The translations under genes and the position numbers were made by a program. The notes below the pieces were generated by a model. The model was not told the DNA's origin. It made no database searches and saw only the letters and a program-made list of their open reading frames with translations. This document shows positions 1-64,000 of a DNA stretch of 64,000 bases, one piece after another. Every line of letters starts with the position of its first letter. Within the stretch, counting starts at the first letter, position 1. This DNA comes from Paenibacillus sp. 37 (GTDB lineage: Bacteria; Bacillota; Bacilli; Paenibacillales; Paenibacillaceae). The DNA is taken from assembly GCF_008386395.1 (NCBI RefSeq), contig NZ_CP043761.1:6448001-6512000 (forward strand). The letters are read 5' to 3'.

Positions 1-152
1 AGCGTCGTCGGCAGTGCGATAAAGGACTGGAACATCTCTCCTTGTGTTTTGAAAGAGTTCACCACTGCCATGTAGATCGGCAGCATGGCCACGAGAGATC
101 CCAAGATCAGCAGCAGGCGAATCAGATAACTGTTCAGTCGTTGCATCCTCAT
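1..152 (-). CDS. Carbohydrate ABC transporter permease, MalG/LacG type (N-terminal fragment)
   Basis: Partial gene that runs off the left edge; only about the first 50 codons are present. The ATG at 152 overlaps the stop of the preceding permease in an ATGA arrangement, so the two are translationally coupled. The visible N-terminus starts MRMQRLNSYL and then has a hydrophobic first membrane span and a segment ending VVNSFKTQGEMF, the usual beginning of the second CUT1 permease of sugar importers. Family knowledge: such proteins pair with a MalF-type permease to form the membrane channel. The missing 3' part holds the EAA loop that would bind the ATPase. No ATPase gene is visible; in Gram-positive CUT1 systems a shared MsmX-type ATPase often serves several importers (inference here). 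Confidence 0.8.
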   Translation of the reverse strand, partial: MRMQRLNSYLIRLLLILGSLVAMLPIYMAVVNSFKTQGEMFQSFIALPTT

Positions 153-1033
153 GCTTCCACCTCTTTCTTCTTCATGACGGTGATCTGGATGAGTGTAAAG
201 ATGAGTACGATGATGAACAGCACAACCGATTTGGCACTCGCATAGCCGTACCTGAAGTTGTTGGAGAACGCTTCTTCATAAATGTTCATTGTGATAACCT
301 GTGTGGCCCGGCCCGGTCCACCACCCGTCAGTCCATAGACCACTTCGAACACCTTGAAGGCTCCGTTCAGCGTCAGGAAGAAACAGATGGTCACGGCATG
401 AGTAATCATCGGTAACACCACATTGCGAAGTACCTGGAATGCATTGGCCCCATCAATAACAGCCGCTTCCTTGAGGCTTTTCGGCACACCCTGGAGAGCA
501 GCCAGATAGATGATCATCATATACCCTACACCATTCCAGAGCGATACCATCAGAATGGAGTAAAATGAAAACTTCGGATCACCCAACCATTGCTGGTCGA
601 GGAACGAAAAAGCCAGTTTCTCTGCGAGCTGTGGCAGCACCTGAGAGAAGATGAAGGTCCACATGAAAGCACTGATGATTGTACTGATCATGTTAGGCAT
701 GAAGAACAGCGTCCGGAAAAGCCCTTTGCTGCGCGTCCGTGACTCAATGAACACGGCGAGCAGCAAGGCAATTCCATTTTGCAGAATCAACATAAATATC
801 ACATATTTCATCGTGAACCACAGGGAGTTCAGAAAGTCGGGATCTTCTTTGAACAATTCCACAAAGTTGCCCAGACCGATAAAGCTGTAATCCCGATTGA
901 GTCCGTTCCAATCCGTCAGACTATAGAACAGGCCACTAAACGTGGGATACAGCAGGAAAATCGCATAGATGACAAAGGCAGGCGCAGTGAACGCGAGCAG
1001 TGACAGATACTTCTTGAACACATTCGTAGCCAT
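149..1033 (-). CDS. Carbohydrate ABC transporter permease, MalF/UgpA type
   Basis: A 294-residue integral membrane protein of the CUT1 sugar-importer permease family. It starts MATNVFKKYL, followed by a first span rich in aliphatic and aromatic residues, the typical segment GLFYSLTDWNG and about six membrane helices. The EAA loop that docks the ATPase is visible near residue 190 (LKEAAVIDGANAFQVLRNVVLPM), with the conserved E-A-A---D-G-A spacing. A good ribosome binding site (GGGGGAG) precedes the ATG. It lies 180 bp downstream of the binding lipoprotein and overlaps the second permease, so the three form one importer. The substrate cannot be read from sequence; the adjacent GH42 gene suggests a beta-galactoside or related oligosaccharide (inference). 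Confidence 0.93.
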   Translation of the reverse strand: MATNVFKKYLSLLAFTAPAFVIYAIFLLYPTFSGLFYSLTDWNGLNRDYSFIGLGNFVELFKEDPDFLNSLWFTMKYVIFMLILQNGIALLLAVFIESRTRSKGLFRTLFFMPNMISTIISAFMWTFIFSQVLPQLAEKLAFSFLDQQWLGDPKFSFYSILMVSLWNGVGYMMIIYLAALQGVPKSLKEAAVIDGANAFQVLRNVVLPMITHAVTICFFLTLNGAFKVFEVVYGLTGGGPGRATQVITMNIYEEAFSNNFRYGYASAKSVVLFIIVLIFTLIQITVMKKKEVEA

Positions 1034-1215
1034 AGGCTCTCCCCCTTTTCACTCGAAGCGGATGATTGTAAACGAGGGAACGAAGAACGTTCTGCCTGCC
1101 GTATCATCTGCTTGGAGACTGCGACGAAACAAAGTACCGCTAATTTGTTGACAAGCTCTCAAACCGTAGAGATTTGCCAACAAAAGTAAGCGGATACTCC
1201 ATTCCTCGCAACTCC

Positions 1216-2496
1216 TTACTTGTTGACTTTGTTGTAGGATTTCCACGCCTTGTCGAGCGCATCGATAACCTGCTGTTGATTTAATTGCCCAGAGTAGTAG
1301 CCTTGTAACGCTTTGCCTGACTCGTCTTTCACCGCTTGAGGGAGGGATGGGTCCTCATAAGCTTTACCTTCACTCACATATTTCTGGGCATCGTCTACCC
1401 ACGGGAAGCTCTTGAAGTCATGGATCTTGGCAATCGGATTAAATTTGAGCGCTTCGAAGAATGCACTTGAATCCTTGTCATCGAGAATGTAGTTCACGAA
1501 ATCGAGTGCCACTTCTTTGTTTTTGCTAGATGACGATACTGCCAGCGAAGTGGAGGTGCTCAGATTGATTTTGGTATCATCCGGATTGTCATTGATCGGC
1601 ATTGGTGCTACACCAAAGTTCAAGTCCGGGTTGGACTTCAGAATGGTTTCGGCAAACCATGGTCCCTGAATCCACATCGCGGCGCTTCCTGAAGCGAAGG
1701 CTGCTGAACCATCATCTCCGCCCACTTCCAGCGCTTTATCCGTTCCATTGGCATTGACCAGATCGAAGATATCAAACAATGCTTTCATATCGGAGAAGGA
1801 ACCCTGATCCTGATTCATCTTCTCCACGAAGTCTTTGTGCTCAGACTGAGTTAATGCACCCACGGTAAGTGGCAGGAATAATTGCGGAATCCAAGCTTCT
1901 TTGTAGGACAGTTCAAACGGTGTAATGTTGGCTGCTTTGAGTTTCTCCACGACCGCTTTCATTTCCGTTAACGTCGTTGGCACTTCCAGCCCTTGCTCTT
2001 TGAAAATATCTTTATTGTACAAATAGCCCCATGATACTGTTTCCAGTGGAACAGCTACGATTTTGCCCTCCGCATCCGTTATGGAAGGTTTAACCGAATC
2101 CAGCAGCTTATCGACAAAAGGTTGGCCCGACAGGTCTTCCAGATAACCAGCTTTGCTAAATGGTGGAATCTCATTGACTGCATGCAGGGCGAACACATCC
2201 GGTGCATCATTGGAGGCGAGACGTGTCTTCAGAATCTGAGGTGCATTGTCTGCTGGCGGCATCTCCAGTTGCACGTTCACCTCAATGTTTTTCTCTGCTT
2301 TTTCCTTGGCTTTGAACTGTTCTATATATTTATCGTAGTGTTCTTTCAGCCGAGGTTGTGCAACGAATACTTTGAGGGACACCGTGCTGCCTGATGCCGA
2401 TTCTTCCTGCCCATTGTCCGTTCCTGCATTGGAACCGCAACCTGCGAGCAGAACACTGACCAGTACCGCACTTGCTACGCTTTTCCATACTTTCAT
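1216..2496 (-). CDS. Extracellular sugar-binding lipoprotein (CUT1 importer)
   Basis: A 426-residue solute-binding protein. It has a lipoprotein signal peptide (MKVWKSVASA start, lipobox LLAGC with the modified Cys at residue 20) and a Gly/Ser/Glu linker before the mature domain, so it should be anchored on the outer face of the membrane. The body has features of family-1 sugar-binding proteins, including the segment FASGSAAMWIQGPWFAE about two thirds along, which in this family contributes aromatic residues to the ligand site. It is upstream of its two permeases and downstream of a YesM/YesN pair on the same strand, the usual Paenibacillus arrangement in which the two-component system controls the importer. 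A GGGAGG ribosome binding site precedes the ATG. Confidence 0.93.
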   Translation of the reverse strand: MKVWKSVASAVLVSVLLAGCGSNAGTDNGQEESASGSTVSLKVFVAQPRLKEHYDKYIEQFKAKEKAEKNIEVNVQLEMPPADNAPQILKTRLASNDAPDVFALHAVNEIPPFSKAGYLEDLSGQPFVDKLLDSVKPSITDAEGKIVAVPLETVSWGYLYNKDIFKEQGLEVPTTLTEMKAVVEKLKAANITPFELSYKEAWIPQLFLPLTVGALTQSEHKDFVEKMNQDQGSFSDMKALFDIFDLVNANGTDKALEVGGDDGSAAFASGSAAMWIQGPWFAETILKSNPDLNFGVAPMPINDNPDDTKINLSTSTSLAVSSSSKNKEVALDFVNYILDDKDSSAFFEALKFNPIAKIHDFKSFPWVDDAQKYVSEGKAYEDPSLPQAVKDESGKALQGYYSGQLNQQQVIDALDKAWKSYNKVNK

Positions 2497-2558
2497 CTCT
2501 TATGACCTCCCGGTGTGTGACTGGTTTGTCTTTCATAGGCTCATTATATATCAGAAAA

Positions 2559-2572
2559 TGAAAGCGCTTCAT
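2559..2572. promoter_or_regulatory. Weak cre-like (catabolite repression) site
   Basis: TGAAAGCGCTTCAT lies about 65 bp upstream of the binding-lipoprotein start. It contains the central AAGCGCTT palindrome of CcpA operators and matches 11 of 14 positions of the TGWAANCGNTNWCA consensus, but the outer part of one half is shifted. Its position upstream of a sugar importer fits catabolite repression. It could equally be the operator of another LacI-type regulator or chance. Confidence 0.35.
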
Positions 2573-2643
2573 TGGACAAAATTAGACTTGTGTATTGGAT
2601 TATTTTAAACCTTAATCCTGCCACAAATACTCTCTCGAACAGC

Positions 2644-3753
2644 TCATTCCGTGCTACTGCCTGAATTGCCTGATATACGAGCCTGTCCCTTCCGCATCTC
2701 CCCAGGTGAAACTCCGAAATGTTTCTTGAATACACGATAGAAGTAGGACACATCCTCATAACCTGCCATCTCGGCAATATGTTTGAACGGGATCTGATCA
2801 TCCATCACCCATTCCTTCGCTCGTGTCATGCGTAACTGGACGACATAATCGGTCACATTCACCTCATACTCTTTCTTGAATACCTTGCTGAGATATTCCT
2901 TGCTGACAAAAAAGATCTGGGCGAGCTGCTCCAGGGTAATCATCTCCATACAGTGCTGCTCCATGTATTGCTTCACCTCATTCAGGTTCAGCTTATTCTT
3001 GAATTTACGCTGCGCAATGAGTTGCTCCAAAGCCTGGTAGTATGGAGTCGAAATCCATGCGATCGTGGATTCAATGGAAGCCAGCGCTGTTGAAGGAGGT
3101 AAAGCCGTTGCTTCGCGCCCCTCGTACAATCCATTGGAGACACACAGTTCATCCAGCAAAGCCTGTAGTTCATAGGCCACTCGTCCAAGCTGCCGGGGTC
3201 TGTTAATCTCGCTATGCTCCAGCTTCTGCTGCAGTTGCTGGAACCATTCTCGCAGACTTTGAATGTTCAGGTCGTTAAACCGCAAGCGAGCCTGCTGTTG
3301 AAACAAAGAGAAATCACCAGCAAAGGAAGGCGGATATGCTTCCCATGATTCCGGCGCAGATTCAACCTTTTCCAATTCTTTGGCACATTTGGCCAGTACA
3401 CCATTCAGTTCATCCGGATTCACCGGTTTGAGCAGATAGTCAGCAGCCCGATGACGGATCGCGTGTTTGGCATAATTGAAATCATCATACCCGCTCACCA
3501 CGATTACCTTGATCTGTGGGTATTGCCCGCTTAGCGTCTGTAGCAGTTCCACACCGTCTGTACCGGGCATACGCATGTCCGTAATGATAATGTGAGGCTG
3601 ATGCTGCTTGACCAGTTGTATGGCCTGCTCACCATCCTCTGCCTCACCAGCAACGGTCATCCCTAGTTCCTTCCAATCCCCCAGGTTGCGCAAAATATCC
3701 CGATTCCACGGTTCATCATCCACCAACAATACTCTGTACAGTTCCTTGTTCAC
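2644..3753 (-). CDS. Response regulator, YesN type (REC + AraC HTH)
   Basis: A 369-residue two-component response regulator. The N-terminal receiver domain has the acidic pair VDDE, the phosphoacceptor Asp at about residue 59 (ITDMRMPGTDG) and the conserved Lys in YLLKPV. After a variable middle comes a C-terminal AraC-type double helix-turn-helix (EQLAQIFFVSKEYLSKVFKK, then YEDVSYFYRVFKKHFG). The start is a GTG at 3753 behind GGGAGG, overlapping the TGA of the kinase gene upstream, so kinase and regulator are translationally coupled. By family analogy it activates the adjacent importer, and possibly the GH42 gene, when the kinase senses sugar outside the cell. A CDS of this kind is unmistakable; its target promoter is inferred from position. 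Confidence 0.95.
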   Translation of the reverse strand: MNKELYRVLLVDDEPWNRDILRNLGDWKELGMTVAGEAEDGEQAIQLVKQHQPHIIITDMRMPGTDGVELLQTLSGQYPQIKVIVVSGYDDFNYAKHAIRHRAADYLLKPVNPDELNGVLAKCAKELEKVESAPESWEAYPPSFAGDFSLFQQQARLRFNDLNIQSLREWFQQLQQKLEHSEINRPRQLGRVAYELQALLDELCVSNGLYEGREATALPPSTALASIESTIAWISTPYYQALEQLIAQRKFKNKLNLNEVKQYMEQHCMEMITLEQLAQIFFVSKEYLSKVFKKEYEVNVTDYVVQLRMTRAKEWVMDDQIPFKHIAEMAGYEDVSYFYRVFKKHFGVSPGEMRKGQARISGNSGSSTE

Positions 3754-5540
3754 AAGGCTTCGCCTCCCGTATTGCAGGGGATTCGTACCGTAACACTCGT
3801 CCCCTGTCCGTATTCACTTTCCACACTCATCCCGTATTCAGGTCCAAAATGCATTACGATTCTTGAGGCGGCATTGACCAGTCCAATACTTGTACCAGAA
3901 CTCCACACCCGATCGGACTGCCAGGTCAGACGCTCCAGTCTGGACTGCATCTCCGTTAGTTTCTCAGCATCCATACCCACACCGTTATCACGAATTCGAA
4001 TCGTTACCTCTTTAGGTTCACAGACGACTTCAATGCCCAGCTTCCACTCACCCGGTTTCTTCTCCAGACCATGCAAAAATGCATTCTCCACAATGGGTTG
4101 CAAAGACAACTTGGGAATATAACATTCCCGAAGTTCTCCGGTAATCTCCAGTGTATATTCAAGTTTGCCTCCAAAACGCTGCTTCTGAATGAGCATATAA
4201 TGTTCCAACTGATCGAGTTCAGACTGTAAAGGGACAAGTCCATCCGGCGCTCGCACAATATAACGAAACATCTCGCTCAAGGCTCGAATGACCTTATAAC
4301 TGTCAGCAGGTTTTTGCGAATAGACCATACCGCCTATCATCTGCAACGTATTTTGCAGGAAATGCGGATGGATCTGGGATTGCAGTGCTTTGAGCTCCGC
4401 CGTCTGTTTCTCCAGATTCATCAGGTAGTTGTCGCGAATGTGTTCCCGGATACGGCTTGACATGCCATGCAGATTTTTCTCCAACAGACCAATCTCATCA
4501 ACCCGGCCGCTTCGTACCACTTCTCTGTCCTTAATCAATTGAATACCCTTCATGGAATTGGCCAGTCGGACGATGGGCTTTGATGTGCGCCAGGCCACGA
4601 GCGCAGCTATTCCCACAGAAATGACGGTTGCTAGGCCACCTACAACCAGTCCGTATTTCATCGTTTCCAAGGCACTCTCGTTAATCACATGGGCAGGTAC
4701 AATCTTGATCACACGCAGTCCTGACGGTTCGATGGAATGATAGAATACGTATTCCTTGGCTGTACGAATGAAACCGGAACTTTCTTTGGTACCTGCCAAT
4801 CTCTCCAATGCTTCAGCGGACGGCTGGATGTCTTGATTCGGCTGATAGACCGGGCTGCCCGCACTGTCGGCGATGTATACTGCATAATCCCCCCTGCTAT
4901 CCAGCAGCTCCAAGGTCTGATTGAACTCAGCCCACTTGACCTCCAGACTGATGGCGCCGATCTGTGCCTGATCCTCGAAGCGGTTCATGCTGCGGGTCAT
5001 GTGAAACTTTTGCGGATCGTCCGGATCATTGATAATCGTAAAATCTTTATGTTGTGCAAAAAGCTCATGATATCCTTCCGGTATTTCCGATATCGCTTTG
5101 ATGCGAGAATCCATGGAATTGAAGGTGAACAGGGTGTCCAGTTCCTTCAGATACAGTTCAACGCCAAATACATAATTGCCAGCGGAATAGTATACACTGT
5201 TCAGCATATTGAACATGGCCTTCTGTTCATCGAATCGGCTGGCTGCCGGCGCTTCCTCGTTCAACGCCAGATATTGATGCAATTCGTCACTGATCTGAAT
5301 GGAATAGATAATATTGTTCATACGGGCGAACTGTTCACCCAGATAAATAGAGGCCCAGTTCATGTTCGCCCGGTTGGTCTCCATAATCTCCTCTTCCATG
5401 GAAGAGCGGGTATTTTCGGCTGCCATTGCGGTCATGACAATGACGGGCAGAACAGCCAGCAGCGTCATGGTAAGGATCAATTTATTGCGAATGCTGCGTT
5501 TGAAAGGATCTGTCAGCTTCCGATAACATTCGGTAAACAC
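3750..5540 (-). CDS. Sensor histidine kinase, YesM type
   Basis: A 596-residue membrane sensor kinase. One membrane helix near residues 20-40 is followed by a large extracellular sensing domain of about 250 residues, a second helix near residue 290-310 (YGLVVGGLATVISVGIAALV), a HAMP linker, then the His_kinase domain with the phosphoacceptor in LQSQIHPHFLQNTLQ (about residue 392) and an HATPase_c domain with the N box (VENAFLHGLE) and G boxes (DNGVGMD, GTSIGLVN). The start is a GTG behind AGGAG. It is the first gene of a kinase-regulator pair overlapping by 4 nt. The extracellular domain predicts a signal outside the membrane, presumably linked to the neighbouring sugar importer. Confidence 0.95.
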   Translation of the reverse strand: MFTECYRKLTDPFKRSIRNKLILTMTLLAVLPVIVMTAMAAENTRSSMEEEIMETNRANMNWASIYLGEQFARMNNIIYSIQISDELHQYLALNEEAPAASRFDEQKAMFNMLNSVYYSAGNYVFGVELYLKELDTLFTFNSMDSRIKAISEIPEGYHELFAQHKDFTIINDPDDPQKFHMTRSMNRFEDQAQIGAISLEVKWAEFNQTLELLDSRGDYAVYIADSAGSPVYQPNQDIQPSAEALERLAGTKESSGFIRTAKEYVFYHSIEPSGLRVIKIVPAHVINESALETMKYGLVVGGLATVISVGIAALVAWRTSKPIVRLANSMKGIQLIKDREVVRSGRVDEIGLLEKNLHGMSSRIREHIRDNYLMNLEKQTAELKALQSQIHPHFLQNTLQMIGGMVYSQKPADSYKVIRALSEMFRYIVRAPDGLVPLQSELDQLEHYMLIQKQRFGGKLEYTLEITGELRECYIPKLSLQPIVENAFLHGLEKKPGEWKLGIEVVCEPKEVTIRIRDNGVGMDAEKLTEMQSRLERLTWQSDRVWSSGTSIGLVNAASRIVMHFGPEYGMSVESEYGQGTSVTVRIPCNTGGEAL

Positions 5541-5569
5541 AGCGCATCCACTCCTGAGCTAAAATAGAC

Positions 5570-5603
5570 AAACGCCCCAGCATGGAAGCCGAGGGCGCTT
5601 TGG
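5570..5603 (-). terminator. Possible intrinsic terminator between the GH42 gene and the kinase
   Basis: On the minus strand GCGCCC pairs with GGGGCG across a 14-nt loop, followed by TTTGTC and TATTTTAG. The stem is short and the U-tract is interrupted, so this is a weak candidate for ending the GH42 transcript before the kinase gene. Confidence 0.3.
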
Positions 5604-5658
5604 TCTTGATATTCGTTTGGAAATGTTAAATATCCACGTTATACAATAAAATGAATGG

Positions 5659-5806
5659 TTACACGAGATCACTACGTGTTCAGAACAACCTTCTGATCGC
5701 TGTTATCACCAGATTTTTTGATTCCCTTATCTAAGGGGAAAATCCGGGGATAAAGGCGAACGCTCCGCTTCCTCAGGTTATTTCTGTCCTCTCCGTTAAC
5801 GTGTAC
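5659..5806 (+). repeat. Dispersed hairpin element, copy 1
   Basis: First of four full copies of an intergenic element of about 150 bp (others at 11052, 48098 and 60923; truncated copy at 52933). Ends carry TTACAC and GTGTAC. The core GATCGCTGTTATCACC pairs with GGGGATAAAGGCGAAC to form a long stem, and the tip TTCCCTTA/TAAGGGGAA forms its own stem. This copy has two mismatches in the main stem relative to copy 2. It lies between the kinase start and the GH42 stop. It is not coding in any frame. Confidence 0.85.
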
Positions 5807-5847
5807 TTGTTAATTTCAAATTATATACCTATATCTATTATTTCCTA

Positions 5848-7851
5848 TTATTGTTCGATAATCCGTACTCCCCATGGTTCTAGTTCGATCTTCTCTCCCG
5901 CAGCAATCAGGGTTCCGGCCAGAAGTTCAGTCCCTTCTCCATAAGCATTCACGAAGGATGTTGCCTCATCTGCATAATTGAAATAGTAGCGAATCATGTT
6001 CCCCTGATCGTTCACACCGGTCTTCACTATGATCGGAAAAGCCAGCTCTTGATCAGTACCCCATACGCCCGCTTCCTTCATCACACGTTCCAACACCTTA
6101 CGGATCACCGCAGAACTGGTATAACAGCCGACATAGGTTGCTTTGCCTTTTCCATAGGTGTTCTGGGTAATTGCCGCATATTCACCCCAGTGTGGATGAT
6201 CATACCAAGCGAGTACTTCAGCCGTTGTTGGTGTAATCAGCTCCATCCAGGTATGAATCTGGTTCTGTTCTTCACCAACTCCAAATGGATCATCGCGCAG
6301 CGAAACATGTTTTGGCTCTACAAAAAGGTTATAGCTGATCCCGCATGCCTCACTGATCAGGCCGGGCTGGCGGGTAGAGCGTACCTTGATATGCTCATTT
6401 GCAAATCCACTTTTGAACGAGTAGACGATATGTCCGCCATCCTGTACGAATTGATTTAATTTTTCCAGCAATGCATCCGAAGCAGCATACAGAGCAGGTA
6501 CAACGAGCACGTCATATTCCGCATAACTCTCAACCGATGGGTCGATGAGGTCACAGCCAATGTTCATTTTATATAATTCATCGTACATCCAGCGCACCAC
6601 ATCATTATAATTCTTGTCACTGGTGAAGTTAAAACCAAACCACTTGATTGATGTCAGGGCCTCATTGCTGAACAGCACAGCCACCCGATTTTTTTTCTTC
6701 AGATTAACGAGCTTTGGACTGAGACGGGCAAAATCCCTGCCAATGGTCTTGGCTTCGTTGTATACCGGATTCGGTTCAAAGTCATGACTGAGCAAACCTT
6801 TCCAGTACGTCTCAAACGAATTGTGTAACGAATGCCAGTGCCAGTAAGCGACCATGTTTGCTCCTGATGCCAGATGACTGAATGCCTGCAAACGCAGCTG
6901 TCCCGGATAGGGAACCCAATGCCAGAACGCCTGTGCTTCGGTCTCGAGTACCAGATAGTTCGATTGTTTGGTGGAACGCGCCACATCCCCGCCGAATGAA
7001 ATCTCAATGCCGGTCAGATCATCCTGGGAAGGATGGTAGATGTCCACACTGGTGATGTCAAAAGGTTTCGATGCGGCAAAATGGTCCACATCCCCTTGAA
7101 TGCCGTAGGAATATCCACGCCAATCAAAGTCAAAGTTCTGGGTAACAAACTGTCCTTCCTGTTTGTATTCATTCACAATCCCCACTTGCCAAGCCAAAAA
7201 GTTGGTTACCAGCTGCCGCTGGAACTTGGCAAATTCAGCTCCCAGACTACCGTTGATCGTTCCTACCACAGACGGGAAGTCTTCCCAGCTATTGATCCGA
7301 TTACTCCAGTAGTCGAGGCCAAATTCCTTGTTAAGCTCATCCAGGGAGCTGAACTTGTTACGCATATATTTGACGAATTGCAGTTGTACATTATCTCCTG
7401 CCGTATTGTAATGCTTCGTCTCGTTATCTGTCTGATAACCGATGACCGCCGGATGTGTGCTTACCCGAGAGATCAGCTTGCGGATGATCCGCTCGGCATA
7501 GAATAGATAGGTTGGATGGGTAATGTCCATGATCTGTCTTGCGCCATATTTGCCAGGTCCCTGTGAGGTAGTAGCCAGCACATCCGGATGTTCCTTGACC
7601 ATCCACGTTGGAACAGCATACGTTGGTGTTCCTACGATAACCTGAATCCCCGCCTCATGCATGGCATCCAGCACACGGTCTACGGAAGAGAAGTCAAATA
7701 CGCCATTCTGTGGTTCATGAGTACTCCAGGTTGATTCTGCAATACGGACCACGTTGATCCCTGCATCCTTCATCATCTGAATGTCCTTGTCCAATCTTTC
7801 GTAAGGCATATATTCATCATAGTAAGCTACGCCATATAATAATTTCTCCAT
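5848..7851 (-). CDS. GH42 beta-galactosidase
   Basis: A 667-residue cytoplasmic glycoside hydrolase of family 42 with no signal peptide. The N-terminal TIM barrel starts LLYGVAYYDEYMP. The likely acid/base Glu is in YQTDNE (E144, in the family's conserved N-E pair) and the likely nucleophile Glu is in YLVLETEAQAFW (about E303). Then come the trimerisation (flavodoxin-like) domain and a C-terminal beta domain, the usual three-domain order at the usual length. It should release terminal beta-galactose from oligosaccharides imported by the neighbouring ABC system. AAAGGAG precedes the ATG, and a cre-like site lies about 75 bp upstream, implying catabolite repression. Some GH42 members act on arabinosides or fucosides, so exact specificity is open. 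Confidence 0.93.
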   Translation of the reverse strand: MEKLLYGVAYYDEYMPYERLDKDIQMMKDAGINVVRIAESTWSTHEPQNGVFDFSSVDRVLDAMHEAGIQVIVGTPTYAVPTWMVKEHPDVLATTSQGPGKYGARQIMDITHPTYLFYAERIIRKLISRVSTHPAVIGYQTDNETKHYNTAGDNVQLQFVKYMRNKFSSLDELNKEFGLDYWSNRINSWEDFPSVVGTINGSLGAEFAKFQRQLVTNFLAWQVGIVNEYKQEGQFVTQNFDFDWRGYSYGIQGDVDHFAASKPFDITSVDIYHPSQDDLTGIEISFGGDVARSTKQSNYLVLETEAQAFWHWVPYPGQLRLQAFSHLASGANMVAYWHWHSLHNSFETYWKGLLSHDFEPNPVYNEAKTIGRDFARLSPKLVNLKKKNRVAVLFSNEALTSIKWFGFNFTSDKNYNDVVRWMYDELYKMNIGCDLIDPSVESYAEYDVLVVPALYAASDALLEKLNQFVQDGGHIVYSFKSGFANEHIKVRSTRQPGLISEACGISYNLFVEPKHVSLRDDPFGVGEEQNQIHTWMELITPTTAEVLAWYDHPHWGEYAAITQNTYGKGKATYVGCYTSSAVIRKVLERVMKEAGVWGTDQELAFPIIVKTGVNDQGNMIRYYFNYADEATSFVNAYGEGTELLAGTLIAAGEKIELEPWGVRIIEQ

Positions 7852-7925
7852 GATTTAATCTCCTTTTTAGGTGGAAAATATAATGATCTTGACGTGTGCA
7901 AGAGTTGACATATTCCAATCCATAA

Positions 7926-7939
7926 TGGTAGCGTTTACA
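7926..7939 (-). promoter_or_regulatory. cre-like CcpA operator upstream of the GH42 gene
   Basis: On the minus strand TGTAAACGCTACCA matches 13 of 14 positions of the cre consensus TGWAANCGNTNWCA. It sits about 75 bp upstream of the GH42 start, in the divergent region shared with an AraC regulator. The position suits CcpA-dependent repression of the glycosidase. Confidence 0.6.
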
Positions 7940-8099
7940 TTATTATCGGTTGAAGAACTTGGGTTGTTCAGCAACCACTTCAAACGCTGATGCGTTCCAT
8001 GGATTATCCATGCTTGCGTTAAACTGATTATAATGAAGTATACTACGGGTGCCGATTGTATAAGGCAAGTTGTTTTTACCCTTTTCCGAGGTGAATATG

Positions 8100-9071
8100 A
8101 TGGATATGCGATCACAGCTCCGAGAAATGCCTCACCATACGCTGGCCCACTGGCTACCTATTATCGACTGTAACATCAAATTCTATGGTGCGCACAGCCA
8201 ACAAGTACCCTATGGATGGGCGATGCCGGAGGAATCACATCCAGGCTTTGAGATTATGTTGATCATCGAAGGTACGCAGGAGAGTGTGATTCATGGTTAT
8301 ACCTATACCGTGGAGGAAGGTTCAATTCTTCTTATTCCTCCCGGGTTCAAACATACTAATCAATGTGTATCCACGGAAGGCATGACTTATTTTAGCGCTC
8401 ACTTTAATGTGGATGATCCGGTCTTCACCCTGAAGCTGATGTCACAGCACAGCCGAATCTACGCAGCAGGTACGGCTGATAATAAGAAAATGCGCGTTGT
8501 GCTGGAAAGTTGGATGGGGATGATTAACGTATCTGAGGCCTATACATCCACCGACAAAATGATCATGCAGGCACGCATGTTTGAACTGTTCGCCCTGTTG
8601 TCCCAAGCCGCTGACAATGAACCGGAGGCCACCACTTCCGTTGCTGCTTCACATGTACCAGCTCCAACAGCCATGCATTATGCGGGAGCTATAGCGGAGG
8701 CAATCAAGCAGGCATTCCATGCCCAGCTTCGAACCAAGGAAAGCAGTGTATCCACGGTCAAAGTAGAGCAGATTATATCCTCGTTTGGCATCAGCCCGGG
8801 ATATGGTCTACAGGTCTTTCGCAAGGTGTACGGGCGATCGCCCAGGGCTTACCTGTCCAGCTTGAAGTTGCAGGAGGCCAAAGTGCTGATCGAACAGCCA
8901 GAGCTGTCGCTCGGGGAAATTGCGTGGAAGCTCGGCTACACCCATCTGTCCCATTTCAGCAGACAATTCAAACGTTGGACAGGCCAAAGCCCGCTTCAAT
9001 ATCGCAATCATCATGCAGATGCATCAGGTGATCCTGTATCCTACAGATCGGAATCGAGTCCAGAATCTTGA
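8100..9071 (+). CDS. AraC-family transcriptional regulator
   Basis: A regulator of about 323 residues. The N-terminal half is a cupin-like sensing domain (segment ESHPGFEIMLIIEGTQ, then IPPGFKHTNQ), as in sugar-responsive AraC proteins. The C-terminal half is a double helix-turn-helix ending EIAWKLGYTHLSHFSRQFKR and TGQSPLQYR. Several ATGs are clustered at 8097, 8100 and 8106; 8100 has the best spacing (8 nt) from GAGG at 8088. It diverges from the GH42 gene across 250 bp that contain the cre site, so it is a reasonable candidate activator of that gene (inference). Its 3' end overlaps the convergent mobA gene by 31 bp. Confidence 0.9.
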   Translation: MDMRSQLREMPHHTLAHWLPIIDCNIKFYGAHSQQVPYGWAMPEESHPGFEIMLIIEGTQESVIHGYTYTVEEGSILLIPPGFKHTNQCVSTEGMTYFSAHFNVDDPVFTLKLMSQHSRIYAAGTADNKKMRVVLESWMGMINVSEAYTSTDKMIMQARMFELFALLSQAADNEPEATTSVAASHVPAPTAMHYAGAIAEAIKQAFHAQLRTKESSVSTVKVEQIISSFGISPGYGLQVFRKVYGRSPRAYLSSLKLQEAKVLIEQPELSLGEIAWKLGYTHLSHFSRQFKRWTGQSPLQYRNHHADASGDPVSYRSESSPES

Positions 9072-9670
9072 TTACGGATACGCTCGTACTCTTCCGGCGT
9101 GTTCATATTACTCATTTGCATTGCTACTTGATGAACGCCCACTCTCTCAAGCTCTTCCGTTTCGACATAGAGGCAACCGATCTCTTCAAGCCATCGCATA
9201 ACTCGAAGATGATCCTGGTTCAGACGCTGCTCCAGATCAGGGAGCACTCGTTTGTGATAAGCCCCTGCAAGAGGGTGGACATGTCCATCCACGCGTGGAA
9301 CGATAGCAGCATAAGAGTTATGTAATTCGACCAGTTTTTTTATTCCATTAAAGAAAGACGTTTGCAGGAGCGGCATATCGCAGGCGCATACCAGATTCCA
9401 TTCTCTATCGGAAGCTTCCAGCGCCGCGTGAAGACCGGCGAGTGGCCCCTTCCCCGGATAGTGATCCTGAACGCAGTCGTAGCCCATTGCACCGTAGGTT
9501 GTCACATTGGGTCCGGCAGCCACGATGATACGGGATACTGCGGGTCTCATGGCCTTCGTGACATGTTGCAGTACAAGGGAACCGTTTAGTTCCAGCATGG
9601 CCTTGTTGGTCCCCATGCGGCTGGATAAACCTCCTGCCAATATGATGCCTGTCCATTCCCTCGTGTTCAT
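9041..9670 (-). CDS. mobA: Molybdenum cofactor guanylyltransferase
   Basis: A 209-residue nucleotidyltransferase. The N-terminal signature IILAGGLSSRMGTNKAML is the NTP-binding loop of MobA/MobA-like proteins, and the later VCACDMPLLQ segment carries the metal-binding Asp. MobA attaches GMP to molybdopterin to give the bis-guanylate cofactor used by DMSO-reductase-family enzymes; one such enzyme is encoded about 31 kb away at 40648-42711. The start at 9670 is chosen because AAGGAGG stands directly upstream, while the longer reading frame to 9721 has no such signal. It is convergent with the AraC gene. MobA-like paralogues can use other substrates, but the loop sequence is typical of MobA. Confidence 0.85.
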   Translation of the reverse strand: MNTREWTGIILAGGLSSRMGTNKAMLELNGSLVLQHVTKAMRPAVSRIIVAAGPNVTTYGAMGYDCVQDHYPGKGPLAGLHAALEASDREWNLVCACDMPLLQTSFFNGIKKLVELHNSYAAIVPRVDGHVHPLAGAYHKRVLPDLEQRLNQDHLRVMRWLEEIGCLYVETEELERVGVHQVAMQMSNMNTPEEYERIRNQDSGLDSDL

Positions 9671-9796
9671 GTTGTTATCCTCCTTCAGATCACGATATGT
9701 GTTTGACTGCATCAATTTCAAAACGTTCGCTATGCATTGAATCCCCTTTCAACAAATGATACATTGAACAATATGCATTTGAAAGGAATGGCTTAA

Positions 9797-11026
9797 TTGG
9801 ACAGACCTGCACCTTCAAGAGGCAATCCCTCATTGTTTTCTCTGAAACTATATAACTTTTTCATATATGGAGCCATCTCGATCTTCGCCGGATTCTTGCA
9901 GCTTTACCTGCAAGAGATTGGCATGACCAAACTGGAGATTGGCAGTCTCATGGCGATTGGCCCCTTTGTATCCTTGTTTGCTAACCCGTTCTGGGGCTTC
10001 TGGAGCGATAAATCTCGCAACATTCGCATCATTCTGATGATTATGATGGGAGGCACATTTGTGCTCGCCCAGGGTGTATTCTATGCGCCCACTTATACAT
10101 GGATCTATGTAGCCATGATTTTCTTTTATTTTTTTCAAAGTCCATTATTTGCTCAAACCAATAGCCTGATTCTTGGATATATCGATGGTACAAACCAAAA
10201 ATTTGGGTCATTCCGGCTCTGGGGTTCACTCGGTTGGGCGCTGACTGCTGTCGCTGCCGGACCGCTCATTGACCGTTTTGGCATCGGCAGTGTATCCATT
10301 ATATTTGCATGCATGATTGCCACAGCCTTTGTATTATCCGTATTTCTACCCAGACAACCAATCGCTTCGGATACACCCGTGGTTACTTTTCGGCGGTTTG
10401 GCAAAGTCATGTTCAATCCGTATTTTATGGCATTTATCGGCCTGGGTGTACTCGTATCAGTGCCTAATGCGATGAACAGTACTTTTATGTCACTATATAT
10501 TGTAGAAATGGGTGGCGACAAACAAATGGTTGGCTGGGCCATCTTCACCTCATCCATTCTCGAAGTCGGCGTATTCCTGCTTCTCGACCGCTTGCTCAAA
10601 CGCAAAATGAGCATGCTCCTGGCATCTCTCATTCTGATCAGTGTGCTGTTTGCACTGCGCTGGCAGCTCATGGCACTGGCTAACAACCCGCTGGAGATTG
10701 TATTCATTCAGTTGATGCACTCCATTACGTTTGGTGGGTACTTCTATGTAGGTACGCAGCTGACCATGCTATTTATTCCAAGACCTTACCGTTCCTCCGG
10801 TCAAGCGGTCTACACGATGGCCTGGGGAGGTCTCTCCGGCGTGATTGCCGGTCTGTTCGGTGGCTGGTTGTTCCAGAGTTTCGGTGCGGAAATCATGTAT
10901 AGCATTGGTGTATTCTTCTCGCTCATTGGTGCTGTTGGATTTGGCATCATGTGGTTATCGAATCGACGTAACGGCTATCAGCCGGTTGTGTTGACGGAGA
11001 TGGGTAATATGGATGAGGACAGATAA
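9797..11026 (+). CDS. MFS transporter, PPP/LacY-like family
   Basis: A 409-residue major facilitator with about 12 membrane helices. The segment NPFWGFWSDKSRNIR between helices 2 and 3 is the MFS loop motif. The N-terminal layout (YNFFIYGAISIFAGFLQLYLQEIGMTK) resembles the 3-phenylpropionate/nucleoside-type MFS_1_like group. The start is a TTG at 9797 behind GAAAGGAA; the nearby ATG at 9788 leads straight to a stop. It diverges from mobA, is transcribed alone, and is followed by copy 2 of the dispersed element. The substrate is unknown. Confidence 0.87.
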   Translation: MDRPAPSRGNPSLFSLKLYNFFIYGAISIFAGFLQLYLQEIGMTKLEIGSLMAIGPFVSLFANPFWGFWSDKSRNIRIILMIMMGGTFVLAQGVFYAPTYTWIYVAMIFFYFFQSPLFAQTNSLILGYIDGTNQKFGSFRLWGSLGWALTAVAAGPLIDRFGIGSVSIIFACMIATAFVLSVFLPRQPIASDTPVVTFRRFGKVMFNPYFMAFIGLGVLVSVPNAMNSTFMSLYIVEMGGDKQMVGWAIFTSSILEVGVFLLLDRLLKRKMSMLLASLILISVLFALRWQLMALANNPLEIVFIQLMHSITFGGYFYVGTQLTMLFIPRPYRSSGQAVYTMAWGGLSGVIAGLFGGWLFQSFGAEIMYSIGVFFSLIGAVGFGIMWLSNRRNGYQPVVLTEMGNMDEDR

Positions 11027-11051
11027 TCTTTTGTTAGAAAGAATTGAAAGA

Positions 11052-11201
11052 TTCCCACTTAAGCACTACGATGACAGAAGAATCTTTCGATCGCTGTTAT
11101 CCCTGGATTTTTTGATTCCCTTTTCAAAGGGTAAAATCCAGGGATAAAGGCGAACGCTCCGCTTCTCCAGCTTTCTTCTGTCCTCTCCGTTATCGTGTAA
11201 A
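11052..11201 (+). repeat. Dispersed hairpin element, copy 2
   Basis: Second copy of the ~150-bp element. Its main stem is perfect over 15 bp: TTATCCCTGGATTTT against AAAATCCAGGGATAA. The CCCT/AGGG pair replaces CCCC/GGGG of copies 3 and 4, a compensatory change. The tip stem is TTCCCTTT/AAAGGG. The element is enclosed by a perfect 13-bp inverted repeat, ATAATCTTTTGTT at 11023-11035 and AACAAAAGATTAT at 11221-11233, the first arm overlapping the stop codon of the MFS gene. Confidence 0.87.
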
Positions 11202-11253
11202 TTAAACGTTCAAACATTCAAACAAAAGATTATGGATAGTAGTAGTAAAGAGA

Positions 11254-11471
11254 AAGGAGTCTAAGGTTTGTTGCACCTAACGAACCTTAGACTCCTTATT
11301 TGCAGCAATTTTACGTAATTCTAAAACTAAGGAACCTCGGCCACGTTATTTTGCATAAAAGATGTTAAAAACCCCAAAAGGACAAGCCAAATGAGGTAAT
11401 ACGGTGTCAATGATTCGTTACGTTGCTGGAACGCCCAAATACACTTCAATAACGTGTCTTCGGTTCGTTAG
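11254..11471. repeat. Intergenic region built from short alternating repeat units
   Basis: About 220 bp without a gene. It opens with a perfect 15-bp hairpin (AAGGAGTCTAAGGTT 11254-11268, AACCTTAGACTCCTT 11283-11297). A unit of about 27 nt, approximately CTAASGAACCnnnGnCACGTTATTTnGC, appears on the plus strand at 11277-11303 and 11327-11354 and in degenerate form on the minus strand at 11393-11420 and 11445-11471. This looks like a composite palindromic repeat, unlike the ~150-bp element just before it. Confidence 0.55.
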
Positions 11472-11569
11472 ATTCTTGTCTCATACGTACATCTATGGCC
11501 TCAGCTCATGCTCATGTGGAATTGTATTACTAAGTCTAAAATGAACCTGACTATATCCAGAAAAACAAA

Positions 11570-11607
11570 AGGGCATCCTTCGCCATGATCATGACGAAGG
11601 ATGCCCT
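11570..11607 (-). terminator. Intrinsic terminator of glnS
   Basis: AGGGCATCCTTCG and CGAAGGATGCCCT form a perfect 13-bp stem around a 12-nt loop. On the minus strand the stem is followed by TTTTGTTTTTC. It lies about 70 bp past the glnS stop. Confidence 0.88.
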
Positions 11608-11676
11608 CCCTTTAACTTATAACTTGGCTGCTTACCCGCACTCTGACGAACAGGCCATAAATTTTATCCAACCACA

Positions 11677-13392
11677 TTACACCTTCGGCAGTTGGAACGA
11701 GCTTTTCAGGGATACGACCCGGTTAAATACCGGACGTCCTGGCTCGGAATGTTTCGGATCTACACTGAAGTAACCGTGACGGAAGAATTGGAATTTATCC
11801 TGAGCGTTCGCTTCCTTCATCTCTTGCTCCACAAACCCGTTAACAATCTCAAGGGAGTTCGGGTTCAGTTGATCCAGGAACGTTTTCTCCGGTTGCTCTT
11901 CCACAACCTCAGTTTCAGCCCCAGCTACTGCCACTTCCACCTCTGCCTCCGGTGCTTCATCCAGGATCAACGGCTCATATAGACGGAATTCAGCAGGTAC
12001 CGCTTGAGTCGCTTCTACCCAGTGGATTGTTCCTTTGACTTTACGACCAGTGAAGCCACTGCCGCTCTTTGTCTCCACATCATAGGTACAATGAATCTCA
12101 GTCACATTGCCTTCTGCATCTTTGATCACATCGTTACATTTGATGAAGTATGCATGTTTCAGACGAACTTCGTTGCCAGGGAACAAACGGAAATATTTGT
12201 TCGGCGGATTTTCCATGAAATCGTCTTGTTCAATATAAATCTCACGGGAGAACGGAATTTGGCGATTACCCATCTCTGGGTTCTCCACATTGTTCTCTGC
12301 TTCAAGCCATTCCACTTGCCCTTCAGGGTAGTTGGTAATAACCACTTTGAGCGGGTGCAGGACAGCCATCGTGCGTGGAGCTTTCAGTTTCAGGTCTTCA
12401 CGGACAAAATGCTCCAGCGTTTGCAGGTCGATAACTCCATAGTTTTTGGAAATGCCTGTCTCATATACAAAATCACGAATAGCTTCCGGTGTATAACCCC
12501 GGCGGCGCAGACCCGAAATTGTTGGCATACGTGGATCATCCCATCCATCCACATGTCCTTCATCCACGAGCAGTTTCAGCTTCCGCTTGCTTGTTACCAT
12601 CTGGGACAGATTCAGGCGACCAAATTCATATTGATGCGGTTTGTTCTCCATCTCACACTCGGCAATAACCCAATCGTAGAATGGACGTTGATCCTCAAAC
12701 TCCAGGGAACAGAGAGAGTGCGTCACACCTTCAATTGCATCTTCGAGCGGGTGAGCAAAGGCGTACATTGGATAGATACACCATTTGTCACCCGTGTTAT
12801 GATGGTGTGCATGTGAAATCCGGTAAATAACCGGATCGCGCAGATTGATGTTCGGTGCAGACATATCAATCTTGGCACGCAGCACTTTCTCTCCGTTCTT
12901 GAATTCGCCTGCACGCATACGTGTGAACAGGTCGAGATTCTCTTCCACCGAACGATCACGGTACGGGCTGTTCTTACCCGGCTCCGTCAGCGTTCCGCGC
13001 ATTTCACGGATTTCGTCGGCGCTTTGGTCGTCGATGTAGGCTTTACCTTTTTTAATCAACAAGACAGCACGGTTGTACATCTCATCAAAATAATCCGAGG
13101 CAAAACGTTTCTCGTTCCACTCGTATCCGAGCCATTTCACGTCTTCCTGAATCGATTGAACGTACTCCACATCTTCCTTGACCGGATTCGTGTCATCAAA
13201 GCGCAGGTTCGTTTTACCGCCAAATTCGCCGCCCAGCGTAAAGTTAATCCAGATCGCCTTGGCATGGCCGATATGCAGATAACCGTTCGGTTCCGGAGGA
13301 AAACGGGTAATAACTTCCTGGACTTTCCCAGACCGGAGATCTTCGGTAATAATATTTTTGATAAAGTTAGGTGGGGTTGTACGATTGTCCAC
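11677..13392 (-). CDS. glnS: Glutaminyl-tRNA synthetase
   Basis: A class I aminoacyl-tRNA synthetase of about 571 residues that charges tRNA-Gln with glutamine. The HIGH motif is in [16 protein letters not shown] and the KMSKS equivalent is VTSKRKL, followed by a C-terminal two-beta-barrel anticodon-binding region. A segment of about 30 residues rich in Val, Glu and Ala (around residues 485-515) interrupts the last domain and looks like a flexible insertion. The start is taken as GTG at 13392 behind GAAAGGTTTGATACCT; an ATG at 13410 gives a slightly longer form with a poorer ribosome binding site. No T-box was recognised upstream. Many Firmicutes lack glnS and use GatCAB, so its presence suggests transfer or retention in this lineage (general knowledge). 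Confidence 0.95.
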
Positions 13393-13607
13393 AGGTATCA
13401 AACCTTTCATGAATGGATTGGAGCCTTCGGGAATTGCTGCAATTCCGGCTATAATTCCTTAATAACGAAGTCATTTCCTGAAAAAATCTATTTTCTTGGA
13501 AAGTTTCGTACGCGTTTCATTTAAATATACCTTTAACGGGGGAGGAGTTCAATAAAGAACGGCACCAAAGTCAGGATCAACCGTGCATAAATAGGCCCTA
13601 AACCATT

Positions 13608-13636
13608 TTGACGGGTTCGCTCGAATCATGTAGCAT
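13608..13636 (+). promoter_or_regulatory. Candidate sigma-A promoter for the DUF2164 gene
   Basis: TTGACG, a 17-nt spacer and TAGCAT. The -35 box matches 5 of 6 and the -10 box 4 of 6 consensus positions. It lies about 40 bp upstream of the gene's start region. Confidence 0.45.
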
Positions 13637-13675
13637 GATAGTAAAACCAAATTAAAGGGAGGGTTTCCCATTCCA

Positions 13676-13933
13676 TTGAACTCGCTTAAACTGACCAAAG
13701 AACAGCAGGATGAAGCCATTCGCACCATTCAGTCGTATTTCGAAGAGGAACGTGGCGAAGAACTTGGCGATCTGGCCGCTTGGGGTGTCCTCGACCTGTT
13801 CATGACACAGCTCGCTCCCTACATATATAATCAGGCACTCCGTGACGCACGCACAACGGTCAATCAACGCATGGCCTCAATGGAAGAAGACCTGTTTGCA
13901 CTGGAGCAAAAGTTACCCAAGACTTCCCGTTAA
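13676..13933 (+). CDS. DUF2164 family protein
   Basis: A small acidic protein of 85 residues that matches my memory of the DUF2164 family: KLTKEQQDEAIRTIQSYF, then EERGEELGDLAAWGVLDLF and a final NQALRDARTTVNQRM helix. It is predicted to be all-helical and cytoplasmic; function unknown. Start choice is uncertain. The TTG at 13676 is 12 nt past AAAGGGAGGG, somewhat far, while an in-frame ATT at 13670 is ideally spaced (6 nt) but is a rare start codon. A GNAT acetyltransferase follows 48 bp downstream on the same strand and is probably cotranscribed. Confidence 0.8.
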   Translation: MNSLKLTKEQQDEAIRTIQSYFEEERGEELGDLAAWGVLDLFMTQLAPYIYNQALRDARTTVNQRMASMEEDLFALEQKLPKTSR

Positions 13934-13981
13934 TCCACTACAAAATAAACCCATACTATACAAAGAAAGAAGGTTGCATTC

Positions 13982-14530
13982 ATGTTTACCTATTCATTGG
14001 ATGAATATACCGAACTCCGGCCACTCGCCATGGAACATACCAAACCGCTGTTCGAACTGACGGATCGTTCGCGGGATCAACTGAGACATTGGTTGCCGTG
14101 GGTGGATCATGTGACAGAAGTGGAACACACCTCGAACTTTATTACCAACGCGTTAAAACAAGGTGCCGAAAATGGCGGATTCACCGCCGGAGTATGGTCA
14201 AAAGGGGATCTAGCCGGCGTTATTGGATTCCACGAGATTAACTGGACCAACCGCTCGGTAAGCATCGGATACTGGCTTGGCAAAGGTTTTGAGGGTCAGG
14301 GCTTGATGACAAGCGCTTGTCGCGTTCTGGTTGATTATGCTCTGGTGACCCTGGATCTGAATCGCGTCGAGATTCGCTCGGCAACAAACAACAAACGGAG
14401 TCGCGCTATCCCTGAAAGACTTGGATTTGTTCTCGAGGGTGTAATTCGTCAGGCAGAGAAACTGCCTAAAGGTTACGTGAACCATGCGGTGTACGGCATG
14501 CTTCAGCATGAATGGGAACTCTTGCGCTAA
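13982..14530 (+). CDS. GNAT acetyltransferase, RimJ/RimL type
   Basis: A 182-residue acetyl-CoA-dependent N-acetyltransferase of the ribosomal-protein Ser/Ala group (RimL/YdaF-like). The segment SIGYWLGKGFEGQGLMTSA holds the acetyl-CoA pyrophosphate loop (here K-G-F-E-G-Q-G), and NNKRSRAIPERLGFVLEG is the typical C-terminal acceptor region. The usual Asn in the N-x-x-S pattern is kept. Ribosome binding site GAAGG precedes the ATG. Likely substrate is an N-terminal or small-molecule amine; the family does not allow closer assignment. Confidence 0.88.
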   Translation: MFTYSLDEYTELRPLAMEHTKPLFELTDRSRDQLRHWLPWVDHVTEVEHTSNFITNALKQGAENGGFTAGVWSKGDLAGVIGFHEINWTNRSVSIGYWLGKGFEGQGLMTSACRVLVDYALVTLDLNRVEIRSATNNKRSRAIPERLGFVLEGVIRQAEKLPKGYVNHAVYGMLQHEWELLR

Positions 14531-14576
14531 TTCGCCTACATAATGAATCGGAGTGATCTCTCCCAACATATCGGAA

Positions 14577-14631
14577 TACAATAAATACCCTCTATCTCCA
14601 CGGAATGTGGTGACAGAGGGTATTTTATTGT
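14577..14631. terminator. Bidirectional terminator between convergent genes
   Basis: AATACCCTCT and AGAGGGTATT form the core stem around 14605. With the flanking ACAATAA/TTTATTGT the stem extends to about 16 bp with one bulge. A/T runs flank both sides, so it can end both the acetyltransferase (plus) and SDR (minus) transcripts. Confidence 0.85.
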
Positions 14632-14642
14632 ATTCATGACTT

Positions 14643-15431
14643 TTATAGGGCTCGGACCATGCCACCATCCACGATCAATGAGGTTCCGGTAATATACGTA
14701 TTGGCCCCGGATAACAGGAAGACCACCGCTTTGGCAAACTCCTCCGGTTGACCGTAACGTCCTAGTGGAATCTCTTTACGGAATTGGTCAGATACCTCTT
14801 CCTCACTAATTCCGTTCTGCTCTGCCCGTGCTGCATCCAGCTCACGAATGCGGTCTGTTGCAATACGCCCCGGCGCTACCGTGTTGATCAAAATTCCGTA
14901 TGGAGCCAGCTCTTGAGACAAGGTCTTCGCCAATCCAAACACGCCGGTACGGAACGTATTGGACAACACCAGACCCGGAATGGGCTGCTTCACCGAAGTT
15001 GAAGCGATATTGACAATGTGTCCTCCGCGTTCTTTCATATAAGGAAGTGCACCACGAATCAGCCTTACATAGCTGAGCACATTTAATTCAAATGCCCGTT
15101 CCCAATCTTCATCCGTCAGTGACTCAAATGAACCCGATGGCGGACCTCCCGAATTGTTCACCAGAATATCAATCTGCCCGAACAACTCCGCTGTCTTGCC
15201 AATCAGAGCCTCAATATCTTCCTTGCGTGTCACATCGGTTGCACAATATTCCACACGTCCCCCACCACCTAGCGCCAGAAGCTCCTGCTTCACTGCTGCG
15301 AGCTTTTCTTCACTCCGGCTGGCAAGCATGACGTCAGCACCTTCTGCTGCCAATTGAGCGGCTACCGCTTTGCCCAGTCCGCGACTGGAAGCCAGCACCA
15401 GTGCTTTTTTTCCTTGAAGTCCCATGTCCAT
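14643..15431 (-). CDS. Atypical short-chain dehydrogenase/reductase
   Basis: A 262-residue SDR with a Rossmann fold. The cofactor loop is LVLASSRGLGKAVA (T/S-x-x-x-G-L-G), with the structural NNSGG motif (usually NNAG) near residue 93 and the catalytic-region Ser in IVNIASTS. The usual Y-x-x-x-K catalytic pair is absent: the corresponding segment reads LSNTFRTGVFGL. This is the state of the 'BKR-like' atypical SDR subgroup, whose members are often annotated as 3-oxoacyl-ACP reductases without proof. The C-terminus ITGTSLIVDGGMVRAL is typical. It is followed at its start side by a GNAT gene 26 bp upstream, probably the same transcript. Confidence 0.88.
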   Translation of the reverse strand: MDMGLQGKKALVLASSRGLGKAVAAQLAAEGADVMLASRSEEKLAAVKQELLALGGGGRVEYCATDVTRKEDIEALIGKTAELFGQIDILVNNSGGPPSGSFESLTDEDWERAFELNVLSYVRLIRGALPYMKERGGHIVNIASTSVKQPIPGLVLSNTFRTGVFGLAKTLSQELAPYGILINTVAPGRIATDRIRELDAARAEQNGISEEEVSDQFRKEIPLGRYGQPEEFAKAVVFLLSGANTYITGTSLIVDGGMVRAL

Positions 15432-15457
15432 CGTTGTTCCTCCTCCTCAGCTAGTTT

Positions 15458-15958
15458 CTATTTGGTCTGGATAAAATAACCCATAAAAATATCGTCCACA
15501 TACTTGTCTCCGATATAAAACTCGGACACCAGCCTGCCTTCCGTCACAAATCCACACTGGGTATAAAACGTGATGGCTCCCGGATTGCTGGAAAGTACGC
15601 GCAGCCTGAGCTTGCGAACTCCTTGTTGGGCCGCATGCTGCTTGATGGCATCCATCAAAGCAGTAGCAATGCCACAACGTCGATCATGAGGATGAACCGC
15701 AATATGAATCTCGTAGACATGACGGTTGACCGGCATACCTGTGGCTGGCTGAAAGCCCACATAACCACATACCCGCTCTCCCTGCACTGCAATCAATTGA
15801 CTGCCTGGCGGGCAATGCTGCAGATAGTGCTGTCTGGAACGCCAATGCATCGGTGCAGGAGAGGTGTATTTGTCCCATACCAGGGCATCCAACTCCATTA
15901 GCTGGGCTGCATCTTTAATCTCGGATGGACGAATCGTAAATGTATGGCTGGTAAGCAT
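15458..15958 (-). CDS. GNAT family acetyltransferase
   Basis: A 166-residue single-domain GNAT protein. The acetyl-CoA loop is in the segment VHPHDRRCGIATALMDAI (R-x-x-G-I/A pattern: R-R-C-G-I-A), and the later segment LSSNPGAITFYTQCGFVTEG is motif B. The N-terminus is a FTIRPSEIKDAAQLMELD type. It resembles PhnO/YhbS-like small-molecule or protein N-acetyltransferases; substrate unknown. It precedes the SDR gene by 26 bp, so the two are probably cotranscribed. Confidence 0.87.
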   Translation of the reverse strand: MLTSHTFTIRPSEIKDAAQLMELDALVWDKYTSPAPMHWRSRQHYLQHCPPGSQLIAVQGERVCGYVGFQPATGMPVNRHVYEIHIAVHPHDRRCGIATALMDAIKQHAAQQGVRKLRLRVLSSNPGAITFYTQCGFVTEGRLVSEFYIGDKYVDDIFMGYFIQTK

Positions 15959-16174
15959 AATGATTCAACCTTTCGTGCTATAGTCGACAACGCTGTGCAT
16001 TACAACGTCGGGAAAGTTAAGAAATTTGAGAAACTTAGAAATACATTGTTCGTTTGCTTCACTGTTTACATATATTCGCTCTATATATTGTAGCATAGCC
16101 TCAGCTTTGACTAAAATTCCACTCGATGATGAACGAAATTCGATCTTTACCATTCAAAAAAATGAAATAAACAC

Positions 16175-16205
16175 TTAACCTTGCCGTAACGTCATAGTTT
16201 ATACT
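16175..16205 (+). promoter_or_regulatory. MerR-type promoter with operator in a 19-bp spacer
   Basis: TTAACC (16175-16180), a 19-bp spacer and TATACT (16200-16205). Over-long 19-bp spacers are diagnostic of promoters activated by MerR proteins through DNA distortion. The dyad AAC..TG.CGT.ACG.CA..GTT (16177-16199) fills the spacer. It lies directly upstream of the MerR-methyltransferase gene, implying autoregulation. Confidence 0.75.
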
Positions 16206-16226
16206 GATTCGATAAGGAGGGGATGC

Positions 16227-17426
16227 ATGATGAATATCAAAGAGGCAGCAAGCAGGCTTGGTATATCGGCGAGAGCCATTCGTTTTTATGAAGAAAAAGG
16301 ATTAATTCTACCTGCCAAACAGTCCAGTAACGGTTATCGCACATACACTGAGAATGATATCTGGCGGCTTCAGACCATTGCTGCGCTGCGTGAGATTGGC
16401 ATGTCGCTACAGGATATTACACATGCGCTCGGAGAGATTGATCAAGGAAACCAGCAGCGGCTGGAAGAATATCTGGAACTGCAACAGGCCGTCATGTATG
16501 CCCAGTGGATTGAGCTCAAACGTATGATGGATACAACCCAGCGCATGATTGACCTGAATCGTCAGGACGGACCGCTGGATGTCAGCCATCTGCACGATCT
16601 CGCGGACAGTGCGCGGCGTCTGCGTGAAGCCCGGCAGAACTGGCATGATCGGTGGAATTATGATACCCAGGCAGCCATCCACGATCAGCGAGTGCAGGCA
16701 GAAGGCAGAGTCACTACTGAACACCCCAATTCAGAGGACAGGCATCATTCGGCCAACGCCTCGCCTATAAGCGATGAGAATGAAGTTGCACATCCACATC
16801 AGGATACAGATCATTCCACGCCGAGCGATTCCAATGATACGGTACAGTCTTCCTTTTATCTGTATCACAACTATGACGAAGCGCTCGAACAGACAGCTCA
16901 TTGGATCTCTCCCGCCCTTGGTGAGAAAGGACTCGATATTGGTACAGGCACAGGTAATTTGGCTGGGAAACTGCTACAGCACGGCGCAGACATGACTGCA
17001 ATCGACCAATCCCGGGAGATGCTACGCAGATGTCGTATCAAATATCCCGAGATGCATGTGAAACTTGGTAATTTCCTGGCGCTGCCTTTTGCCGATCAGT
17101 CCTTCGACTTTGTCGTGTCCAGCTTTGCTTTCCATCATCTGAGTCCAGATCAGCAACTACTGGCCTTACAGGAGATGCAGCGGGTATTAACCTCGCGCGG
17201 ACGTATCGGTCTAACGGATCTAATGTTTGTTAATGCGACTCATCGTGAAAACTATATTCGCCAGGCTGAAACGACAGGACACGAGGAACAGCTGCGTGCC
17301 TTGCGCGAGCGTCACTTCCCTCTGCTGGATGAGCTATGCCGCTGGCTGGAGCAGCAGGGCTACGTCACAAAACATGTGCGACATAATGAGCTGCTGCATA
17401 CGTTGCTGGCTGTTCCCCTGCGGTGA
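16227..17426 (+). CDS. MerR regulator fused to a class I methyltransferase
   Basis: A 399-residue two-domain protein. Residues 1-70 are a MerR winged helix (MNIKEAASRLGISARAIRFY, then the wing SSNGYRTYT), followed by a dimerisation helix to about residue 115. A linker of about 90 residues rich in His, Asp, Ser and Glu follows. From about residue 215 there is a SAM-dependent methyltransferase: motif I GLDIGTGTGNLAGKL, motif II AIDQSREML, and the post-motif FDFVVSSFAFHHLSPDQQ. The usual small-molecule sensor of MerR proteins is therefore replaced by an enzyme domain. The start at 16227 (or 16230) follows AAGGAGGG, and a MerR-type promoter lies upstream. Its enzyme substrate is unknown. Confidence 0.92.
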   Translation: MMNIKEAASRLGISARAIRFYEEKGLILPAKQSSNGYRTYTENDIWRLQTIAALREIGMSLQDITHALGEIDQGNQQRLEEYLELQQAVMYAQWIELKRMMDTTQRMIDLNRQDGPLDVSHLHDLADSARRLREARQNWHDRWNYDTQAAIHDQRVQAEGRVTTEHPNSEDRHHSANASPISDENEVAHPHQDTDHSTPSDSNDTVQSSFYLYHNYDEALEQTAHWISPALGEKGLDIGTGTGNLAGKLLQHGADMTAIDQSREMLRRCRIKYPEMHVKLGNFLALPFADQSFDFVVSSFAFHHLSPDQQLLALQEMQRVLTSRGRIGLTDLMFVNATHRENYIRQAETTGHEEQLRALRERHFPLLDELCRWLEQQGYVTKHVRHNELLHTLLAVPLR

Positions 17427-17448
17427 GCAACCATGAGCATATGCCAAA

Positions 17449-17484
17449 AAGGCCATCCCGCCTTGAGTAAAGGAGGATGACCTT
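17449..17484 (-). terminator. Intrinsic terminator of the GH94 gene
   Basis: On the minus strand AAGGTCATCC pairs with GGGATGGCCTT, followed by a run of T residues (TTTTT). It lies just past the GH94 stop, in the short gap from the convergent MerR gene. Confidence 0.65.
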
Positions 17485-17505
17485 GGTGTACATCATGCTA
17501 CGAAA

Positions 17506-20500
17506 TTACATATAAATATCAACAACCGTACGCTCAGTTGCACTGCGTGCTTGTCTGAACTCATCAAGCGAGATGCTTACACCGCCCTGACGGTAACGGT
17601 TCGCTGTACGCTCGGTGCGAATGTCCTTGCCATTCACCGCTACACGGCTCACAGCACCTTCGTTCAAGTGATATATGAACGTCACTGGCTCACCCGCATA
17701 CTCAAATTCGAATTGCATGCCGTTCAGCTCAGCTGGCAATACCGGGTCAATGACCAGATCGCCGCCCTCTTGACGAATGCCAAGTGCATTGGAGATCAGC
17801 TGGTTCATGTAGATTCCAGGGCCGCTGGAGTAGATTCTCCATCCGCCTTTCACTTGTACAGTCCCTTTACGAAGCTGGTCAAAATGCTCCTGAGCCTCGT
17901 AACGCGTATTAAACTTGCCGTCCGAACTACTGAAGTATGAGTTCGCTTGGCGAATCTCCGCGTTAGGTACAACCTCGCCGATACCAACCGGGTTGATCAT
18001 CGCGAGACCATTCCACACCTGATCTGTCTTACCGAGCTTCGCCATCGCTTCCACGTAACGGATATGGGCGTGCACATATTGCAAACCAATCTCACGTCCG
18101 AAGTTGGACGCTTGCTCTGCACGTTTGAAGTGTGTGCTTACACCACCAGCATATTGAGCTGGACGATTCATCAGACGCACGCCATCCGGGCATAGGAACT
18201 GCTCACGGATCAAGGCATAATGCGATTCTGCTTGCTCCGCATTTAGCAATTCACCGATCATACTGCGCGTCATTGGCAACAGGCGGTATTGAATGCCTGT
18301 CTCTGTGTCTGTTGGGTGGAGCATCAGCTTCGCTTGGTCGGCTTCTTCCATGTATACAAAGCCTGGAATCACATCTGTGCCCAGCATGTAACGGTTAAAG
18401 TCCTCACGAATGCCTTGAGCCAACACGTCAAGCTCCTGTGCAAAGTCCGCATCCTTGAATTTTAGCGCTTGCGAGAGCACGTTCACGGACTGATACGTCA
18501 ATGCCACCGTCCAACTGCTCACCATGTATTGCTTGAGCTGCGCATTGGCTGGTTGAAGTGTATCATCCCAGTCGCCATCTCCGTAGGAAGACAGGAACGT
18601 ATCATACAGGAAGTGCGAACGGATATATTCGATCTCTTTTTTCGCGTGATCCAGTACCGTTGCCGTCTCTTCCGTGAACCCGAAGCTATGCTTGACGGTA
18701 TAAGGTACTTTCTCATCCAGAATCGCATAATCGCGAGTCGCTGTCAGGTAATCCGCCAATACTTTCAACGGCCATACGATGATGTCGCCATGGCTCTCTT
18801 CCTGTTGAATCGCAAAGTATTTATCAAACATGAACCATTGCGGCCAGTTGCCATCATCTTCGTATTGGTGGGTGTAGACCATTTTGATGATATCGCGAAC
18901 TTGCTCATATTTTTGCGTTGCCATAAAGTACTCCACCGGACCTTGGCACACATCCCGTGTACCCCAAGCCGCGCCGCCGTACTGTTCCAAACCGTGAGGC
19001 ACAGAGTAGTGAACCAGCATGTTGTGGGTGTACCACCAAGCCAGCGCATTTACTTTGAACAGATCCTCTGCACGCTGACCTTCTCCACGGGACAAACGGA
19101 ACCCGTTCATCACACCTGCGAAGAACTCGCGGTATGCCTGCACTTCCTCTTCAAATGTCAGGCTTGAACCTGCTACCACTCCGCTGTCCGCTTGGCCTTC
19201 CAATACCCCTTGTACCTTCAGCGTCCATTCAGCACTTGCTTCCAGACTAAGCGTAACCAGTGATGCAGAACCACTGCGGATACCACTTGCCAGCAACGTT
19301 TCGTCCCCTACATTCACAGCTGCGCCGTCCACCGACATGTGGTATTGCAGATCTGGGTACGTTCCTGCACTAATCGCTTGTGGATCAGCCTTGAAGATCA
19401 AAGTATCGCCATCCTGCGTCATATGCAGCGGATACTCGTACTCATTGACATTCATCGTAATTTGGTTCGTTACCAGGTAACGGTATGCCGTACCACTTGT
19501 GGAGCGTACGTTCATGCTTACTTCCGTCGTATTAGCCCCTGTGTAATTGGTCACGATGATCGTGTCGGATTCGGTTTTGTAGATCCAGCGTGCATAGTTG
19601 AAGCCAATCTCGAACAGGGATGGCATTGTCAGCAGACGATATTGTCCGTCCATTTCCACATAGATGCGTTGTCCAGCCGTCTTCGGCACGTTCAAGGCAT
19701 TGCGGGCATTACTGATCATTTTATTAAAATTGGTGTTCCCAATAACGAGTTGTGAGTTGAAAATACCGTACATATACGATGTCGTTGTAATAACCTGTGC
19801 CCCAAGTTGCACGTTGCCACCACTCATCAGAATATGACCGTGTGGACGCTCCACAAGCAGTTCTTTTGCTTTCAGAACGATATGCTCATAGCTGCCTGTG
19901 AAGAAGGATAACAATTCCTCGCCACTGCGCTCTTCCTGATGACGATCAGGGAACAGATCATGAATCTCATCTTGTGTCAGATCAAGTGTAACCAGAGGTT
20001 CACCCAGGAAGGAGGACAGTTTCACCTGTTCCAACGTGTCACCGTTTTCTATAGTCTTAGCCTGTACTTCATTCCAAGCTGCTGTAACTTCATCTCCGAA
20101 TTCCAGGGCAGAGATTCCTTCGGCATGATTAGGCTTCGCCAGTCCGTAGAAGACCACCTGAGCCTCTCCGTTCAGATTCAGCAGTTCCGATTGCAAAGCG
20201 GTATAGGCAAATTCATACTGATACGTCTCATTCGCCAGCGTTGGGCGATTCAAGCTCTCTGGTTGATTCGTTTCCTTGTACGACAGACCGAAGAATTGGA
20301 ATCCATCTGTGGAATAACCGACTGCTTTCGTCAGGGAACCTTGCTGCATATACGGAAATGCACCGCCCTGAGGCTGGTTTTGACGGGAACAAACGACATA
20401 ACCTTTCGCTTCATCTTCAAAAACCGTATGGTCAATGTATTGTGACAGATAAGCTTCATTGCTGCGTACCGCACCTGGATCAGCAAGACCTACATCCTGT

Positions 20501-20898
20501 CCGTACACCACGTCTACGTTATGTTGTTGTCCTGTGAGCTTCACATCCCAGAACCAGACACCTTGCGTTGTAGCCGTAAATACGACCTGATAGCCAATGC
20601 CTTGTTCATTACCTTCCAGCTGGACTGTACCCTCCCAGATCAACTGGTTGCTGGATTGTGCCTTGCTTGTAATCACCTTGCTGTTCGAACGTACACCGAG
20701 CAACGGGAACGAGCTGATTTTCTCTCCCTCATGCACACGCAGGTACAGGTTGTTCAAAGATCCATCAATCTGGTTGCTGAGCAACTGGTTCAACATCGTT
20801 GTACCGGATGTAGCTTGGTACAGGTCTCCACTGTTCAAAAAGGTAAAGGATAACTCCCCGGCACTTAAGCGGATCGGTTCATTAATCATCGTTGTCAT
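17506..20898 (-). CDS. GH94 glycoside phosphorylase, 1,2-beta-oligoglucan phosphorylase-like
   Basis: About 1130 residues, cytoplasmic (no signal peptide). The N-terminal beta-sandwich of roughly 450 residues precedes an (alpha/alpha)6 barrel. The catalytic general acid is likely in YGDGDWDDTLQP (around residue 778), the GDWDD motif of GH94 cellobiose-phosphorylase-like enzymes. The length and the extended N-terminal region fit the 1,2-beta-oligoglucan (sophorooligosaccharide) phosphorylase group better than the ~800-residue cellobiose phosphorylases; this specificity is inferred. Such enzymes split beta-glucosides with phosphate to alpha-glucose 1-phosphate. The start at 20898 (ATG behind AAGGAG) is preferred over the GTG at 20907. 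A perfect LacI-type operator lies 27 bp upstream, and the regulator is the next gene. Confidence 0.85.
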   Translation of the reverse strand: MTTMINEPIRLSAGELSFTFLNSGDLYQATSGTTMLNQLLSNQIDGSLNNLYLRVHEGEKISSFPLLGVRSNSKVITSKAQSSNQLIWEGTVQLEGNEQGIGYQVVFTATTQGVWFWDVKLTGQQHNVDVVYGQDVGLADPGAVRSNEAYLSQYIDHTVFEDEAKGYVVCSRQNQPQGGAFPYMQQGSLTKAVGYSTDGFQFFGLSYKETNQPESLNRPTLANETYQYEFAYTALQSELLNLNGEAQVVFYGLAKPNHAEGISALEFGDEVTAAWNEVQAKTIENGDTLEQVKLSSFLGEPLVTLDLTQDEIHDLFPDRHQEERSGEELLSFFTGSYEHIVLKAKELLVERPHGHILMSGGNVQLGAQVITTTSYMYGIFNSQLVIGNTNFNKMISNARNALNVPKTAGQRIYVEMDGQYRLLTMPSLFEIGFNYARWIYKTESDTIIVTNYTGANTTEVSMNVRSTSGTAYRYLVTNQITMNVNEYEYPLHMTQDGDTLIFKADPQAISAGTYPDLQYHMSVDGAAVNVGDETLLASGIRSGSASLVTLSLEASAEWTLKVQGVLEGQADSGVVAGSSLTFEEEVQAYREFFAGVMNGFRLSRGEGQRAEDLFKVNALAWWYTHNMLVHYSVPHGLEQYGGAAWGTRDVCQGPVEYFMATQKYEQVRDIIKMVYTHQYEDDGNWPQWFMFDKYFAIQQEESHGDIIVWPLKVLADYLTATRDYAILDEKVPYTVKHSFGFTEETATVLDHAKKEIEYIRSHFLYDTFLSSYGDGDWDDTLQPANAQLKQYMVSSWTVALTYQSVNVLSQALKFKDADFAQELDVLAQGIREDFNRYMLGTDVIPGFVYMEEADQAKLMLHPTDTETGIQYRLLPMTRSMIGELLNAEQAESHYALIREQFLCPDGVRLMNRPAQYAGGVSTHFKRAEQASNFGREIGLQYVHAHIRYVEAMAKLGKTDQVWNGLAMINPVGIGEVVPNAEIRQANSYFSSSDGKFNTRYEAQEHFDQLRKGTVQVKGGWRIYSSGPGIYMNQLISNALGIRQEGGDLVIDPVLPAELNGMQFEFEYAGEPVTFIYHLNEGAVSRVAVNGKDIRTERTANRYRQGGVSISLDEFRQARSATERTVVDIYM

Positions 20899-20924
20899 AA
20901 GGTTCACTCCTTGAATTAGTTAAA

Positions 20925-20940
20925 ATCGAAACGTTTCGAT
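20925..20940. promoter_or_regulatory. LacI operator upstream of the GH94 gene
   Basis: ATCGAAACGTTTCGAT is a perfect 16-bp palindrome 27 bp before the GH94 start. The core GAAACGTTTC recurs upstream of the lacI-type gene (22184 and 22361), which is typical of an autoregulated local LacI repressor. Confidence 0.8.
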
Positions 20941-21060
20941 AAATTTGAAAAAGAATAGGGGCCTCTTCAAACCGGCTTTTTACAGCCCGTCCGGACGATA
21001 ACCCCATCATTAAACTTTTACTTCCAGCATGCAGGCAGTTCTTTGTTGTTCAGACTCGGT

Positions 21061-22050
21061 CTAAACCGAACGTACAGAGCTGCGCTCGATCATATTAATC
21101 GTTAACGTATATGAAGGGTCAACCGCTTCGCCATTGAGCATCTGGAATAACAGATGTCCGGCGAGCGACCCGGCTTCATGCTTCGGCTGGCGTATCGTTG
21201 TCAGCGGTGGATGCACGTATTCGGACAACTGAATATCGTCAAAACCGATCACGGAAATATCATTCGGTACCGATATACCACGCTCTTCCAATGCTTTCAG
21301 GCCACCAATCGCCATCTCATCGTTACCGTAAAATACCGCTGAGGGAAGCTCGCCCTGCATGATCATCATCTTGGTTGCACTGTATCCGCCCTCACGCACA
21401 AAGTTACCGTTCAGACGCCATTTGGACTTTTCTTCAAGTCCCGCTTCCCGCATCGCTCGCAGATACCCTTGGTAACGGAGCGCGTTGTCATACGAGTTGG
21501 ATGGGCCACTGATATAAGCAATCTTCTGATGTCCAGCCTGGATGAGGTGGCGGGTTGCAAGGTAACCGCCCTGCTCTCCATCCACCAGCACGTTGACCAA
21601 ATGGTCACTCGACAGCTGACGATCCATCACAATGATCGGAAAACGATGACCGGCAGATTCCACCAGAATATCATCATGGATGTTATGCGCCAGGATGATG
21701 GCTCCATCTACTCTTTTTTCACGCAAAAATCGCACTGCCGTTGAGTCCCGTCCACCCATGGAGCTGCACGCAATCAGGTCATACCCGTTCGCGAGGGCTA
21801 CATCCTGTACACTACGGATCAACTCCGAGTAATACGGGCCCGACAGATCGGTCAGGATCAAAGCGATCGTGTTTGTCCGGCTCCGTTTCAGGTCCATGGC
21901 AAAGCCGTTCTTGCGGTAATTCAGTTCTCGTGCTGCCTCAAGCACTTTAGCCTTGGTCTTCGCACTAACCTTGCTATCCCCGCTCAGCGCATAGGAAGCA
22001 GTCGAGAGTGCTACACCTGCCAGCTTTGCCACATCCTTAATCGTTGCCAT
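21061..22050 (-). CDS. LacI-family transcriptional repressor
   Basis: A 329-residue LacI/GalR regulator. The N-terminal helix-turn-helix and hinge are clear (ATIKDVAKLAGVALSTASYA, then ELNYRKNGFAMDLK), followed by a periplasmic-binding-protein-like sensor (TNTIALILTDLSGPYYSEL; ISVIGFDDIQLSEYVHPPLTT). The usual hinge ANxxAR is replaced by RKNGFAMDLK. It lies 160 bp upstream of the GH94 gene on the same strand. Three matching palindromes, one before GH94 and two before its own start, argue that it represses both and is relieved by a sugar or sugar phosphate related to the GH94 substrate. Confidence 0.93.
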   Translation of the reverse strand: MATIKDVAKLAGVALSTASYALSGDSKVSAKTKAKVLEAARELNYRKNGFAMDLKRSRTNTIALILTDLSGPYYSELIRSVQDVALANGYDLIACSSMGGRDSTAVRFLREKRVDGAIILAHNIHDDILVESAGHRFPIIVMDRQLSSDHLVNVLVDGEQGGYLATRHLIQAGHQKIAYISGPSNSYDNALRYQGYLRAMREAGLEEKSKWRLNGNFVREGGYSATKMMIMQGELPSAVFYGNDEMAIGGLKALEERGISVPNDISVIGFDDIQLSEYVHPPLTTIRQPKHEAGSLAGHLLFQMLNGEAVDPSYTLTINMIERSSVRSV

Positions 22051-22183
22051 TCCACGTTCGCTCCTTCTAAACTAAGACAAATTCTAAGGTTATCTACATT
22101 TTATACGATACATGGTTAGAACAACCACTAAATCCTTCATTATCGTTTATTATCTTTGTACATATCATAGCGATGGATGTCAA

Positions 22184-22197
22184 TCGAAACGTTTCGA
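22184..22197. promoter_or_regulatory. LacI operator upstream of the regulator gene
   Basis: TCGAAACGTTTCGA, a perfect 14-bp palindrome about 135 bp upstream of the lacI-type start. It shares the GAAACGTTTC core with the site before GH94. Confidence 0.75.
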
Positions 22198-22358
22198 GGT
22201 GTTCTCAAAAAAAATCCTCGTTCCCATCCTTATGGGACCACGGTTGAATGCGTCCCGTTCCAAACCATACCATTCGTGATGGTCATGACACGTCTTTCAA
22301 TCTGACGCCCCCTGAACAGTTTGTGCCTAACACAATGAAACTGGCAGTAAACGCCAGA

Positions 22359-22373
22359 TTGAAACGTTTCGAC
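22359..22373. promoter_or_regulatory. Third GAAACGTTTC operator
   Basis: TTGAAACGTTTCGAC contains the same 10-bp palindrome. It is 175 bp beyond the second site with no plus-strand gene nearby; DNA looping between the sites is possible. The 490 bp between the regulator and the small membrane gene hold nothing else I recognise apart from the terminator at 22507. Confidence 0.6.
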
Positions 22374-22506
22374 ATTTTTATTATAGTCGGTGTTGATAGC
22401 GATTTCAACCTCTTTTTTTCATTTTTTCACACGCACACGAATCTGACCCGATATTATCTGTGGCTTCACGTTGGATAAACAGTTACCAATTTATTTCTAA
22501 CATACA

Positions 22507-22526
22507 AAAGTCCCCCGCTAGGGGAG
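22507..22526 (-). terminator. Short terminator of the small membrane protein gene
   Basis: On the minus strand CTCCCC-TAGC-GGGGGA is followed by CTTTTGT. It is just past the stop of the 55-residue gene. Confidence 0.55.
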
Positions 22527-22543
22527 CGTTTGAGATAATGATA

Positions 22544-22711
22544 TCAATTATTACGCTTCTTATTTTCGTATATCTTTGATATCGTTACATATAAAATTAA
22601 TAGGACAATTAAAACGATATATTTAGTTGGTGATTCCATGTTACTAAACCAAATAATAGTTATACATGTAATAATATAAATGACTGATAAGATTATTTTA
22701 AATGCATTCAT
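22544..22711 (-). CDS. Small membrane protein, 55 residues
   Basis: A short gene in an AT-rich stretch. The start at 22711 is fixed by a perfect AAGGAGG nine bases upstream; the longer open frame to 22765 has no such signal. The product starts MNAFKIILSV and has two predicted membrane helices (about residues 4-22 and 29-46) with a basic tail ending ENKKRNN, so both ends are probably inside. No family recognised. It is followed by a compact terminator, so it looks like an independent transcription unit between the LacI and siderophore loci. Confidence 0.7.
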   Translation of the reverse strand: MNAFKIILSVIYIITCITIIWFSNMESPTKYIVLIVLLILYVTISKIYENKKRNN

Positions 22712-22955
22712 GTACTCTAACCTCCTTGAATCACCAATGAATTCTAGTAGCACCGGCTCGCCCACTATACTTTTATGCCATTATTACTCTGAGATGAAAC
22801 AATGCAGGTTCAACATTAATCTTAACTTGATAATCTACTTTATTAATTATTGGTTCTGTTCGATTATACAACCTCTTATGAGCTTACGATCTATTGATTA
22901 TTTACATCATATTAATTAATGTTAATCCAACCTTACATAAGGAGACCGTTATGTT

Positions 22956-24593
22956 ATGAGCAATTCGAAACAACATGTCCATAAGCATCTCGCACCCCAG
23001 TCTTTGCCCTTGCAGGAAACTCGCTCTATTCCTCCGGCAATGTTTAGGCTGTGTCATCTGATTCGGTTCCACGATCGGGAATCCTTCTCTTATATAGATG
23101 AGCTATGGAGCAACAAGCACGTTCTCTATGTCATTACCTCGGGACAGGCAAGACTGATTAGTGTACATGGACCATTAACGGTGAGTACCGGCTCGGCTGC
23201 TGTGCGTCAGGCGGGGACCTGGCTTCATCATGAAAGCAAACGCGGTTCACTCTCTCCAGTTCAAGGCATTGCCATAATCTTTGACTTTGTTTTAGCCGAT
23301 AACGCTGAACCCCTCTGGCCGTTTGGATCTCCCACGACCATGACAAATCGTGCGATTGCCGAGATCGCATCTGAATTAATTCTGGCTTGTTCCAGAAGCG
23401 CAGAGGCAGGCCCATTCAAACCTCATGCGTTGTTCTATCAATTGTTGGATACATTACGTGATCACGCTATGCGCCTAGCTCATGAAGATCATTCATGGTT
23501 GGACTTTGTGATCGCACACATTCATGAGAGGGTTGCCCATCCCCTTACCCGGGAGCAATTAGCGAGGGAGGTTAATGTAAGCCCGGAGCATTTTTCAAGA
23601 GAATTCAAAAAGCACACCGGACTTACATTCGTGGAGTACGTTACCCGGCTAAGGATCCGAATGGCTCAGGAACATCTACTGCTCGGGAACCCCACCATGC
23701 AGGAACTCGCGCAGGTGACGGGTTACAGAGACACCTTCTATCTGAGTCGCAAATTCAAACAAACGGTAGGTTGTGCACCAACACTTTACCGAAAAACACC
23801 AAAAAAAATCGCAAGCCTTACTTACAACTACACCGCATCCCTGCTTGCGCTCGGCCATATCCCTCATCTAGGTGCCGTGGCAGAATGGATGGAGCCGAAA
23901 GAGCTTGGACCTAGCTCATTCAAACAGTACTCTGAGCATGTACTTATTAATCATCTGGATCTGATTGCACACGCTCAGCCCGATGTCATTGTCGGGTATG
24001 CACCGCATCCCGCTTCTGACGAACTACGTCTGATTGCACCGACCATTCTGATGCCATTTGAGGAACTCGATTGGCAGGAGCAGCTTCTTCATCTGGGACG
24101 AATTACCGGGCTTGAGTCCAATGCACAGATGTTATTAGATCGTTATCATCAACTTGAGCAGGAAGCCAATCATACGTTGAATCAATGGATGGAAGGGACA
24201 CGCGGGTCCGCCGTTTGCATGTTTATGATCGGAGAGGACGGCGCTTATATCTATGGTCATGGCTGGGGCAGAGCTTCTCATGTACTGTATCAATCGCTGG
24301 GCTTCACCCCACCTTCACGGATGGAGCAGGATGGGCAGTTACTTACGGGATACGTTCATGTTCCATTGTCTGAGATTCACTTGTATGCTGCAGATCACAT
24401 GTTTATCGCCTTTCCTGAGGAACCTGCCGAACGAGAAATGTTGGATAACTTGCTGAATCAGGAATCCTGGGGCACCCTATCCGCCGTTCGTGAAGGACGT
24501 GTATACGAGATTGATGCCGACATGTTCTACGGATTTGATCCCTTGTCCGTTATGGAGCAATTGCAGCATATCATGCATCACCTGACATCATAA
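22956..24593 (+). CDS. Btr-like AraC regulator fused to a siderophore-binding domain
   Basis: A 545-residue protein of the type of Bacillus Btr (YbbB). Residues about 170-275 form an AraC double helix-turn-helix (TREQLAREVNVSPEHFSREF and MQELAQVTGYRDTFYLSRKF). The C-terminal ~260 residues form a periplasmic-binding-protein fold like FeuA/FepB (LTYNYTASLLALGHIPHLGA; AHAQPDVIVGYAP; GTLSAVREGRVYEIDADMF). Family knowledge: in Btr this domain senses the ferric siderophore in the cytoplasm and activates the uptake genes. A siderophore-binding lipoprotein gene preceded by a Fur box follows 110 bp downstream, which supports the same role here. Confidence 0.92.
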   Translation: MSNSKQHVHKHLAPQSLPLQETRSIPPAMFRLCHLIRFHDRESFSYIDELWSNKHVLYVITSGQARLISVHGPLTVSTGSAAVRQAGTWLHHESKRGSLSPVQGIAIIFDFVLADNAEPLWPFGSPTTMTNRAIAEIASELILACSRSAEAGPFKPHALFYQLLDTLRDHAMRLAHEDHSWLDFVIAHIHERVAHPLTREQLAREVNVSPEHFSREFKKHTGLTFVEYVTRLRIRMAQEHLLLGNPTMQELAQVTGYRDTFYLSRKFKQTVGCAPTLYRKTPKKIASLTYNYTASLLALGHIPHLGAVAEWMEPKELGPSSFKQYSEHVLINHLDLIAHAQPDVIVGYAPHPASDELRLIAPTILMPFEELDWQEQLLHLGRITGLESNAQMLLDRYHQLEQEANHTLNQWMEGTRGSAVCMFMIGEDGAYIYGHGWGRASHVLYQSLGFTPPSRMEQDGQLLTGYVHVPLSEIHLYAADHMFIAFPEEPAEREMLDNLLNQESWGTLSAVREGRVYEIDADMFYGFDPLSVMEQLQHIMHHLTS

Positions 24594-24659
24594 TTGTCCA
24601 TGCGATAGTGATCATAGTTGTCCATGTACAAAACTCACATCTTCCTCTATGTTATTAAT

Positions 24660-24678
24660 GAGAATAATAATCATTATT
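24660..24678. promoter_or_regulatory. Fur box upstream of the siderophore-binding protein gene
   Basis: GAGAATAATAATCATTATT matches 16 of 19 positions of the Fur consensus GATAATGATAATCATTATC. It lies 25 bp before the lipoprotein start, so iron-repressed expression is expected. Confidence 0.85.
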
Positions 24679-24703
24679 GATTATATATAGGGGGAACAAG
24701 GAT

Positions 24704-25732
24704 ATGTTTGCTGCAAAAAAACGCTCTTCCGGCTTGCTGCTTATGCTCGCCATCATTATGATTCTGGCTGCTTGTAGCAGCGGAACAGGCTCCACTGCCA
24801 CCGAACAGACATCGGCAGCGGGAAGCGAAACGACAACAGCCTCTTCCGAGACGAAAACAGACACATCGTCCGGTTCGGACAATTCGAATGCTACGCGAAT
24901 CTACAAGTCATTAAGCGGGGATGTTGAAATTCCGGCTGAACCCAAACGGATCGTGACGGATATGTACGTAAGTGATCTGCTTGCACTGGGTGTGAAACCT
25001 GTTGGTGCTGTTCAATATTATTTGGAAAACCCGTTCTATGCAGATCAGGTGGAGGGCATTGAAAGTATCGGTGATCGGGCAGCGGTATCGATGGAGAAGG
25101 TCATTGCCATGAACCCAGATCTGATCATTACCTACTCCGACCAGGCCAGCGAAATTGAGAGTTATCAAAAGATCGCACCTACCGTAGTGATTCCTTATGG
25201 TACATTCACCAATGTACATGACGAAATTCGGGGATTCGGAGAGCTGATGAACAAATCCGAAGCAGCCGAAGCCTGGCTGAAAACGTACGATGAACGGATT
25301 GAAGCCGCTCGTGCTAAGGTGAAAACCGTCATCAAACCGGAGGAAACCTTCTCCATCCTTGAAGTATCCGACAAGAGTTATTATGGATATGGAGACAATT
25401 TTGGTCGAGGAGGACAAGCGGTCTACAGTGCTTTGCAACTTGCCCCACTCGAAATCACAAAAAAAGAACTGATGGGTGATACCCAATGGAAAGAGATCTC
25501 GCGTGAAGTTGTTGGTGATTATGCAGGGGATCATATCTTCTTAACCGTTGGAGAGAACAATAAAAATTACCAAGGCGACTCCATCTGGCAATCCCTGCCC
25601 GCTGTGAAAAACAATCAGGTGTACGAATTACTGGAAGACCGTTACTGGTACTTTGACCCGATTGCGATTCAAGGTCAGGCTGAAGAATTCGCCGATATGA
25701 TCGTAGAACGTGCCGAGCAAAATCGCAAATAA
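24704..25732 (+). CDS. Siderophore-binding lipoprotein, FeuA/FhuD-like
   Basis: A lipoprotein of about 342 residues. The start at 24704 (MFAAKKRSSG) follows AAGG and fits a signal peptide ending in the lipobox ILAAC (Cys near residue 24). A Ser/Thr/Glu-rich linker precedes a type III periplasmic-binding domain (RIVTDMYVSDLLALGVKPVG; MNPDLIITYSDQASEIESYQ). It should capture a ferric siderophore outside the membrane. A Fur box stands upstream and the Btr-like activator gene precedes it. No FeuB/FeuC-type permease genes are adjacent; the next gene encodes an ABC exporter-type protein instead, so the partner permease must be elsewhere. Confidence 0.9.
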   Translation: MFAAKKRSSGLLLMLAIIMILAACSSGTGSTATEQTSAAGSETTTASSETKTDTSSGSDNSNATRIYKSLSGDVEIPAEPKRIVTDMYVSDLLALGVKPVGAVQYYLENPFYADQVEGIESIGDRAAVSMEKVIAMNPDLIITYSDQASEIESYQKIAPTVVIPYGTFTNVHDEIRGFGELMNKSEAAEAWLKTYDERIEAARAKVKTVIKPEETFSILEVSDKSYYGYGDNFGRGGQAVYSALQLAPLEITKKELMGDTQWKEISREVVGDYAGDHIFLTVGENNKNYQGDSIWQSLPAVKNNQVYELLEDRYWYFDPIAIQGQAEEFADMIVERAEQNRK

Positions 25733-25750
25733 CATAAGCATGAATACAGG

Positions 25751-25787
25751 TGTCCGGATAGGCTGATAAGCCTGCTCGGGCATTTGT
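25751..25787 (+). terminator. Hairpin between the siderophore-binding gene and the ABC exporter
   Basis: TGTCCG/CGGGCA and AGGCT/AGCCT form a two-part stem followed by TTTGTG. It may lower read-through into the downstream exporter gene. The T-run is weak. Confidence 0.55.
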
Positions 25788-25810
25788 GTCATATCAAGGA
25801 GGACTTACAT

Positions 25811-27523
25811 ATGCTTCGCCGTTTCATGTCTTATTATCGTCCTTACAAAAGGCTCTTTATATTAGACTTCTCCTGTGCCATCGCCGCCGCGCTGCTGGAG
25901 CTGGCCTTTCCACTTGCCGTTAACCGGGTAGTCGATCAACTGCTTCCGGCTGGAAATTGGTCCATGATCTTGGCGGCATGTGTCGGGTTGCTCGGCATCT
26001 ACCTGCTCAGTTCCTTTTTCCATTATGCAGTCACCTATTGGGGCCATAAGCTCGGTATTAACATCGAATCCGATATGCGTAGAGAACTGTTCACACGTGT
26101 GCAGAAACAGTCTTTCCGCTTCTTCGACAATAATAAGACCGGGCACCTGGTCTCCCGTATGACCAACGATCTGATGGATATTGGTGAGATCGCGCATCAC
26201 GGACCCGAGGACTTATTCATTGCCTTCATGACACTCGCCGGAGCTTTCGGTATTATGCTGGGAATCAACTGGCAGCTCGCTGTGATGACGTTCATCATTG
26301 TTCCGCTGATGATCTACCTGTCGCTGTATTTCAGTCGCAAAATGTCCAAGGCGTTCAAGCGCATGTTTGCAGATATCGCCGATTATAATGCACGGGTAGA
26401 GAACAATGTGAGCGGCATTCGTGTGGTACAGGCTTTTGCCAATGAAAAGCATGAAGTAGGCCGTTTCGTTGAGAATAACGAACGTTTCAGACTCACCAAA
26501 CTAATTACCTACCGCATTATGGCCTGGAACTCTTCACTTAGCTTCATTCTGATGAAATTTGTATCCCTGTTTGTACTGGTATGTGGAACATGGTTTGTCA
26601 TTCAAGGAAGTATGACTTACGGGGAGTTCATCGCTTTTGTAATGCTGTCCAATGTATTCCTCGGACCGATCGAGAAGATTAACTCCGTCATTGAGACGTA
26701 TCCCAAAGGCATCGCCGGTTTCAGACGTTATCTGGAGCTGCTTGAGGCCGTGCCGGATGTAGAAGATACACCACAGGCAAAACCCATTTCGGATGTGAAA
26801 GGCGATATTGCCTTCCATAACGTCACCTTTTCTTATGGAGAACATAAACCCACGCTGTCTGAGGTCAACCTTAATGTTCAGGCTGGCCAGACAGTCGCTC
26901 TGGTTGGACCTTCAGGAGGGGGCAAAACGACGTTATGCAGTCTGATCCCACGTTTCTACGATGTGGATGCGGGACATATCTCCATTGATGGCATTCCGGT
27001 GAAGGAAATGACCCTGGAATCACTGCGCTCCCATATCGGGATTGTGCAGCAGGATATTTTCCTGTTTGACGGAACGATTCGTGAAAATATTGCATACGGC
27101 AAGCTAAATGCTTCCGATGAAGAAATCTGGCAAGCCATTCGCCGGGCCCAACTGGAAGAACTGGTACAATCCCAGCCAGATGGACTGGACACCATGATCG
27201 GTGAACGTGGCGTGAAACTCTCTGGCGGACAGAAGCAACGTCTATCCATCGCCAGAATGATCCTGAAGAACCCGCCTATCCTCATTCTGGATGAAGCCAC
27301 CTCCGCACTCGACACCGAGACGGAAGCTGCCATTCAACTAGCCTTATCCGAGCTGGCTCAGGGACGTACAACATTGGTGATTGCCCATCGATTGGCGACC
27401 ATCAGACACGCCGATCGCATCGTCGTGGTGGAGAACGGTAGCGTAGCCGAACAAGGAAGTCATGAAGAACTGCTCGCGCGTAAAGGCTCGTACAGCCGAC
27501 TGCATCAAGCCCAGTATGGTTAA
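25811..27523 (+). CDS. ABC transporter, fused permease and ATPase (exporter type)
   Basis: A 570-residue half-transporter. Six membrane helices occupy residues 1-310, and the C-terminal ATPase has Walker A GPSGGGKTT, signature LSGGQKQR, Walker B ILILDEATSALD and the H-loop VIAHRLAT. It works as a dimer. The start at 25811 follows AAGGAGG. It is the third gene of the iron cluster (activator, binding lipoprotein, exporter) with only a hairpin between it and the lipoprotein gene, so a role in siderophore export or release is plausible but unproven. Generic multidrug or lipid export is the alternative. A bidirectional terminator follows. Confidence 0.9.
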   Translation: MLRRFMSYYRPYKRLFILDFSCAIAAALLELAFPLAVNRVVDQLLPAGNWSMILAACVGLLGIYLLSSFFHYAVTYWGHKLGINIESDMRRELFTRVQKQSFRFFDNNKTGHLVSRMTNDLMDIGEIAHHGPEDLFIAFMTLAGAFGIMLGINWQLAVMTFIIVPLMIYLSLYFSRKMSKAFKRMFADIADYNARVENNVSGIRVVQAFANEKHEVGRFVENNERFRLTKLITYRIMAWNSSLSFILMKFVSLFVLVCGTWFVIQGSMTYGEFIAFVMLSNVFLGPIEKINSVIETYPKGIAGFRRYLELLEAVPDVEDTPQAKPISDVKGDIAFHNVTFSYGEHKPTLSEVNLNVQAGQTVALVGPSGGGKTTLCSLIPRFYDVDAGHISIDGIPVKEMTLESLRSHIGIVQQDIFLFDGTIRENIAYGKLNASDEEIWQAIRRAQLEELVQSQPDGLDTMIGERGVKLSGGQKQRLSIARMILKNPPILILDEATSALDTETEAAIQLALSELAQGRTTLVIAHRLATIRHADRIVVVENGSVAEQGSHEELLARKGSYSRLHQAQYG

Positions 27524-27570
27524 GTAGCATGCCCTAACATAGCAACCATCGAAAAAAACAAATACGAAAT

Positions 27571-27612
27571 AAAAACAACCTTCCCTCTGCAAACGAGGTG
27601 AAGGTTGTTTTG
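27571..27612. terminator. Bidirectional terminator
   Basis: AAAACAACCTTC and GAAGGTTGTTTT form a perfect 12-bp stem with a 16-nt loop and A/T runs on both sides. It serves both the ABC exporter (plus) and the following minus-strand gene. Confidence 0.9.
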
Positions 27613-27613
27613 T

Positions 27614-29194
27614 TCATTTCAGATATCCTTTGGATTTCCAGAATCGCTTCGCAAATGATTCAGCAGCGTACGGTGGCTCTCCATTCAGTAGATCTTCATT
27701 TGCTTGAATGAGCACTTGGCGTCCACGTTCGAGCAATTGAACGGCATGTAGTAATTGAGAGCCGCCTATATAATGAAGTTCAAGCAACAACGGTTCTTCT
27801 TCCTCATCCTCGTCCGTCTGAGCCGAGTATTCAATCAACACACTTTCCGAGCCGTCCGCATGTTGGTGCAGGGTATAATAGTATTTCTCCACCTGCGTCT
27901 CCCCTTGAGCATCCACATACTCTCTTCCAATACGAAGCATGGCTGGCCGGGGAACACCATTAGACATCTGACCTGCTTGTCGAAATGCAAAATATAACTC
28001 TCCAATCCACAGTCCGTGCCGATCATCATCATAATAATCGTCATATGGCTCCACAACAGGCAGTGCTAATAACTCATGGATCAGTTGGTTCGAAATTAAG
28101 GAACGGGCATATTGATAATTCGATACAGACTGCAACAAGGTGCTCCATCCTTGCTCGCTTAACTGTTGAATATCAGCAGGTGAGTTCTCCGAAAATACGT
28201 TCCATTCCGAATTCTCATTGTGCAGATAACGATATGCTCCTGAGATCATCCAGACAGGTTCACCCGGTTGTACGATATGTTTATTAGGAGAGTTGGAACC
28301 TTGATCTGCTGGCTCCATCTTAAGCAACAATGCACAGTTATGATCATCCTGAAAATACAGACTGCGGAAATACCCCTCCGTCTGCTCATCTCCATAGACC
28401 GATACTCGGCAAAATTGCTCGTCCAACCAAAATTCATAGCTGTTCAGTAACTCATCGTCCTCTCTTACAGGTAACAAAGATGGGTGAGTAAGACGCTCTA
28501 TGTTCTCTGCGGTAACCCGATGATCTTCGAAACAATCCGGCACATCTGGCTCTGATTCATAAGCATGAATGTACTTTCGGTTGATTACAGGTTGTCCCTG
28601 CTGCAGCCTCTTTAACATTTCTTCTCGCCAAGGAAACGGATCTGTATCTTCATCAATCACACATTCAGGAACCAATAACGCCAACATGTCAAAGCCCCGC
28701 CATGGTCCGAGATCCTCCCATTCTTCAAGCTGACGCTTCACATTACACTGTCCTTGAACCTGAATCGTATATTGCTCGGTACTTACCAACAATCCACCTT
28801 CTACATTCCCTCTCACTGTCAATTCTCCATGGTTATAATCCCCCCAGAACATATCCTCCACATAGAGATTACCTGTAATATATATTTCCTGCCCACCCAC
28901 GATCATATAGGGCGTTATGAGATTCCCAAGTACAACCAGATTTGAACTGGCCGCGTCGGAACTTGTATTTCCAATATAACGATCCACTGTCAGATTCCCT
29001 TCAACCAAGATCAAAAAAGGTCCTTCATCCAACAACAGTTCGCTGATATGAAGATCACCAGAATGTAACCATACCTCCTCGGCTTCAAATTCACCGTTGT
29101 GCGATTCATTCTGAGTGTACATCCAACTTTCCTGAGGCAACTTCGTTTGTATATCTGCAAAAGACACTTTGTGACCTATCTGATGTATGGACAT
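27614..29194 (-). CDS. Unrecognised protein with a beta-helix-like N-terminus
   Basis: A protein of about 526 residues; the start at 29194 (MSIHQIGHKV) is chosen because GAGGAG lies nine bases upstream. No family recognised. Residues about 50-150 show short repeating beta strands of the form hydrophobic-x-G-N-L (VEGNLTVD, VLGNLIT, ITGNLYV, VRGNVEG), the pattern of a right-handed beta-helix as in bactofilin-like polymer-forming proteins. The rest is acidic and rich in Trp and Tyr with no membrane segment or signal peptide, so it should be cytoplasmic. It stands alone between terminators. A fold related to polymer-forming cytoskeletal proteins is possible, but the function cannot be stated. Confidence 0.8.
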   Translation of the reverse strand: MSIHQIGHKVSFADIQTKLPQESWMYTQNESHNGEFEAEEVWLHSGDLHISELLLDEGPFLILVEGNLTVDRYIGNTSSDAASSNLVVLGNLITPYMIVGGQEIYITGNLYVEDMFWGDYNHGELTVRGNVEGGLLVSTEQYTIQVQGQCNVKRQLEEWEDLGPWRGFDMLALLVPECVIDEDTDPFPWREEMLKRLQQGQPVINRKYIHAYESEPDVPDCFEDHRVTAENIERLTHPSLLPVREDDELLNSYEFWLDEQFCRVSVYGDEQTEGYFRSLYFQDDHNCALLLKMEPADQGSNSPNKHIVQPGEPVWMISGAYRYLHNENSEWNVFSENSPADIQQLSEQGWSTLLQSVSNYQYARSLISNQLIHELLALPVVEPYDDYYDDDRHGLWIGELYFAFRQAGQMSNGVPRPAMLRIGREYVDAQGETQVEKYYYTLHQHADGSESVLIEYSAQTDEDEEEEPLLLELHYIGGSQLLHAVQLLERGRQVLIQANEDLLNGEPPYAAESFAKRFWKSKGYLK

Positions 29195-29302
29195 GTCCTG
29201 ACACTCCTCATCCATTAATATATGGATAGAATCTATCTAATCTACAGATAGGACGACTACCCATTTTCATTATACTAGAGGAAATATCCACCATACTATA
29301 AC

Positions 29303-29332
29303 AAAAACCCTCACCCGAGTAGAATGAAGGTT
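29303..29332 (-). terminator. Terminator of the second CUT1 cluster
   Basis: On the minus strand AACCTTCA pairs with TGAGGGTT (one G-U pair), followed by TTTTG. It lies about 60 bp past the last binding-protein gene. Confidence 0.6.
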
Positions 29333-29394
29333 GAGCTTGTGAACCACAACAGCCCAAAGCCTATTAAATACATATATGATCTAGTCCATTCTTA

Positions 29395-30684
29395 TTACTT
29401 CCCACCCAGAATTGCGTTTGCCCGCTCACGGAAATTTATCGCCGCCTGCTCAGGCGTAATTTTGCCAAACAACAGCAGATCATACAACTCACGCAGCACC
29501 GCAGTGACCTCAGGTGCACCTACAGGATCAGGCGGGTCCATCTGGCTGCTGTGTTCGGCAACCCAATCAATATAATCAAACACCTGCGCCAGCTCCGGTT
29601 CTACCACCAGCTTCATCCGCTCTTTGACACTGGACGAGACAGGCACCCCCCGCTCCCCTTTGAGCAACAGATTGGCATCCAAATCATTCACAAAAAAGCT
29701 GATAAACTTGGCAGCCTCCTCCTTATGTCTGGAATTACCCGCCATGGAGAAAAACATGCCTGGCTTCAAGAACAATCCCTCCTGGCTGTTTGGCCCAGGC
29801 ATTGGAGAGATGGTTAAGGGTTTGCCATAACGCTGAGCGGTGCTGATAAATTGGTTGGAATACCCCCAGCTAAACAAAGCCTCTCCCAGATAAAACGGGT
29901 CGTTATCAGGCTGGCCAATATCTGATGTCCAGATATCCGGTGCAAAAATAAGCTTCTTCTCTGCGAGCTGCTGCATCCTGCCAAAGTACTCAATAAACAG
30001 CCCATCATCCTCATAACCCAACCTCTTGCCATCCTCCGCGTACAGCTTGGAACCATACTGTCTCAAGTAATACGCGAAAAACTGTTCCGGCGTGAAATAG
30101 GTTCCCAGATAGATGCCTTTCCCCAGCAATTGCTCGCCCATACGGTCAAAATCCGCCCATGTCCACGTATCCGTTGGCAATTCAATATCATTGGCCTTCA
30201 ACACTTCCGGATCATAGATGCTAAGCATGGCGTTAACCCCTAAACTGAGACCATAGGTTTTACCATTCAGGCTTCCACTCTCCAGCTGTTCCTTCTCAAT
30301 ATCTGTCGTGTCAATCAGTCCGCTCTGCATGTACGGCGTCATATCCTCCAACAGTTGCAACGAACTGTACTGGGACAGATAGGAGATGTCCATCTGGATA
30401 ATGTCGGGCAACGCATTGCCTGCCGCATGAGGGGCAAGTTTTCTCCAGTATTCGTTGAAACTGCTATATTCGTATTCGATGTTCACATGTGGGTTCAACT
30501 TCTCATACAGATCGATAACGGCGATCGTTGCATTGTTGCGAAACTCCCCACCCCACCAAGCGATGCGCAACGTTATCGGCTCTTCGTCAACGATCATGCC
30601 TGGCCTTTGATCCAGTTGGCTCACGCAGCCAGGAAGAGTCAGCAGAAGACAGATCACGCCTATGGTTCGCAATAATCTTCTCAC
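29395..30684 (-). CDS. Sugar-binding lipoprotein, coupled to the kinase gene
   Basis: A 429-residue CUT1-type solute-binding protein. The signal peptide ends in the lipobox TLPGC (Cys about residue 20). The body shows family segments such as LRIAWWGGEFRNN and a late EEAAKFISFFVND. The start is a GTG at 30684 that overlaps the stop of the YesM-type kinase (GTGA), with AAGGAGG upstream. The cluster already has a separate binding protein beside its permeases, so this second one, translationally coupled to the kinase, may work as the kinase's ligand-capturing partner rather than in transport. That role is inferred from gene order. The product is followed by a terminator. Confidence 0.9.
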   Translation of the reverse strand: MRRLLRTIGVICLLLTLPGCVSQLDQRPGMIVDEEPITLRIAWWGGEFRNNATIAVIDLYEKLNPHVNIEYEYSSFNEYWRKLAPHAAGNALPDIIQMDISYLSQYSSLQLLEDMTPYMQSGLIDTTDIEKEQLESGSLNGKTYGLSLGVNAMLSIYDPEVLKANDIELPTDTWTWADFDRMGEQLLGKGIYLGTYFTPEQFFAYYLRQYGSKLYAEDGKRLGYEDDGLFIEYFGRMQQLAEKKLIFAPDIWTSDIGQPDNDPFYLGEALFSWGYSNQFISTAQRYGKPLTISPMPGPNSQEGLFLKPGMFFSMAGNSRHKEEAAKFISFFVNDLDANLLLKGERGVPVSSSVKERMKLVVEPELAQVFDYIDWVAEHSSQMDPPDPVGAPEVTAVLRELYDLLLFGKITPEQAAINFRERANAILGGK

Positions 30685-32438
30685 GGCCTATCCTCCTTAC
30701 CTAGTGATGGGGGTGGCAGCAGCACCGTTACTCTCGTTCCAAGCCCTGGCTTGCTCTCCAGTAGAACATCATATTCTTCGCCAAAAGCCAGACGTACCCG
30801 CTCCCTGATATTCAGCAAACCAATACCTGTTCCTCTGGTCTTCACTTCACCGCGCAGCACTTGTTCCACATATTCGGGTTCCATGCCGGGACCGTGATCC
30901 TCCACGATCAGGGCCAGCTTGCCACCTGATATCTCGGCATACACTCGAATCAGACATGATCCAACCTGTGGTTCCAATCCGTATTGAATGGCATTCTCCA
31001 GTAATGGCTGTAGGGTTAACTTGGGAATGGCACATTCCAGATAAGGAGCAGGCACATCCAAGCGGAAATCCAGCCGCTGCCGGAAACGGTAGGTCTGAAT
31101 GGTGATGTAATGGCTGACGATCTCCAGCTCTTCGGCAAGGGTGATGATATTTTGTTTGAAGCTGATGGAGGAACGCAGCAAATACCCGAGTGACAGCACC
31201 ATACTGGAGATTTGCTCCTGCCTGTTCTTTTTGGCAAGCCAATGGATTGAATCCAGCGCATTATACAAAAAGTGTGGATTGATCTGCGCCTGAAGCGCCT
31301 TAAACTCCGTTTCTTTAATGACCAGCTGGCTTGCATAATTTTCTTTGATCAATGTATTAATATGTGTAATCATCATTCGATACGTACGCTGTAATAACCC
31401 CAGTTCATCCATGTGCTGGTGTGTTGGAATGGACAGATTGGCATCCATATTCTCCAGATCCCCATACTGAACCTCCTTCATCTGACTGATAAGCTGCCTG
31501 ATCGGCCTTGTCAGACTGCGCGCGAACACCATACCAAGGGCGAGGACAACCAGAATGGCGATAAGATATACGACAATCAGACTATTTTTCAACCATATGA
31601 TACGTTCAAAAATCTCATCATAAGAGGCCATATTATAATAAACCCAGCCGGTATAGCCGGATTTTTTCTGGGAAAGGAATATCTCCCTCCCATCCAGATT
31701 TTTGACCTCATATCCCCCGCTGCCCGGAAGTGGATTCAGTCCCGCGGACACCGCATCTGGAAGCTGGCGATAAGGATACACCACCTCACTGCCTGCTTTT
31801 AAAATAATGTCACTGTCCTGGCTATCGATGCCCGCATACTCCTCGACGAGACGCTCGATATTAATACGCAGAAACAGTATGCCTACCGGTTCCAGGGTCA
31901 TCGGTTCATAGGCACGCACTTGACGCACCATAACCAGCATCGGGTCATCGTCATCAGGGTATAACCAGCGCACTGCACCATTGGCCTGCTCCGCAGCCGC
32001 AATCATCCGATCATATTTTTCCTGGGATACGGTTAGTGTCTCGCCATATTTATTCACTCTTCCCCTGGAATCAATCAGATGAACGGACTGCACATAACGT
32101 GCAGCCCCACTGATATGCTCCCATAACCGATCCGTGATCTTTTTTCGTTCAATAAAGCTTGAATATGCGCTATCGTCATCCAGCAACGACTTCAAGGCTC
32201 TTTGAATCTGCGTATCGGAGATCATGTTCAATGATAACGCTTCCAACTTCTGAAGTTCAACATCCACTGTAGACGAAGAAAGGTTCAGAAGTCGGGAAGA
32301 CTTATCAAACAGCTGTTTGTCATACACCGAGTACGTATAATACAAGGAACCAAACGCCAAGATGATCATAAACGCCATCATGACCATGATCATCAGAAAC
32401 ATTTTCATTTTGATGCTGAGTTTGCGGTAGGCTTTCAT
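30681..32438 (-). CDS. Sensor histidine kinase, YesM type
   Basis: A kinase of about 585 residues. The start at 32438 (MKAYRKLSIK) follows AAAGGAG. One helix near residues 12-35 precedes a long extracellular domain, followed by a second helix (LIVVYLIAILVVLALGMV), HAMP, and the His_kinase domain with LQAQINPHFLYNALDSIHW. The HATPase domain has VEDHGPGME and GTGIGLLNIRER. It lies between two binding-protein genes; its regulator is encoded at the other end of the cluster (36294-37841). A downstream binding protein is overlapped by 4 nt. It presumably senses a sugar imported by this system. Confidence 0.94.
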   Translation of the reverse strand: MKAYRKLSIKMKMFLMIMVMMAFMIILAFGSLYYTYSVYDKQLFDKSSRLLNLSSSTVDVELQKLEALSLNMISDTQIQRALKSLLDDDSAYSSFIERKKITDRLWEHISGAARYVQSVHLIDSRGRVNKYGETLTVSQEKYDRMIAAAEQANGAVRWLYPDDDDPMLVMVRQVRAYEPMTLEPVGILFLRINIERLVEEYAGIDSQDSDIILKAGSEVVYPYRQLPDAVSAGLNPLPGSGGYEVKNLDGREIFLSQKKSGYTGWVYYNMASYDEIFERIIWLKNSLIVVYLIAILVVLALGMVFARSLTRPIRQLISQMKEVQYGDLENMDANLSIPTHQHMDELGLLQRTYRMMITHINTLIKENYASQLVIKETEFKALQAQINPHFLYNALDSIHWLAKKNRQEQISSMVLSLGYLLRSSISFKQNIITLAEELEIVSHYITIQTYRFRQRLDFRLDVPAPYLECAIPKLTLQPLLENAIQYGLEPQVGSCLIRVYAEISGGKLALIVEDHGPGMEPEYVEQVLRGEVKTRGTGIGLLNIRERVRLAFGEEYDVLLESKPGLGTRVTVLLPPPSLGKEDRP

Positions 32439-32530
32439 GACCAAAGCGCTCCTTTGAACCACGTGATACTACTAGGTATATCACATGCAGGAAGGTTTTC
32501 CCAAAGTTTTAGCGCTCGATTTCTCACGGT

Positions 32531-34180
32531 TTATTTGGACTGATATCGGTCATAGGCCGCCTGATGAACCTCAATCGCCCGGTCAATGTCCATGCTCTTG
32601 ATGGTTTCGGTCATCTTGTCAAATTCAGTGATTGGTTTCTGTCCGCTAATGATGGCTGTCATTGTCTCATTTAGATACGTATTCACCTGGCTCATGATGG
32701 ACGTACTAGTGGTTACCTCTTCTGTAGACAAGCGAATTGGGGGAAGTGTTAAGGCCGAGCTTGCTTTCATCCATTCCGCATTCGCTGCACGCTGTCCATC
32801 GTCAAATAATAAGGCATCCAGGTAACGGCTATCCTGATTGATTGGACCGTCCATAATGGATAAGGCATAGGATGCCAGTGCCTGATCATACGTCAGACCG
32901 TTCGGATTATCAATGATGGTATCTGTGAATTTCACACCTTCTCCGTCCCGAACATAACTGTCATTTTCGATACCAAAGTTGAACAGATTACTACCCTCTT
33001 CGCTATAGTTATAGTCCATCCACTGCACAATATATTTCAGTTTATCTTCGTCTGCAGAAGCCGTAATAGCCTCACCATAACTTAGGACCTTATTCTCCAG
33101 ATTGAAGGTAGCATAAGAAGTTCCATCCGGAGATACGGGCCACGGTACACCGGTTACGTTAAAGTTCGGATCGGTATCTCTCATCAGATTGAAGTATTTC
33201 CCCATACCACTGAATACACCGCCCTGATATGCGCCTGCCAGGTTGCTGGTGACTTTATAGTCGAACGCTTTGCCGTCATTGGTCATGATCTCGGGATCAA
33301 TCAACCCTTCCTTGTACCACTTGGCCATGGTCTCCAGAAAATCACGGTAACCCGGCTGAATCGGTCCAAACTCCACCTTGTCTCCATTCAACTGGAAGCC
33401 ACCAATGACACCAAAGGCCGCCGCAAAATCATGGAGCTTGGTTAGGTTGCCCGGTCCCCAGTTGCCGGTGAATGGCAGCTCATCTGGCTTCCCATTGCCG
33501 TTAGGGTCCTGTTCCTTGAATGCCTTGAGTACCGTATACCACTCATCAATGTTGGTAGGTACCTTAAGGTTCAATGCATCAAGCCAGTCCTGGCGCATAA
33601 TTAAACCGGAAGTGGCATTCAGCTTCAATGCATCCAGCTTCAGCAGCGGGAACATATAGATCGTGCCATCGTCGAGTGCAATCTGTTTCTTCACATCTGG
33701 ATCGGATTCAATAATCCGCTTCAAGTTCGGTGCATAACTGTCGATCAATTCATTCAGCCGGATGATGCGACCGTCTTTGATCATTTTTTCCGGTCCGCCA
33801 ACGGCATCCGCCCAGTTATAATAAATAACGTCCGGCAGCTCTTTTGTGGAGATCAACAGATTGAATTGGTCACGCTGTTGTCCAAGCGGAGGATGTGTAA
33901 ACTTCACTTGGATGCCCGTCAACTTCTCCTTTTCCTTGTAAGCGGCCATATCGCCAAAGTTGTTCAAGGAAGCTGTCAGTTTGGCGTCATTGGCACGCCA
34001 GTAGTCAATGGTAAATGGCTCACTTGTAATCGGTAGCGGTATCTCCGTCAACGCCTGAACCGCAGGTTCTGTTCCTTCTGCCGGCTCTGCGTTACCTGGT
34101 TCATTATCCCCCGTACAGCCCGCCAGTAAAGACATGGTAAGTAGTGATGACAACAGGATGGACCCCATTCTTTTTTTCAC
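32531..34180 (-). CDS. Extracellular sugar-binding lipoprotein (LipO-like)
   Basis: A protein of about 549 residues, the long type of CUT1 binding protein (as in Lpl systems). The start is a GTG at 34180 behind GGAGG; this puts a basic MKKRM in front of the hydrophobic core and the lipobox LLAGC. Sequence features include VIYYNWADAVGGPE, DGTIYMFPLLKLDALK and PFTGNWGPGNL. It follows the two permeases on the same strand with a 27-bp gap, and the kinase follows it, so it is the transport-linked binding protein of this cluster. The large size suggests an oligosaccharide ligand (inference). Confidence 0.92.
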   Translation of the reverse strand: MKKRMGSILLSSLLTMSLLAGCTGDNEPGNAEPAEGTEPAVQALTEIPLPITSEPFTIDYWRANDAKLTASLNNFGDMAAYKEKEKLTGIQVKFTHPPLGQQRDQFNLLISTKELPDVIYYNWADAVGGPEKMIKDGRIIRLNELIDSYAPNLKRIIESDPDVKKQIALDDGTIYMFPLLKLDALKLNATSGLIMRQDWLDALNLKVPTNIDEWYTVLKAFKEQDPNGNGKPDELPFTGNWGPGNLTKLHDFAAAFGVIGGFQLNGDKVEFGPIQPGYRDFLETMAKWYKEGLIDPEIMTNDGKAFDYKVTSNLAGAYQGGVFSGMGKYFNLMRDTDPNFNVTGVPWPVSPDGTSYATFNLENKVLSYGEAITASADEDKLKYIVQWMDYNYSEEGSNLFNFGIENDSYVRDGEGVKFTDTIIDNPNGLTYDQALASYALSIMDGPINQDSRYLDALLFDDGQRAANAEWMKASSALTLPPIRLSTEEVTTSTSIMSQVNTYLNETMTAIISGQKPITEFDKMTETIKSMDIDRAIEVHQAAYDRYQSK

Positions 34181-34207
34181 GTAATTCGCCTCCATAGGAT
34201 ACATTTT

Positions 34208-35077
34208 TTATTGTTTCACAGCACCGATTAGAGCGCCCTGAACAAAATAACGTTGGATGAACGGATATACCAGCATAATCGGCAGCGTGGAGATAATAAT
34301 GGTCGCATATTTGATGTTCTCCCCAATGGCAAAGCCGGTATCGGCGCCAGCACCCATGGCCTCCGTACTGCTGCTGATCAGAATATCACGCATAATAATC
34401 TGAATCGGATATAACTCCTGACTGCGTAGATAGAGCATTGGCCCGACATAATCATTCCAATGGTCAACCGCATAATACAGCATCATGACCGCCAGGATTG
34501 GCTTTGACAAAGGCAGTACGATTCGGAACAAAATCAGAAAGTCATTGGCGCCATCAAGCTTCGCCGATTCGATCAGACTGATCGGAATACCTTCAAAGTT
34601 TGTTTTCATAATGAGGAAATAAAATGTGCTGATGGCACCCGGAATAATAAGCGCAAAACGGGTATCCACCATCCCGAGATTTTGAATCAGCAGAAAAGTC
34701 GGGATCATGCCCCCGCCGAAAAACATCGTGAACGTAATCAACTTCATCAACGTTTTTCTGCCCATCAGATCACTGCGTGATAACCCATACGCTGCCAGCG
34801 AAGTCATGAGCAGATTGATGGCTGTACCCACCACAACATAGAACAAGGTGTTCATATATCCCGTATAGATGCGAGTATCCTGAAATACCGACTTGTACGC
34901 TCCCAGCTGGAACCCTTCAGGAATGAGCATCAGTGACCGGGAACGCAGCATCTGATCCGGATCGCTGATGGAAGAATTGAACACGTACAGCATCGGGTAA
35001 AAGCATAAAATCATGATGACCAAGAGCAGCAGGGTATTAAATACATCAAAAACTCGTTCCCCTATAGACTGTTTCAT
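34208..35077 (-). CDS. Carbohydrate ABC permease, LplC type
   Basis: A 289-residue CUT1 permease (MKQSIGERVF start at 35077, ribosome binding site GAAGG). About six membrane helices. The EAA loop is in the segment LIESAKLDGANDFLILFRIVLPLSKP (E-S-A-K-L-D-G-A), the ATPase docking site. The C-terminus RYFVQGALIGAVKQ is the LplC-type ending. It is 15 bp downstream of its LplB-type partner and 27 bp upstream of the binding-protein gene, so all three form one importer. No ATPase is encoded here. Confidence 0.93.
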   Translation of the reverse strand: MKQSIGERVFDVFNTLLLLVIMILCFYPMLYVFNSSISDPDQMLRSRSLMLIPEGFQLGAYKSVFQDTRIYTGYMNTLFYVVVGTAINLLMTSLAAYGLSRSDLMGRKTLMKLITFTMFFGGGMIPTFLLIQNLGMVDTRFALIIPGAISTFYFLIMKTNFEGIPISLIESAKLDGANDFLILFRIVLPLSKPILAVMMLYYAVDHWNDYVGPMLYLRSQELYPIQIIMRDILISSSTEAMGAGADTGFAIGENIKYATIIISTLPIMLVYPFIQRYFVQGALIGAVKQ

Positions 35078-35092
35078 CGCTTCACCTTCCAA

Positions 35093-36058
35093 TTACCAGA
35101 GACTGGTTGAGTTAAGCTTTCTGCTGATTGCATTCGCAATAATGAGCAGCGCGAAATTAATGACGCCGTTAAATAGTCCGATGGCGGTTGAATACGTATA
35201 GTTCCCCTCCAAAATACCGGAACGATAAACAAAGGTGGATATGACATCCGATGTCTCATAGGTCGGTGCCGTTTGCATCAGTAATATTTTCTGAAAATCC
35301 GCGTTCATGACCGCCCCCATACGCAGAATTAACATGATCACAATTGTGGGCATGATGCCCGGCAGTGTAATATGTAACAGCTGTCTCCAGCGGCCTGCGC
35401 CGTCAATTTTGGAAGCTTCATACAACTGAGGATCAATACCACTTAATGCTGCCAAAAAGATAATCGAGGCCCAGCCTGCGCCCTGCCATATGTTGGACAG
35501 GATGTACATCGGACGGAACATATCTTTTTCCGCCAAAAACATAATCGGCTGCAGATCAAAAAAGTCACGAATGACGTTAAATAACCCACCGTCCAGAGAT
35601 GAGAACGTTTTCAACATTCCAACCACAACGACAACCGAGATGAAATGCGGCATATAACTGATGGTCTGTACTGCACCTCTGAACCACTTCTTCCGGACTT
35701 CATTCAGTAGCAGTGCTAGTAGAATCGGAGCCGGGAAACCAAACACAATACTGTAAAAACTCAAAATCAGTGTGTTCTTAATCAGTCGCCAGAAATAATA
35801 ACTTTCAAAAAACATGGTGAAGTTGTCAAATCCGACCCAATCGCCTGCCAAGATTCCTTTGATCGGGTTGTAGGATTCCTGAAATGCCATCAGTAGCCCG
35901 TACATTGGCCCATAGCTGAAAATCAGATAGTAGGCTACCACAGGAACGAGCATCAGATAAACGTATCTGTTGCGGACAAGTTCCTTTTTCACCGAACTCC
36001 ATTTGCCAGCTGGCTTCAAACGCCCAGGTTCAATCCCCCGGCTTCGATTCAGCTCCAT
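35093..36058 (-). CDS. Carbohydrate ABC permease, LplB type
   Basis: A 321-residue CUT1 permease. The start at 36058 (MELNRSRGIE) is chosen because GGAGG lies eight bases upstream. The N-terminal helix region YLMLVPVVAYYLIFSYGPMY is typical of LplB, and the EAA loop reads LYEASKIDGAGRWRQLLHITLPG. It is the first gene of the importer after a 235-bp gap from the regulator gene, a gap that holds a terminator and probably the importer promoter. It pairs with the LplC-type permease just downstream. Confidence 0.93.
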   Translation of the reverse strand: MELNRSRGIEPGRLKPAGKWSSVKKELVRNRYVYLMLVPVVAYYLIFSYGPMYGLLMAFQESYNPIKGILAGDWVGFDNFTMFFESYYFWRLIKNTLILSFYSIVFGFPAPILLALLLNEVRKKWFRGAVQTISYMPHFISVVVVVGMLKTFSSLDGGLFNVIRDFFDLQPIMFLAEKDMFRPMYILSNIWQGAGWASIIFLAALSGIDPQLYEASKIDGAGRWRQLLHITLPGIMPTIVIMLILRMGAVMNADFQKILLMQTAPTYETSDVISTFVYRSGILEGNYTYSTAIGLFNGVINFALLIIANAISRKLNSTSLW

Positions 36059-36182
36059 CCACTCAACCTCCACTCTCGATGTTCATTCATTCACATGACA
36101 CTTCTAATGATAGAATCGAGCGCCTTTTCTTCCCATGCTCATTTCCGATAAATGGATGTTCAAAACCGAGTTCCGTCCGACA

Positions 36183-36220
36183 AAAAAAGACCCTGCTGCC
36201 GTTGAATGGCGTACAGGGCC
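36183..36220 (-). terminator. Terminator of the YesN-type regulator gene
   Basis: On the minus strand CCCTG/CAGGG and GCC/GGC form a nested stem, followed by TTTTTTTG. It lies about 75 bp past the regulator stop and before the importer operon. Confidence 0.7.
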
Positions 36221-36293
36221 TGATCATAAATCAGATGTGAGTCGATGTGGATCGGAGATAAAGGAAGCTATGTAGAAGCGACAGCAGCGCTGT

Positions 36294-37841
36294 CTAGGGT
36301 ACTTTTTTATACTCGGAAGGGGAGAAGCCCGTATATTTCTTGAACATTTTGCTGAAATACGGCCAGTTGGCACCAAACCCCGTCTGCTCGGCAAGCGAGG
36401 ATACCGTGCAGTTCCCGTCCTGCTCCAGAAGCTCCAACGCTTTGCGAATGCGGTAGCTTAACACATAGTTCGTAAATTTCTCACCAGTTTCTTTCTTGAA
36501 CATTTTGCCAATGTAGTCTGGATTCATGTATATTTCCCCAGCGATGGACTGGAGTGTCAATGTCTCGTCCTGGTAGCGCTTCTCTACCAGCTGTTTCACA
36601 CTACCTACCATCTGCGATTGTCTCGAGCGATGTTGTTCGTAGCGGCGCAGCGTGATTTCCTTGGCAACGGCAAGCAGAAACTGTTGAAAAGAATGCAGGG
36701 TGCTGGATTCAATCATGCCTGGCAACTGGTCCATATACCTTTTCATCTCGGCAGAGCCGCTGAGTCGAATCATCTCCATAAACATCTGAATAAGATAGGA
36801 CTTTGTTTGGGATATATCGTATCGCAAGCTGGCAAGTATCTGAAACATCCGGTTCAGCTCTGATCCGACTTCCTGCCAGTGTCCCGCCTTGATTGCAGTA
36901 ACCATCCGCTCCGGATCGTATTCGAACTCAGGAAGAATGCGCTCTCCGGGAGAGTAAATATCCCGCTCCATAATGAGACTGCCCTCACCGAGGTAAAAGC
37001 GGTAATTGAGATAAACTAGCGTCTGCATGTACAAATGGCGTGCCTGCGAAAGATCTCCTGGCTCGCTCAGGGCAATCGTGAGATCGTCATGATAATATCG
37101 GGTAAATGTGGCGCGAATCTCATCGATATTATGGAACAACTGCGTTTCAGACAACTTGTCCTCCATAATTAGTAGCACATGCCTTCCAACCGTGGCACTT
37201 AAGATGGGATTGTGAAAAATATCCTCGGCAATGTTCTTCACCGCGAACAAGTGCAAATACTCATGATCCCCCTCGATCTCTACCAGCAGCAACCGCACAC
37301 GTTGATCCTGAAACTGTACATCGAATAATTCCTTGAAATACTTCCATTCCTTGACCCCATAGGTTCTGTTGGTCACCAATTCTTTCAGAAAATATTCCTT
37401 GGCATGTGGCAGTACACGCTCCAGATTATATTGGATCGACTGCACAAAACGCTCCTGATCGGTCAACTCTCGCTTCTCACTGACCAATTCACTAATAGCC
37501 TGTACAAGATGCTCTTCACTGCAGGGCTTGAGCAAGTAGTGCTTCACCCCATACTGCATGGCGGTCTTCGCATATTCAAACTCCGTAAAACCCGTGAGCA
37601 TGATGAATGAGATATGCTGATACTTCTCTGCCACAGCTTCAACCAGCTGTAATCCATCCATTCCCGGCATGCGGATGTCCGAGATGATGATATCCGGGCG
37701 TTGCTGCTCGATTGAAGCAAGCGCTTCCAATCCATCTTGAGCAATACCAATCAGTTCTGTTCCTAATCGGGACCAGTTCACCACACTGGAGATCCCGTCC
37801 GAAATCATAAATTCATCATCGACCAACAAAACCTTGTACAT
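36294..37841 (-). CDS. Response regulator, YesN type (REC + AraC HTH)
   Basis: A regulator of about 515 residues. The start at 37841 (MYKVLLVDDE) follows AGGAGG. The receiver has D55 in IIISDIRMPG and the Lys of HYLLKPC; the final ~100 residues form the AraC double helix-turn-helix (LQSIAGEIYMNPDYIGKMFK; AEQTGFGANWPYFSKMFKKYTG). The ~270-residue middle is the variable YesN linker. It lies upstream of the importer genes on the same strand and, with the kinase at 30681-32438, completes the two-component system. It is separated from the kinase by the importer genes, an unusual split. Confidence 0.94.
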   Translation of the reverse strand: MYKVLLVDDEFMISDGISSVVNWSRLGTELIGIAQDGLEALASIEQQRPDIIISDIRMPGMDGLQLVEAVAEKYQHISFIMLTGFTEFEYAKTAMQYGVKHYLLKPCSEEHLVQAISELVSEKRELTDQERFVQSIQYNLERVLPHAKEYFLKELVTNRTYGVKEWKYFKELFDVQFQDQRVRLLLVEIEGDHEYLHLFAVKNIAEDIFHNPILSATVGRHVLLIMEDKLSETQLFHNIDEIRATFTRYYHDDLTIALSEPGDLSQARHLYMQTLVYLNYRFYLGEGSLIMERDIYSPGERILPEFEYDPERMVTAIKAGHWQEVGSELNRMFQILASLRYDISQTKSYLIQMFMEMIRLSGSAEMKRYMDQLPGMIESSTLHSFQQFLLAVAKEITLRRYEQHRSRQSQMVGSVKQLVEKRYQDETLTLQSIAGEIYMNPDYIGKMFKKETGEKFTNYVLSYRIRKALELLEQDGNCTVSSLAEQTGFGANWPYFSKMFKKYTGFSPSEYKKVP

Positions 37842-38023
37842 CGTATGTATCCTCCTGCCTTTAACCAGTTCCATTCTATTATATGGGCATTATGCACAAA
37901 TAGAGGGGAGGACGTTGAATGACATGGAATCGTACCCTAACAAGTCTGATTTCTGAACATTTGTATCACGTGTGATGTTATTGGCTACAGAATCATGGTT
38001 TGTGTTGGTCCTTTGATCAAACC

Positions 38024-38060
38024 AAACAACCTTCACCCTGCCACAGGGTGAAGTGTTTGC
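38024..38060 (-). terminator. Terminator of the O-methyltransferase-like gene
   Basis: CTTCACCCTG and CAGGGTGAAG are a perfect 10-bp stem with a 3-nt loop, extended by AAACA/TGTTT. On the minus strand it is followed by TTGTTTGG. Little else of note is seen in the 240 bp between the two genes. Confidence 0.75.
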
Positions 38061-38112
38061 CGCTGCTATGCAAATACGGGCTATATAGGTGACCATACAT
38101 GCCCGGATCGAT

Positions 38113-39027
38113 TTATTTTTTTACTGCGTGAATGAAATGTATCGTTTCAAATGCCCTTAGATGATCGATTCGATCCTGGAAAAACTGTTCCTGAATCGCC
38201 TCGGGAGTCAGATGCTCATAAATAAGCAGCCCTGCTTCATCAAGCAAGGTCTCCATCTCCACATATGCGTAGCCGGATTGCATCGGCTCACCACCCATTG
38301 CAGCCAATTTAATCATATTTTCAACCCGATTAAACATCCCTTTTTCCTCAAAAAGGTGCTCATCTGCATAATCCAGAACTATAGAGCTTCCGATTGGCAG
38401 GTTCGCAAACACATGACGAATCACGTTAAACAGATCATTTTTGGGCAAATAATACGAAACACCCAAGAGGCTAGCCAACGTCTTCCGTTTCTTCAACCCT
38501 TCAAGAGTCAAGCTGTCATTCGAAAGCTCGCGAGTAAAATCCATGGGTACAAAGTGAAGATTGTTCGGAATGGTCAGCTCGGCCTGATTCAGCCGCTCCT
38601 TCTTGAATTGCTGTGTAGCCGGATAATCCACTTCAATGATATCCAGCGTGTCCTCCAATTCCGGATGCCTCAAAGCAAACGTATCCATCCCGGCGCCAAG
38701 AATGACTACCTGCTTCAATCCCAACGCAACTTCATGCAAAAGTACATGCTCACAGTAAGCGGCCCGAGCCAGAGTTATTGGAGATAACTGTACCTGGGTA
38801 ATCCATTTTAGAACCTTTTCCGGGTCGTCCTTGAGCTGGTGAGCCATATCCGGGTTGAAAAAATGAATGCCTCTAACCATGTTATTGCTGATATCTGAAA
38901 ACTCTTGAGGAGAGATCAGCAATCTCGCCATAAAATCATCAAAAATGAGGGGTCTGTCATGTTGGCTGTGATAGGCTCGGCCAAAAGTCGAAATCAATGA
39001 TGTGATACTGGATTCATTTTGCTTCAT
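38113..39027 (-). CDS. SAM-dependent methyltransferase, leucine-carboxyl/PPM-like
   Basis: A 304-residue class I methyltransferase of the leucine carboxyl methyltransferase/polyketide O-methyltransferase-like group. Motif I is VVILGAGMDTFALRH (G-A-G-M-D-T-F), motif II IIEVDYPATQQFKKERL, and a later segment VPMDFTRE supports the fold. Members methylate carboxylates or hydroxyls of small molecules; the substrate here is unknown. The ATG at 39027 follows GGGAGGAATAAGT. Its leader carries a textbook promoter and a terminator-like hairpin, so expression is probably controlled by premature termination. Confidence 0.88.
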   Translation of the reverse strand: MKQNESSITSLISTFGRAYHSQHDRPLIFDDFMARLLISPQEFSDISNNMVRGIHFFNPDMAHQLKDDPEKVLKWITQVQLSPITLARAAYCEHVLLHEVALGLKQVVILGAGMDTFALRHPELEDTLDIIEVDYPATQQFKKERLNQAELTIPNNLHFVPMDFTRELSNDSLTLEGLKKRKTLASLLGVSYYLPKNDLFNVIRHVFANLPIGSSIVLDYADEHLFEEKGMFNRVENMIKLAAMGGEPMQSGYAYVEMETLLDEAGLLIYEHLTPEAIQEQFFQDRIDHLRAFETIHFIHAVKK

Positions 39028-39051
39028 ACTTATTCCTCCCGTACAAACAAA

Positions 39052-39083
39052 AATAAGATTCCCCTGGCCAGGAGAATCTTATT
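39052..39083 (-). promoter_or_regulatory. Terminator-like hairpin in the methyltransferase leader (candidate attenuator)
   Basis: ATAAGATTC (39053-39061) pairs with GAATCTTAT (39074-39082), enclosing CCTGGCCAGG. On the minus strand it is followed at once by TTTTTGTTTG and then by the ribosome binding site and start of the methyltransferase, about 25 nt further. It lies between that gene and its promoter at 39109-39137, so it can stop transcription before the gene. Confidence 0.75.
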
Positions 39084-39108
39084 ATATACGGAATATTTTT
39101 ATATGTAA

Positions 39109-39137
39109 ATTATAGCATAAATATATTTTTTTGTCAA
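39109..39137 (-). promoter_or_regulatory. Consensus sigma-A promoter of the methyltransferase
   Basis: On the minus strand TTGACA (39132-39137), exactly 17 bp, then TATAAT (39109-39114): both boxes match the consensus at every position. The predicted start is near 39102, giving a leader of about 75 nt that contains the hairpin. Confidence 0.85.
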
Positions 39138-39232
39138 CTGTAATTTACGGATGAGCAGACAGATTACAGTGGATTTACCGTCCACTTCAACGCGTTCTTC
39201 CTTCCGCATCCTCTCCAACACGATGAGATCTG

Positions 39233-40459
39233 TTAGGCGTCCATCCCATACTCCTTCACTTCACGATTACGGTTCAACACTGCATGCAGCACAAAACCAA
39301 GTACAGCAATAGCTGCTGTGCCTGTTGCCAGCCACGCTACAGGAATAAGTCCCTGTTTGTCATACATAACCCCCATCGCGTAGGGTCCGATAACCCGTCC
39401 AACAGCACCAATTCCACCCGATATCCCGATGTAAAAAGGGGCTGCCCTGCCCGCATGCTCGGAGATAAATGCTGGTGTTGCAGGGGAGATCAGCATCTCT
39501 CCGAACGTGGCGAGTACCATTGCGAGCACCATGCCCGGATAGCTGTACATGGTAATCATGACGATATAGGCCATGCCATAGAATACCGCACTCGCGGTCA
39601 TCTGCGCAGTGGAGGTACGGGCCATGGTCCGTTTCACCCAACTGGTGAAAGGTTGGCCTACAAAGATCAGCACCCCGTTCAGGGTCCAGAGCAGACCATA
39701 CATTCTTTTTTCCATACCCTCAGAAATGATATACGGGGACACACCTGTGTTCCAGATGGAATTGCCGAATAACAGGAAGAGCACGCCCAAGCTCATAAAC
39801 AGATATAATCGGGTATTACCCAGCAATGCCCAGACGCCCGGCCCATCGGGAACGGTTTTGCGTTTCGTCAGATGTACTTCCCCCTGATCCGGTTCAACCC
39901 GAGACAGATAATACCAGAAGAAAATTGCAAACCCAGCTGAGGTTACCCCGTTCAGTACAAAGCTGAGATGATAGGAAAAGTCAGCCAGAAAACCACTGAG
40001 CGCCGTACCAATCGCTACCCCGATATTGTTCGCCACATAGATAACATTGAATAATTCACCGCGTCGCTCCGCAAATCGGAAGCCAATAAAGGCCTGGATC
40101 GCTGGCAGCGACAATGAACTAAATAGACCAATCCAGCCCATCGCACATATAAATACGACCCAATACGCACTAATCCAGGGCAACGCAAACAAACCTAACG
40201 CATTAAGCGCCAGTGAGCCAATAATCAGTTTCTTTACGCCTACTCTGTGGTACAACGAACCTCCGAGCAACTGTCCGAAGATGCCACCCAGGGACTGAAT
40301 CAGGATCACAAAACCCGCGTTAGCCATCGTCCGTCCAAGCTCATCAAACACATACATGGTGGTCAGCGGCCACATCAGTGCACTGCCTGTTGCGTTAACC
40401 AGACTTGCTAATAAAAATATTCTCACTTCTTTTGGATAGTTATCCAGCCATCTCATCAT
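39233..40459 (-). CDS. MFS transporter, multidrug-type
   Basis: A 408-residue major facilitator; the start is taken at 40459 (MMRWLDNYPK) with AAGGAG 12 nt upstream. About 12 membrane helices. The loop 2-3 region reads GQLLGGSLYHRVGVKK (G-x-L-x-x-R-x-G-x-K pattern of MFS motif A), and ICAMGWIGLFSSL lies in a later helix. It resembles drug-efflux/MDR-type MFS members more than sugar ones. The methyltransferase gene is downstream but has its own promoter. Substrate unknown. Confidence 0.85.
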   Translation of the reverse strand: MMRWLDNYPKEVRIFLLASLVNATGSALMWPLTTMYVFDELGRTMANAGFVILIQSLGGIFGQLLGGSLYHRVGVKKLIIGSLALNALGLFALPWISAYWVVFICAMGWIGLFSSLSLPAIQAFIGFRFAERRGELFNVIYVANNIGVAIGTALSGFLADFSYHLSFVLNGVTSAGFAIFFWYYLSRVEPDQGEVHLTKRKTVPDGPGVWALLGNTRLYLFMSLGVLFLLFGNSIWNTGVSPYIISEGMEKRMYGLLWTLNGVLIFVGQPFTSWVKRTMARTSTAQMTASAVFYGMAYIVMITMYSYPGMVLAMVLATFGEMLISPATPAFISEHAGRAAPFYIGISGGIGAVGRVIGPYAMGVMYDKQGLIPVAWLATGTAAIAVLGFVLHAVLNRNREVKEYGMDA

Positions 40460-40513
40460 CGTTAATTCATTCTCCTTAGTACCTCTGCACAAACAAAGAG
40501 CCATACAAAATAG

Positions 40514-40556
40514 ACCTTTGCCCTGACGGCTAACCATAACCAGCCAGAGCGAAGGT
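40514..40556 (-). terminator. Hairpin between the oxidoreductase and MFS genes
   Basis: On the minus strand ACCTTCGCTCTGGCT pairs with AGCC..CAGGGCAAAGGT over about 12 pairs, then CTATTTTG. It could end the oxidoreductase transcript. Confidence 0.55.
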
Positions 40557-40647
40557 TTTATGAAGTGTTACATCTATTGCACTTTAATCCTGCTCAAATT
40601 CTAGCCTTTGTTCATCTTACCTCAAAAAAATCACGCTGCAAGCACAC

Positions 40648-42711
40648 TCATTGACGCTTCACTTCAACAGTGGCCGAGAAAAAGGTCGCCCCGTTCCCCA
40701 TGTCCGACAAGCGATTGGACGTCAGTGAATTCGCTCGCTGCTTCTTGCCGTCACCATCCCACCATAAACCTTGGCTGATGACGGTTCCCGGCAGCATGGC
40801 TTCACTCACCTTGGCTGTAAGTTCGATACGCCCACGATCATTCCATACGACTACTGCATCTCCATCCTCCACGTTTCTGCGGCTAGCGTCCTCAGGGTGC
40901 ATTTGCAAAAGAGGCATCTTTTCCAAACGCTGGTGTTTGGCTGAATTGCCAAAGGTGGAGTTCAGGAAATTATGGTTCGGCGGCGATAGGAACATCAGCG
41001 GATAAGTATCGGCAGGTCCAGCCGGATTCTCCCCATCATATCCTTCAATCAGAGCGCTATAGGTAGGGAGCGGCGGAAGCCCTCGCTGTTCCATCGTCTC
41101 CGAATACAACTCGATTTTGCCTGAAGGCGTAGGCAGCTGATCCAGAAATGCAGCATGTGGTGTCATATCCAGCTTCACGAATCGGTGTTCCTTCAGTCCT
41201 TCTAACGTAACTCCATTCATGTAAGGATTGCCTGTATCCTGGAGTGCATCCTTAATCATCTGCTCCGGTGTTTCTCCGAAGATTGCAGGATCGTACCCCA
41301 TAGCCTGCCCAAGCAGTGAGAACAGTTCCACATTACTCTTGCTCTCCCCAATCGGTGCAATCACCGGCTCTTGCAGATGAACGTACTGATGCCAATAAGA
41401 GGTGTACAGGTCCGTCGCTTCAAATGAAGACGTGGCTGGCAATACAATATCTGCATATTTCGCGGTATCCGTTATGAACAGATCGTGTACAACCGTGAAC
41501 AGATCTTCCCGTGCAAAACCTCGCTCCACCCGCTCGGTATCCGGTGCCACCACCAGTGGATTGCTGCAGTAAACCATCATTGCCCGGATTGGCTGCTCTG
41601 CTTCCAGCAACGCTTCCCCAATCCGGTTCATGTTCACCACTCGCGGCTCCGGATTCTGCCGCAGCTCCGGACGTTCGAGCGCGTCGCTATTCGTGCTCGC
41701 GTAGCTGTTGGTGCGAACGGCACCGCCGCCTTGCTTCAGCCATTGCCCTGTAATAGCAGGCAGACATGCAACGCTACGCACGTTCATCCCCCCATTATCA
41801 TGGTGCTGAAGGCCGTTGCCGATGTGAATATGGGCTGCCTGTGCGTTGCCATACAGTTCGGCCAGCTCCACAATGGTTTCCTCCGGCACGCCCGTAATAC
41901 GTGCAACACGTTCAGGAGTGTAACTGCGGACATGATCACGCAGTGCCTCATGACCCACCGTATACTTTTGCATAAACGCTTCATCCGTTAGTCCCCGTTC
42001 GAACAACACATGCATCAATCCTAGCGCCAGTGCACTGTCCGTGCCCGGATACAGCGGAATAAACCAGTCGCCCCACTGTGCGGTACGATTGCGATGAACG
42101 TCGATTACGACGATCTTGGCGCCTTTCTTACGGGCTTTCTCCGCCAAAACGACTTGGTGCATATTTGTACTGACGATATTGCCACCCCACACCAGGATGA
42201 GATCCGCGTGTTCCGTATCTTCCGGCAACGTTCCCCGGTTGGCCCCCATCGTATATTTCCAGCCCGTATTTCCGGCGGCATTACAGATCGTCTGCTCCAG
42301 CACACTTGCACCTAGTGCATTGAAGAAACGCCGATCCATACCGTCTACGCCGAGAATGCCCATGTTACCGTAAAAGCTGTAGGGCAGGATGCTCTCCGGG
42401 CCGTAGGTTTCGGACAATGCAGTGAATTTGGTCGTAATCTCGCGAATCGCTTCATCCCAACTGATTCGTTCGAACTTGCCTTCACCTTTGGCTCCTACAC
42501 GTTTCATCGGATATTGTAGACGCTCGGGGTGATACACCCGCTCAGTCATATTTCTAACTTTATTACAAATGGCACCCTTGGTGATCGGATGATCCGGATT
42601 GCCTGCCACCTTCACAATTTTTCCGTTCTCTTTATGTAATAACAGACCACAAGTGTCCGGACAGTCGAGCGGGCACACCGCCGCAAATACACCATTCTCC
42701 TGATCGATCAT
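40648..42711 (-). CDS. Molybdopterin oxidoreductase (DMSO-reductase family)
   Basis: A protein of about 687 residues; start at 42711 (MIDQENGVFA) behind GGGGGAG. The N-terminal [4Fe-4S] site is CPLDCPDTC with a fourth Cys in TKGAICNK. Three molybdopterin-binding regions follow (for example the DLILVWGGNIVSTNMHQ segment), and a C-terminal molydopterin dinucleotide-binding domain begins near TYPLMFLSPPNHNFLNSTF. There is no twin-Arg signal, so it is cytoplasmic. The closest type I recall is Bacillus YyaE-like; the substrate is unknown. The candidate Mo ligand is the Cys in TICNAAGNTG. mobA at 9041 would supply its cofactor, and a FocA-type channel lies upstream. Confidence 0.9.
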   Translation of the reverse strand: MIDQENGVFAAVCPLDCPDTCGLLLHKENGKIVKVAGNPDHPITKGAICNKVRNMTERVYHPERLQYPMKRVGAKGEGKFERISWDEAIREITTKFTALSETYGPESILPYSFYGNMGILGVDGMDRRFFNALGASVLEQTICNAAGNTGWKYTMGANRGTLPEDTEHADLILVWGGNIVSTNMHQVVLAEKARKKGAKIVVIDVHRNRTAQWGDWFIPLYPGTDSALALGLMHVLFERGLTDEAFMQKYTVGHEALRDHVRSYTPERVARITGVPEETIVELAELYGNAQAAHIHIGNGLQHHDNGGMNVRSVACLPAITGQWLKQGGGAVRTNSYASTNSDALERPELRQNPEPRVVNMNRIGEALLEAEQPIRAMMVYCSNPLVVAPDTERVERGFAREDLFTVVHDLFITDTAKYADIVLPATSSFEATDLYTSYWHQYVHLQEPVIAPIGESKSNVELFSLLGQAMGYDPAIFGETPEQMIKDALQDTGNPYMNGVTLEGLKEHRFVKLDMTPHAAFLDQLPTPSGKIELYSETMEQRGLPPLPTYSALIEGYDGENPAGPADTYPLMFLSPPNHNFLNSTFGNSAKHQRLEKMPLLQMHPEDASRRNVEDGDAVVVWNDRGRIELTAKVSEAMLPGTVISQGLWWDGDGKKQRANSLTSNRLSDMGNGATFFSATVEVKRQ

Positions 42712-42945
42712 CGTAAGGCTCCCCCTCTTCAAAAGCTATCCCTATATCATATCTTCTTCGAGGTTATCGCGTAAAGAGAACAGTATGTTTTTGCTTCATA
42801 TTCACCGCTATAGCAGCTTTAAATTATTTTCAAAAAAATGTTTTTGAGTTTGATTCAACTTCAGAAATCAGGGGTAAATTAAAAATAAGGCATTAGGCTA
42901 GTGTTTCCCCACTTCCTCCTCATGCCATATCATGGACCACTCCCG

Positions 42946-42996
42946 AAATTCGCCATGAACAGGTTTCGTTCCCCCGAACCTTGTCATGGCGAATTT
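42946..42996. repeat. Hairpin with a nearby third half-site in the FocA-oxidoreductase gap
   Basis: AAATTCGCCATGA (42946-42958) and TCATGGCGAATTT (42984-42996) form a perfect 13-bp inverted repeat. A third, direct copy (TATTCGCCATGAAC) lies at 43065-43078. It could be a terminator for the FocA transcript, but no U-run follows on either strand. The rest of the 410-bp gap shows nothing recognisable. Confidence 0.55.
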
Positions 42997-43143
42997 ATTT
43001 TGCGTTTAAACTCCAACAAAAAAAACATACAAAAAAAACGATCCCGCCCTGCTCCATCACAGCATATTCGCCATGAACCGAGCAAGATCAGAATCGTCTT
43101 CACTTCTACATGAATATTTCATTACACGTGTATATATACCCCG

Positions 43144-43995
43144 CTACGCCTGCTTGCTCAACATCACTCTAGCCTCCGTCTCCACAGCTTCGATCAACGT
43201 TGCTGCCTCCGGTTTCACTTTCGGCTCAGCTTGGCGCAGGTACACCACCCAATAGGCTGCAGCTACAAACAGAGCACCACCAGTCAGATTCCCGAGCCAT
43301 ACCGGAATAAAATTCATCACATATTGGCCCCACGAATAATGCCCTTCAAAGATTGCCGCCGGGATGAGGAACATATTGGCCACAACGTGCTGGAATCCAA
43401 TCGCCACAAATGCCATCGTTGGAAACCAAATGCCCAGTACCTTGCCACTCATCGTATCGGATGCATAAGATAGCCACACGGCCAGTGCCACCAGCCAGTT
43501 ACAGCCGATGCCAGAGATGAAAGCTTGCAGGAAGCCGTCATGCAGCTTATGCCCAGCCATATCCACCACTTTCGCCAGATATACACCCTCTCCGGTCAGG
43601 CCCAGCACATGTCCAAACGCGTACGCGACAAACAAAGCTCCAACAAAATTACCAATCGTCACTAAGGTTAGATTTTTCAACATGCTACCCACGGATAATT
43701 TTCTTGCAATCGTAGCAAGCGGAACTGCCATCATGTTACCTGTCAGCAGCTCGCCACCACCTATGAGCACCATGATTAGTCCAACCGGGAACACTGCCGC
43801 TCCAATCAGATTGACCAGACTCCCCCACTCAGCTGGCGCAGAAGCAATCACTCGAATATCCAGTAGAAAACCCAGCGCGATAAATGCACCTGCCATGAAA
43901 CTAAGCACCAATACAGAAGACACCGGATATTGAGCCTTCTTCATGCCTGTTTGCGCCGTATATTGTGCAACCTCAAGAGGTGTTTTTGCTGCCAT
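43144..43995 (-). CDS. Formate/nitrite transporter family channel
   Basis: A 283-residue FNT-family membrane channel; the start at 43995 (MAAKTPLEVA) follows AAGGAGAGG. Six membrane helices; the family's conserved features include GGELLTGNMM in helix 3 and GCNWLVALAVWLSYASDTMSGK in the later half. FNT channels carry formate, nitrite or hydrosulfide as pentamers. The downstream molybdopterin oxidoreductase could handle formate or another small anion, so formate is an attractive but unproven substrate. Confidence 0.92.
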   Translation of the reverse strand: MAAKTPLEVAQYTAQTGMKKAQYPVSSVLVLSFMAGAFIALGFLLDIRVIASAPAEWGSLVNLIGAAVFPVGLIMVLIGGGELLTGNMMAVPLATIARKLSVGSMLKNLTLVTIGNFVGALFVAYAFGHVLGLTGEGVYLAKVVDMAGHKLHDGFLQAFISGIGCNWLVALAVWLSYASDTMSGKVLGIWFPTMAFVAIGFQHVVANMFLIPAAIFEGHYSWGQYVMNFIPVWLGNLTGGALFVAAAYWVVYLRQAEPKVKPEAATLIEAVETEARVMLSKQA

Positions 43996-44210
43996 ATCAT
44001 CCATCCTCTCCTTCATTGTTCATCATTGGATAAAACCATCTGAAATTCATAAGTTATACGTTGAATGCCATATCTCAATTGTATCTTGGTACTGCATGAA
44101 ACTTTGTGCAAATTATCACAATGTAATTTAAAAAGATACTTTAAGAGTGTCTTGGAATAGTTAAGTCAGCAAGAGTATATAAGGCCTTTTGTATCTAAAA
44201 AACCACAAAA

Positions 44211-44238
44211 AAAGACTGACGTTTAATCGCCAGTCTTC
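44211..44238 (-). terminator. Terminator of the NADH oxidase gene
   Basis: On the minus strand AAGACTG pairs with CAGTCTT, followed by TTTTTTTG. It lies about 130 bp past the stop, in a 370-bp gap that otherwise shows only AT-rich sequence. Confidence 0.8.
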
Positions 44239-44368
44239 TTTTTGCTTATAATCGTCCGCCTTGTTTCGTATTCCTGGCAGTTATTGTACACCTTATATTA
44301 CAGATAAGCATGACTTATCTTTGTATGGCGTTTATCAAGATCGCTGTTAAACCATCTATTCTGCTTCC

Positions 44369-45730
44369 TTACACCATTGCTGGTGCTTTTACTTCTATTG
44401 GAGGCAGTGCTTGCAGACCCGCCGTGTTCAGGAAGTTCCATGGTTTGTTGTAATGTGGCTGGAAGAAAAAGTCGATGAAGGCCAGCTCATCTACGGTCAT
44501 GTTATTTTGGATGCAGACCGAGATCGTATTAATCGATTGGGTCAGATCAACCTGAGACATCACCTGTGCTCCTACGATCCGACGAGTAGCCTGCTCATAT
44601 ACTACTTTGAGCAACAGTTTCTCAGCCGTTGGCATGAACTCCGGGCGGTAGCTGTCTTCCAGTACGACAGATTCAACAATCAGACCTTCATCAGCAGCAG
44701 ACGTTTCCGTCATCCCGGTACCCGCGATATTTTGCTCATAAATTTTGATACCCGATGTTCCTTGCGTACCCATATACGGTGTCGTAGGACGAACCAGGTT
44801 ACGGGCTACCAGTGTACCCATCCGCACGGCGTTGGTTGCCAGTGGAATGTAAGATGCTTTGCCTGTTGGGTTGTAATGAATAGCACAACTGTCACCCGCA
44901 GCGAAGACGTCTTTTTGACTCGTTTGCATGTATTTATCTACGATGATTGCGCCGTTTGGCAACATATCCACTTGGCCTTTAAGCAGCTCTGTATTTGGAC
45001 GGAAACCAATGCACAGAATAACCAGATCGGTTTCAAACTCTCCTTTGGACGTAATCACCTTAGTCACTTTGCCATTCTCTCCAGTAAACTTCTGTACTGT
45101 TTGACCAAGAGCCAGCTTGATGCCGCGTCCAGTCAACGTATCTTCAATCGCATCCGTGAATTCAGGGTCCAGGTATTTGTTCAAAATCCGGTCCACACTG
45201 TCGATTAGGGTAACTTCCTTGCCATTCATTTGAAAAGCTTCCACCAGCTCTACGCCGATATATCCTGCACCTACAACAGTAACACGTTTGGCATCTTTGG
45301 CTTTTTCAATAATCGTGTTGGAATGATTGTAGTTTTTACAAAGTAAGATGTTATCCATCTCGATGCCTTCAAGCTTTGGAACGACAGGCCATGACCCGGT
45401 TGTCACGATCAGTTTGTCAAACGTATCTTCAAATTCTTCCCCGGTTTGCAGGTTTTTAGCCTGAAGGGTATGGCCCTTGGCATCAACTGCTGTAACTTCA
45501 TGAAGCATCTTGGTCTCAACGCCAAGCTCTGCCAACTGATTAGGCGAAGAATAGAACAAGCCGTCAGGGTCTTTCACAACCCCACCTACGTAGAGCGCAA
45601 TGCCACAAGATAGGAAGGAGATGTTGTCATTGCGCTCATACACGGTGATGGTAGCATCCGGGTACAATTTGGCGGTATTTACGATGGCTGCGGTTCCTGC
45701 GTGTGTACATCCGATAACTGCGATTTTCAT
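44369..45730 (-). CDS. nox: NADH oxidase (Nox, CoA-disulfide reductase-like flavoenzyme)
   Basis: A 453-residue FAD enzyme. The start at 45730 (MKIAVIGCTH) follows GAGGAGG. The N-terminal FAD loop (MKIAVIGCTHAGTAA) is followed by the redox Cys42 in NISFLSCGIALY, the NAD(P)H loop VTVVGAGYIGVELVEAF and the C-terminal dimerisation domain. Family: H2O-forming NADH oxidase (NoxE type) or CoA-disulfide reductase. The promoter carries three Rex/Fnr-like boxes, which agrees with NADH-linked control. An O2-dependent NADH recycling role is the likeliest; CoA-disulfide reductase is possible. Confidence 0.92.
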   Translation of the reverse strand: MKIAVIGCTHAGTAAIVNTAKLYPDATITVYERNDNISFLSCGIALYVGGVVKDPDGLFYSSPNQLAELGVETKMLHEVTAVDAKGHTLQAKNLQTGEEFEDTFDKLIVTTGSWPVVPKLEGIEMDNILLCKNYNHSNTIIEKAKDAKRVTVVGAGYIGVELVEAFQMNGKEVTLIDSVDRILNKYLDPEFTDAIEDTLTGRGIKLALGQTVQKFTGENGKVTKVITSKGEFETDLVILCIGFRPNTELLKGQVDMLPNGAIIVDKYMQTSQKDVFAAGDSCAIHYNPTGKASYIPLATNAVRMGTLVARNLVRPTTPYMGTQGTSGIKIYEQNIAGTGMTETSAADEGLIVESVVLEDSYRPEFMPTAEKLLLKVVYEQATRRIVGAQVMSQVDLTQSINTISVCIQNNMTVDELAFIDFFFQPHYNKPWNFLNTAGLQALPPIEVKAPAMV

Positions 45731-45784
45731 TAAAAGTTCCTCCTCGAAATATATAAATGAGTTTGAATATAATGTTATTGTGGT

Positions 45785-45800
45785 TGTGAAATATTTCACT
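45785..45800. promoter_or_regulatory. Rex/Fnr-like box 1 in the nox leader
   Basis: TGTGAAATATTTCACT, preceded by T, reads TTGTGAAATATTTCAC, close to the Rex operator TTGTGAA-N4-TTCACAA. It is the most downstream of three boxes, about 55 bp before the nox start. Confidence 0.7.
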
Positions 45801-45819
45801 TCTTATTCGAAACTGTGTA

Positions 45820-45835
45820 TGTGATTTATTTCACT
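45820..45835. promoter_or_regulatory. Rex/Fnr-like box 2 just past the nox transcription start
   Basis: TGTGATTTATTTCACT, a second TGTGA-N6-TCAC box, centred 35 bp from box 1 and immediately downstream of the predicted transcription start near 45839. Confidence 0.7.
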
Positions 45836-45845
45836 TTATACACTC

Positions 45846-45874
45846 ATTATAATGTGATCTTTTTCACATTGCAA
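45846..45874 (-). promoter_or_regulatory. nox promoter with a Rex/Fnr box in its spacer
   Basis: On the minus strand TTGCAA (45869-45874), a 17-bp spacer and TATAAT (45846-45851). The third box, TGTGATCTTTTTCACA (45853-45868), is a perfect TGTGA-N6-TCACA inverted repeat and fills the spacer exactly, so a bound repressor would block RNA polymerase. Confidence 0.75.
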
Positions 45875-46089
45875 TAGGTTGTGCAAAAAAAGTTTGTCGA
45901 AGGAGGTCATTTCCCTGTATTTAAGCCTTTCTTCCCTTCATTGTATTGATTTCATTGTCCCCGGATTCGGGTCGGTTTATGCTATGTAATGGCTTCCGTA
46001 ATCCCTGTATCGGCGCATAAAGTTAGAGGTCTCTATGGAGCAACGCCTACCTGTGAAGAGAATAAAGCCACGTATATAAAATAACCAAA

Positions 46090-46122
46090 GAAGCCCATCT
46101 TGCTTATGCAAGAACAGGCTTC
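46090..46122 (-). terminator. Terminator of the glutathione peroxidase gene
   Basis: GAAGCC/GGCTTC and CTTGC/GCAAG form a two-part stem. On the minus strand it is followed by TTTGGTTATTTT. Confidence 0.75.
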
Positions 46123-46137
46123 TCAAACGCTCATGGT

Positions 46138-46617
46138 TTAACCGAGCAATTTCTCGATATCTGCAATCATTGTCTCCGGAGATTCTTTCGGTTCAACACG
46201 ACCTACCACTTCACCTTCACGGTTAACAAGGAACTTGGTGAAGTTCCATTGGATGTCGCTTGTTTCGCCTACGCCAGGTTGTTGCTCCTTCAGGTATTGG
46301 AACAGGGGATGAGTGTCCTCACCATTCACATCTACCTTGGCAAACACCGGGAAATTCACACCATAGTTAATCTGGCAAAATGATTCCGCTTCCTCACTTG
46401 TACCTGGCTCCTGCCCTCCAAACTGGTTACAAGGGAAACCCAGTACAACCAAGCCTTGATCGCGATAACGATCATAAAGCTTTTGCAATTCACCGTATTG
46501 CGGGGTCAGCCCACACTTGCTGGCTGTATTGGCAATGACCAATACCTTACCTTGATACAGATCCAGTGAGACTTCCTGGTTCGCGGTGGTTACCGCCTGA
46601 TATGAATATACGGACAT
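46138..46617 (-). CDS. Glutathione peroxidase-like thiol peroxidase
   Basis: A 159-residue peroxidase. The start at 46617 (MSVYSYQAVT) follows GGGAGG. The catalytic Cys35 sits in NTASKCGLTPQY, with the other tetrad residues visible in FPCNQFGGQEP and WNFTKFLV (Gln, Trp, Asn). It is the Cys (not Sec) bacterial type (BsaA-like), which probably uses thioredoxin or another thiol to reduce peroxides. It is monocistronic, between two terminators, close to nox; both suit an oxidative-stress context. Confidence 0.92.
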   Translation of the reverse strand: MSVYSYQAVTTANQEVSLDLYQGKVLVIANTASKCGLTPQYGELQKLYDRYRDQGLVVLGFPCNQFGGQEPGTSEEAESFCQINYGVNFPVFAKVDVNGEDTHPLFQYLKEQQPGVGETSDIQWNFTKFLVNREGEVVGRVEPKESPETMIADIEKLLG

Positions 46618-46789
46618 GACTGATTCCTCCCATGACATATGTTGGTTTGGGCTGTTGCGAGCACGTTGGCATAACCAATGAACTCACAGCCTGTCCTATT
46701 ATTATAGACCTGATCCAATGCGATTACCAAATCCCGGGTCTATACGTTCCCTTTGCTCCCATGCGTTGCAAATTCCCCATGAATGCAAA

Positions 46790-46820
46790 AGAGCCGCCTG
46801 CGATAGCGCACAGCGGCTTC
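46790..46820 (-). terminator. Terminator of the siderophore ATPase gene
   Basis: On the minus strand GAAGCCGC...GGCGGCTC with an inner TGCG/CGCA stem, followed by TTTTG, about 40 bp past the stop. Confidence 0.75.
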
Positions 46821-46856
46821 ATTCTATAATGTAAGGACCACATATGGCCCAATTTA

Positions 46857-47741
46857 TTAACTTCCTGTCGCTTGAACACGTGGTTCTGTCCGTCCTCCAG
46901 CATGAACCATCGCACTGTTCATGACCATCTGCTCTGGCGTCTTCGATTGCTGGCGTTCGCCTGCAAGAGCGTAAGGCAAGCAGAGCGGTACACCGGAACG
47001 CGGATCAATCACAATATCTGCTTCAATGTTGAATACTTCACGAAGCACATCCGAGTTCATGACTTCCACAGGTGAACCATGAGCAATGGCTTTACCTTTT
47101 TTGATACCAATCATGTGATGTGCGTAGCGGGAAGCATGATTCAAGTCATGCACAACCATAACAATGGTACGGTTGGCTGTGGCATTCAGTTGCTCCAGTA
47201 ATTGCAATACTTCGAGCTGGTGAGCCATATCCAGGAACGTAGTCGGCTCGTCCAGGAAAAGGATATCTGTTTCTTGTGCAAGTGCCATGGCAATCCAGGC
47301 ACGTTGACGCTGTCCACCGGACAGTTGATCAATCGGACGATCATGGAATTCAGTCATGGCTGTCACTTCGATAGCCCATTCAATCATCCGTTTGTCTTCC
47401 GCACGCATGGAGCCAAATCCTTTTTGATAAGGAAAGCGACCATACGATACCAGTTCAGTAACGGTAAGACCTTCAGGGGCTGTTGGATTCTGTGGCAAAA
47501 TCGCAAGTTGTTTGGCAACTTCACGCGTGGACTGTTTATGGATGGACTTCCCGTCGAGCAATACATTACCTGCTTTTGGAGCCATAATACGTGCCATCGT
47601 TTTCAGGATGGTTGACTTCCCTGAACCATTGGCCCCAACAAGTGCTGTAATTTTTCCTTGGGGAATCTGAATATTCAGATCCTCTACAATTAGTCTTTCC
47701 TCATAAGCGATATCCAGCTTGGTCGTCTCCAGACGAAACAT
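46857..47741 (-). CDS. yusV: Ferric siderophore ABC transporter ATPase, YusV/FecE type
   Basis: A 294-residue ATPase. Walker A is VGANGSGKST, the Q-loop region LPQNPTAPEG, signature LSGGQRQRAWIAMALA, Walker B ILFLDEPTTFLD and the H-loop VVHDLNHASRYAHH, the FepC-type pattern. It has no neighbouring permease or binding protein, as with Bacillus YusV, an orphan ATPase shared by several siderophore systems, including FeuABC. A near-perfect Fur box lies upstream. It is thus the likely energiser of the siderophore-binding protein at 24704-25732 (inference across 21 kb). Confidence 0.88.
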   Translation of the reverse strand: MFRLETTKLDIAYEERLIVEDLNIQIPQGKITALVGANGSGKSTILKTMARIMAPKAGNVLLDGKSIHKQSTREVAKQLAILPQNPTAPEGLTVTELVSYGRFPYQKGFGSMRAEDKRMIEWAIEVTAMTEFHDRPIDQLSGGQRQRAWIAMALAQETDILFLDEPTTFLDMAHQLEVLQLLEQLNATANRTIVMVVHDLNHASRYAHHMIGIKKGKAIAHGSPVEVMNSDVLREVFNIEADIVIDPRSGVPLCLPYALAGERQQSKTPEQMVMNSAMVHAGGRTEPRVQATGS

Positions 47742-47846
47742 GCGATCATCCCTCTCTCATTTATCCCGGTTATGTAATCCGGCTATGACAACAAAAACGA
47801 AATTGTAATTCTGTGTATTTCCGACGCAAATATCTTCTACACTAAA

Positions 47847-47865
47847 GATACTGATAATCATTATC
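47847..47865. promoter_or_regulatory. Fur box upstream of the siderophore ATPase gene
   Basis: GATACTGATAATCATTATC matches 18 of 19 positions of the Fur consensus. It lies about 105 bp upstream of the start. Confidence 0.9.
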
Positions 47866-48097
47866 ATTTGTCAACATAAAAAACCAAATTTTCTTCTCTT
47901 TTCGTGCTTTATTTGGTCTTTCTCTAGCAGAAATCTCGCTCTTTTCCCAAGTACACATGAGATCTTTTCTCATTCATTCCGCGCACTTTATCACTTCTGA
48001 CTGTCTTTTAAACTCTTGAATCGCAAATTTTGTGTCTGAATTGTGAATGTGTGAGTTTTTTTCATGCAATGGCTGTATAAATTGAACTAAAGGATAG

Positions 48098-48243
48098 TTA
48101 CACTAGCCACTCCGATGACAGAACAACCTTCTGATCGCTGTTATCCCCAGATTTTTTCATCCTTTTTTAGTGGGTACATCCGGGGATAAAGGCGAACGTT
48201 TCACTTCTTCAGGGTATTTCTGCCCTCTCCGTTTTTGTGTAAA
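48098..48243 (+). repeat. Dispersed hairpin element, copy 3
   Basis: Third copy of the ~150-bp element. TTACAC/GTGTAA ends, main stem TTATCCCCAGATTTT against TCCGGGGATAA. Its tip stem is degenerate. It is enclosed by a perfect 10-bp inverted repeat, ATTGAACTAA at 48081-48090 and TTAGTTCAAT at 48246-48255, unrelated to the outer repeat of copy 2. It lies between the ATPase promoter region and the operon terminator. Confidence 0.85.
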
Positions 48244-48283
48244 TGTTAGTTCAATATATTCATCCGCCATATCAAATAAAAAA

Positions 48284-48317
48284 AGATGACCTTGAAATCT
48301 ATAGTTCAAGGTCATCT
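48284..48317 (-). terminator. Terminator of the tubulin/GTPase/VWA operon
   Basis: AGATGACCTTGAA and TTCAAGGTCATCT form a perfect 13-bp stem with an 8-nt loop. On the minus strand it is followed by TTTTTTT. It lies about 105 bp past the last gene of the operon. Confidence 0.9.
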
Positions 48318-48420
48318 CACATACGTTCGTTTAATAAGGTATGAAGCCAGCATTTTTCCTTTTGGATCAAAAGACACTTAATGAATCTATGCAACACGCT
48401 CAAATAATATGATTTACAGC

Positions 48421-51400
48421 TTAATTAGGCTGCGGCATCAATTGGATCACTGTCATATTGCCCTGCGTACTCTTCACACTGACAATGCTCTCGGCATCCA
48501 TATTCGCCGGAAGATCGATCTGCAATCCATACGGATAGAGACGATCTACCTCTCCAATAGACATCTGTGCAGGATTGTTCGCATCCACATCCTGTTCATT
48601 GGATACAGATGTGTCAGGTGATGTGGAACCAGTAACTTGATCTGCATCCGTACCTTGATCCGTGTCTCCACTCGCAGCATTAGACGATCCATTCGTCCCT
48701 GTATCCGTTGTTGTATCGGTAGCAGGATCTGAAGTGGAATCACCTGATGTTGAAGGATCGGCCTGTTGATCGCCATCCTCCGTCTGCTCTGTGTTCCCCG
48801 CGTTTCCCGCTGATGAGCCATCCTTGCTCCCTTCGGAAGTACTTCCTGAACTACTATTGGAAGGAACTTGGTTATCTGGCTCCTCGTTCCGATTAAAACT
48901 CTCCCACTTTCCTGTAGTAACCAACTCCTGAGTACTATCATCCTTCATCGTCAACTGAAGTTTGCCTTGTTCAAACTCAGTGCTTCCCGTATCGTTCCTG
49001 AAACGGATCACCAGTTGAGCAGGTGATTGCGTACCCTCCTGTTCACTCGCAGGAATCATATAAGCAATCTGCTCCGAGAGCTGCACCTCAGGTTCAGCCG
49101 GTATGACAGGCTCCTGGGTAGATGGAGGGGATGCCGCTGGCGGCTCTACAGAATCTTTCATCCATGCATATGTACCGCCCGCAATACCAAGAACCAGGAT
49201 CAAGAGGATTAATCCGAACAGATTTTTCCTTTTACCCGTTAGCATCCGCACCAGTGGAGAGGACAATTCCGTCTTCGCACGGTCATAGACCGGCTTCATT
49301 GTCTTGCTGGCTCTCACGTAATACGGTTTGAAAGCTGACTTCGACTTAAAAGCTTCACGGTCATGGGCTTTGAAATACGCCATGATCGCATCCGCATATC
49401 CTTTATGCACATTGGAACCCCGGACAAACATCCGATGATCTCCTGACCATTCGAAGAATGGATACAGTCCTTCAGCACGACTTGCATTGGTGCGGATGAA
49501 TTCAATCAGGCCGGGATAATCCAACCGATTGCTGCCGCTTCCTCCCCGATAAAAAGCCATCGGTAAAGCTTCATATGCTGCGATCCCCGGATGAGCCTGC
49601 AGCTCTCCGGCAAGCCAGCGACGCGTCCAGCGTTGAAGTTCATTGCGTTCTGCCAGGGAAAGTGCCTCCAATGCCTCTTCTTCATTCCCCTCGCCACTAA
49701 GCCACACTCTCGCAGCCAGCATCATGTTCGTTCGAGCAGATACATCAGAACCTTGACGTGCCGCCCAATCTCGAACCTCATTACCATGCTGCAAAATATC
49801 AATGCTTAACAGCTGTTCACGGTTAACCCGTTCCAGATCCAGATCCTGAATCATAAACAGGTTAATGACATAAGCAAGCTTGTCTGCAAGGCGGGTTAAC
49901 TCCTCCTGATACGCCGGATCTTGACTGGCAGACGGAGATCCCCCTTTGCGATTAGGGCGGGCTGTAGCTTCCGATTGACCAATTCGTGCCGTAATGCCTG
50001 TATCATAAGTGACATCAGCGGATACCCGATCCAGTATACTAACACGCTGGAGGGCTTCATTCGCAGACTGTACCGGATTAGGCGCAGAACATAACCGTTC
50101 ACGCAGCTCATTGGCTGTCCGCTCCTGCAAGAAGCTGTAGTGGATCGCAGATGGATGGGACGTAACCCATCTTCGGATCACTTCAACAACGTTCGCTGCC
50201 GATTCCGTGCGTTTCAGCTGATTGTCCAGATAAGGCTCGAACAACAGCTTGGTAAGCGATTCATTGGCCAGCACTTTATCAAAGAAAGCTTGATTCAGCT
50301 GCGGATCCCGATCCAGCACAGCATACAATTCCTGCACAGCACGCATACGCTTCTGGGCGCGAGCATTATTCACACCGTAGATGAAATAGTCCACAATCCG
50401 GGATTGCACCACTGGCGCGGCAACACTGAAATACTCTCCAATGCGAGCTGCGACGTCTTCTTCGGGTACGTTCTCACGCTTCACGCTGTCCAGTTCCCTG
50501 CTGAGCAAGGTCAGGAACAGCTCGTTCAGACGAGAACGTTGCTGTAATCCACCATCCGGCTTCAAATAGGTCAGCAAGCCACTCAGGACATGACTTTTGT
50601 TATCCAAATACAGGTCTTCCATGCCTTGTTCAAGACCATAGAACACCGCAAGTTCGCCATACGCTTCAATGGAAAGTTCCCGACCAGGCTCCATGCCGGA
50701 CAGCATCTCATCCGCAAATGTATAGAACGCATCCGCCGCACCAGGTTCCTGCAATAAAGCCCAGGCGAATTCCGCATAAGGTAACTTCGCCACAGATGCA
50801 TCCGCATGTGTCACTCTGCCGGATACCAGATCAAAGGTGAAATCCTTCTCCGTATTCCGGTCTTTCGGACGTAACGTCCCCCGCTCTACAAACTGGACGT
50901 GAATGCCCTTCTTGGCCTGCGGCTCCTTGGCAAACGTCATGAATCCCAGTTGCCGCCGGAATGCGTATGGTAAAGCCGTGTACAGCAAACGTAGCAATCC
51001 TTTGGCCCCTGCGGTCACTTCCTCTGCGGGAAGGTCCAGCGCAATGTATACTTTTCTGCGTGTCGCTACAGACTGCATTACCGCATAGAGCAGGCGCTTG
51101 AACAGCACTTCGTTCATCTTCAAGGCGCTCAGCACTTGGATTGGTGATCCTACGCCAGCATCGGTCGCCCCACCCTGTCCGCTCCTAGATGATATAGGCA
51201 ATTCAGCAAGTGCTGGCAGAACTGTACCTTGTTCGATGTCATAGGACGTGGCAAACACGGCATCCAGCCAGCCGCCTTGTTTCATCTGCTCTTCCGAGCG
51301 TTCGGGAGACAAGACGTAATTATGTGCAAAAAAGGCACTGCGCAGCCCGGTGAAATCCGCAGACTGGTACACATTTTGGCCAAGAATCGTCTCTCCACTC

Positions 51401-51639
51401 TCCAGATGAAGCAGGTGAATGGAAGCCGGAAACTTCGTCTCGTCCTTCTCGCTACGGCCTGTTAGCTCCGCTGGAGCGTCATAGACACAGTAGGGGTGAA
51501 GCACTTTTTTGATAAAAGAAGGGTCCAGTCCCGGCGATGCCGCAACCGTATCAAACCCCTCTGTTGTGCGAAACACCCCGCGCCGCTCTCGGGTATACAG
51601 CTGCTGTTCAATGGGCGGGGTTACGGAAGAACGCATCAT
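48421..51639 (-). CDS. GTPase-associated protein, membrane-anchored (GAP1-like)
   Basis: A 1072-residue protein at the end of the operon. The N-terminal region (PPIEQQLYTRERRGVFRTTE, then LDPSFIKKVLHPYCVYDAP) matches my recollection of the GTPase-associated protein 1 N-terminal domain, followed by a large helical middle. No signal peptide. One membrane helix near residues 806-825 follows a basic KRKN, so the first ~800 residues should be cytoplasmic. The last ~250 residues, outside, include a ~100-residue tract of almost only Ser, Thr, Asp, Gly, Asn and Gln, then a short folded end (VDRLYPYGLQIDLPANMD). Its ATG overlaps the stop of the GTPase gene (ATGA), so the two are translationally coupled and probably partners. 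Confidence 0.85.
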   Translation of the reverse strand: MMRSSVTPPIEQQLYTRERRGVFRTTEGFDTVAASPGLDPSFIKKVLHPYCVYDAPAELTGRSEKDETKFPASIHLLHLESGETILGQNVYQSADFTGLRSAFFAHNYVLSPERSEEQMKQGGWLDAVFATSYDIEQGTVLPALAELPISSRSGQGGATDAGVGSPIQVLSALKMNEVLFKRLLYAVMQSVATRRKVYIALDLPAEEVTAGAKGLLRLLYTALPYAFRRQLGFMTFAKEPQAKKGIHVQFVERGTLRPKDRNTEKDFTFDLVSGRVTHADASVAKLPYAEFAWALLQEPGAADAFYTFADEMLSGMEPGRELSIEAYGELAVFYGLEQGMEDLYLDNKSHVLSGLLTYLKPDGGLQQRSRLNELFLTLLSRELDSVKRENVPEEDVAARIGEYFSVAAPVVQSRIVDYFIYGVNNARAQKRMRAVQELYAVLDRDPQLNQAFFDKVLANESLTKLLFEPYLDNQLKRTESAANVVEVIRRWVTSHPSAIHYSFLQERTANELRERLCSAPNPVQSANEALQRVSILDRVSADVTYDTGITARIGQSEATARPNRKGGSPSASQDPAYQEELTRLADKLAYVINLFMIQDLDLERVNREQLLSIDILQHGNEVRDWAARQGSDVSARTNMMLAARVWLSGEGNEEEALEALSLAERNELQRWTRRWLAGELQAHPGIAAYEALPMAFYRGGSGSNRLDYPGLIEFIRTNASRAEGLYPFFEWSGDHRMFVRGSNVHKGYADAIMAYFKAHDREAFKSKSAFKPYYVRASKTMKPVYDRAKTELSSPLVRMLTGKRKNLFGLILLILVLGIAGGTYAWMKDSVEPPAASPPSTQEPVIPAEPEVQLSEQIAYMIPASEQEGTQSPAQLVIRFRNDTGSTEFEQGKLQLTMKDDSTQELVTTGKWESFNRNEEPDNQVPSNSSSGSTSEGSKDGSSAGNAGNTEQTEDGDQQADPSTSGDSTSDPATDTTTDTGTNGSSNAASGDTDQGTDADQVTGSTSPDTSVSNEQDVDANNPAQMSIGEVDRLYPYGLQIDLPANMDAESIVSVKSTQGNMTVIQLMPQPN

Positions 51640-52895
51640 CCCACTCTCCCCTCAATGTACTTCAGCTTGTACAATAGCCATAAGAAGGGTTCATCCACGC
51701 GAATCGGACTAACCACACCCTGCAATTTCATATCCACCGGATTGCTGCCCAGCGCAGAGACTGCGAAATAGGCTGTATCCTTGAAGTACACATCCATCGT
51801 GCCCTTGAACGGGCGGTCCACCTTCTCGATAAAGCGGCGGATCTCCCCATCGATATTCTCGAACTCGGTTAAGTCGAACCAATCGCGGTGAACCATGTTG
51901 CGGAAGACGTTACTGTTGGATTTGATATAATCCCCCTCTTCATCCTTGAGGGAATGCAGCATGTCGCTTTTGGTGAGCACAACAGCTGTGGGAATATTCG
52001 TTTTGGCTTTGTCCTGATACGCGATAAAATCTCCAAACATCGTCAGCACCACGTCGCGTGGCTCATCGTATCGTGGTGTCCACTCTCCCGGCTCGTTGCC
52101 CAGGTTAATGCGGATTTTGTCCCGAATCGAACGAATCTGAAGCGGGTCCACCATGAACAGGATACCTGCCGAGTTCTTGATGTGCTGCCCGTGAAGTCCG
52201 AGATAATCCTGCTCCACCATACCTTCACCCGCAACGTCAAAGAATACCAGTGTCAGCGGCGCTTTATCTTCGTCCTTGAACACAAACTGGAAGATAAACG
52301 GCTCCTGCAACTTTTCCTTCTGTGTGGAATCCAGCAGATCGCCCCGTTCAAACAACGGTTCTTCATAATCCGCACGGAACCGGCGGCTGATCTCCGCATT
52401 CAATGGCATGCAAGCCGCGTCAAAATGATCAGCCGTATAATGCTGCAATGTATGAATTAATGAAGTCATGTAGACGGATTTCCCCACCTGGGATGCACCG
52501 ATAATGGAAATGATATTGCTGGGTGCTTTACCTGCCGTAACAGGTAGCTCGTTATGACATTGCGGACACAACCGGCGGCGTGTAACGACACCATACCGAT
52601 CATTCAGCCCCATCACGATGTTATCGGAATAAATACGGTGTTCCTCCGGTACATCATGCGGAGCCAATACGGCCTCCATATCAAATACCGTGTCAAGTCC
52701 GAACCTTTCGCGATACCGATTCAACTTTGCATCTTCCCCGAGTGCGTAGTCCTCATCATCATCGCGGTGATGGGCGGCGCGGAACACTACCTCTTCCGGT
52801 GAAAACTTACTGAAACAATAAGGGCACACAATATCATAAAACAGCGGACGTTCCTCCGGCTGTTGTCTCTTCAAAAACCGACTAAAAAAGCTCAT
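51636..52895 (-). CDS. Zinc-ribbon TRAFAC-class GTPase (double-GTPase family-like)
   Basis: A GTPase of about 419 residues; the start at 52895 (MSFFSRFLKR) follows GGGGAG. Two Cys pairs, C24PYC27 and C110PQC113, form a zinc ribbon split by ~80 residues. The GTP site is complete: P-loop GASQVGKS at residues 133-140, G3 motif DVAG at 220-223 and base-recognition TKSD at 308-311. This matches the DO-GTPase2 type that occurs with GAP1-like proteins and tubulin-like proteins (recollection). No membrane helix. It is coupled to the next gene by a 4-nt overlap. Its role may be that of a nucleotide switch acting on the tubulin-like protein or its membrane partner (inference). Confidence 0.9.
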   Translation of the reverse strand: MSFFSRFLKRQQPEERPLFYDIVCPYCFSKFSPEEVVFRAAHHRDDDEDYALGEDAKLNRYRERFGLDTVFDMEAVLAPHDVPEEHRIYSDNIVMGLNDRYGVVTRRRLCPQCHNELPVTAGKAPSNIISIIGASQVGKSVYMTSLIHTLQHYTADHFDAACMPLNAEISRRFRADYEEPLFERGDLLDSTQKEKLQEPFIFQFVFKDEDKAPLTLVFFDVAGEGMVEQDYLGLHGQHIKNSAGILFMVDPLQIRSIRDKIRINLGNEPGEWTPRYDEPRDVVLTMFGDFIAYQDKAKTNIPTAVVLTKSDMLHSLKDEEGDYIKSNSNVFRNMVHRDWFDLTEFENIDGEIRRFIEKVDRPFKGTMDVYFKDTAYFAVSALGSNPVDMKLQGVVSPIRVDEPFLWLLYKLKYIEGRVG

Positions 52896-52932
52896 AGCCA
52901 CTCCCCTCCCCTGATCAGTCAGACTAAGGTGA

Positions 52933-52980
52933 TTTACACTTGCACTACGATGACAGAGTAACATTCCAATCGCTAGTCCA
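52933..52980 (+). repeat. Dispersed hairpin element, truncated copy
   Basis: TTTACACTTGCACTACGATG, then GACAGAGTAACATTCCAATCGCTAG, matches the first ~50 bp of the ~150-bp element; the stem and 3' part are gone. It lies in the 90-bp gap between the 215-residue gene and the GTPase gene. CAGACTA at 52920 and TAGTCTG at 52987 flank it as a 7-bp inverted repeat. Confidence 0.65.
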
Positions 52981-52985
52981 ACTAT

Positions 52986-53633
52986 CTAGTCTGATATAAG
53001 CCTATAGGCGGCTCCATATTTCGGTCCGTCCGTGAAGAATAATCGCACATAATCATCCTTGGCAACTTCAACGGGCGGCATCTCATTTCTTCCGGGAGCA
53101 AAATTACTCACAAAAGGATACACCGTACCATCTTCCTTATTGAGCGGTACCCCGCCCTGTTTGCGAACATAACAGAGGGCTTCCTTTGGAACAGGTACTT
53201 CCGCTGTGACGGTGATCAATACACTTTTTCGTTTCTGAAAAAAACCGCTCTTGTAGCGAATAGAAAAGCGGATATCCGCCTTCCCTGCGCTTGCAATCAC
53301 CATGTTGTCCTCGTCTCGTTGACGGATCAGCACAGGACCTTCTTCCTCCATCTGACACACATACACTGTGTACTTGATGGCACCAAAACCCGTGATCCGA
53401 TCCGTGTAACCATTGCTCGCCTTATATTCCTCTCTCGTGTACAACTTCAGCTTGCCCTGTGCAGGCTCTTCTCCGGTACGATCATCGCTCATCATATCTA
53501 GCTCCAGCCGTTCCACATACACAGCTTCTACCCGTTCCGGCCAGAGCCAGCGAAGTGTACAACGTCCTTCGTCCACCGCAAGTGTCAGTTTTCGAATCAA
53601 GGGTGTCGAAGGGTCTGCATCCGTAAATCGCAT
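52986..53633 (-). CDS. Unrecognised 215-residue protein in the tubulin/GTPase operon
   Basis: The start is taken at 53633 (MRFTDADPST), which has GGGAGG nine bases upstream; the open frame extends to 53774 but would overlap the end of the preceding gene. No family recognised. The sequence is dominated by alternating hydrophobic residues and Thr/Lys/Glu (LTLAVDEGRCTLRWLWPERV; ADIRFSIRYKSGFFQKRKSV), suggesting one or two beta-sandwich domains, with no membrane helix or signal peptide. It follows the membrane VWA gene by 19 bp, and the truncated repeat separates it from the GTPase gene. A scaffold or adaptor role in the complex is only a guess. Confidence 0.82.
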   Translation of the reverse strand: MRFTDADPSTPLIRKLTLAVDEGRCTLRWLWPERVEAVYVERLELDMMSDDRTGEEPAQGKLKLYTREEYKASNGYTDRITGFGAIKYTVYVCQMEEEGPVLIRQRDEDNMVIASAGKADIRFSIRYKSGFFQKRKSVLITVTAEVPVPKEALCYVRKQGGVPLNKEDGTVYPFVSNFAPGRNEMPPVEVAKDDYVRLFFTDGPKYGAAYRLISD

Positions 53634-53652
53634 TTCCATTGACCTCCCGACG

Positions 53653-54936
53653 TTAGAATCCTTTGCTGCGTGTATCTCTTGGTCTCTGACCAAACCCTTC
53701 GGCAGAAGAAGTTCCGCCGCCAGCTTCACGACGACCCCGGCTCTTCCGCGGCGTGTTTTCCTTAATCGGAACAATCCAGGAGAAGAGGGTCAACACGCCA
53801 GACAAAATTAGTATCGCACCGAGTCGTACAAATGTATCACCCACGTTCGAGCCGTCGAGTCCCCATTCCAGCAGAAGCCCTGCCAGTAGACCCGACACCG
53901 CACCACCAATACCGAAGCTTAACGCAAGGTGACGGTTATCGAATACGAGTCCGAGTGATACACCTAGTGCTACTCCAATCAGCAGAACGGCTGCCACACG
54001 GAAAATCGCCAGATAAACGCTATGTTCCATCATACCTGTACGCTCCGTCACCAGCGTCCGTTCATCGATCGTATCGTAGATCTGCTGGAATGCCAGATTC
54101 AGACCACCGGAATCCGGTACATCATAGTACATGCCACCCGTTTGCTGAGCAATATTACGCAACAGATCCGTACCCGATGGGTCCACCAGGCTTAGGCCCA
54201 CCGTATTGATGGAAATCTGTTCACTGCTATATTGGGACAAAATATCTGCCGTATCCGCTTCACTGAAGCCATCGGATAACAAGATGACGACCGTACCACG
54301 TTTCGGGTCCTGTTTGCCCTGAATCTGTTCCATGCCTTCCCGCAGCACGGCATCAAAATTGGTGCCGCCCGAAGTTGTGACAATACCATCGATTTTGCTA
54401 TAAACCTCATTCTTGGCCGTTTCACTATCCAGCGCAATAAACGACTGTAACAACTGCGGCTGGTCATCAAACGTAATGACAGCTACCTGTTTGTCACTCT
54501 CCATTTGGCTGATCAGTGTCTTGGCTGCTTCAAAGCGTCCGTTATCCGGATCTGTCTCGCTCATGCTGCCCGAGTTGTCGATCATCAGTACGATGTCCTT
54601 CACTTGCTTCACACCGCCCGGATTGATCTGATACAACAATTGCAGAGCGAGTCCAACAACAAATAACAGAGCCAGCGTTGCCGGAACAAGCAATTTCCAC
54701 GACAGTCCCAGATATCGAAGCTTCCATGATGCGCCATTCAGCTTGGGTGAGATCATCTCTGCGATCAAACAGAATAACCCCACACTCAGCGCCAGTACGC
54801 CAAAGTATAAGCCCATCAGCAACAGACGCGGCATTTCCCCAAGCCATTGACGCAGCATGATTTCCCCTGCCGCAAAGCCCACTGCCCCGCCAATCAGGCT
54901 GAACAGGACCAGGAGAAGATTGATTTTTCGCTGCAT
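53653..54936 (-). CDS. Membrane VWA-domain protein with six helices
   Basis: About 427 residues; start taken at 54936 (MQRKINLLLV), though an upstream in-frame ATG or GTG is possible. Three helices (about 6-26, 37-60, 81-103) precede a von Willebrand A domain with a full metal site: D120-x-S-x-S in MIDNSGSMSE, T192 in SGGTNFD and D222 in LLSDGFSE. Three more helices follow, then a basic C-terminal tail (KENTPRKSRGRRE). With the basic tails inside, the VWA domain lies on the outer face. It is the fourth gene of the operon. VWA domains bind proteins through a metal ion; the partner is unknown. Confidence 0.9.
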   Translation of the reverse strand: MQRKINLLLVLFSLIGGAVGFAAGEIMLRQWLGEMPRLLLMGLYFGVLALSVGLFCLIAEMISPKLNGASWKLRYLGLSWKLLVPATLALLFVVGLALQLLYQINPGGVKQVKDIVLMIDNSGSMSETDPDNGRFEAAKTLISQMESDKQVAVITFDDQPQLLQSFIALDSETAKNEVYSKIDGIVTTSGGTNFDAVLREGMEQIQGKQDPKRGTVVILLSDGFSEADTADILSQYSSEQISINTVGLSLVDPSGTDLLRNIAQQTGGMYYDVPDSGGLNLAFQQIYDTIDERTLVTERTGMMEHSVYLAIFRVAAVLLIGVALGVSLGLVFDNRHLALSFGIGGAVSGLLAGLLLEWGLDGSNVGDTFVRLGAILILSGVLTLFSWIVPIKENTPRKSRGRREAGGGTSSAEGFGQRPRDTRSKGF

Positions 54937-55022
54937 GTCCACATGCATCCTTTCCATACCAGCCGTAAGCAGGCTGAGTTAATACAAGATTGTAGCAGGG
55001 TGTCATGACACAGCCAGACATC

Positions 55023-57470
55023 TTAACGGATGGGTGACAACTTTTCCGCCAGACCTGCGGGGTGAAGTTCATATCCATTCTCCGTGTACGAGTCATAATA
55101 TACCTTGCCGTTCCGATACACCATGAGATCCTCCAGATGGAAACCGCCCATCAGATTCAGCTTCTCCACACCACTGCTGCGTTCTTCGTACACCACACCC
55201 AGCTTGTAGATGCGTGACGTCTCTTCGGCATGCGCCGCGTAGTCCATGAATGCACTATGATGGTCACCAAAGAAGTACTTCTCTTCATACCGATGTTCCT
55301 GCGTATAATCGAATACCCGTACCCGAACGACCGCCTGATCCTCCAGCGTGTGGTACAACCTGCGGAACAGATCATCCCGGGTCAATACATCTTTGTCTCC
55401 GTAGGCAATCGTTACATTGGCCCGCTGCAACAGCTCTTCTTCAAATGGCAATCGCAACGGCTCGGCCGTAAGCAGCAACGAGTGACATACCTCCATCAGA
55501 CGTTGCAGCAGACGGTCATCGCCTTCTGTGGCAAGACGGTTCATGTCTCCCATGTAACGGTCCTCAAACCATACATCCCGTCCGCGCTTGGCTTCCAGCT
55601 CGATGATTAGCTCTTCCGTCACTTTGCCGTAGTACTCCATCACGTTCTGGCCGATGTATTCATCCGCAGCGGCAATACTTTGGGCAGCTGTCTCTCGCAG
55701 TGTGCGTTCCAGCGCTTCAAGTGCTGCCGTGACGTGGCGACTATAACGGTGAAGCTCTTCCAACTCCGTATCGTAGATGCGCAGAAGATGTAATTCATTT
55801 TCCAGACGCAGCAATTCTACCTTCGGTACATACACTCGCTCCAGCATGCAGTCAATCAGATTGCGTACATTCTGTTTATCACGGAACAACGCTCGTTTGA
55901 ACGACTGATCTTCCACCCGCTCTTGCTGACGTTGCTCCAGCAGGGCACGTGCCGATTCAAGCTGCATCGATTTATCCCGAATCAGTCCGAGCAGCGCTTC
56001 ACGTACACTGCCAGGCTCACTGTCACTCCAGGCTGCCCACTGGAAGTAACCAACCTCTGGATGCTCCGCGCGGGATTGTTCGGCCTGACGGCACAGAGAG
56101 CCGCCAGAACTGCGCTCGCGCACACGCTCTTCGACAAGACGGACGACGTTATCACGGAAGTACGCTTCAGCGCCTTGTCCGAACAACGCTCTCTCCGCTT
56201 CACGAAGCGAGAGTGGCTTCAGATCGGAGAAACTGACGTTATGCGTCATGATGCCACTCATGCCACTAACCAGATCTTCACTCGGCAGCAGGCCTTCAAC
56301 TTTACGTTCCACCGAGGCCGCGTCCAGTCCGAAGAAAGCGAGCTTGTCCTTGATGCTCCAATCCGGCTCCTGCCGCATGCGTGCGAGCAGATACCGATAC
56401 ATGTGATATAACACCGCCAGTGCTATCGGCTTGTTTGGCCGCCTGATCTCGGCAAAACCCGCACTTGCATAACCATGCTGATCAGAGGTGGTGCGAATAT
56501 TGTTTTTGAAGGATGTATTGTTGTATGTGTTCGCTCCCGTGCTTGAAACGCTACCCGAGTGATTTGCATCCTGCTTCCGGTTCTTCAACAGGCAGATCCG
56601 GCAGATGATCTCGGCATTTTCGATCCAGCCACCGGGAACGCCGGTTCCACGCTCATTTTTGTCGGACAACAGATATACAAGATCATACAACGGGGACGCG
56701 TGATGTGTAACGGGAATGGAGATCCCATCCTCCGTCACCAGCAGATTACCGCTGAACGTGTAGTCCAGCGACTGCATATAATCCAGCTCCCTTAGAAAAG
56801 CAAGGCCTGCTGCGCTGGCATACCCGAAGGAATCCACTTGTTCCATCTCGCTGACCAATACATGCAGATCCGTTTGCACCGACTTGAAGGCTTGGGACAA
56901 AATGATCTCCGTCAGCTTGGTGAGCTCTGGCAACAATACATTCAGCGGATCATCCGCCCTGGTTACCACCGTAACGTAAATCCGATCAAATGACGAGTAC
57001 AGCCGTCCATATTCGGCAATCCGGTTACTGACCCGACGAAGCGTACGATTCAGATCAAAGAGCGCCTGATCCGATTCGTGGAAACTGCGATGTACATCCT
57101 TACGCCGTGTTTTGGACGGTCGCTCCGTCTGCCCAGCGAACAGAGGCAAGCGGTGACGAGTCACCTGACCGTCATCGGACGAGCCACCAGTCCTCGTTTC
57201 ACCCGAACCCGCTTCCTGATCTTCTGTCCCAATCTGAACGTAGACCACACCGTCTCCGTTATCCCATTTCAGCCGATTGATCTCCTGCACAGCAGACACG
57301 GCAGGTGCAACCAGATCACCCACGAAAAGGAACAAAGCCGGGTAATGGATACTGCTGCGTCCATCCCCCAGGCTGCCTTGACGCTCCTGCTCTATTGCAT
57401 ACTGTGCTGCATACTTCTCCAGATCGCGCTTCAGGGTATTGTTCGAATTGAACTCCATCCCGGTCACCAT
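55023..57470 (-). CDS. Unrecognised 815-residue protein downstream of the tubulin-like gene
   Basis: The ATG at 57470 lies directly after the tubulin-like gene's stop, with AGAAGG upstream, so the two are tightly coupled. No family recognised. An N-terminal segment (HYPALFLFVGDLVAPAVSAV, then VVYVQIG) looks like a Rossmann-type beta-alpha start. A middle segment of ~35 residues rich in Asn, Ser and Thr looks disordered, and residues about 540-680 are long amphipathic helices (EALERTLRETAAQSIAAADE). No membrane helix or signal peptide. Gene order and coupling make it a likely structural partner of the tubulin-like protein (inference). Confidence 0.85.
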   Translation of the reverse strand: MVTGMEFNSNNTLKRDLEKYAAQYAIEQERQGSLGDGRSSIHYPALFLFVGDLVAPAVSAVQEINRLKWDNGDGVVYVQIGTEDQEAGSGETRTGGSSDDGQVTRHRLPLFAGQTERPSKTRRKDVHRSFHESDQALFDLNRTLRRVSNRIAEYGRLYSSFDRIYVTVVTRADDPLNVLLPELTKLTEIILSQAFKSVQTDLHVLVSEMEQVDSFGYASAAGLAFLRELDYMQSLDYTFSGNLLVTEDGISIPVTHHASPLYDLVYLLSDKNERGTGVPGGWIENAEIICRICLLKNRKQDANHSGSVSSTGANTYNNTSFKNNIRTTSDQHGYASAGFAEIRRPNKPIALAVLYHMYRYLLARMRQEPDWSIKDKLAFFGLDAASVERKVEGLLPSEDLVSGMSGIMTHNVSFSDLKPLSLREAERALFGQGAEAYFRDNVVRLVEERVRERSSGGSLCRQAEQSRAEHPEVGYFQWAAWSDSEPGSVREALLGLIRDKSMQLESARALLEQRQQERVEDQSFKRALFRDKQNVRNLIDCMLERVYVPKVELLRLENELHLLRIYDTELEELHRYSRHVTAALEALERTLRETAAQSIAAADEYIGQNVMEYYGKVTEELIIELEAKRGRDVWFEDRYMGDMNRLATEGDDRLLQRLMEVCHSLLLTAEPLRLPFEEELLQRANVTIAYGDKDVLTRDDLFRRLYHTLEDQAVVRVRVFDYTQEHRYEEKYFFGDHHSAFMDYAAHAEETSRIYKLGVVYEERSSGVEKLNLMGGFHLEDLMVYRNGKVYYDSYTENGYELHPAGLAEKLSPIR

Positions 57471-57471
57471 C

Positions 57472-60400
57472 TTACTTCAGCCTTCTGCGAATGTCGTTCA
57501 GCTTGGACGACATCGTTCTGTAGAACTGATAGATATCTTCTCCGTTAGCCAGTTCTACCCGCTCATATTCCAGACGATCACGTGATTCCATAAACAGCGC
57601 AGCCAGATCATCCAGCTTTGTCAGCAGTGGGGTGATATCCTCTGAAGCCGTGAGATCGTTATCGCGGCGGGAGGCTTTGCGCAGCAATGTACTACGATCC
57701 TTCTCCGCCAGACCGCGGAAGTTGCCAAACACTTCATACTCGGCAAAGTTACGGCTCTTCATCAGGTTTGCGAACGGCTCCCATGCGTCTTCTTCCGGGT
57801 CACGGTCATAGACGTAGAGCGCACCTTTTTTGACGATGGTGTCAGTATATAACGCTTCGATGAAGCGGTCATACCACTGCTCTTCGTCTTGGTACTGGGC
57901 AAGAATGCCTTCGAGTTCCGCAACTTTGGCCGAGATGGCATTCATCTTTGCCAGTTCCTCACGTACACGTGCGATCAGCTGCGGGGAGCGTACCAGGTTT
58001 TCTTTGGCCATATCTTCATTAATACTTCCGAAAATATCCTTAACTCCTACACGTGGCAACCCTTCGGATTGCAGACGTTTCAACTCAATCACCGCCCGCT
58101 TCACTTCGCCGAGGTTCGGCGTGGTGGACGTCAGACGCATGTCGTAGGCAGCCAGTTTGGCGGACAAGTCAAATGCTTCTGTTGTCACAATCGCATATCG
58201 GTTGCTTGTATTCTCATCAATGGATTTGGCTGTCACAATGTTGTATCCGAGCGCCTGCTCGAACTCGTTACGCACACGAGCATTATATTGCTTCACACGG
58301 GCGTTCTCGTATACATCTCCCCATGATTTCTCTGGAATCGGAGATGGCAGATAGGTCCAGTTGTTTTTCTCCGTTTGCACCAAGTGACGACCAATGCCTT
58401 CTTTGTCCAAAATGGTACGTTCATAACTTTCCTCATATACCTTGAGCGGTGTATACACAAAGAGTGGTACCCCGTTGCGTGTATTCAGCCAGAAGATCCG
58501 GTTACGCACTTCACTTTCCTTAACGGTAAAATGAGATTTGCCTACCGCATTGTTCTGATAATTACGAATCCCTTTCAGAATGCCTGGTGCCTGTGCCGGT
58601 ACGGATACAAATCCCCATGAAGGGAAATGCAGACTGCCTGTACTGTTGCTCAGATTGAACACCGGAACGGCCTCATCATCCAGCTTGCCAGCAATGAAAC
58701 GTTCCACGAATTTTTCAACCGACTCATCCTGACCGTATTTGATCACCAGGAAATCTTCCATGGAACGGGTAATCAGATCGCCGAATTTCTCACTCAGGAA
58801 GTCGGAGATGGAGCTGACGATATCAATCTCGTTCTCTTTCACCCACTGGCTGGAGTTTTCCAGCAATTCACGGGAGAAGTCGCGGATCAGATCATCTGTA
58901 TCACGCTTATCCAACAGCCCGTCCACCACACTGACGATATCCGGTACACTTACAACGTTCCAGTAATATGTTTTGTTGCCTTTGTGATCGGCTTGTTCTT
59001 CGCCGCGTGTCAGCAGGTCACCGTTCTTGGCAAATATCGAGCTAAGGGCATTCAGCGTTTCGGTAAATACGTTATAAATGCGGCTGTTTTCCTGGTTCAG
59101 CAACTCATACAGATCTTCATAGAACTCGATCATCTGATCGTTACGTTCCACGTCGGCGTGCAGCCAATACTCATGAATTTTTGCTTCAATATAAGCATTC
59201 TTTTTCTTCTCTTTGGAGACAAACGCACTCTTTGCATCGCCCAGTTTCTCTTCGGACTGCTCCTGAGCTGCTTCAATATCACGCGGAATGCGGAAGGCAT
59301 TCTCACGCAGGGTTTCGATGTACGACTGAATCATCTTCAGTACACAGAATCCTTTTTCCGTATATATGAGACGGGATACATAGAACGGACCTTGTTCGGG
59401 ATGCAAAAACATACGCCGGATCTGTTCGGTGAACTGACCGGCAATCTCACCCGGCAGCTGTTTCTTCGCCTTGATATATTCCTCGCGGGCACGCGCCAGG
59501 AAGTTCTGTTCCAGTTCGGTGTCCATATTCACAACCTGGGATTTCACCACGTTGCCATAGGATAAACGCTCGCTGTTCTGATAACCAGGTAGCGGCTCTG
59601 GCACGCGGGCTTCAAAGGACTTGACCACACTTTCGAGATCAATGCCCAGCTTGCGGGCAAACTTCTCGGTATCCTCCTGGTTTGGCGCTTTGGAGAACAT
59701 GGTGTTCATTTTGTCGAACATGCGATACGCCAGATAGGTGGTCATCTCTTCAATCGGTAGTACAGCCGAAGATGCACCAATGATGTTGTAATCATAGTTA
59801 GCCGGGTACACCTTGTTCATCTGTGCGATGTTGGTTCGAATGTTGCTGATATAGTCATGGATCGCGAACTCCTCACCCGACTGCTTCTCCTCACTTGCCA
59901 TGAAGTTGGTAATGTTCTCGGCCGTGACGTTCATGCAGTAATCGTAGGCGTTCTCCAGCAGTTTGCCCTCGGTATTCGTCGCAGAGATCAGATGACACAG
60001 GTTAAATGGCGGCAGTGGTGAGTTGACGGTTAAAATATTGCCGTACTTCTGTGTAAACCGCTCACCGCGGCTATCCACGTTCATCCAGTAATCCAACTCT
60101 TTGAGCGCAGCATATCCGTTCTTGCGAATGTATTCGCGCGTGTGTTCGCTCAAGCTTTTGTTGGACAGGTTCACGTCTGGTGTGAACAGGTAGCCCAGCG
60201 TATTCACGCGGTCAATCCCGGCAGAGCCATGATCCCGTTCGATAATGCCGCGCACGATATAGGAAATATCGAGGAAACAGCCACTGCCTGTACCGCCGGA
60301 CAGACCTGTCAGCAGGAACACCATCAGTTTTTTGTTGGTGCCTACGGATAAGGTTTTAATCTTTTTGTCGATAGCCTGCACGACCTGATTAATTTTTGTG

Positions 60401-60861
60401 AACAAGAGCAGACGTCCAGCCTGACGCACACCTGCGGCGCCGTTCATGCCGTCCGTGATGCTCAGTTCGGGAGACAGCCAGTCCGTAATATACGGTTCCA
60501 GCACGCTGCGGTTCTGTAGAAGCCCGCCGATCTCGGCATTGGACAGCAATACGAATTCATTGATCGGATCAAGTCCGATTCCTTTATACTTTTTGGCACG
60601 ATCCTGTTCGTTTGTCTCAAAAGCCAGAAACTCCACATTGTCCGGCTTGTCCATTTTTTTCTTGGATACCGGGTCCTGTGGCAGCTTGAAACGACGGTTG
60701 ATCTGATATTTGAGACGCAACAGTGCGTCAATTCCCGTTCCCCCCAGACCAATAATCAGAATGGGGTTATCAATGGTATCAACTCTGATCTTCTCACTGA
60801 CAATACCTCCGCCAAGTGATACATCCAGTTGCTGAATATGTTCTCTAACAATCGGTTTCAT
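57472..60861 (-). CDS. Tubulin-like protein (Tubulin_2-like), 1129 residues
   Basis: A large cytoplasmic protein of the bacterial 'tubulin-like' group. The nucleotide-binding region is clear: IIGLGGTGIDALLRLK at residues 36-51 and, after ~140 residues, the tubulin/FtsZ signature loop in TGLSGGTGSGCFLD (G189-G-T-G-S-G194). Between them, NEQDRAKKYK and LLSNAEIGG suit the T2/T3 loop region. The remaining ~800 residues, without any membrane helix, are predicted largely helical and are far longer than FtsZ (~400). Whether it polymerises is unknown. GGAGG precedes the ATG. It is the second gene of the operon, separated from the secreted VWA gene by 278 bp that contain repeat copy 4. Confidence 0.9.
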   Translation of the reverse strand: MKPIVREHIQQLDVSLGGGIVSEKIRVDTIDNPILIIGLGGTGIDALLRLKYQINRRFKLPQDPVSKKKMDKPDNVEFLAFETNEQDRAKKYKGIGLDPINEFVLLSNAEIGGLLQNRSVLEPYITDWLSPELSITDGMNGAAGVRQAGRLLLFTKINQVVQAIDKKIKTLSVGTNKKLMVFLLTGLSGGTGSGCFLDISYIVRGIIERDHGSAGIDRVNTLGYLFTPDVNLSNKSLSEHTREYIRKNGYAALKELDYWMNVDSRGERFTQKYGNILTVNSPLPPFNLCHLISATNTEGKLLENAYDYCMNVTAENITNFMASEEKQSGEEFAIHDYISNIRTNIAQMNKVYPANYDYNIIGASSAVLPIEEMTTYLAYRMFDKMNTMFSKAPNQEDTEKFARKLGIDLESVVKSFEARVPEPLPGYQNSERLSYGNVVKSQVVNMDTELEQNFLARAREEYIKAKKQLPGEIAGQFTEQIRRMFLHPEQGPFYVSRLIYTEKGFCVLKMIQSYIETLRENAFRIPRDIEAAQEQSEEKLGDAKSAFVSKEKKKNAYIEAKIHEYWLHADVERNDQMIEFYEDLYELLNQENSRIYNVFTETLNALSSIFAKNGDLLTRGEEQADHKGNKTYYWNVVSVPDIVSVVDGLLDKRDTDDLIRDFSRELLENSSQWVKENEIDIVSSISDFLSEKFGDLITRSMEDFLVIKYGQDESVEKFVERFIAGKLDDEAVPVFNLSNSTGSLHFPSWGFVSVPAQAPGILKGIRNYQNNAVGKSHFTVKESEVRNRIFWLNTRNGVPLFVYTPLKVYEESYERTILDKEGIGRHLVQTEKNNWTYLPSPIPEKSWGDVYENARVKQYNARVRNEFEQALGYNIVTAKSIDENTSNRYAIVTTEAFDLSAKLAAYDMRLTSTTPNLGEVKRAVIELKRLQSEGLPRVGVKDIFGSINEDMAKENLVRSPQLIARVREELAKMNAISAKVAELEGILAQYQDEEQWYDRFIEALYTDTIVKKGALYVYDRDPEEDAWEPFANLMKSRNFAEYEVFGNFRGLAEKDRSTLLRKASRRDNDLTASEDITPLLTKLDDLAALFMESRDRLEYERVELANGEDIYQFYRTMSSKLNDIRRRLK

Positions 60862-60922
60862 TCCATGTCCTCCTTTGATTAACGCACATATGCTTCAATC
60901 TATACAATTCAAACTAAAGAAA

Positions 60923-61073
60923 TTTACACTTGCCACTCCGATGACAGAACAACCTTCCGATCGCTGTTATCCCCAGATTTTTTCAATTCACTTTTACAAA
61001 GTGAAAATCCGGGGATAAAGGCGAACGCTTCCGCTTCTTCACGTTATTTCCGTCCTCTGCGTTCTCGTGTAAA
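60923..61073 (+). repeat. Dispersed hairpin element, copy 4
   Basis: Fourth copy, in the gap between the tubulin-like and secreted VWA genes. Ends TTTACAC/GTGTAAA. Main stem TTATCCCCAGATTTT against AAAATCCGGGGATAA with one mismatch. The tip stem is TTCACTTT/AAAGTGAA, where C-G of copies 1 and 2 is replaced by A-T on both sides, a compensatory change. Confidence 0.87.
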
Positions 61074-61139
61074 CAGTTGGTCCCAAATTTTATTGGCATT
61101 CCTTTTAAACCAAACAATCAATTTAAATCAAATAATCCT

Positions 61140-62933
61140 TCACACCAGATACTCAATTAAAATGGTCTTGTCCGCCTGTTGCAGCGGGATGCTCAGTCGG
61201 TCACCGTTCTTCAGTTCAACGCCTGAGCTTGCATCGACTGCACGACCGGATTTCTCCAGCGTACCGCCTGCGGTGTTACGGATGATAATTCGATCCCCAT
61301 TGCTGGGCGTAAATACATATTTTTCGGTTTCCTTCAGCTCAGGGTCCAGCTGCAATAACTGGTGCAGATGGAATCGGCCCCGGAAGGATACCAGCTTTTT
61401 ATATTGTGGATATGACTTGTCGCCCGTGTTCTCATCACGAATCTCAACGATCATCTGACCGACAAAGCCCCGGTTTTTGCGTTTCAGCCAACCCATCAGG
61501 AACCAGACACCAACACCGACCACAATCAGGGCTACAACACCCAGAATGACAGGTAACCAAGGGAACGGCTTCTCTTGTTCACCGCCTGGCGTGGTCGGTT
61601 GAGCACCGCTTCCGGTTGCTCCGCCTGCATTAATCGTGATTGGCGCACTTTCACGGTAGAAGCTGTCTTCTTCCGCACGGATGACCAATTCATAGTTATG
61701 TTTGTCCGGTACTTCAAACGTTCCGGCAAAACCAGAACCTGTATTGTCCAGGGGTTGTTCTTCACTCTTGCCTGTATCCACATCTTTCACGACCAGCGTG
61801 GCTTTCATATCTGCATACAGATCATTATCCTGAAGTGGCTGACCGCCATTCTCCAGTTTGGCCGCAAGATCAACCTTGTCCCCTTTGGTATAGGACTTGG
61901 TCTTAATTGGGTCCACAACGAGCTGAAGATCATAGTTGAACAACAGGTTGATATCGATGCTGTCTTTCGGAGCCCCTTTTACCCGAAGTTTCCAGTCTCC
62001 CTCTTGGGGTTTCAACAGCTTCACGAGCGAATAACTCTTCGATGTTGAGAGCTTGGCTGCATCCGAGTTCAGGTCCACAGTTTGTCCGGAAGGGTCCATC
62101 AATTGCACTTCCACCGGCTTCGAGGACATAATCGAGATGTTTGCTTCCAGCACACTGTCATTTGGCACGTTCACGGTAACTTCCTGATAACTGCCGTTTC
62201 CTGTTACAGAGGGCAGCTTCACCACATTGAGTTTGGCATGATCGGCGAAGATCTCACTCAGAATCTGTGGCAGATCATCCGGCGTATCGGTAATGAATGA
62301 CTTGCCTCCGGTCTGCTTCGCGAGGTCTGCGAGTGCATCCTTGTTCAACTTGCCATCCGCGTTCAGTCCTATTGTATACACCGGGATACCTTGATCCTGT
62401 GCTTCCTTCACGGATTTCGCCAGATCAGCGTCGGATTGTGCCTGTGTACGGCCTTTGGTTTTGTTAAAATCATTGTTGCCATCCGCCAGCAGCACGATCA
62501 TTGGCGAGTGAGACGGATCTGCACCATGATTCAGTATGTTGACGGCTTCGGCGACACCAACTGAGACATCGGTGTATGGCCCCCGGCCGAGCTGATCAAT
62601 AAAATCCTTCAGGCTGCTCTTGTCCGCATCGGACTGAATCGTAAGCATAGCCTTTTCCCGCTCCACCTGATCGGTATAAGCTACAATCCCTACCTTGTCC
62701 CCTTGAACGGGTAACATATCAATAAACATTTTCATGGCTTCATTACTGATCTTGTCACGGTCACTTGTATTCATTGAGTTACTTACATCGGCTACAAGTA
62801 CCGCATCGATTCCGCTCGTCTGTGCCTGAGCCGCTGCAGCATGTGGCAGCAACGCCTGAGGTAGCAGTATCGTTAGAATGGCCAGCAGAACCATCGTTCC
62901 GCTCAGCCAGCGTATTTTGCGTGTCCGCAGCAT
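61140..62933 (-). CDS. Secreted VWA-domain protein with membrane anchor
   Basis: About 597 residues; the start at 62933 (MLRTRKIRWL) follows AAGGAG. A signal peptide (AILTILLPQALLP, AAA site near residue 35) is followed by a VWA domain with D49-x-S-x-S (VADVSNSMN), T121 (GPYTDVSVG) and D151 (LLADGNND). Beta-rich segments of ~220 residues follow, then one membrane helix near residues 458-480 and a basic KRKNRG, so the VWA part is outside. The C-terminal ~110 residues inside (GDRIIIRNTAGG; LKNGDRLSIPLQQADKT) resemble an FHA-like beta domain. It is the first gene of the operon, directed away from the zinc-ribbon gene pair. Confidence 0.9.
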   Translation of the reverse strand: MLRTRKIRWLSGTMVLLAILTILLPQALLPHAAAAQAQTSGIDAVLVADVSNSMNTSDRDKISNEAMKMFIDMLPVQGDKVGIVAYTDQVEREKAMLTIQSDADKSSLKDFIDQLGRGPYTDVSVGVAEAVNILNHGADPSHSPMIVLLADGNNDFNKTKGRTQAQSDADLAKSVKEAQDQGIPVYTIGLNADGKLNKDALADLAKQTGGKSFITDTPDDLPQILSEIFADHAKLNVVKLPSVTGNGSYQEVTVNVPNDSVLEANISIMSSKPVEVQLMDPSGQTVDLNSDAAKLSTSKSYSLVKLLKPQEGDWKLRVKGAPKDSIDINLLFNYDLQLVVDPIKTKSYTKGDKVDLAAKLENGGQPLQDNDLYADMKATLVVKDVDTGKSEEQPLDNTGSGFAGTFEVPDKHNYELVIRAEEDSFYRESAPITINAGGATGSGAQPTTPGGEQEKPFPWLPVILGVVALIVVGVGVWFLMGWLKRKNRGFVGQMIVEIRDENTGDKSYPQYKKLVSFRGRFHLHQLLQLDPELKETEKYVFTPSNGDRIIIRNTAGGTLEKSGRAVDASSGVELKNGDRLSIPLQQADKTILIEYLV

Positions 62934-63195
62934 TAGGTGTACTCCTTCACGTTTGAGATTAAAATGGGAATAGTTTATTATAGGCGTCAAGCCTTAAGGA
63001 AATCTTAACAGTCTACTAATAAATTCTGAAAAGCACCCCTATCTTGAGTTACAGTTTTGTAATGACTGACAAAAATCGACGATTTCATGCCCTGAACTGG
63101 CACAAAAGTACCAACTATGGAAATATGATATAGTTATTGCCAGCAAACTGCAATATAACAGCGCTTGTTCACCAAGCCATAGAAGGGAACGGATT

Positions 63196-63339
63196 ATGGT
63201 TACATACGGATGCCTCGCCATATTGTTTCTTTTTGTCATCATAAAGGTAATTTCACTCCAGCTTCATCGGCGAAAACCGGTCTCCCGCGAAGACACGGAT
63301 CGTACCCTCTACACTATTCTGAATGGTGAGCGTGATTGA
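63196..63339 (+). CDS. Small membrane protein, 47 residues
   Basis: ATG at 63196 behind AGAAGGGA; stop at 63337-63339. The product starts MVTYGCLAILFLFVII (one membrane helix) and ends with a basic/acidic tail (LHRRKPVSREDTDRT). No family recognised. It overlaps nothing and its stop is 2 bp before the next gene, so the two are coupled. It diverges from the tubulin/GTPase/VWA operon. Confidence 0.72.
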   Translation: MVTYGCLAILFLFVIIKVISLQLHRRKPVSREDTDRTLYTILNGERD

Positions 63340-63341
63340 GC

Positions 63342-64000
63342 ATGAGTACTAAACTAGTCGTATCCATAAGACCATTTCATCGAACGACCTATGCCTATGA
63401 AAAGTTGCAAGTCTGCACACGTTGTGGCCAGTATACCTGCCTGTGGGAAGATGAGTGCACGGCCTGTGGCCGGGGTACCCTGATTTCAGTTCAGGCAAAA
63501 GCGACTTCCCGTGTGAAACGTCGAATTGCACGCGACCTGTTCATTACCCTATTGTTCGGTACAGCGGCCACCTATTTTGGTGAGGCCATAGATCAGACCA
63601 TGGCAGCGGCCAGCGTTTCCCTGTTGCTTCTGGCCTTACTGATCTTCATGCAGAAACGTTCGTTCGAGGTAGAGCAGCAGCGCGAGTTGAAGCGCACGTT
63701 GCAACAGGACGAGGAACTCATCCGTCAGGGCATCAACCGCAACTGGGCCCTGGTCGCTGAAGCCCGAAAGCAGGATGAAGCACTGGCCTATGAGATGCTT
63801 CGCGAGATCGGCTCACTCGTCTACAATGACCGGATTCGACTGCAACAGGTTGCGCTATTACAATCCTTTGTCCTGCGCAGTGATATGGATTTGCAGCTCA
63901 AACCCTTGCTGCTGCACAGCTTCGAGCGGCTGCTCGCTGAATATATCGGTGAGATTGCACGGCTCAAACCGGATTTGATCCGAGAAGACGCGATTCGTTA
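63342..64000 (+). CDS. Zinc-ribbon membrane protein (C-terminus beyond window)
   Basis: ATG at 63342; 219 codons are visible and the frame stays open at the edge. A zinc ribbon is formed by C25-T-R-C28 and C39-T-A-C42. Two membrane helices follow (about residues 66-85 and 89-107), then a long charged helical segment (VEQQRELKRTLQQDEEL). No family recognised. It is coupled to the 47-residue gene and diverges from the seven-gene operon across about 260 bp, so it is a candidate part of the same system. Confidence 0.75.
   Translation, partial: MSTKLVVSIRPFHRTTYAYEKLQVCTRCGQYTCLWEDECTACGRGTLISVQAKATSRVKRRIARDLFITLLFGTAATYFGEAIDQTMAAASVSLLLLALLIFMQKRSFEVEQQRELKRTLQQDEELIRQGINRNWALVAEARKQDEALAYEMLREIGSLVYNDRIRLQQVALLQSFVLRSDMDLQLKPLLLHSFERLLAEYIGEIARLKPDLIREDAIR

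What the first reader, a model, noticed from the sequence alone, without database searches (positions are those of the whole stretch)
48421..62933. Seven-gene operon joining a tubulin-like protein, a zinc-ribbon GTPase, a GTPase-associated protein and two VWA proteins
Seven same-strand genes, several with 4-nt overlaps or gaps under 25 bp, run to one strong terminator (48284). Seen directly: tubulin GGTGSG loop (57472-60861), complete P-loop/DVAG/TKSD GTPase (51636-52895) and two complete VWA metal sites. Established families: Tubulin_2-like, double-GTPase and GAP1-like domains have been noted together in predicted NTP-dependent conflict systems. Inference: this is one complex that couples nucleotide-driven switching or polymerisation in the cytoplasm to surface recognition. 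Two of its members (815 and 215 residues) match nothing I recognise.
Basis: partly seen in the sequence, partly recalled or inferred. Interest (0 to 1): 0.92.

Follow-up and report, generated by a model that had tools for sequence, protein, structure and literature searches.

The report
Tubulin–GTPase envelope operon of Paenibacillus
This bacterium carries a conserved set of genes that seems to link tubulin-like proteins and a molecular switch inside the cell to adhesion-type domains outside it; the kind was predicted earlier from sequence alone, and here the set turns out to be larger and more stably inherited than that prediction suggested.

Summary
The seven-gene operon is real but of a known kind: the GAP1-N2 / double-GTPase "tubulin theme" that Kaur et al. 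(2020) predicted in Firmicutes, with a tubulin of the FtsZl1 / Tubulin_2 family (Makarova & Koonin 2010). Both "unrecognised" proteins are placed. The 815-aa one is most likely the second tubulin-like protein, without the GTP loop in 77 of 77 relatives. The 215-aa one is a tandem fibronectin-III protein.

New here: the system does not stop at 62933. A divergent operon belongs to it: a 47-residue membrane microprotein (63196-63339), a zinc-ribbon membrane protein (from 63342) and, in some relatives, a ~600-aa membrane-anchored protein. The first two were adjacent in 87 of 87 loci with the zinc-ribbon gene, and fused into one reading frame in one.

In the genus, 66 of 75 genomes have tubulin, GAP1-N2 and zinc-ribbon gene; the other 9 lack all three (one has a marginal hit). 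The set follows gyrB for the most part, is under purifying selection (tubulin and GTPase as conserved as GyrB) and holds no variable effector gene inside the operon. That favours a stable envelope-associated GTP-controlled scaffold over the published "conflict system" reading; no experiment settles it.

The parts
61140..62933 (-). g1: VWA protein, signal/TM 7-25, VWA outside, TM 462-480, conserved ~115-aa cytoplasmic tail
   Evidence: PF00092 E 4e-14; hydrophobicity and flanking charges; tail at 0.73-0.83 majority identity, as well kept as the VWA part
57472..60861 (-). g2: tubulin-like (FtsZl1 / Tubulin_2) protein, both phosphate loops intact
   Evidence: PF13809 E 8e-76; loops in 78 of 80 relatives, the 2 exceptions being a long ORF call and a frameshifted record; dN/dS 0.006-0.019
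55023..57470 (-). g3: second tubulin-like protein, degenerate, no T4 GTP loop; long helix 531-602 in the model
53653..54957 (-). g4: VWA protein, six predicted TM segments, VWA between the third and fourth (outside)
   Evidence: PF00092 E 3e-18
52986..53633 (-). g5: tandem fibronectin-III domains, no TM segment predicted, so probably cytoplasmic
51636..52895 (-). g6: double-GTPase family (DO-GTPase2) with N-terminal CxxC...CxxC
   Evidence: PF19993 E 9e-7; P-loop, DVAGE and CxxC..CxxC in 75 of 75, TK[SAC]D in 63 of 75
48421..51639 (-). g7: GAP1 (GAP1-N2, GAP1-M), TM 807-825, polar extracytoplasmic tail
   Evidence: PF20013 E 1e-41, PF20014 E 3e-25; TM; tail is its fastest-changing part
48283..48318 (-). 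intrinsic terminator of the operon
   Evidence: 14-pair stem then T run
62977..63008 (-). predicted operon promoter: direct repeat TTAAGA-N5-TTAAGG, 9 nt, -10 TATAAT
   Evidence: score of 15 or more of 18 in 41 of 79 upstream regions (21 of 59 outside the window's clade) against 2 of 395 shuffles; the pattern was drawn from the window and one relative
63196..63339 (+). divergent gene 1: 47-aa membrane microprotein (hydrophobic N-terminal half)
   Evidence: profile hit in 87 of 87 loci with the zinc-ribbon gene (9 of the 10 profile seeds come from these loci), ATG at the aligned start in 85; pN below pS; fused to the zinc-ribbon gene in L084
63342..64000 (+). divergent gene 2: 310-aa zinc-ribbon membrane protein (runs on past the window to window-equivalent 64274)
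   Evidence: adjacent in 78 of 78 named loci with enough DNA; CxxC..CxxC 78 of 78; same 66 of 75 congeners as tubulin and GAP1-N2

Best explanation
This is the Paenibacillaceae form of the GAP1-N2 / double-GTPase system with tubulins. Shown: one co-inherited set of seven genes plus at least two divergent ones. Inferred: it is an envelope-spanning, GTP-controlled scaffold. On the cytoplasmic face the GTP-binding tubulin g2 assembles with its partner g3, which has lost the GTP loop (a tubulin / pseudo-tubulin pair). The zinc-ribbon GTPase g6 is the on/off switch and docks on GAP1 (g7), helped by the fibronectin-III adaptor g5. Membrane proteins (g1, g4, the g7 tail, the zinc-ribbon protein and its microprotein) tie the scaffold to metal-binding VWA domains outside, so that a change at the wall or membrane alters scaffold assembly, or the reverse. 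The likely role is standing maintenance or remodelling of the envelope, under a response regulator, rather than phage defence.
For: Family assignments. Same set and order in 72 of 80 named loci, the other 8 cut by ends, and in 9 of 10 other genera of the family fetched. The same 66 of 75 congeners have Tubulin_2, GAP1-N2 and the zinc-ribbon gene, and the other 9 lack all three (G044 has a zinc-ribbon hit of E 7e-4 only). In 398 genomes of the phylum the zinc-ribbon gene occurs in exactly the 7 with both others. Microprotein and zinc-ribbon protein are one reading frame in L084, a natural fusion. Over 39 distant loci g2 distances correlate with six other members at r 0.86-0.92 and members with gyrB at 0.47-0.64, p 0.001; g7 was not in that test. 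dN/dS 0-0.14 for eight genes in 7 comparisons each, 3 of 56 not computable and many dS above 1. Mean amino-acid distance: g2 0.167, g6 0.146, GyrB 0.158. No effector gene inside the operon: 27 extra same-strand ORFs of 60 aa or more lie in 18 of 72 complete loci; those over 118 aa are pieces of the set's own interrupted genes, and the rest do not recur beyond near-identical strains. Topology. Conserved promoter with paired half-sites. Among 10 neighbouring proteins only ATPase/helicase cross-hits and two weak hits to defence models.
Against: No experiment; assembly, GTP hydrolysis and partner choice are inferred. In the family only 130 of 245 genomes have a Tubulin_2 match, 127 over the cut-off, and 9 of 75 congeners lack the set, so it is dispensable. 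The g3-tubulin link is weak by profile comparison (hhalign 17% and 3% probability), the g3 model has mean pLDDT 63, and glucose-6-phosphate dehydrogenase chains tie with tubulins, one ranking first. 12 of 75 g6 relatives miss TK[SAC]D. 11 of 31 strong operon splits are not in the gyrB tree, 3 of them in conflict with supported gyrB splits. Flanking genes differ between clades.
Confidence: 0.5

Rival explanations
1. It is a biological conflict (immune) system as Kaur et al. predict: the outer domains or GAP1 sense an invader, the GTPase sets a threshold, and the tubulins form a lethal or blocking assembly.
For: Homologous core; absence of the whole set in 9 of 75 congeners; the GAP1 outer tail is the fastest-changing part.
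Against: No variable effector gene inside the operon in 72 complete loci; purifying selection in every gene; mostly vertical inheritance; no convincing PADLOC model for the seven (best E 0.016) and none specific for 10 neighbours. The tubulins themselves could still be the effector, and effectors outside the operon were not sought.
Confidence: 0.3
2. g2 and g3 form a dynamic (cytomotive) filament that moves or constricts membrane, close to what Makarova and Koonin proposed for FtsZl1, and the GTPase and VWA proteins only anchor it.
For: FtsZl1 / Tubulin_2 family with intact loops; VWA and GTPase neighbours as in that paper.
Against: That paper could not identify T6-H7 elements or a known C-terminal domain in the family; g3 lacks the GTP loop; no filament is shown.
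Confidence: 0.15
3. The genes are neighbours by chance or share only a promoter.
For: A repeat separates g1 from g2 in the window and flanks differ between clades.
Against: Order and strand kept in ten genera at 37-83% median identity, all-or-none presence, correlated evolution.
Confidence: 0.02

Closest known systems
GAP1-N2 type double-GTPase systems, tubulin theme of Firmicutes (Kaur et al. 2020, eLife 9:e52696, PMC7159879; sections 27 and 29 read in full, other parts as passages)
   Same: Zinc-ribbon DO-GTPase, GAP1-N2 with TM and polar tail, fibronectin-III component, two tubulin-domain proteins, two vWA proteins, one with several TM helices and extracellular vWA.
   Different: The text read does not mention the divergent microprotein, zinc-ribbon membrane protein or third divergent gene, nor a lost GTP loop in the second tubulin; its figures and source data were not seen. 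It calls the neighbourhoods mobile with highly variable components; here they are stable and mostly vertical. The YtkA domain said to be fused to one vWA protein was not detected.
FtsZl1 family and its vWA/GTPase neighbourhood (Makarova & Koonin 2010, PMC2875224; parts 1-2 of 5 read)
   Same: [quoted passage not shown] vWA and GTPase neighbours; membrane proteins. That Tubulin_2 is this family is stated in a passage of PMC9871819.
   Different: No OmpA or kinase gene in the operon; a second, degenerate tubulin; GAP1 and fibronectin-III proteins.
Tubulin / FtsZ / TubZ / CetZ superfamily
   Same: Nucleotide-binding loops of g2; fold of the g3 N-terminal domain, with the reservations given.
   Different: No sequence relative of g2 in the PDB at E 0.1 or better; g2 itself was not folded.

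Membership tests
GAP1-N2 double-GTPase system, tubulin theme (Kaur et al. 2020) | TRAFAC GTPase with glutamate in Walker B and N-terminal zinc ribbon(s) | tested here: met
   DO-GTPase2 over its cut-off; DVAGE and CxxC..CxxC in 75 of 75; one pair of CxxC knuckles seen, two ribbons not shown
GAP1-N2 double-GTPase system, tubulin theme (Kaur et al. 2020) | GAP1 with N2 and M domains, encoded downstream of the GTPase | tested here: met
   g6/g7 overlap by 4 nt
GAP1-N2 double-GTPase system, tubulin theme (Kaur et al. 2020) | fibronectin-III protein | tested here: met
   g5 model matches tandem FN3; no Pfam FN3 hit by sequence
GAP1-N2 double-GTPase system, tubulin theme (Kaur et al. 2020) | two tubulin-domain proteins | tested here: met
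   g2 clear; g3 by 16 of 19 relatives and by fold, profile comparison with g2 weak
GAP1-N2 double-GTPase system, tubulin theme (Kaur et al. 2020) | two vWA proteins, one multi-TM with extracellular vWA | tested here: met
   (topology by hydrophobicity only)
GAP1-N2 double-GTPase system, tubulin theme (Kaur et al. 2020) | other vWA protein fused to YtkA | tested here: inconclusive
   no YtkA match up to E 1 in Pfam for g1 alone
Biological conflict system (functional label of Kaur et al.) | highly variable effector components | tested here: not met
   no effector-like extra gene inside the operon in 72 complete loci; purifying selection in all eight genes
Biological conflict system (functional label of Kaur et al.) | protects against an invader | not testable with these tools
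   needs a phage assay
FtsZl1 (Makarova & Koonin 2010) | FtsZ-like N-terminal domain with GGTGSG loop | tested here: met
FtsZl1 (Makarova & Koonin 2010) | extended coiled coil after the FtsZ-like domain | not tested
   no coiled-coil prediction was run on g2
FtsZl1 (Makarova & Koonin 2010) | GTP-dependent assembly (not shown for the family either) | not testable with these tools
   biochemistry needed

The most novel reading that the evidence does not exclude
In Paenibacillaceae this is a stably inherited apparatus of nine to ten genes (seven plus a divergent pair or trio with a 46-51-residue membrane microprotein) in which a GTP-binding tubulin always pairs with a tubulin that has lost GTP binding. 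It is an envelope-spanning cytoskeletal machine under response-regulator control, not an immune system.
Probability: 0.4. Interest if true: 0.78.

Novelty: new member of a known kind. Interest (0 to 1): 0.55.

Why it matters
Such systems were proposed in 2020 to be immune devices, and I saw no experiment on them (later paper searches failed, so this is no claim that none exists). Here is a common form in a culturable genus with defined parts and wider boundaries, a testable tubulin/pseudo-tubulin pair, a small membrane protein that is easy to overlook, and evolutionary evidence that points away from an arms race. The choice between envelope machine and immunity becomes testable by one deletion series.

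Tried and rejected
Effector genes inside the operon: 27 extra same-strand ORFs of 60 aa or more in 18 of 72 complete loci; the two over 118 aa in L088 and the one in L140 are pieces of the set's own interrupted genes, and only near-identical strains share any other. A remnant of the third divergent gene in the window's genome: nothing convincing; no match in 75 congeners, a search without a positive control. A direct sequence relation of g3 to g2: hhalign weak. One of 77 g3 proteins has a GxGGxG string in its first 120 residues (L077, GAGGAG), outside the expected place. Solved structures related by sequence: none convincing for g2, g3, g6, g7. PADLOC on the seven proteins: best E 0.016. RNA families and tRNAs in the window: none. 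A first check of vertical descent, by similarity to the window's own genes alone, showed no correlation with GyrB among 40 distant loci for seven genes and a negative one for g5 (rho -0.45). A first all-against-all matrix gave r near 0.1 because the GyrB of L103 had been translated in a wrong frame. The corrected matrix is. Over all 60 complete loci the correlation with g2 among distant pairs was lower (0.62-0.73) than among the distant loci. One promoter alignment was uninformative. A distal TTGNAN-N17-TATCAT block was read by eye only and is not claimed. Failed paper searches mean that later literature was hardly searched. Read: PMC2875224 parts 1-2 of 5; PMC7159879 sections 27 and 29 in full plus passages; PMC9871819 and PMC5898192 passages only.
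Full report
WHAT IS THERE. The window lies in an unnamed Paenibacillus genome (G000, 7.6 Mb) close to P. amylolyticus and P. xylanexedens (g2 identical to within rounding in L062-L067). Seven genes on the minus strand run from 62933 to 48421 and end in a 14-pair terminator at 48318-48283. Three of six junctions are tight (4-nt overlap, gaps of 1 and 19 nt); the others are 65, 90 and 278 nt. The 278-nt gap between g1 and g2 holds an interspersed repeat with 44 listed matches in the genome (40 of 185 candidates scored).

THE SET IS LARGER. In 78 of 78 named loci with enough DNA a zinc-ribbon membrane protein (about 310 aa) lies divergently upstream of g1. Directly before it, ending within a few bases of its start in most loci, is a small membrane protein. 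A profile of ten sequences, nine of them from these loci, finds it in 87 of 87 loci with the zinc-ribbon gene (78 named, 9 from other genera), 46-51 residues in 86 of them; amino-acid-changing differences are rarer than silent ones (pN 0.04-0.15 against pS 0.15-0.60 in seven comparisons). In the 87th, L084, the frame runs on for 376 codons into the zinc-ribbon protein: the two are fused. Downstream of the zinc-ribbon gene, 35 of 80 named loci and 5 of 9 other genera carry a membrane-anchored protein, mostly 578-677 aa. It was not detected in 75 congeners of the window, a search without a positive control.

HOW IT IS INHERITED. In 75 genomes of the genus the same 66 have Tubulin_2, GAP1-N2 and the zinc-ribbon gene, and the other nine lack all three (one of the nine, G044, has a marginal zinc-ribbon hit). 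In 245 genomes of the family 130 have a Tubulin_2 match (127 over the cut-off), in 11 of 19 genera. In 398 genomes of the phylum, 7 have all three genes and all are in this family; Tubulin_2 alone matches in 7 more (3 under the cut-off) and GAP1-N2 alone in 3 more (1 under). Ten other genera of the family were fetched: nine have the same eight genes in the same order, one (G546) has only a distant tubulin. Five stretches from outside the family lack the set; one of them has a VWA gene beside its tubulin. Of 80 named loci (the best 80 of 345), 72 show all eight genes in order and 8 are cut by ends; in four of the eight the GAP1 frame is open to the last base held. Against gyrB in 46 of the 47 genomes reached (49 handles given, of 80 loci; L098 dropped because one gene of the set was incomplete), distances correlate (r 0.48-0.64, p 0.001). 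20 of 31 strongly supported operon splits are in the gyrB tree and 3 conflict with a supported gyrB split. Six members correlate with g2 at r 0.86-0.92 over 39 distant loci. Outer flanks are not shared between clades. I read this as mainly vertical descent with some local transfer and changed surroundings.

HOW IT EVOLVES. Against seven close relatives dN/dS is 0.006-0.019 for g2, at most 0.013 for g6, 0.02-0.10 for g1, g3, g4, g5 and the zinc-ribbon gene, and 0.11-0.14 for g7; three of the 56 comparisons could not be computed and many dS values exceed 1. Over 39 distant loci the mean distance is 0.146 for g6, 0.167 for g2 and 0.158 for GyrB, but 0.35-0.52 for the other five compared. The outer tail of g7 changes fastest, whereas the inner tail of g1 is well kept. 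Inside the operon there is no effector-like extra gene.

TOPOLOGY AND CONTROL. By hydrophobicity g1 has an outer VWA domain and an inner tail, g4 an outer VWA domain among six TM segments, g7 a TM at 807-825 with an outer tail, and g2, g5 and g6 none. One segment of g3 (43-61) scores slightly, but in the model it begins with the first strand of the tubulin-like domain. A predicted promoter with a direct repeat TTAAGA-N5-TTAAGG, 9 nt and TATAAT lies at 63008-62977. Sites scoring 15 or more of 18 occur in 41 of 79 upstream regions, 21 of them among the 59 outside the window's clade, against 2 of 395 mononucleotide shuffles. The pattern was drawn from the window and one relative. Its spacing recalls PhoP or WalR boxes of Bacillus (recalled, not tested).

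MECHANISM. Shown: composition, order, co-inheritance, conservation. Inferred: the switch g6 acts through g7; g2 and g3 assemble on the inner face; g1, g4, the g7 tail and the divergent membrane proteins connect this to the wall. The published immune reading (Kaur et al.) rests on neighbourhood logic, with highly variable components as a hallmark; that hallmark is not met here. The membrane-remodelling reading (Makarova and Koonin) fits better. I give the envelope-scaffold reading 0.5 and the conflict reading 0.3.

NOVELTY. The seven-gene kind is published. What I did not find in the text read (Kaur sections 27 and 29; Makarova parts 1-2) are the divergent genes, the lost GTP loop of the second tubulin and the evolutionary tests. 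Their figures and supplements were not seen, and later literature could not be searched.

Noticed in passing
window 60905-61080 and 48080-48260; genome-wide: An interspersed repeat of ~160 bp with strong hairpin folding (z -3.9) and 44 listed matches in the genome (40 of 185 candidates scored); one copy lies between g1 and g2, one after the operon.
   Followed up: partly
relatives of g3 and g5 in public databases: Many close relatives are named 'transcription initiation factor TFIID' (g3) and 'beta-mannanase' (g5) by their sources; neither name fits the folds found here.
   Followed up: yes
L084 (Paenibacillus anaericanus): Microprotein and zinc-ribbon protein form one 376-codon frame, a natural fusion of the two divergent genes.
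   Followed up: partly
G546 (locus L151): A member of the same family carries a Tubulin_2 protein without any of the other genes found by the profiles.
   Followed up: no
G037, G054, L088, L140: Copies with the tubulin, GAP1 or other genes of the set split or interrupted: decaying copies or sequencing errors.
   Followed up: no
L154-L156, L157-L158: Other Bacillota have Tubulin_2 without GAP1-N2, or GAP1-N2 with the GTPase but without tubulin, in different neighbourhoods.
   Followed up: partly
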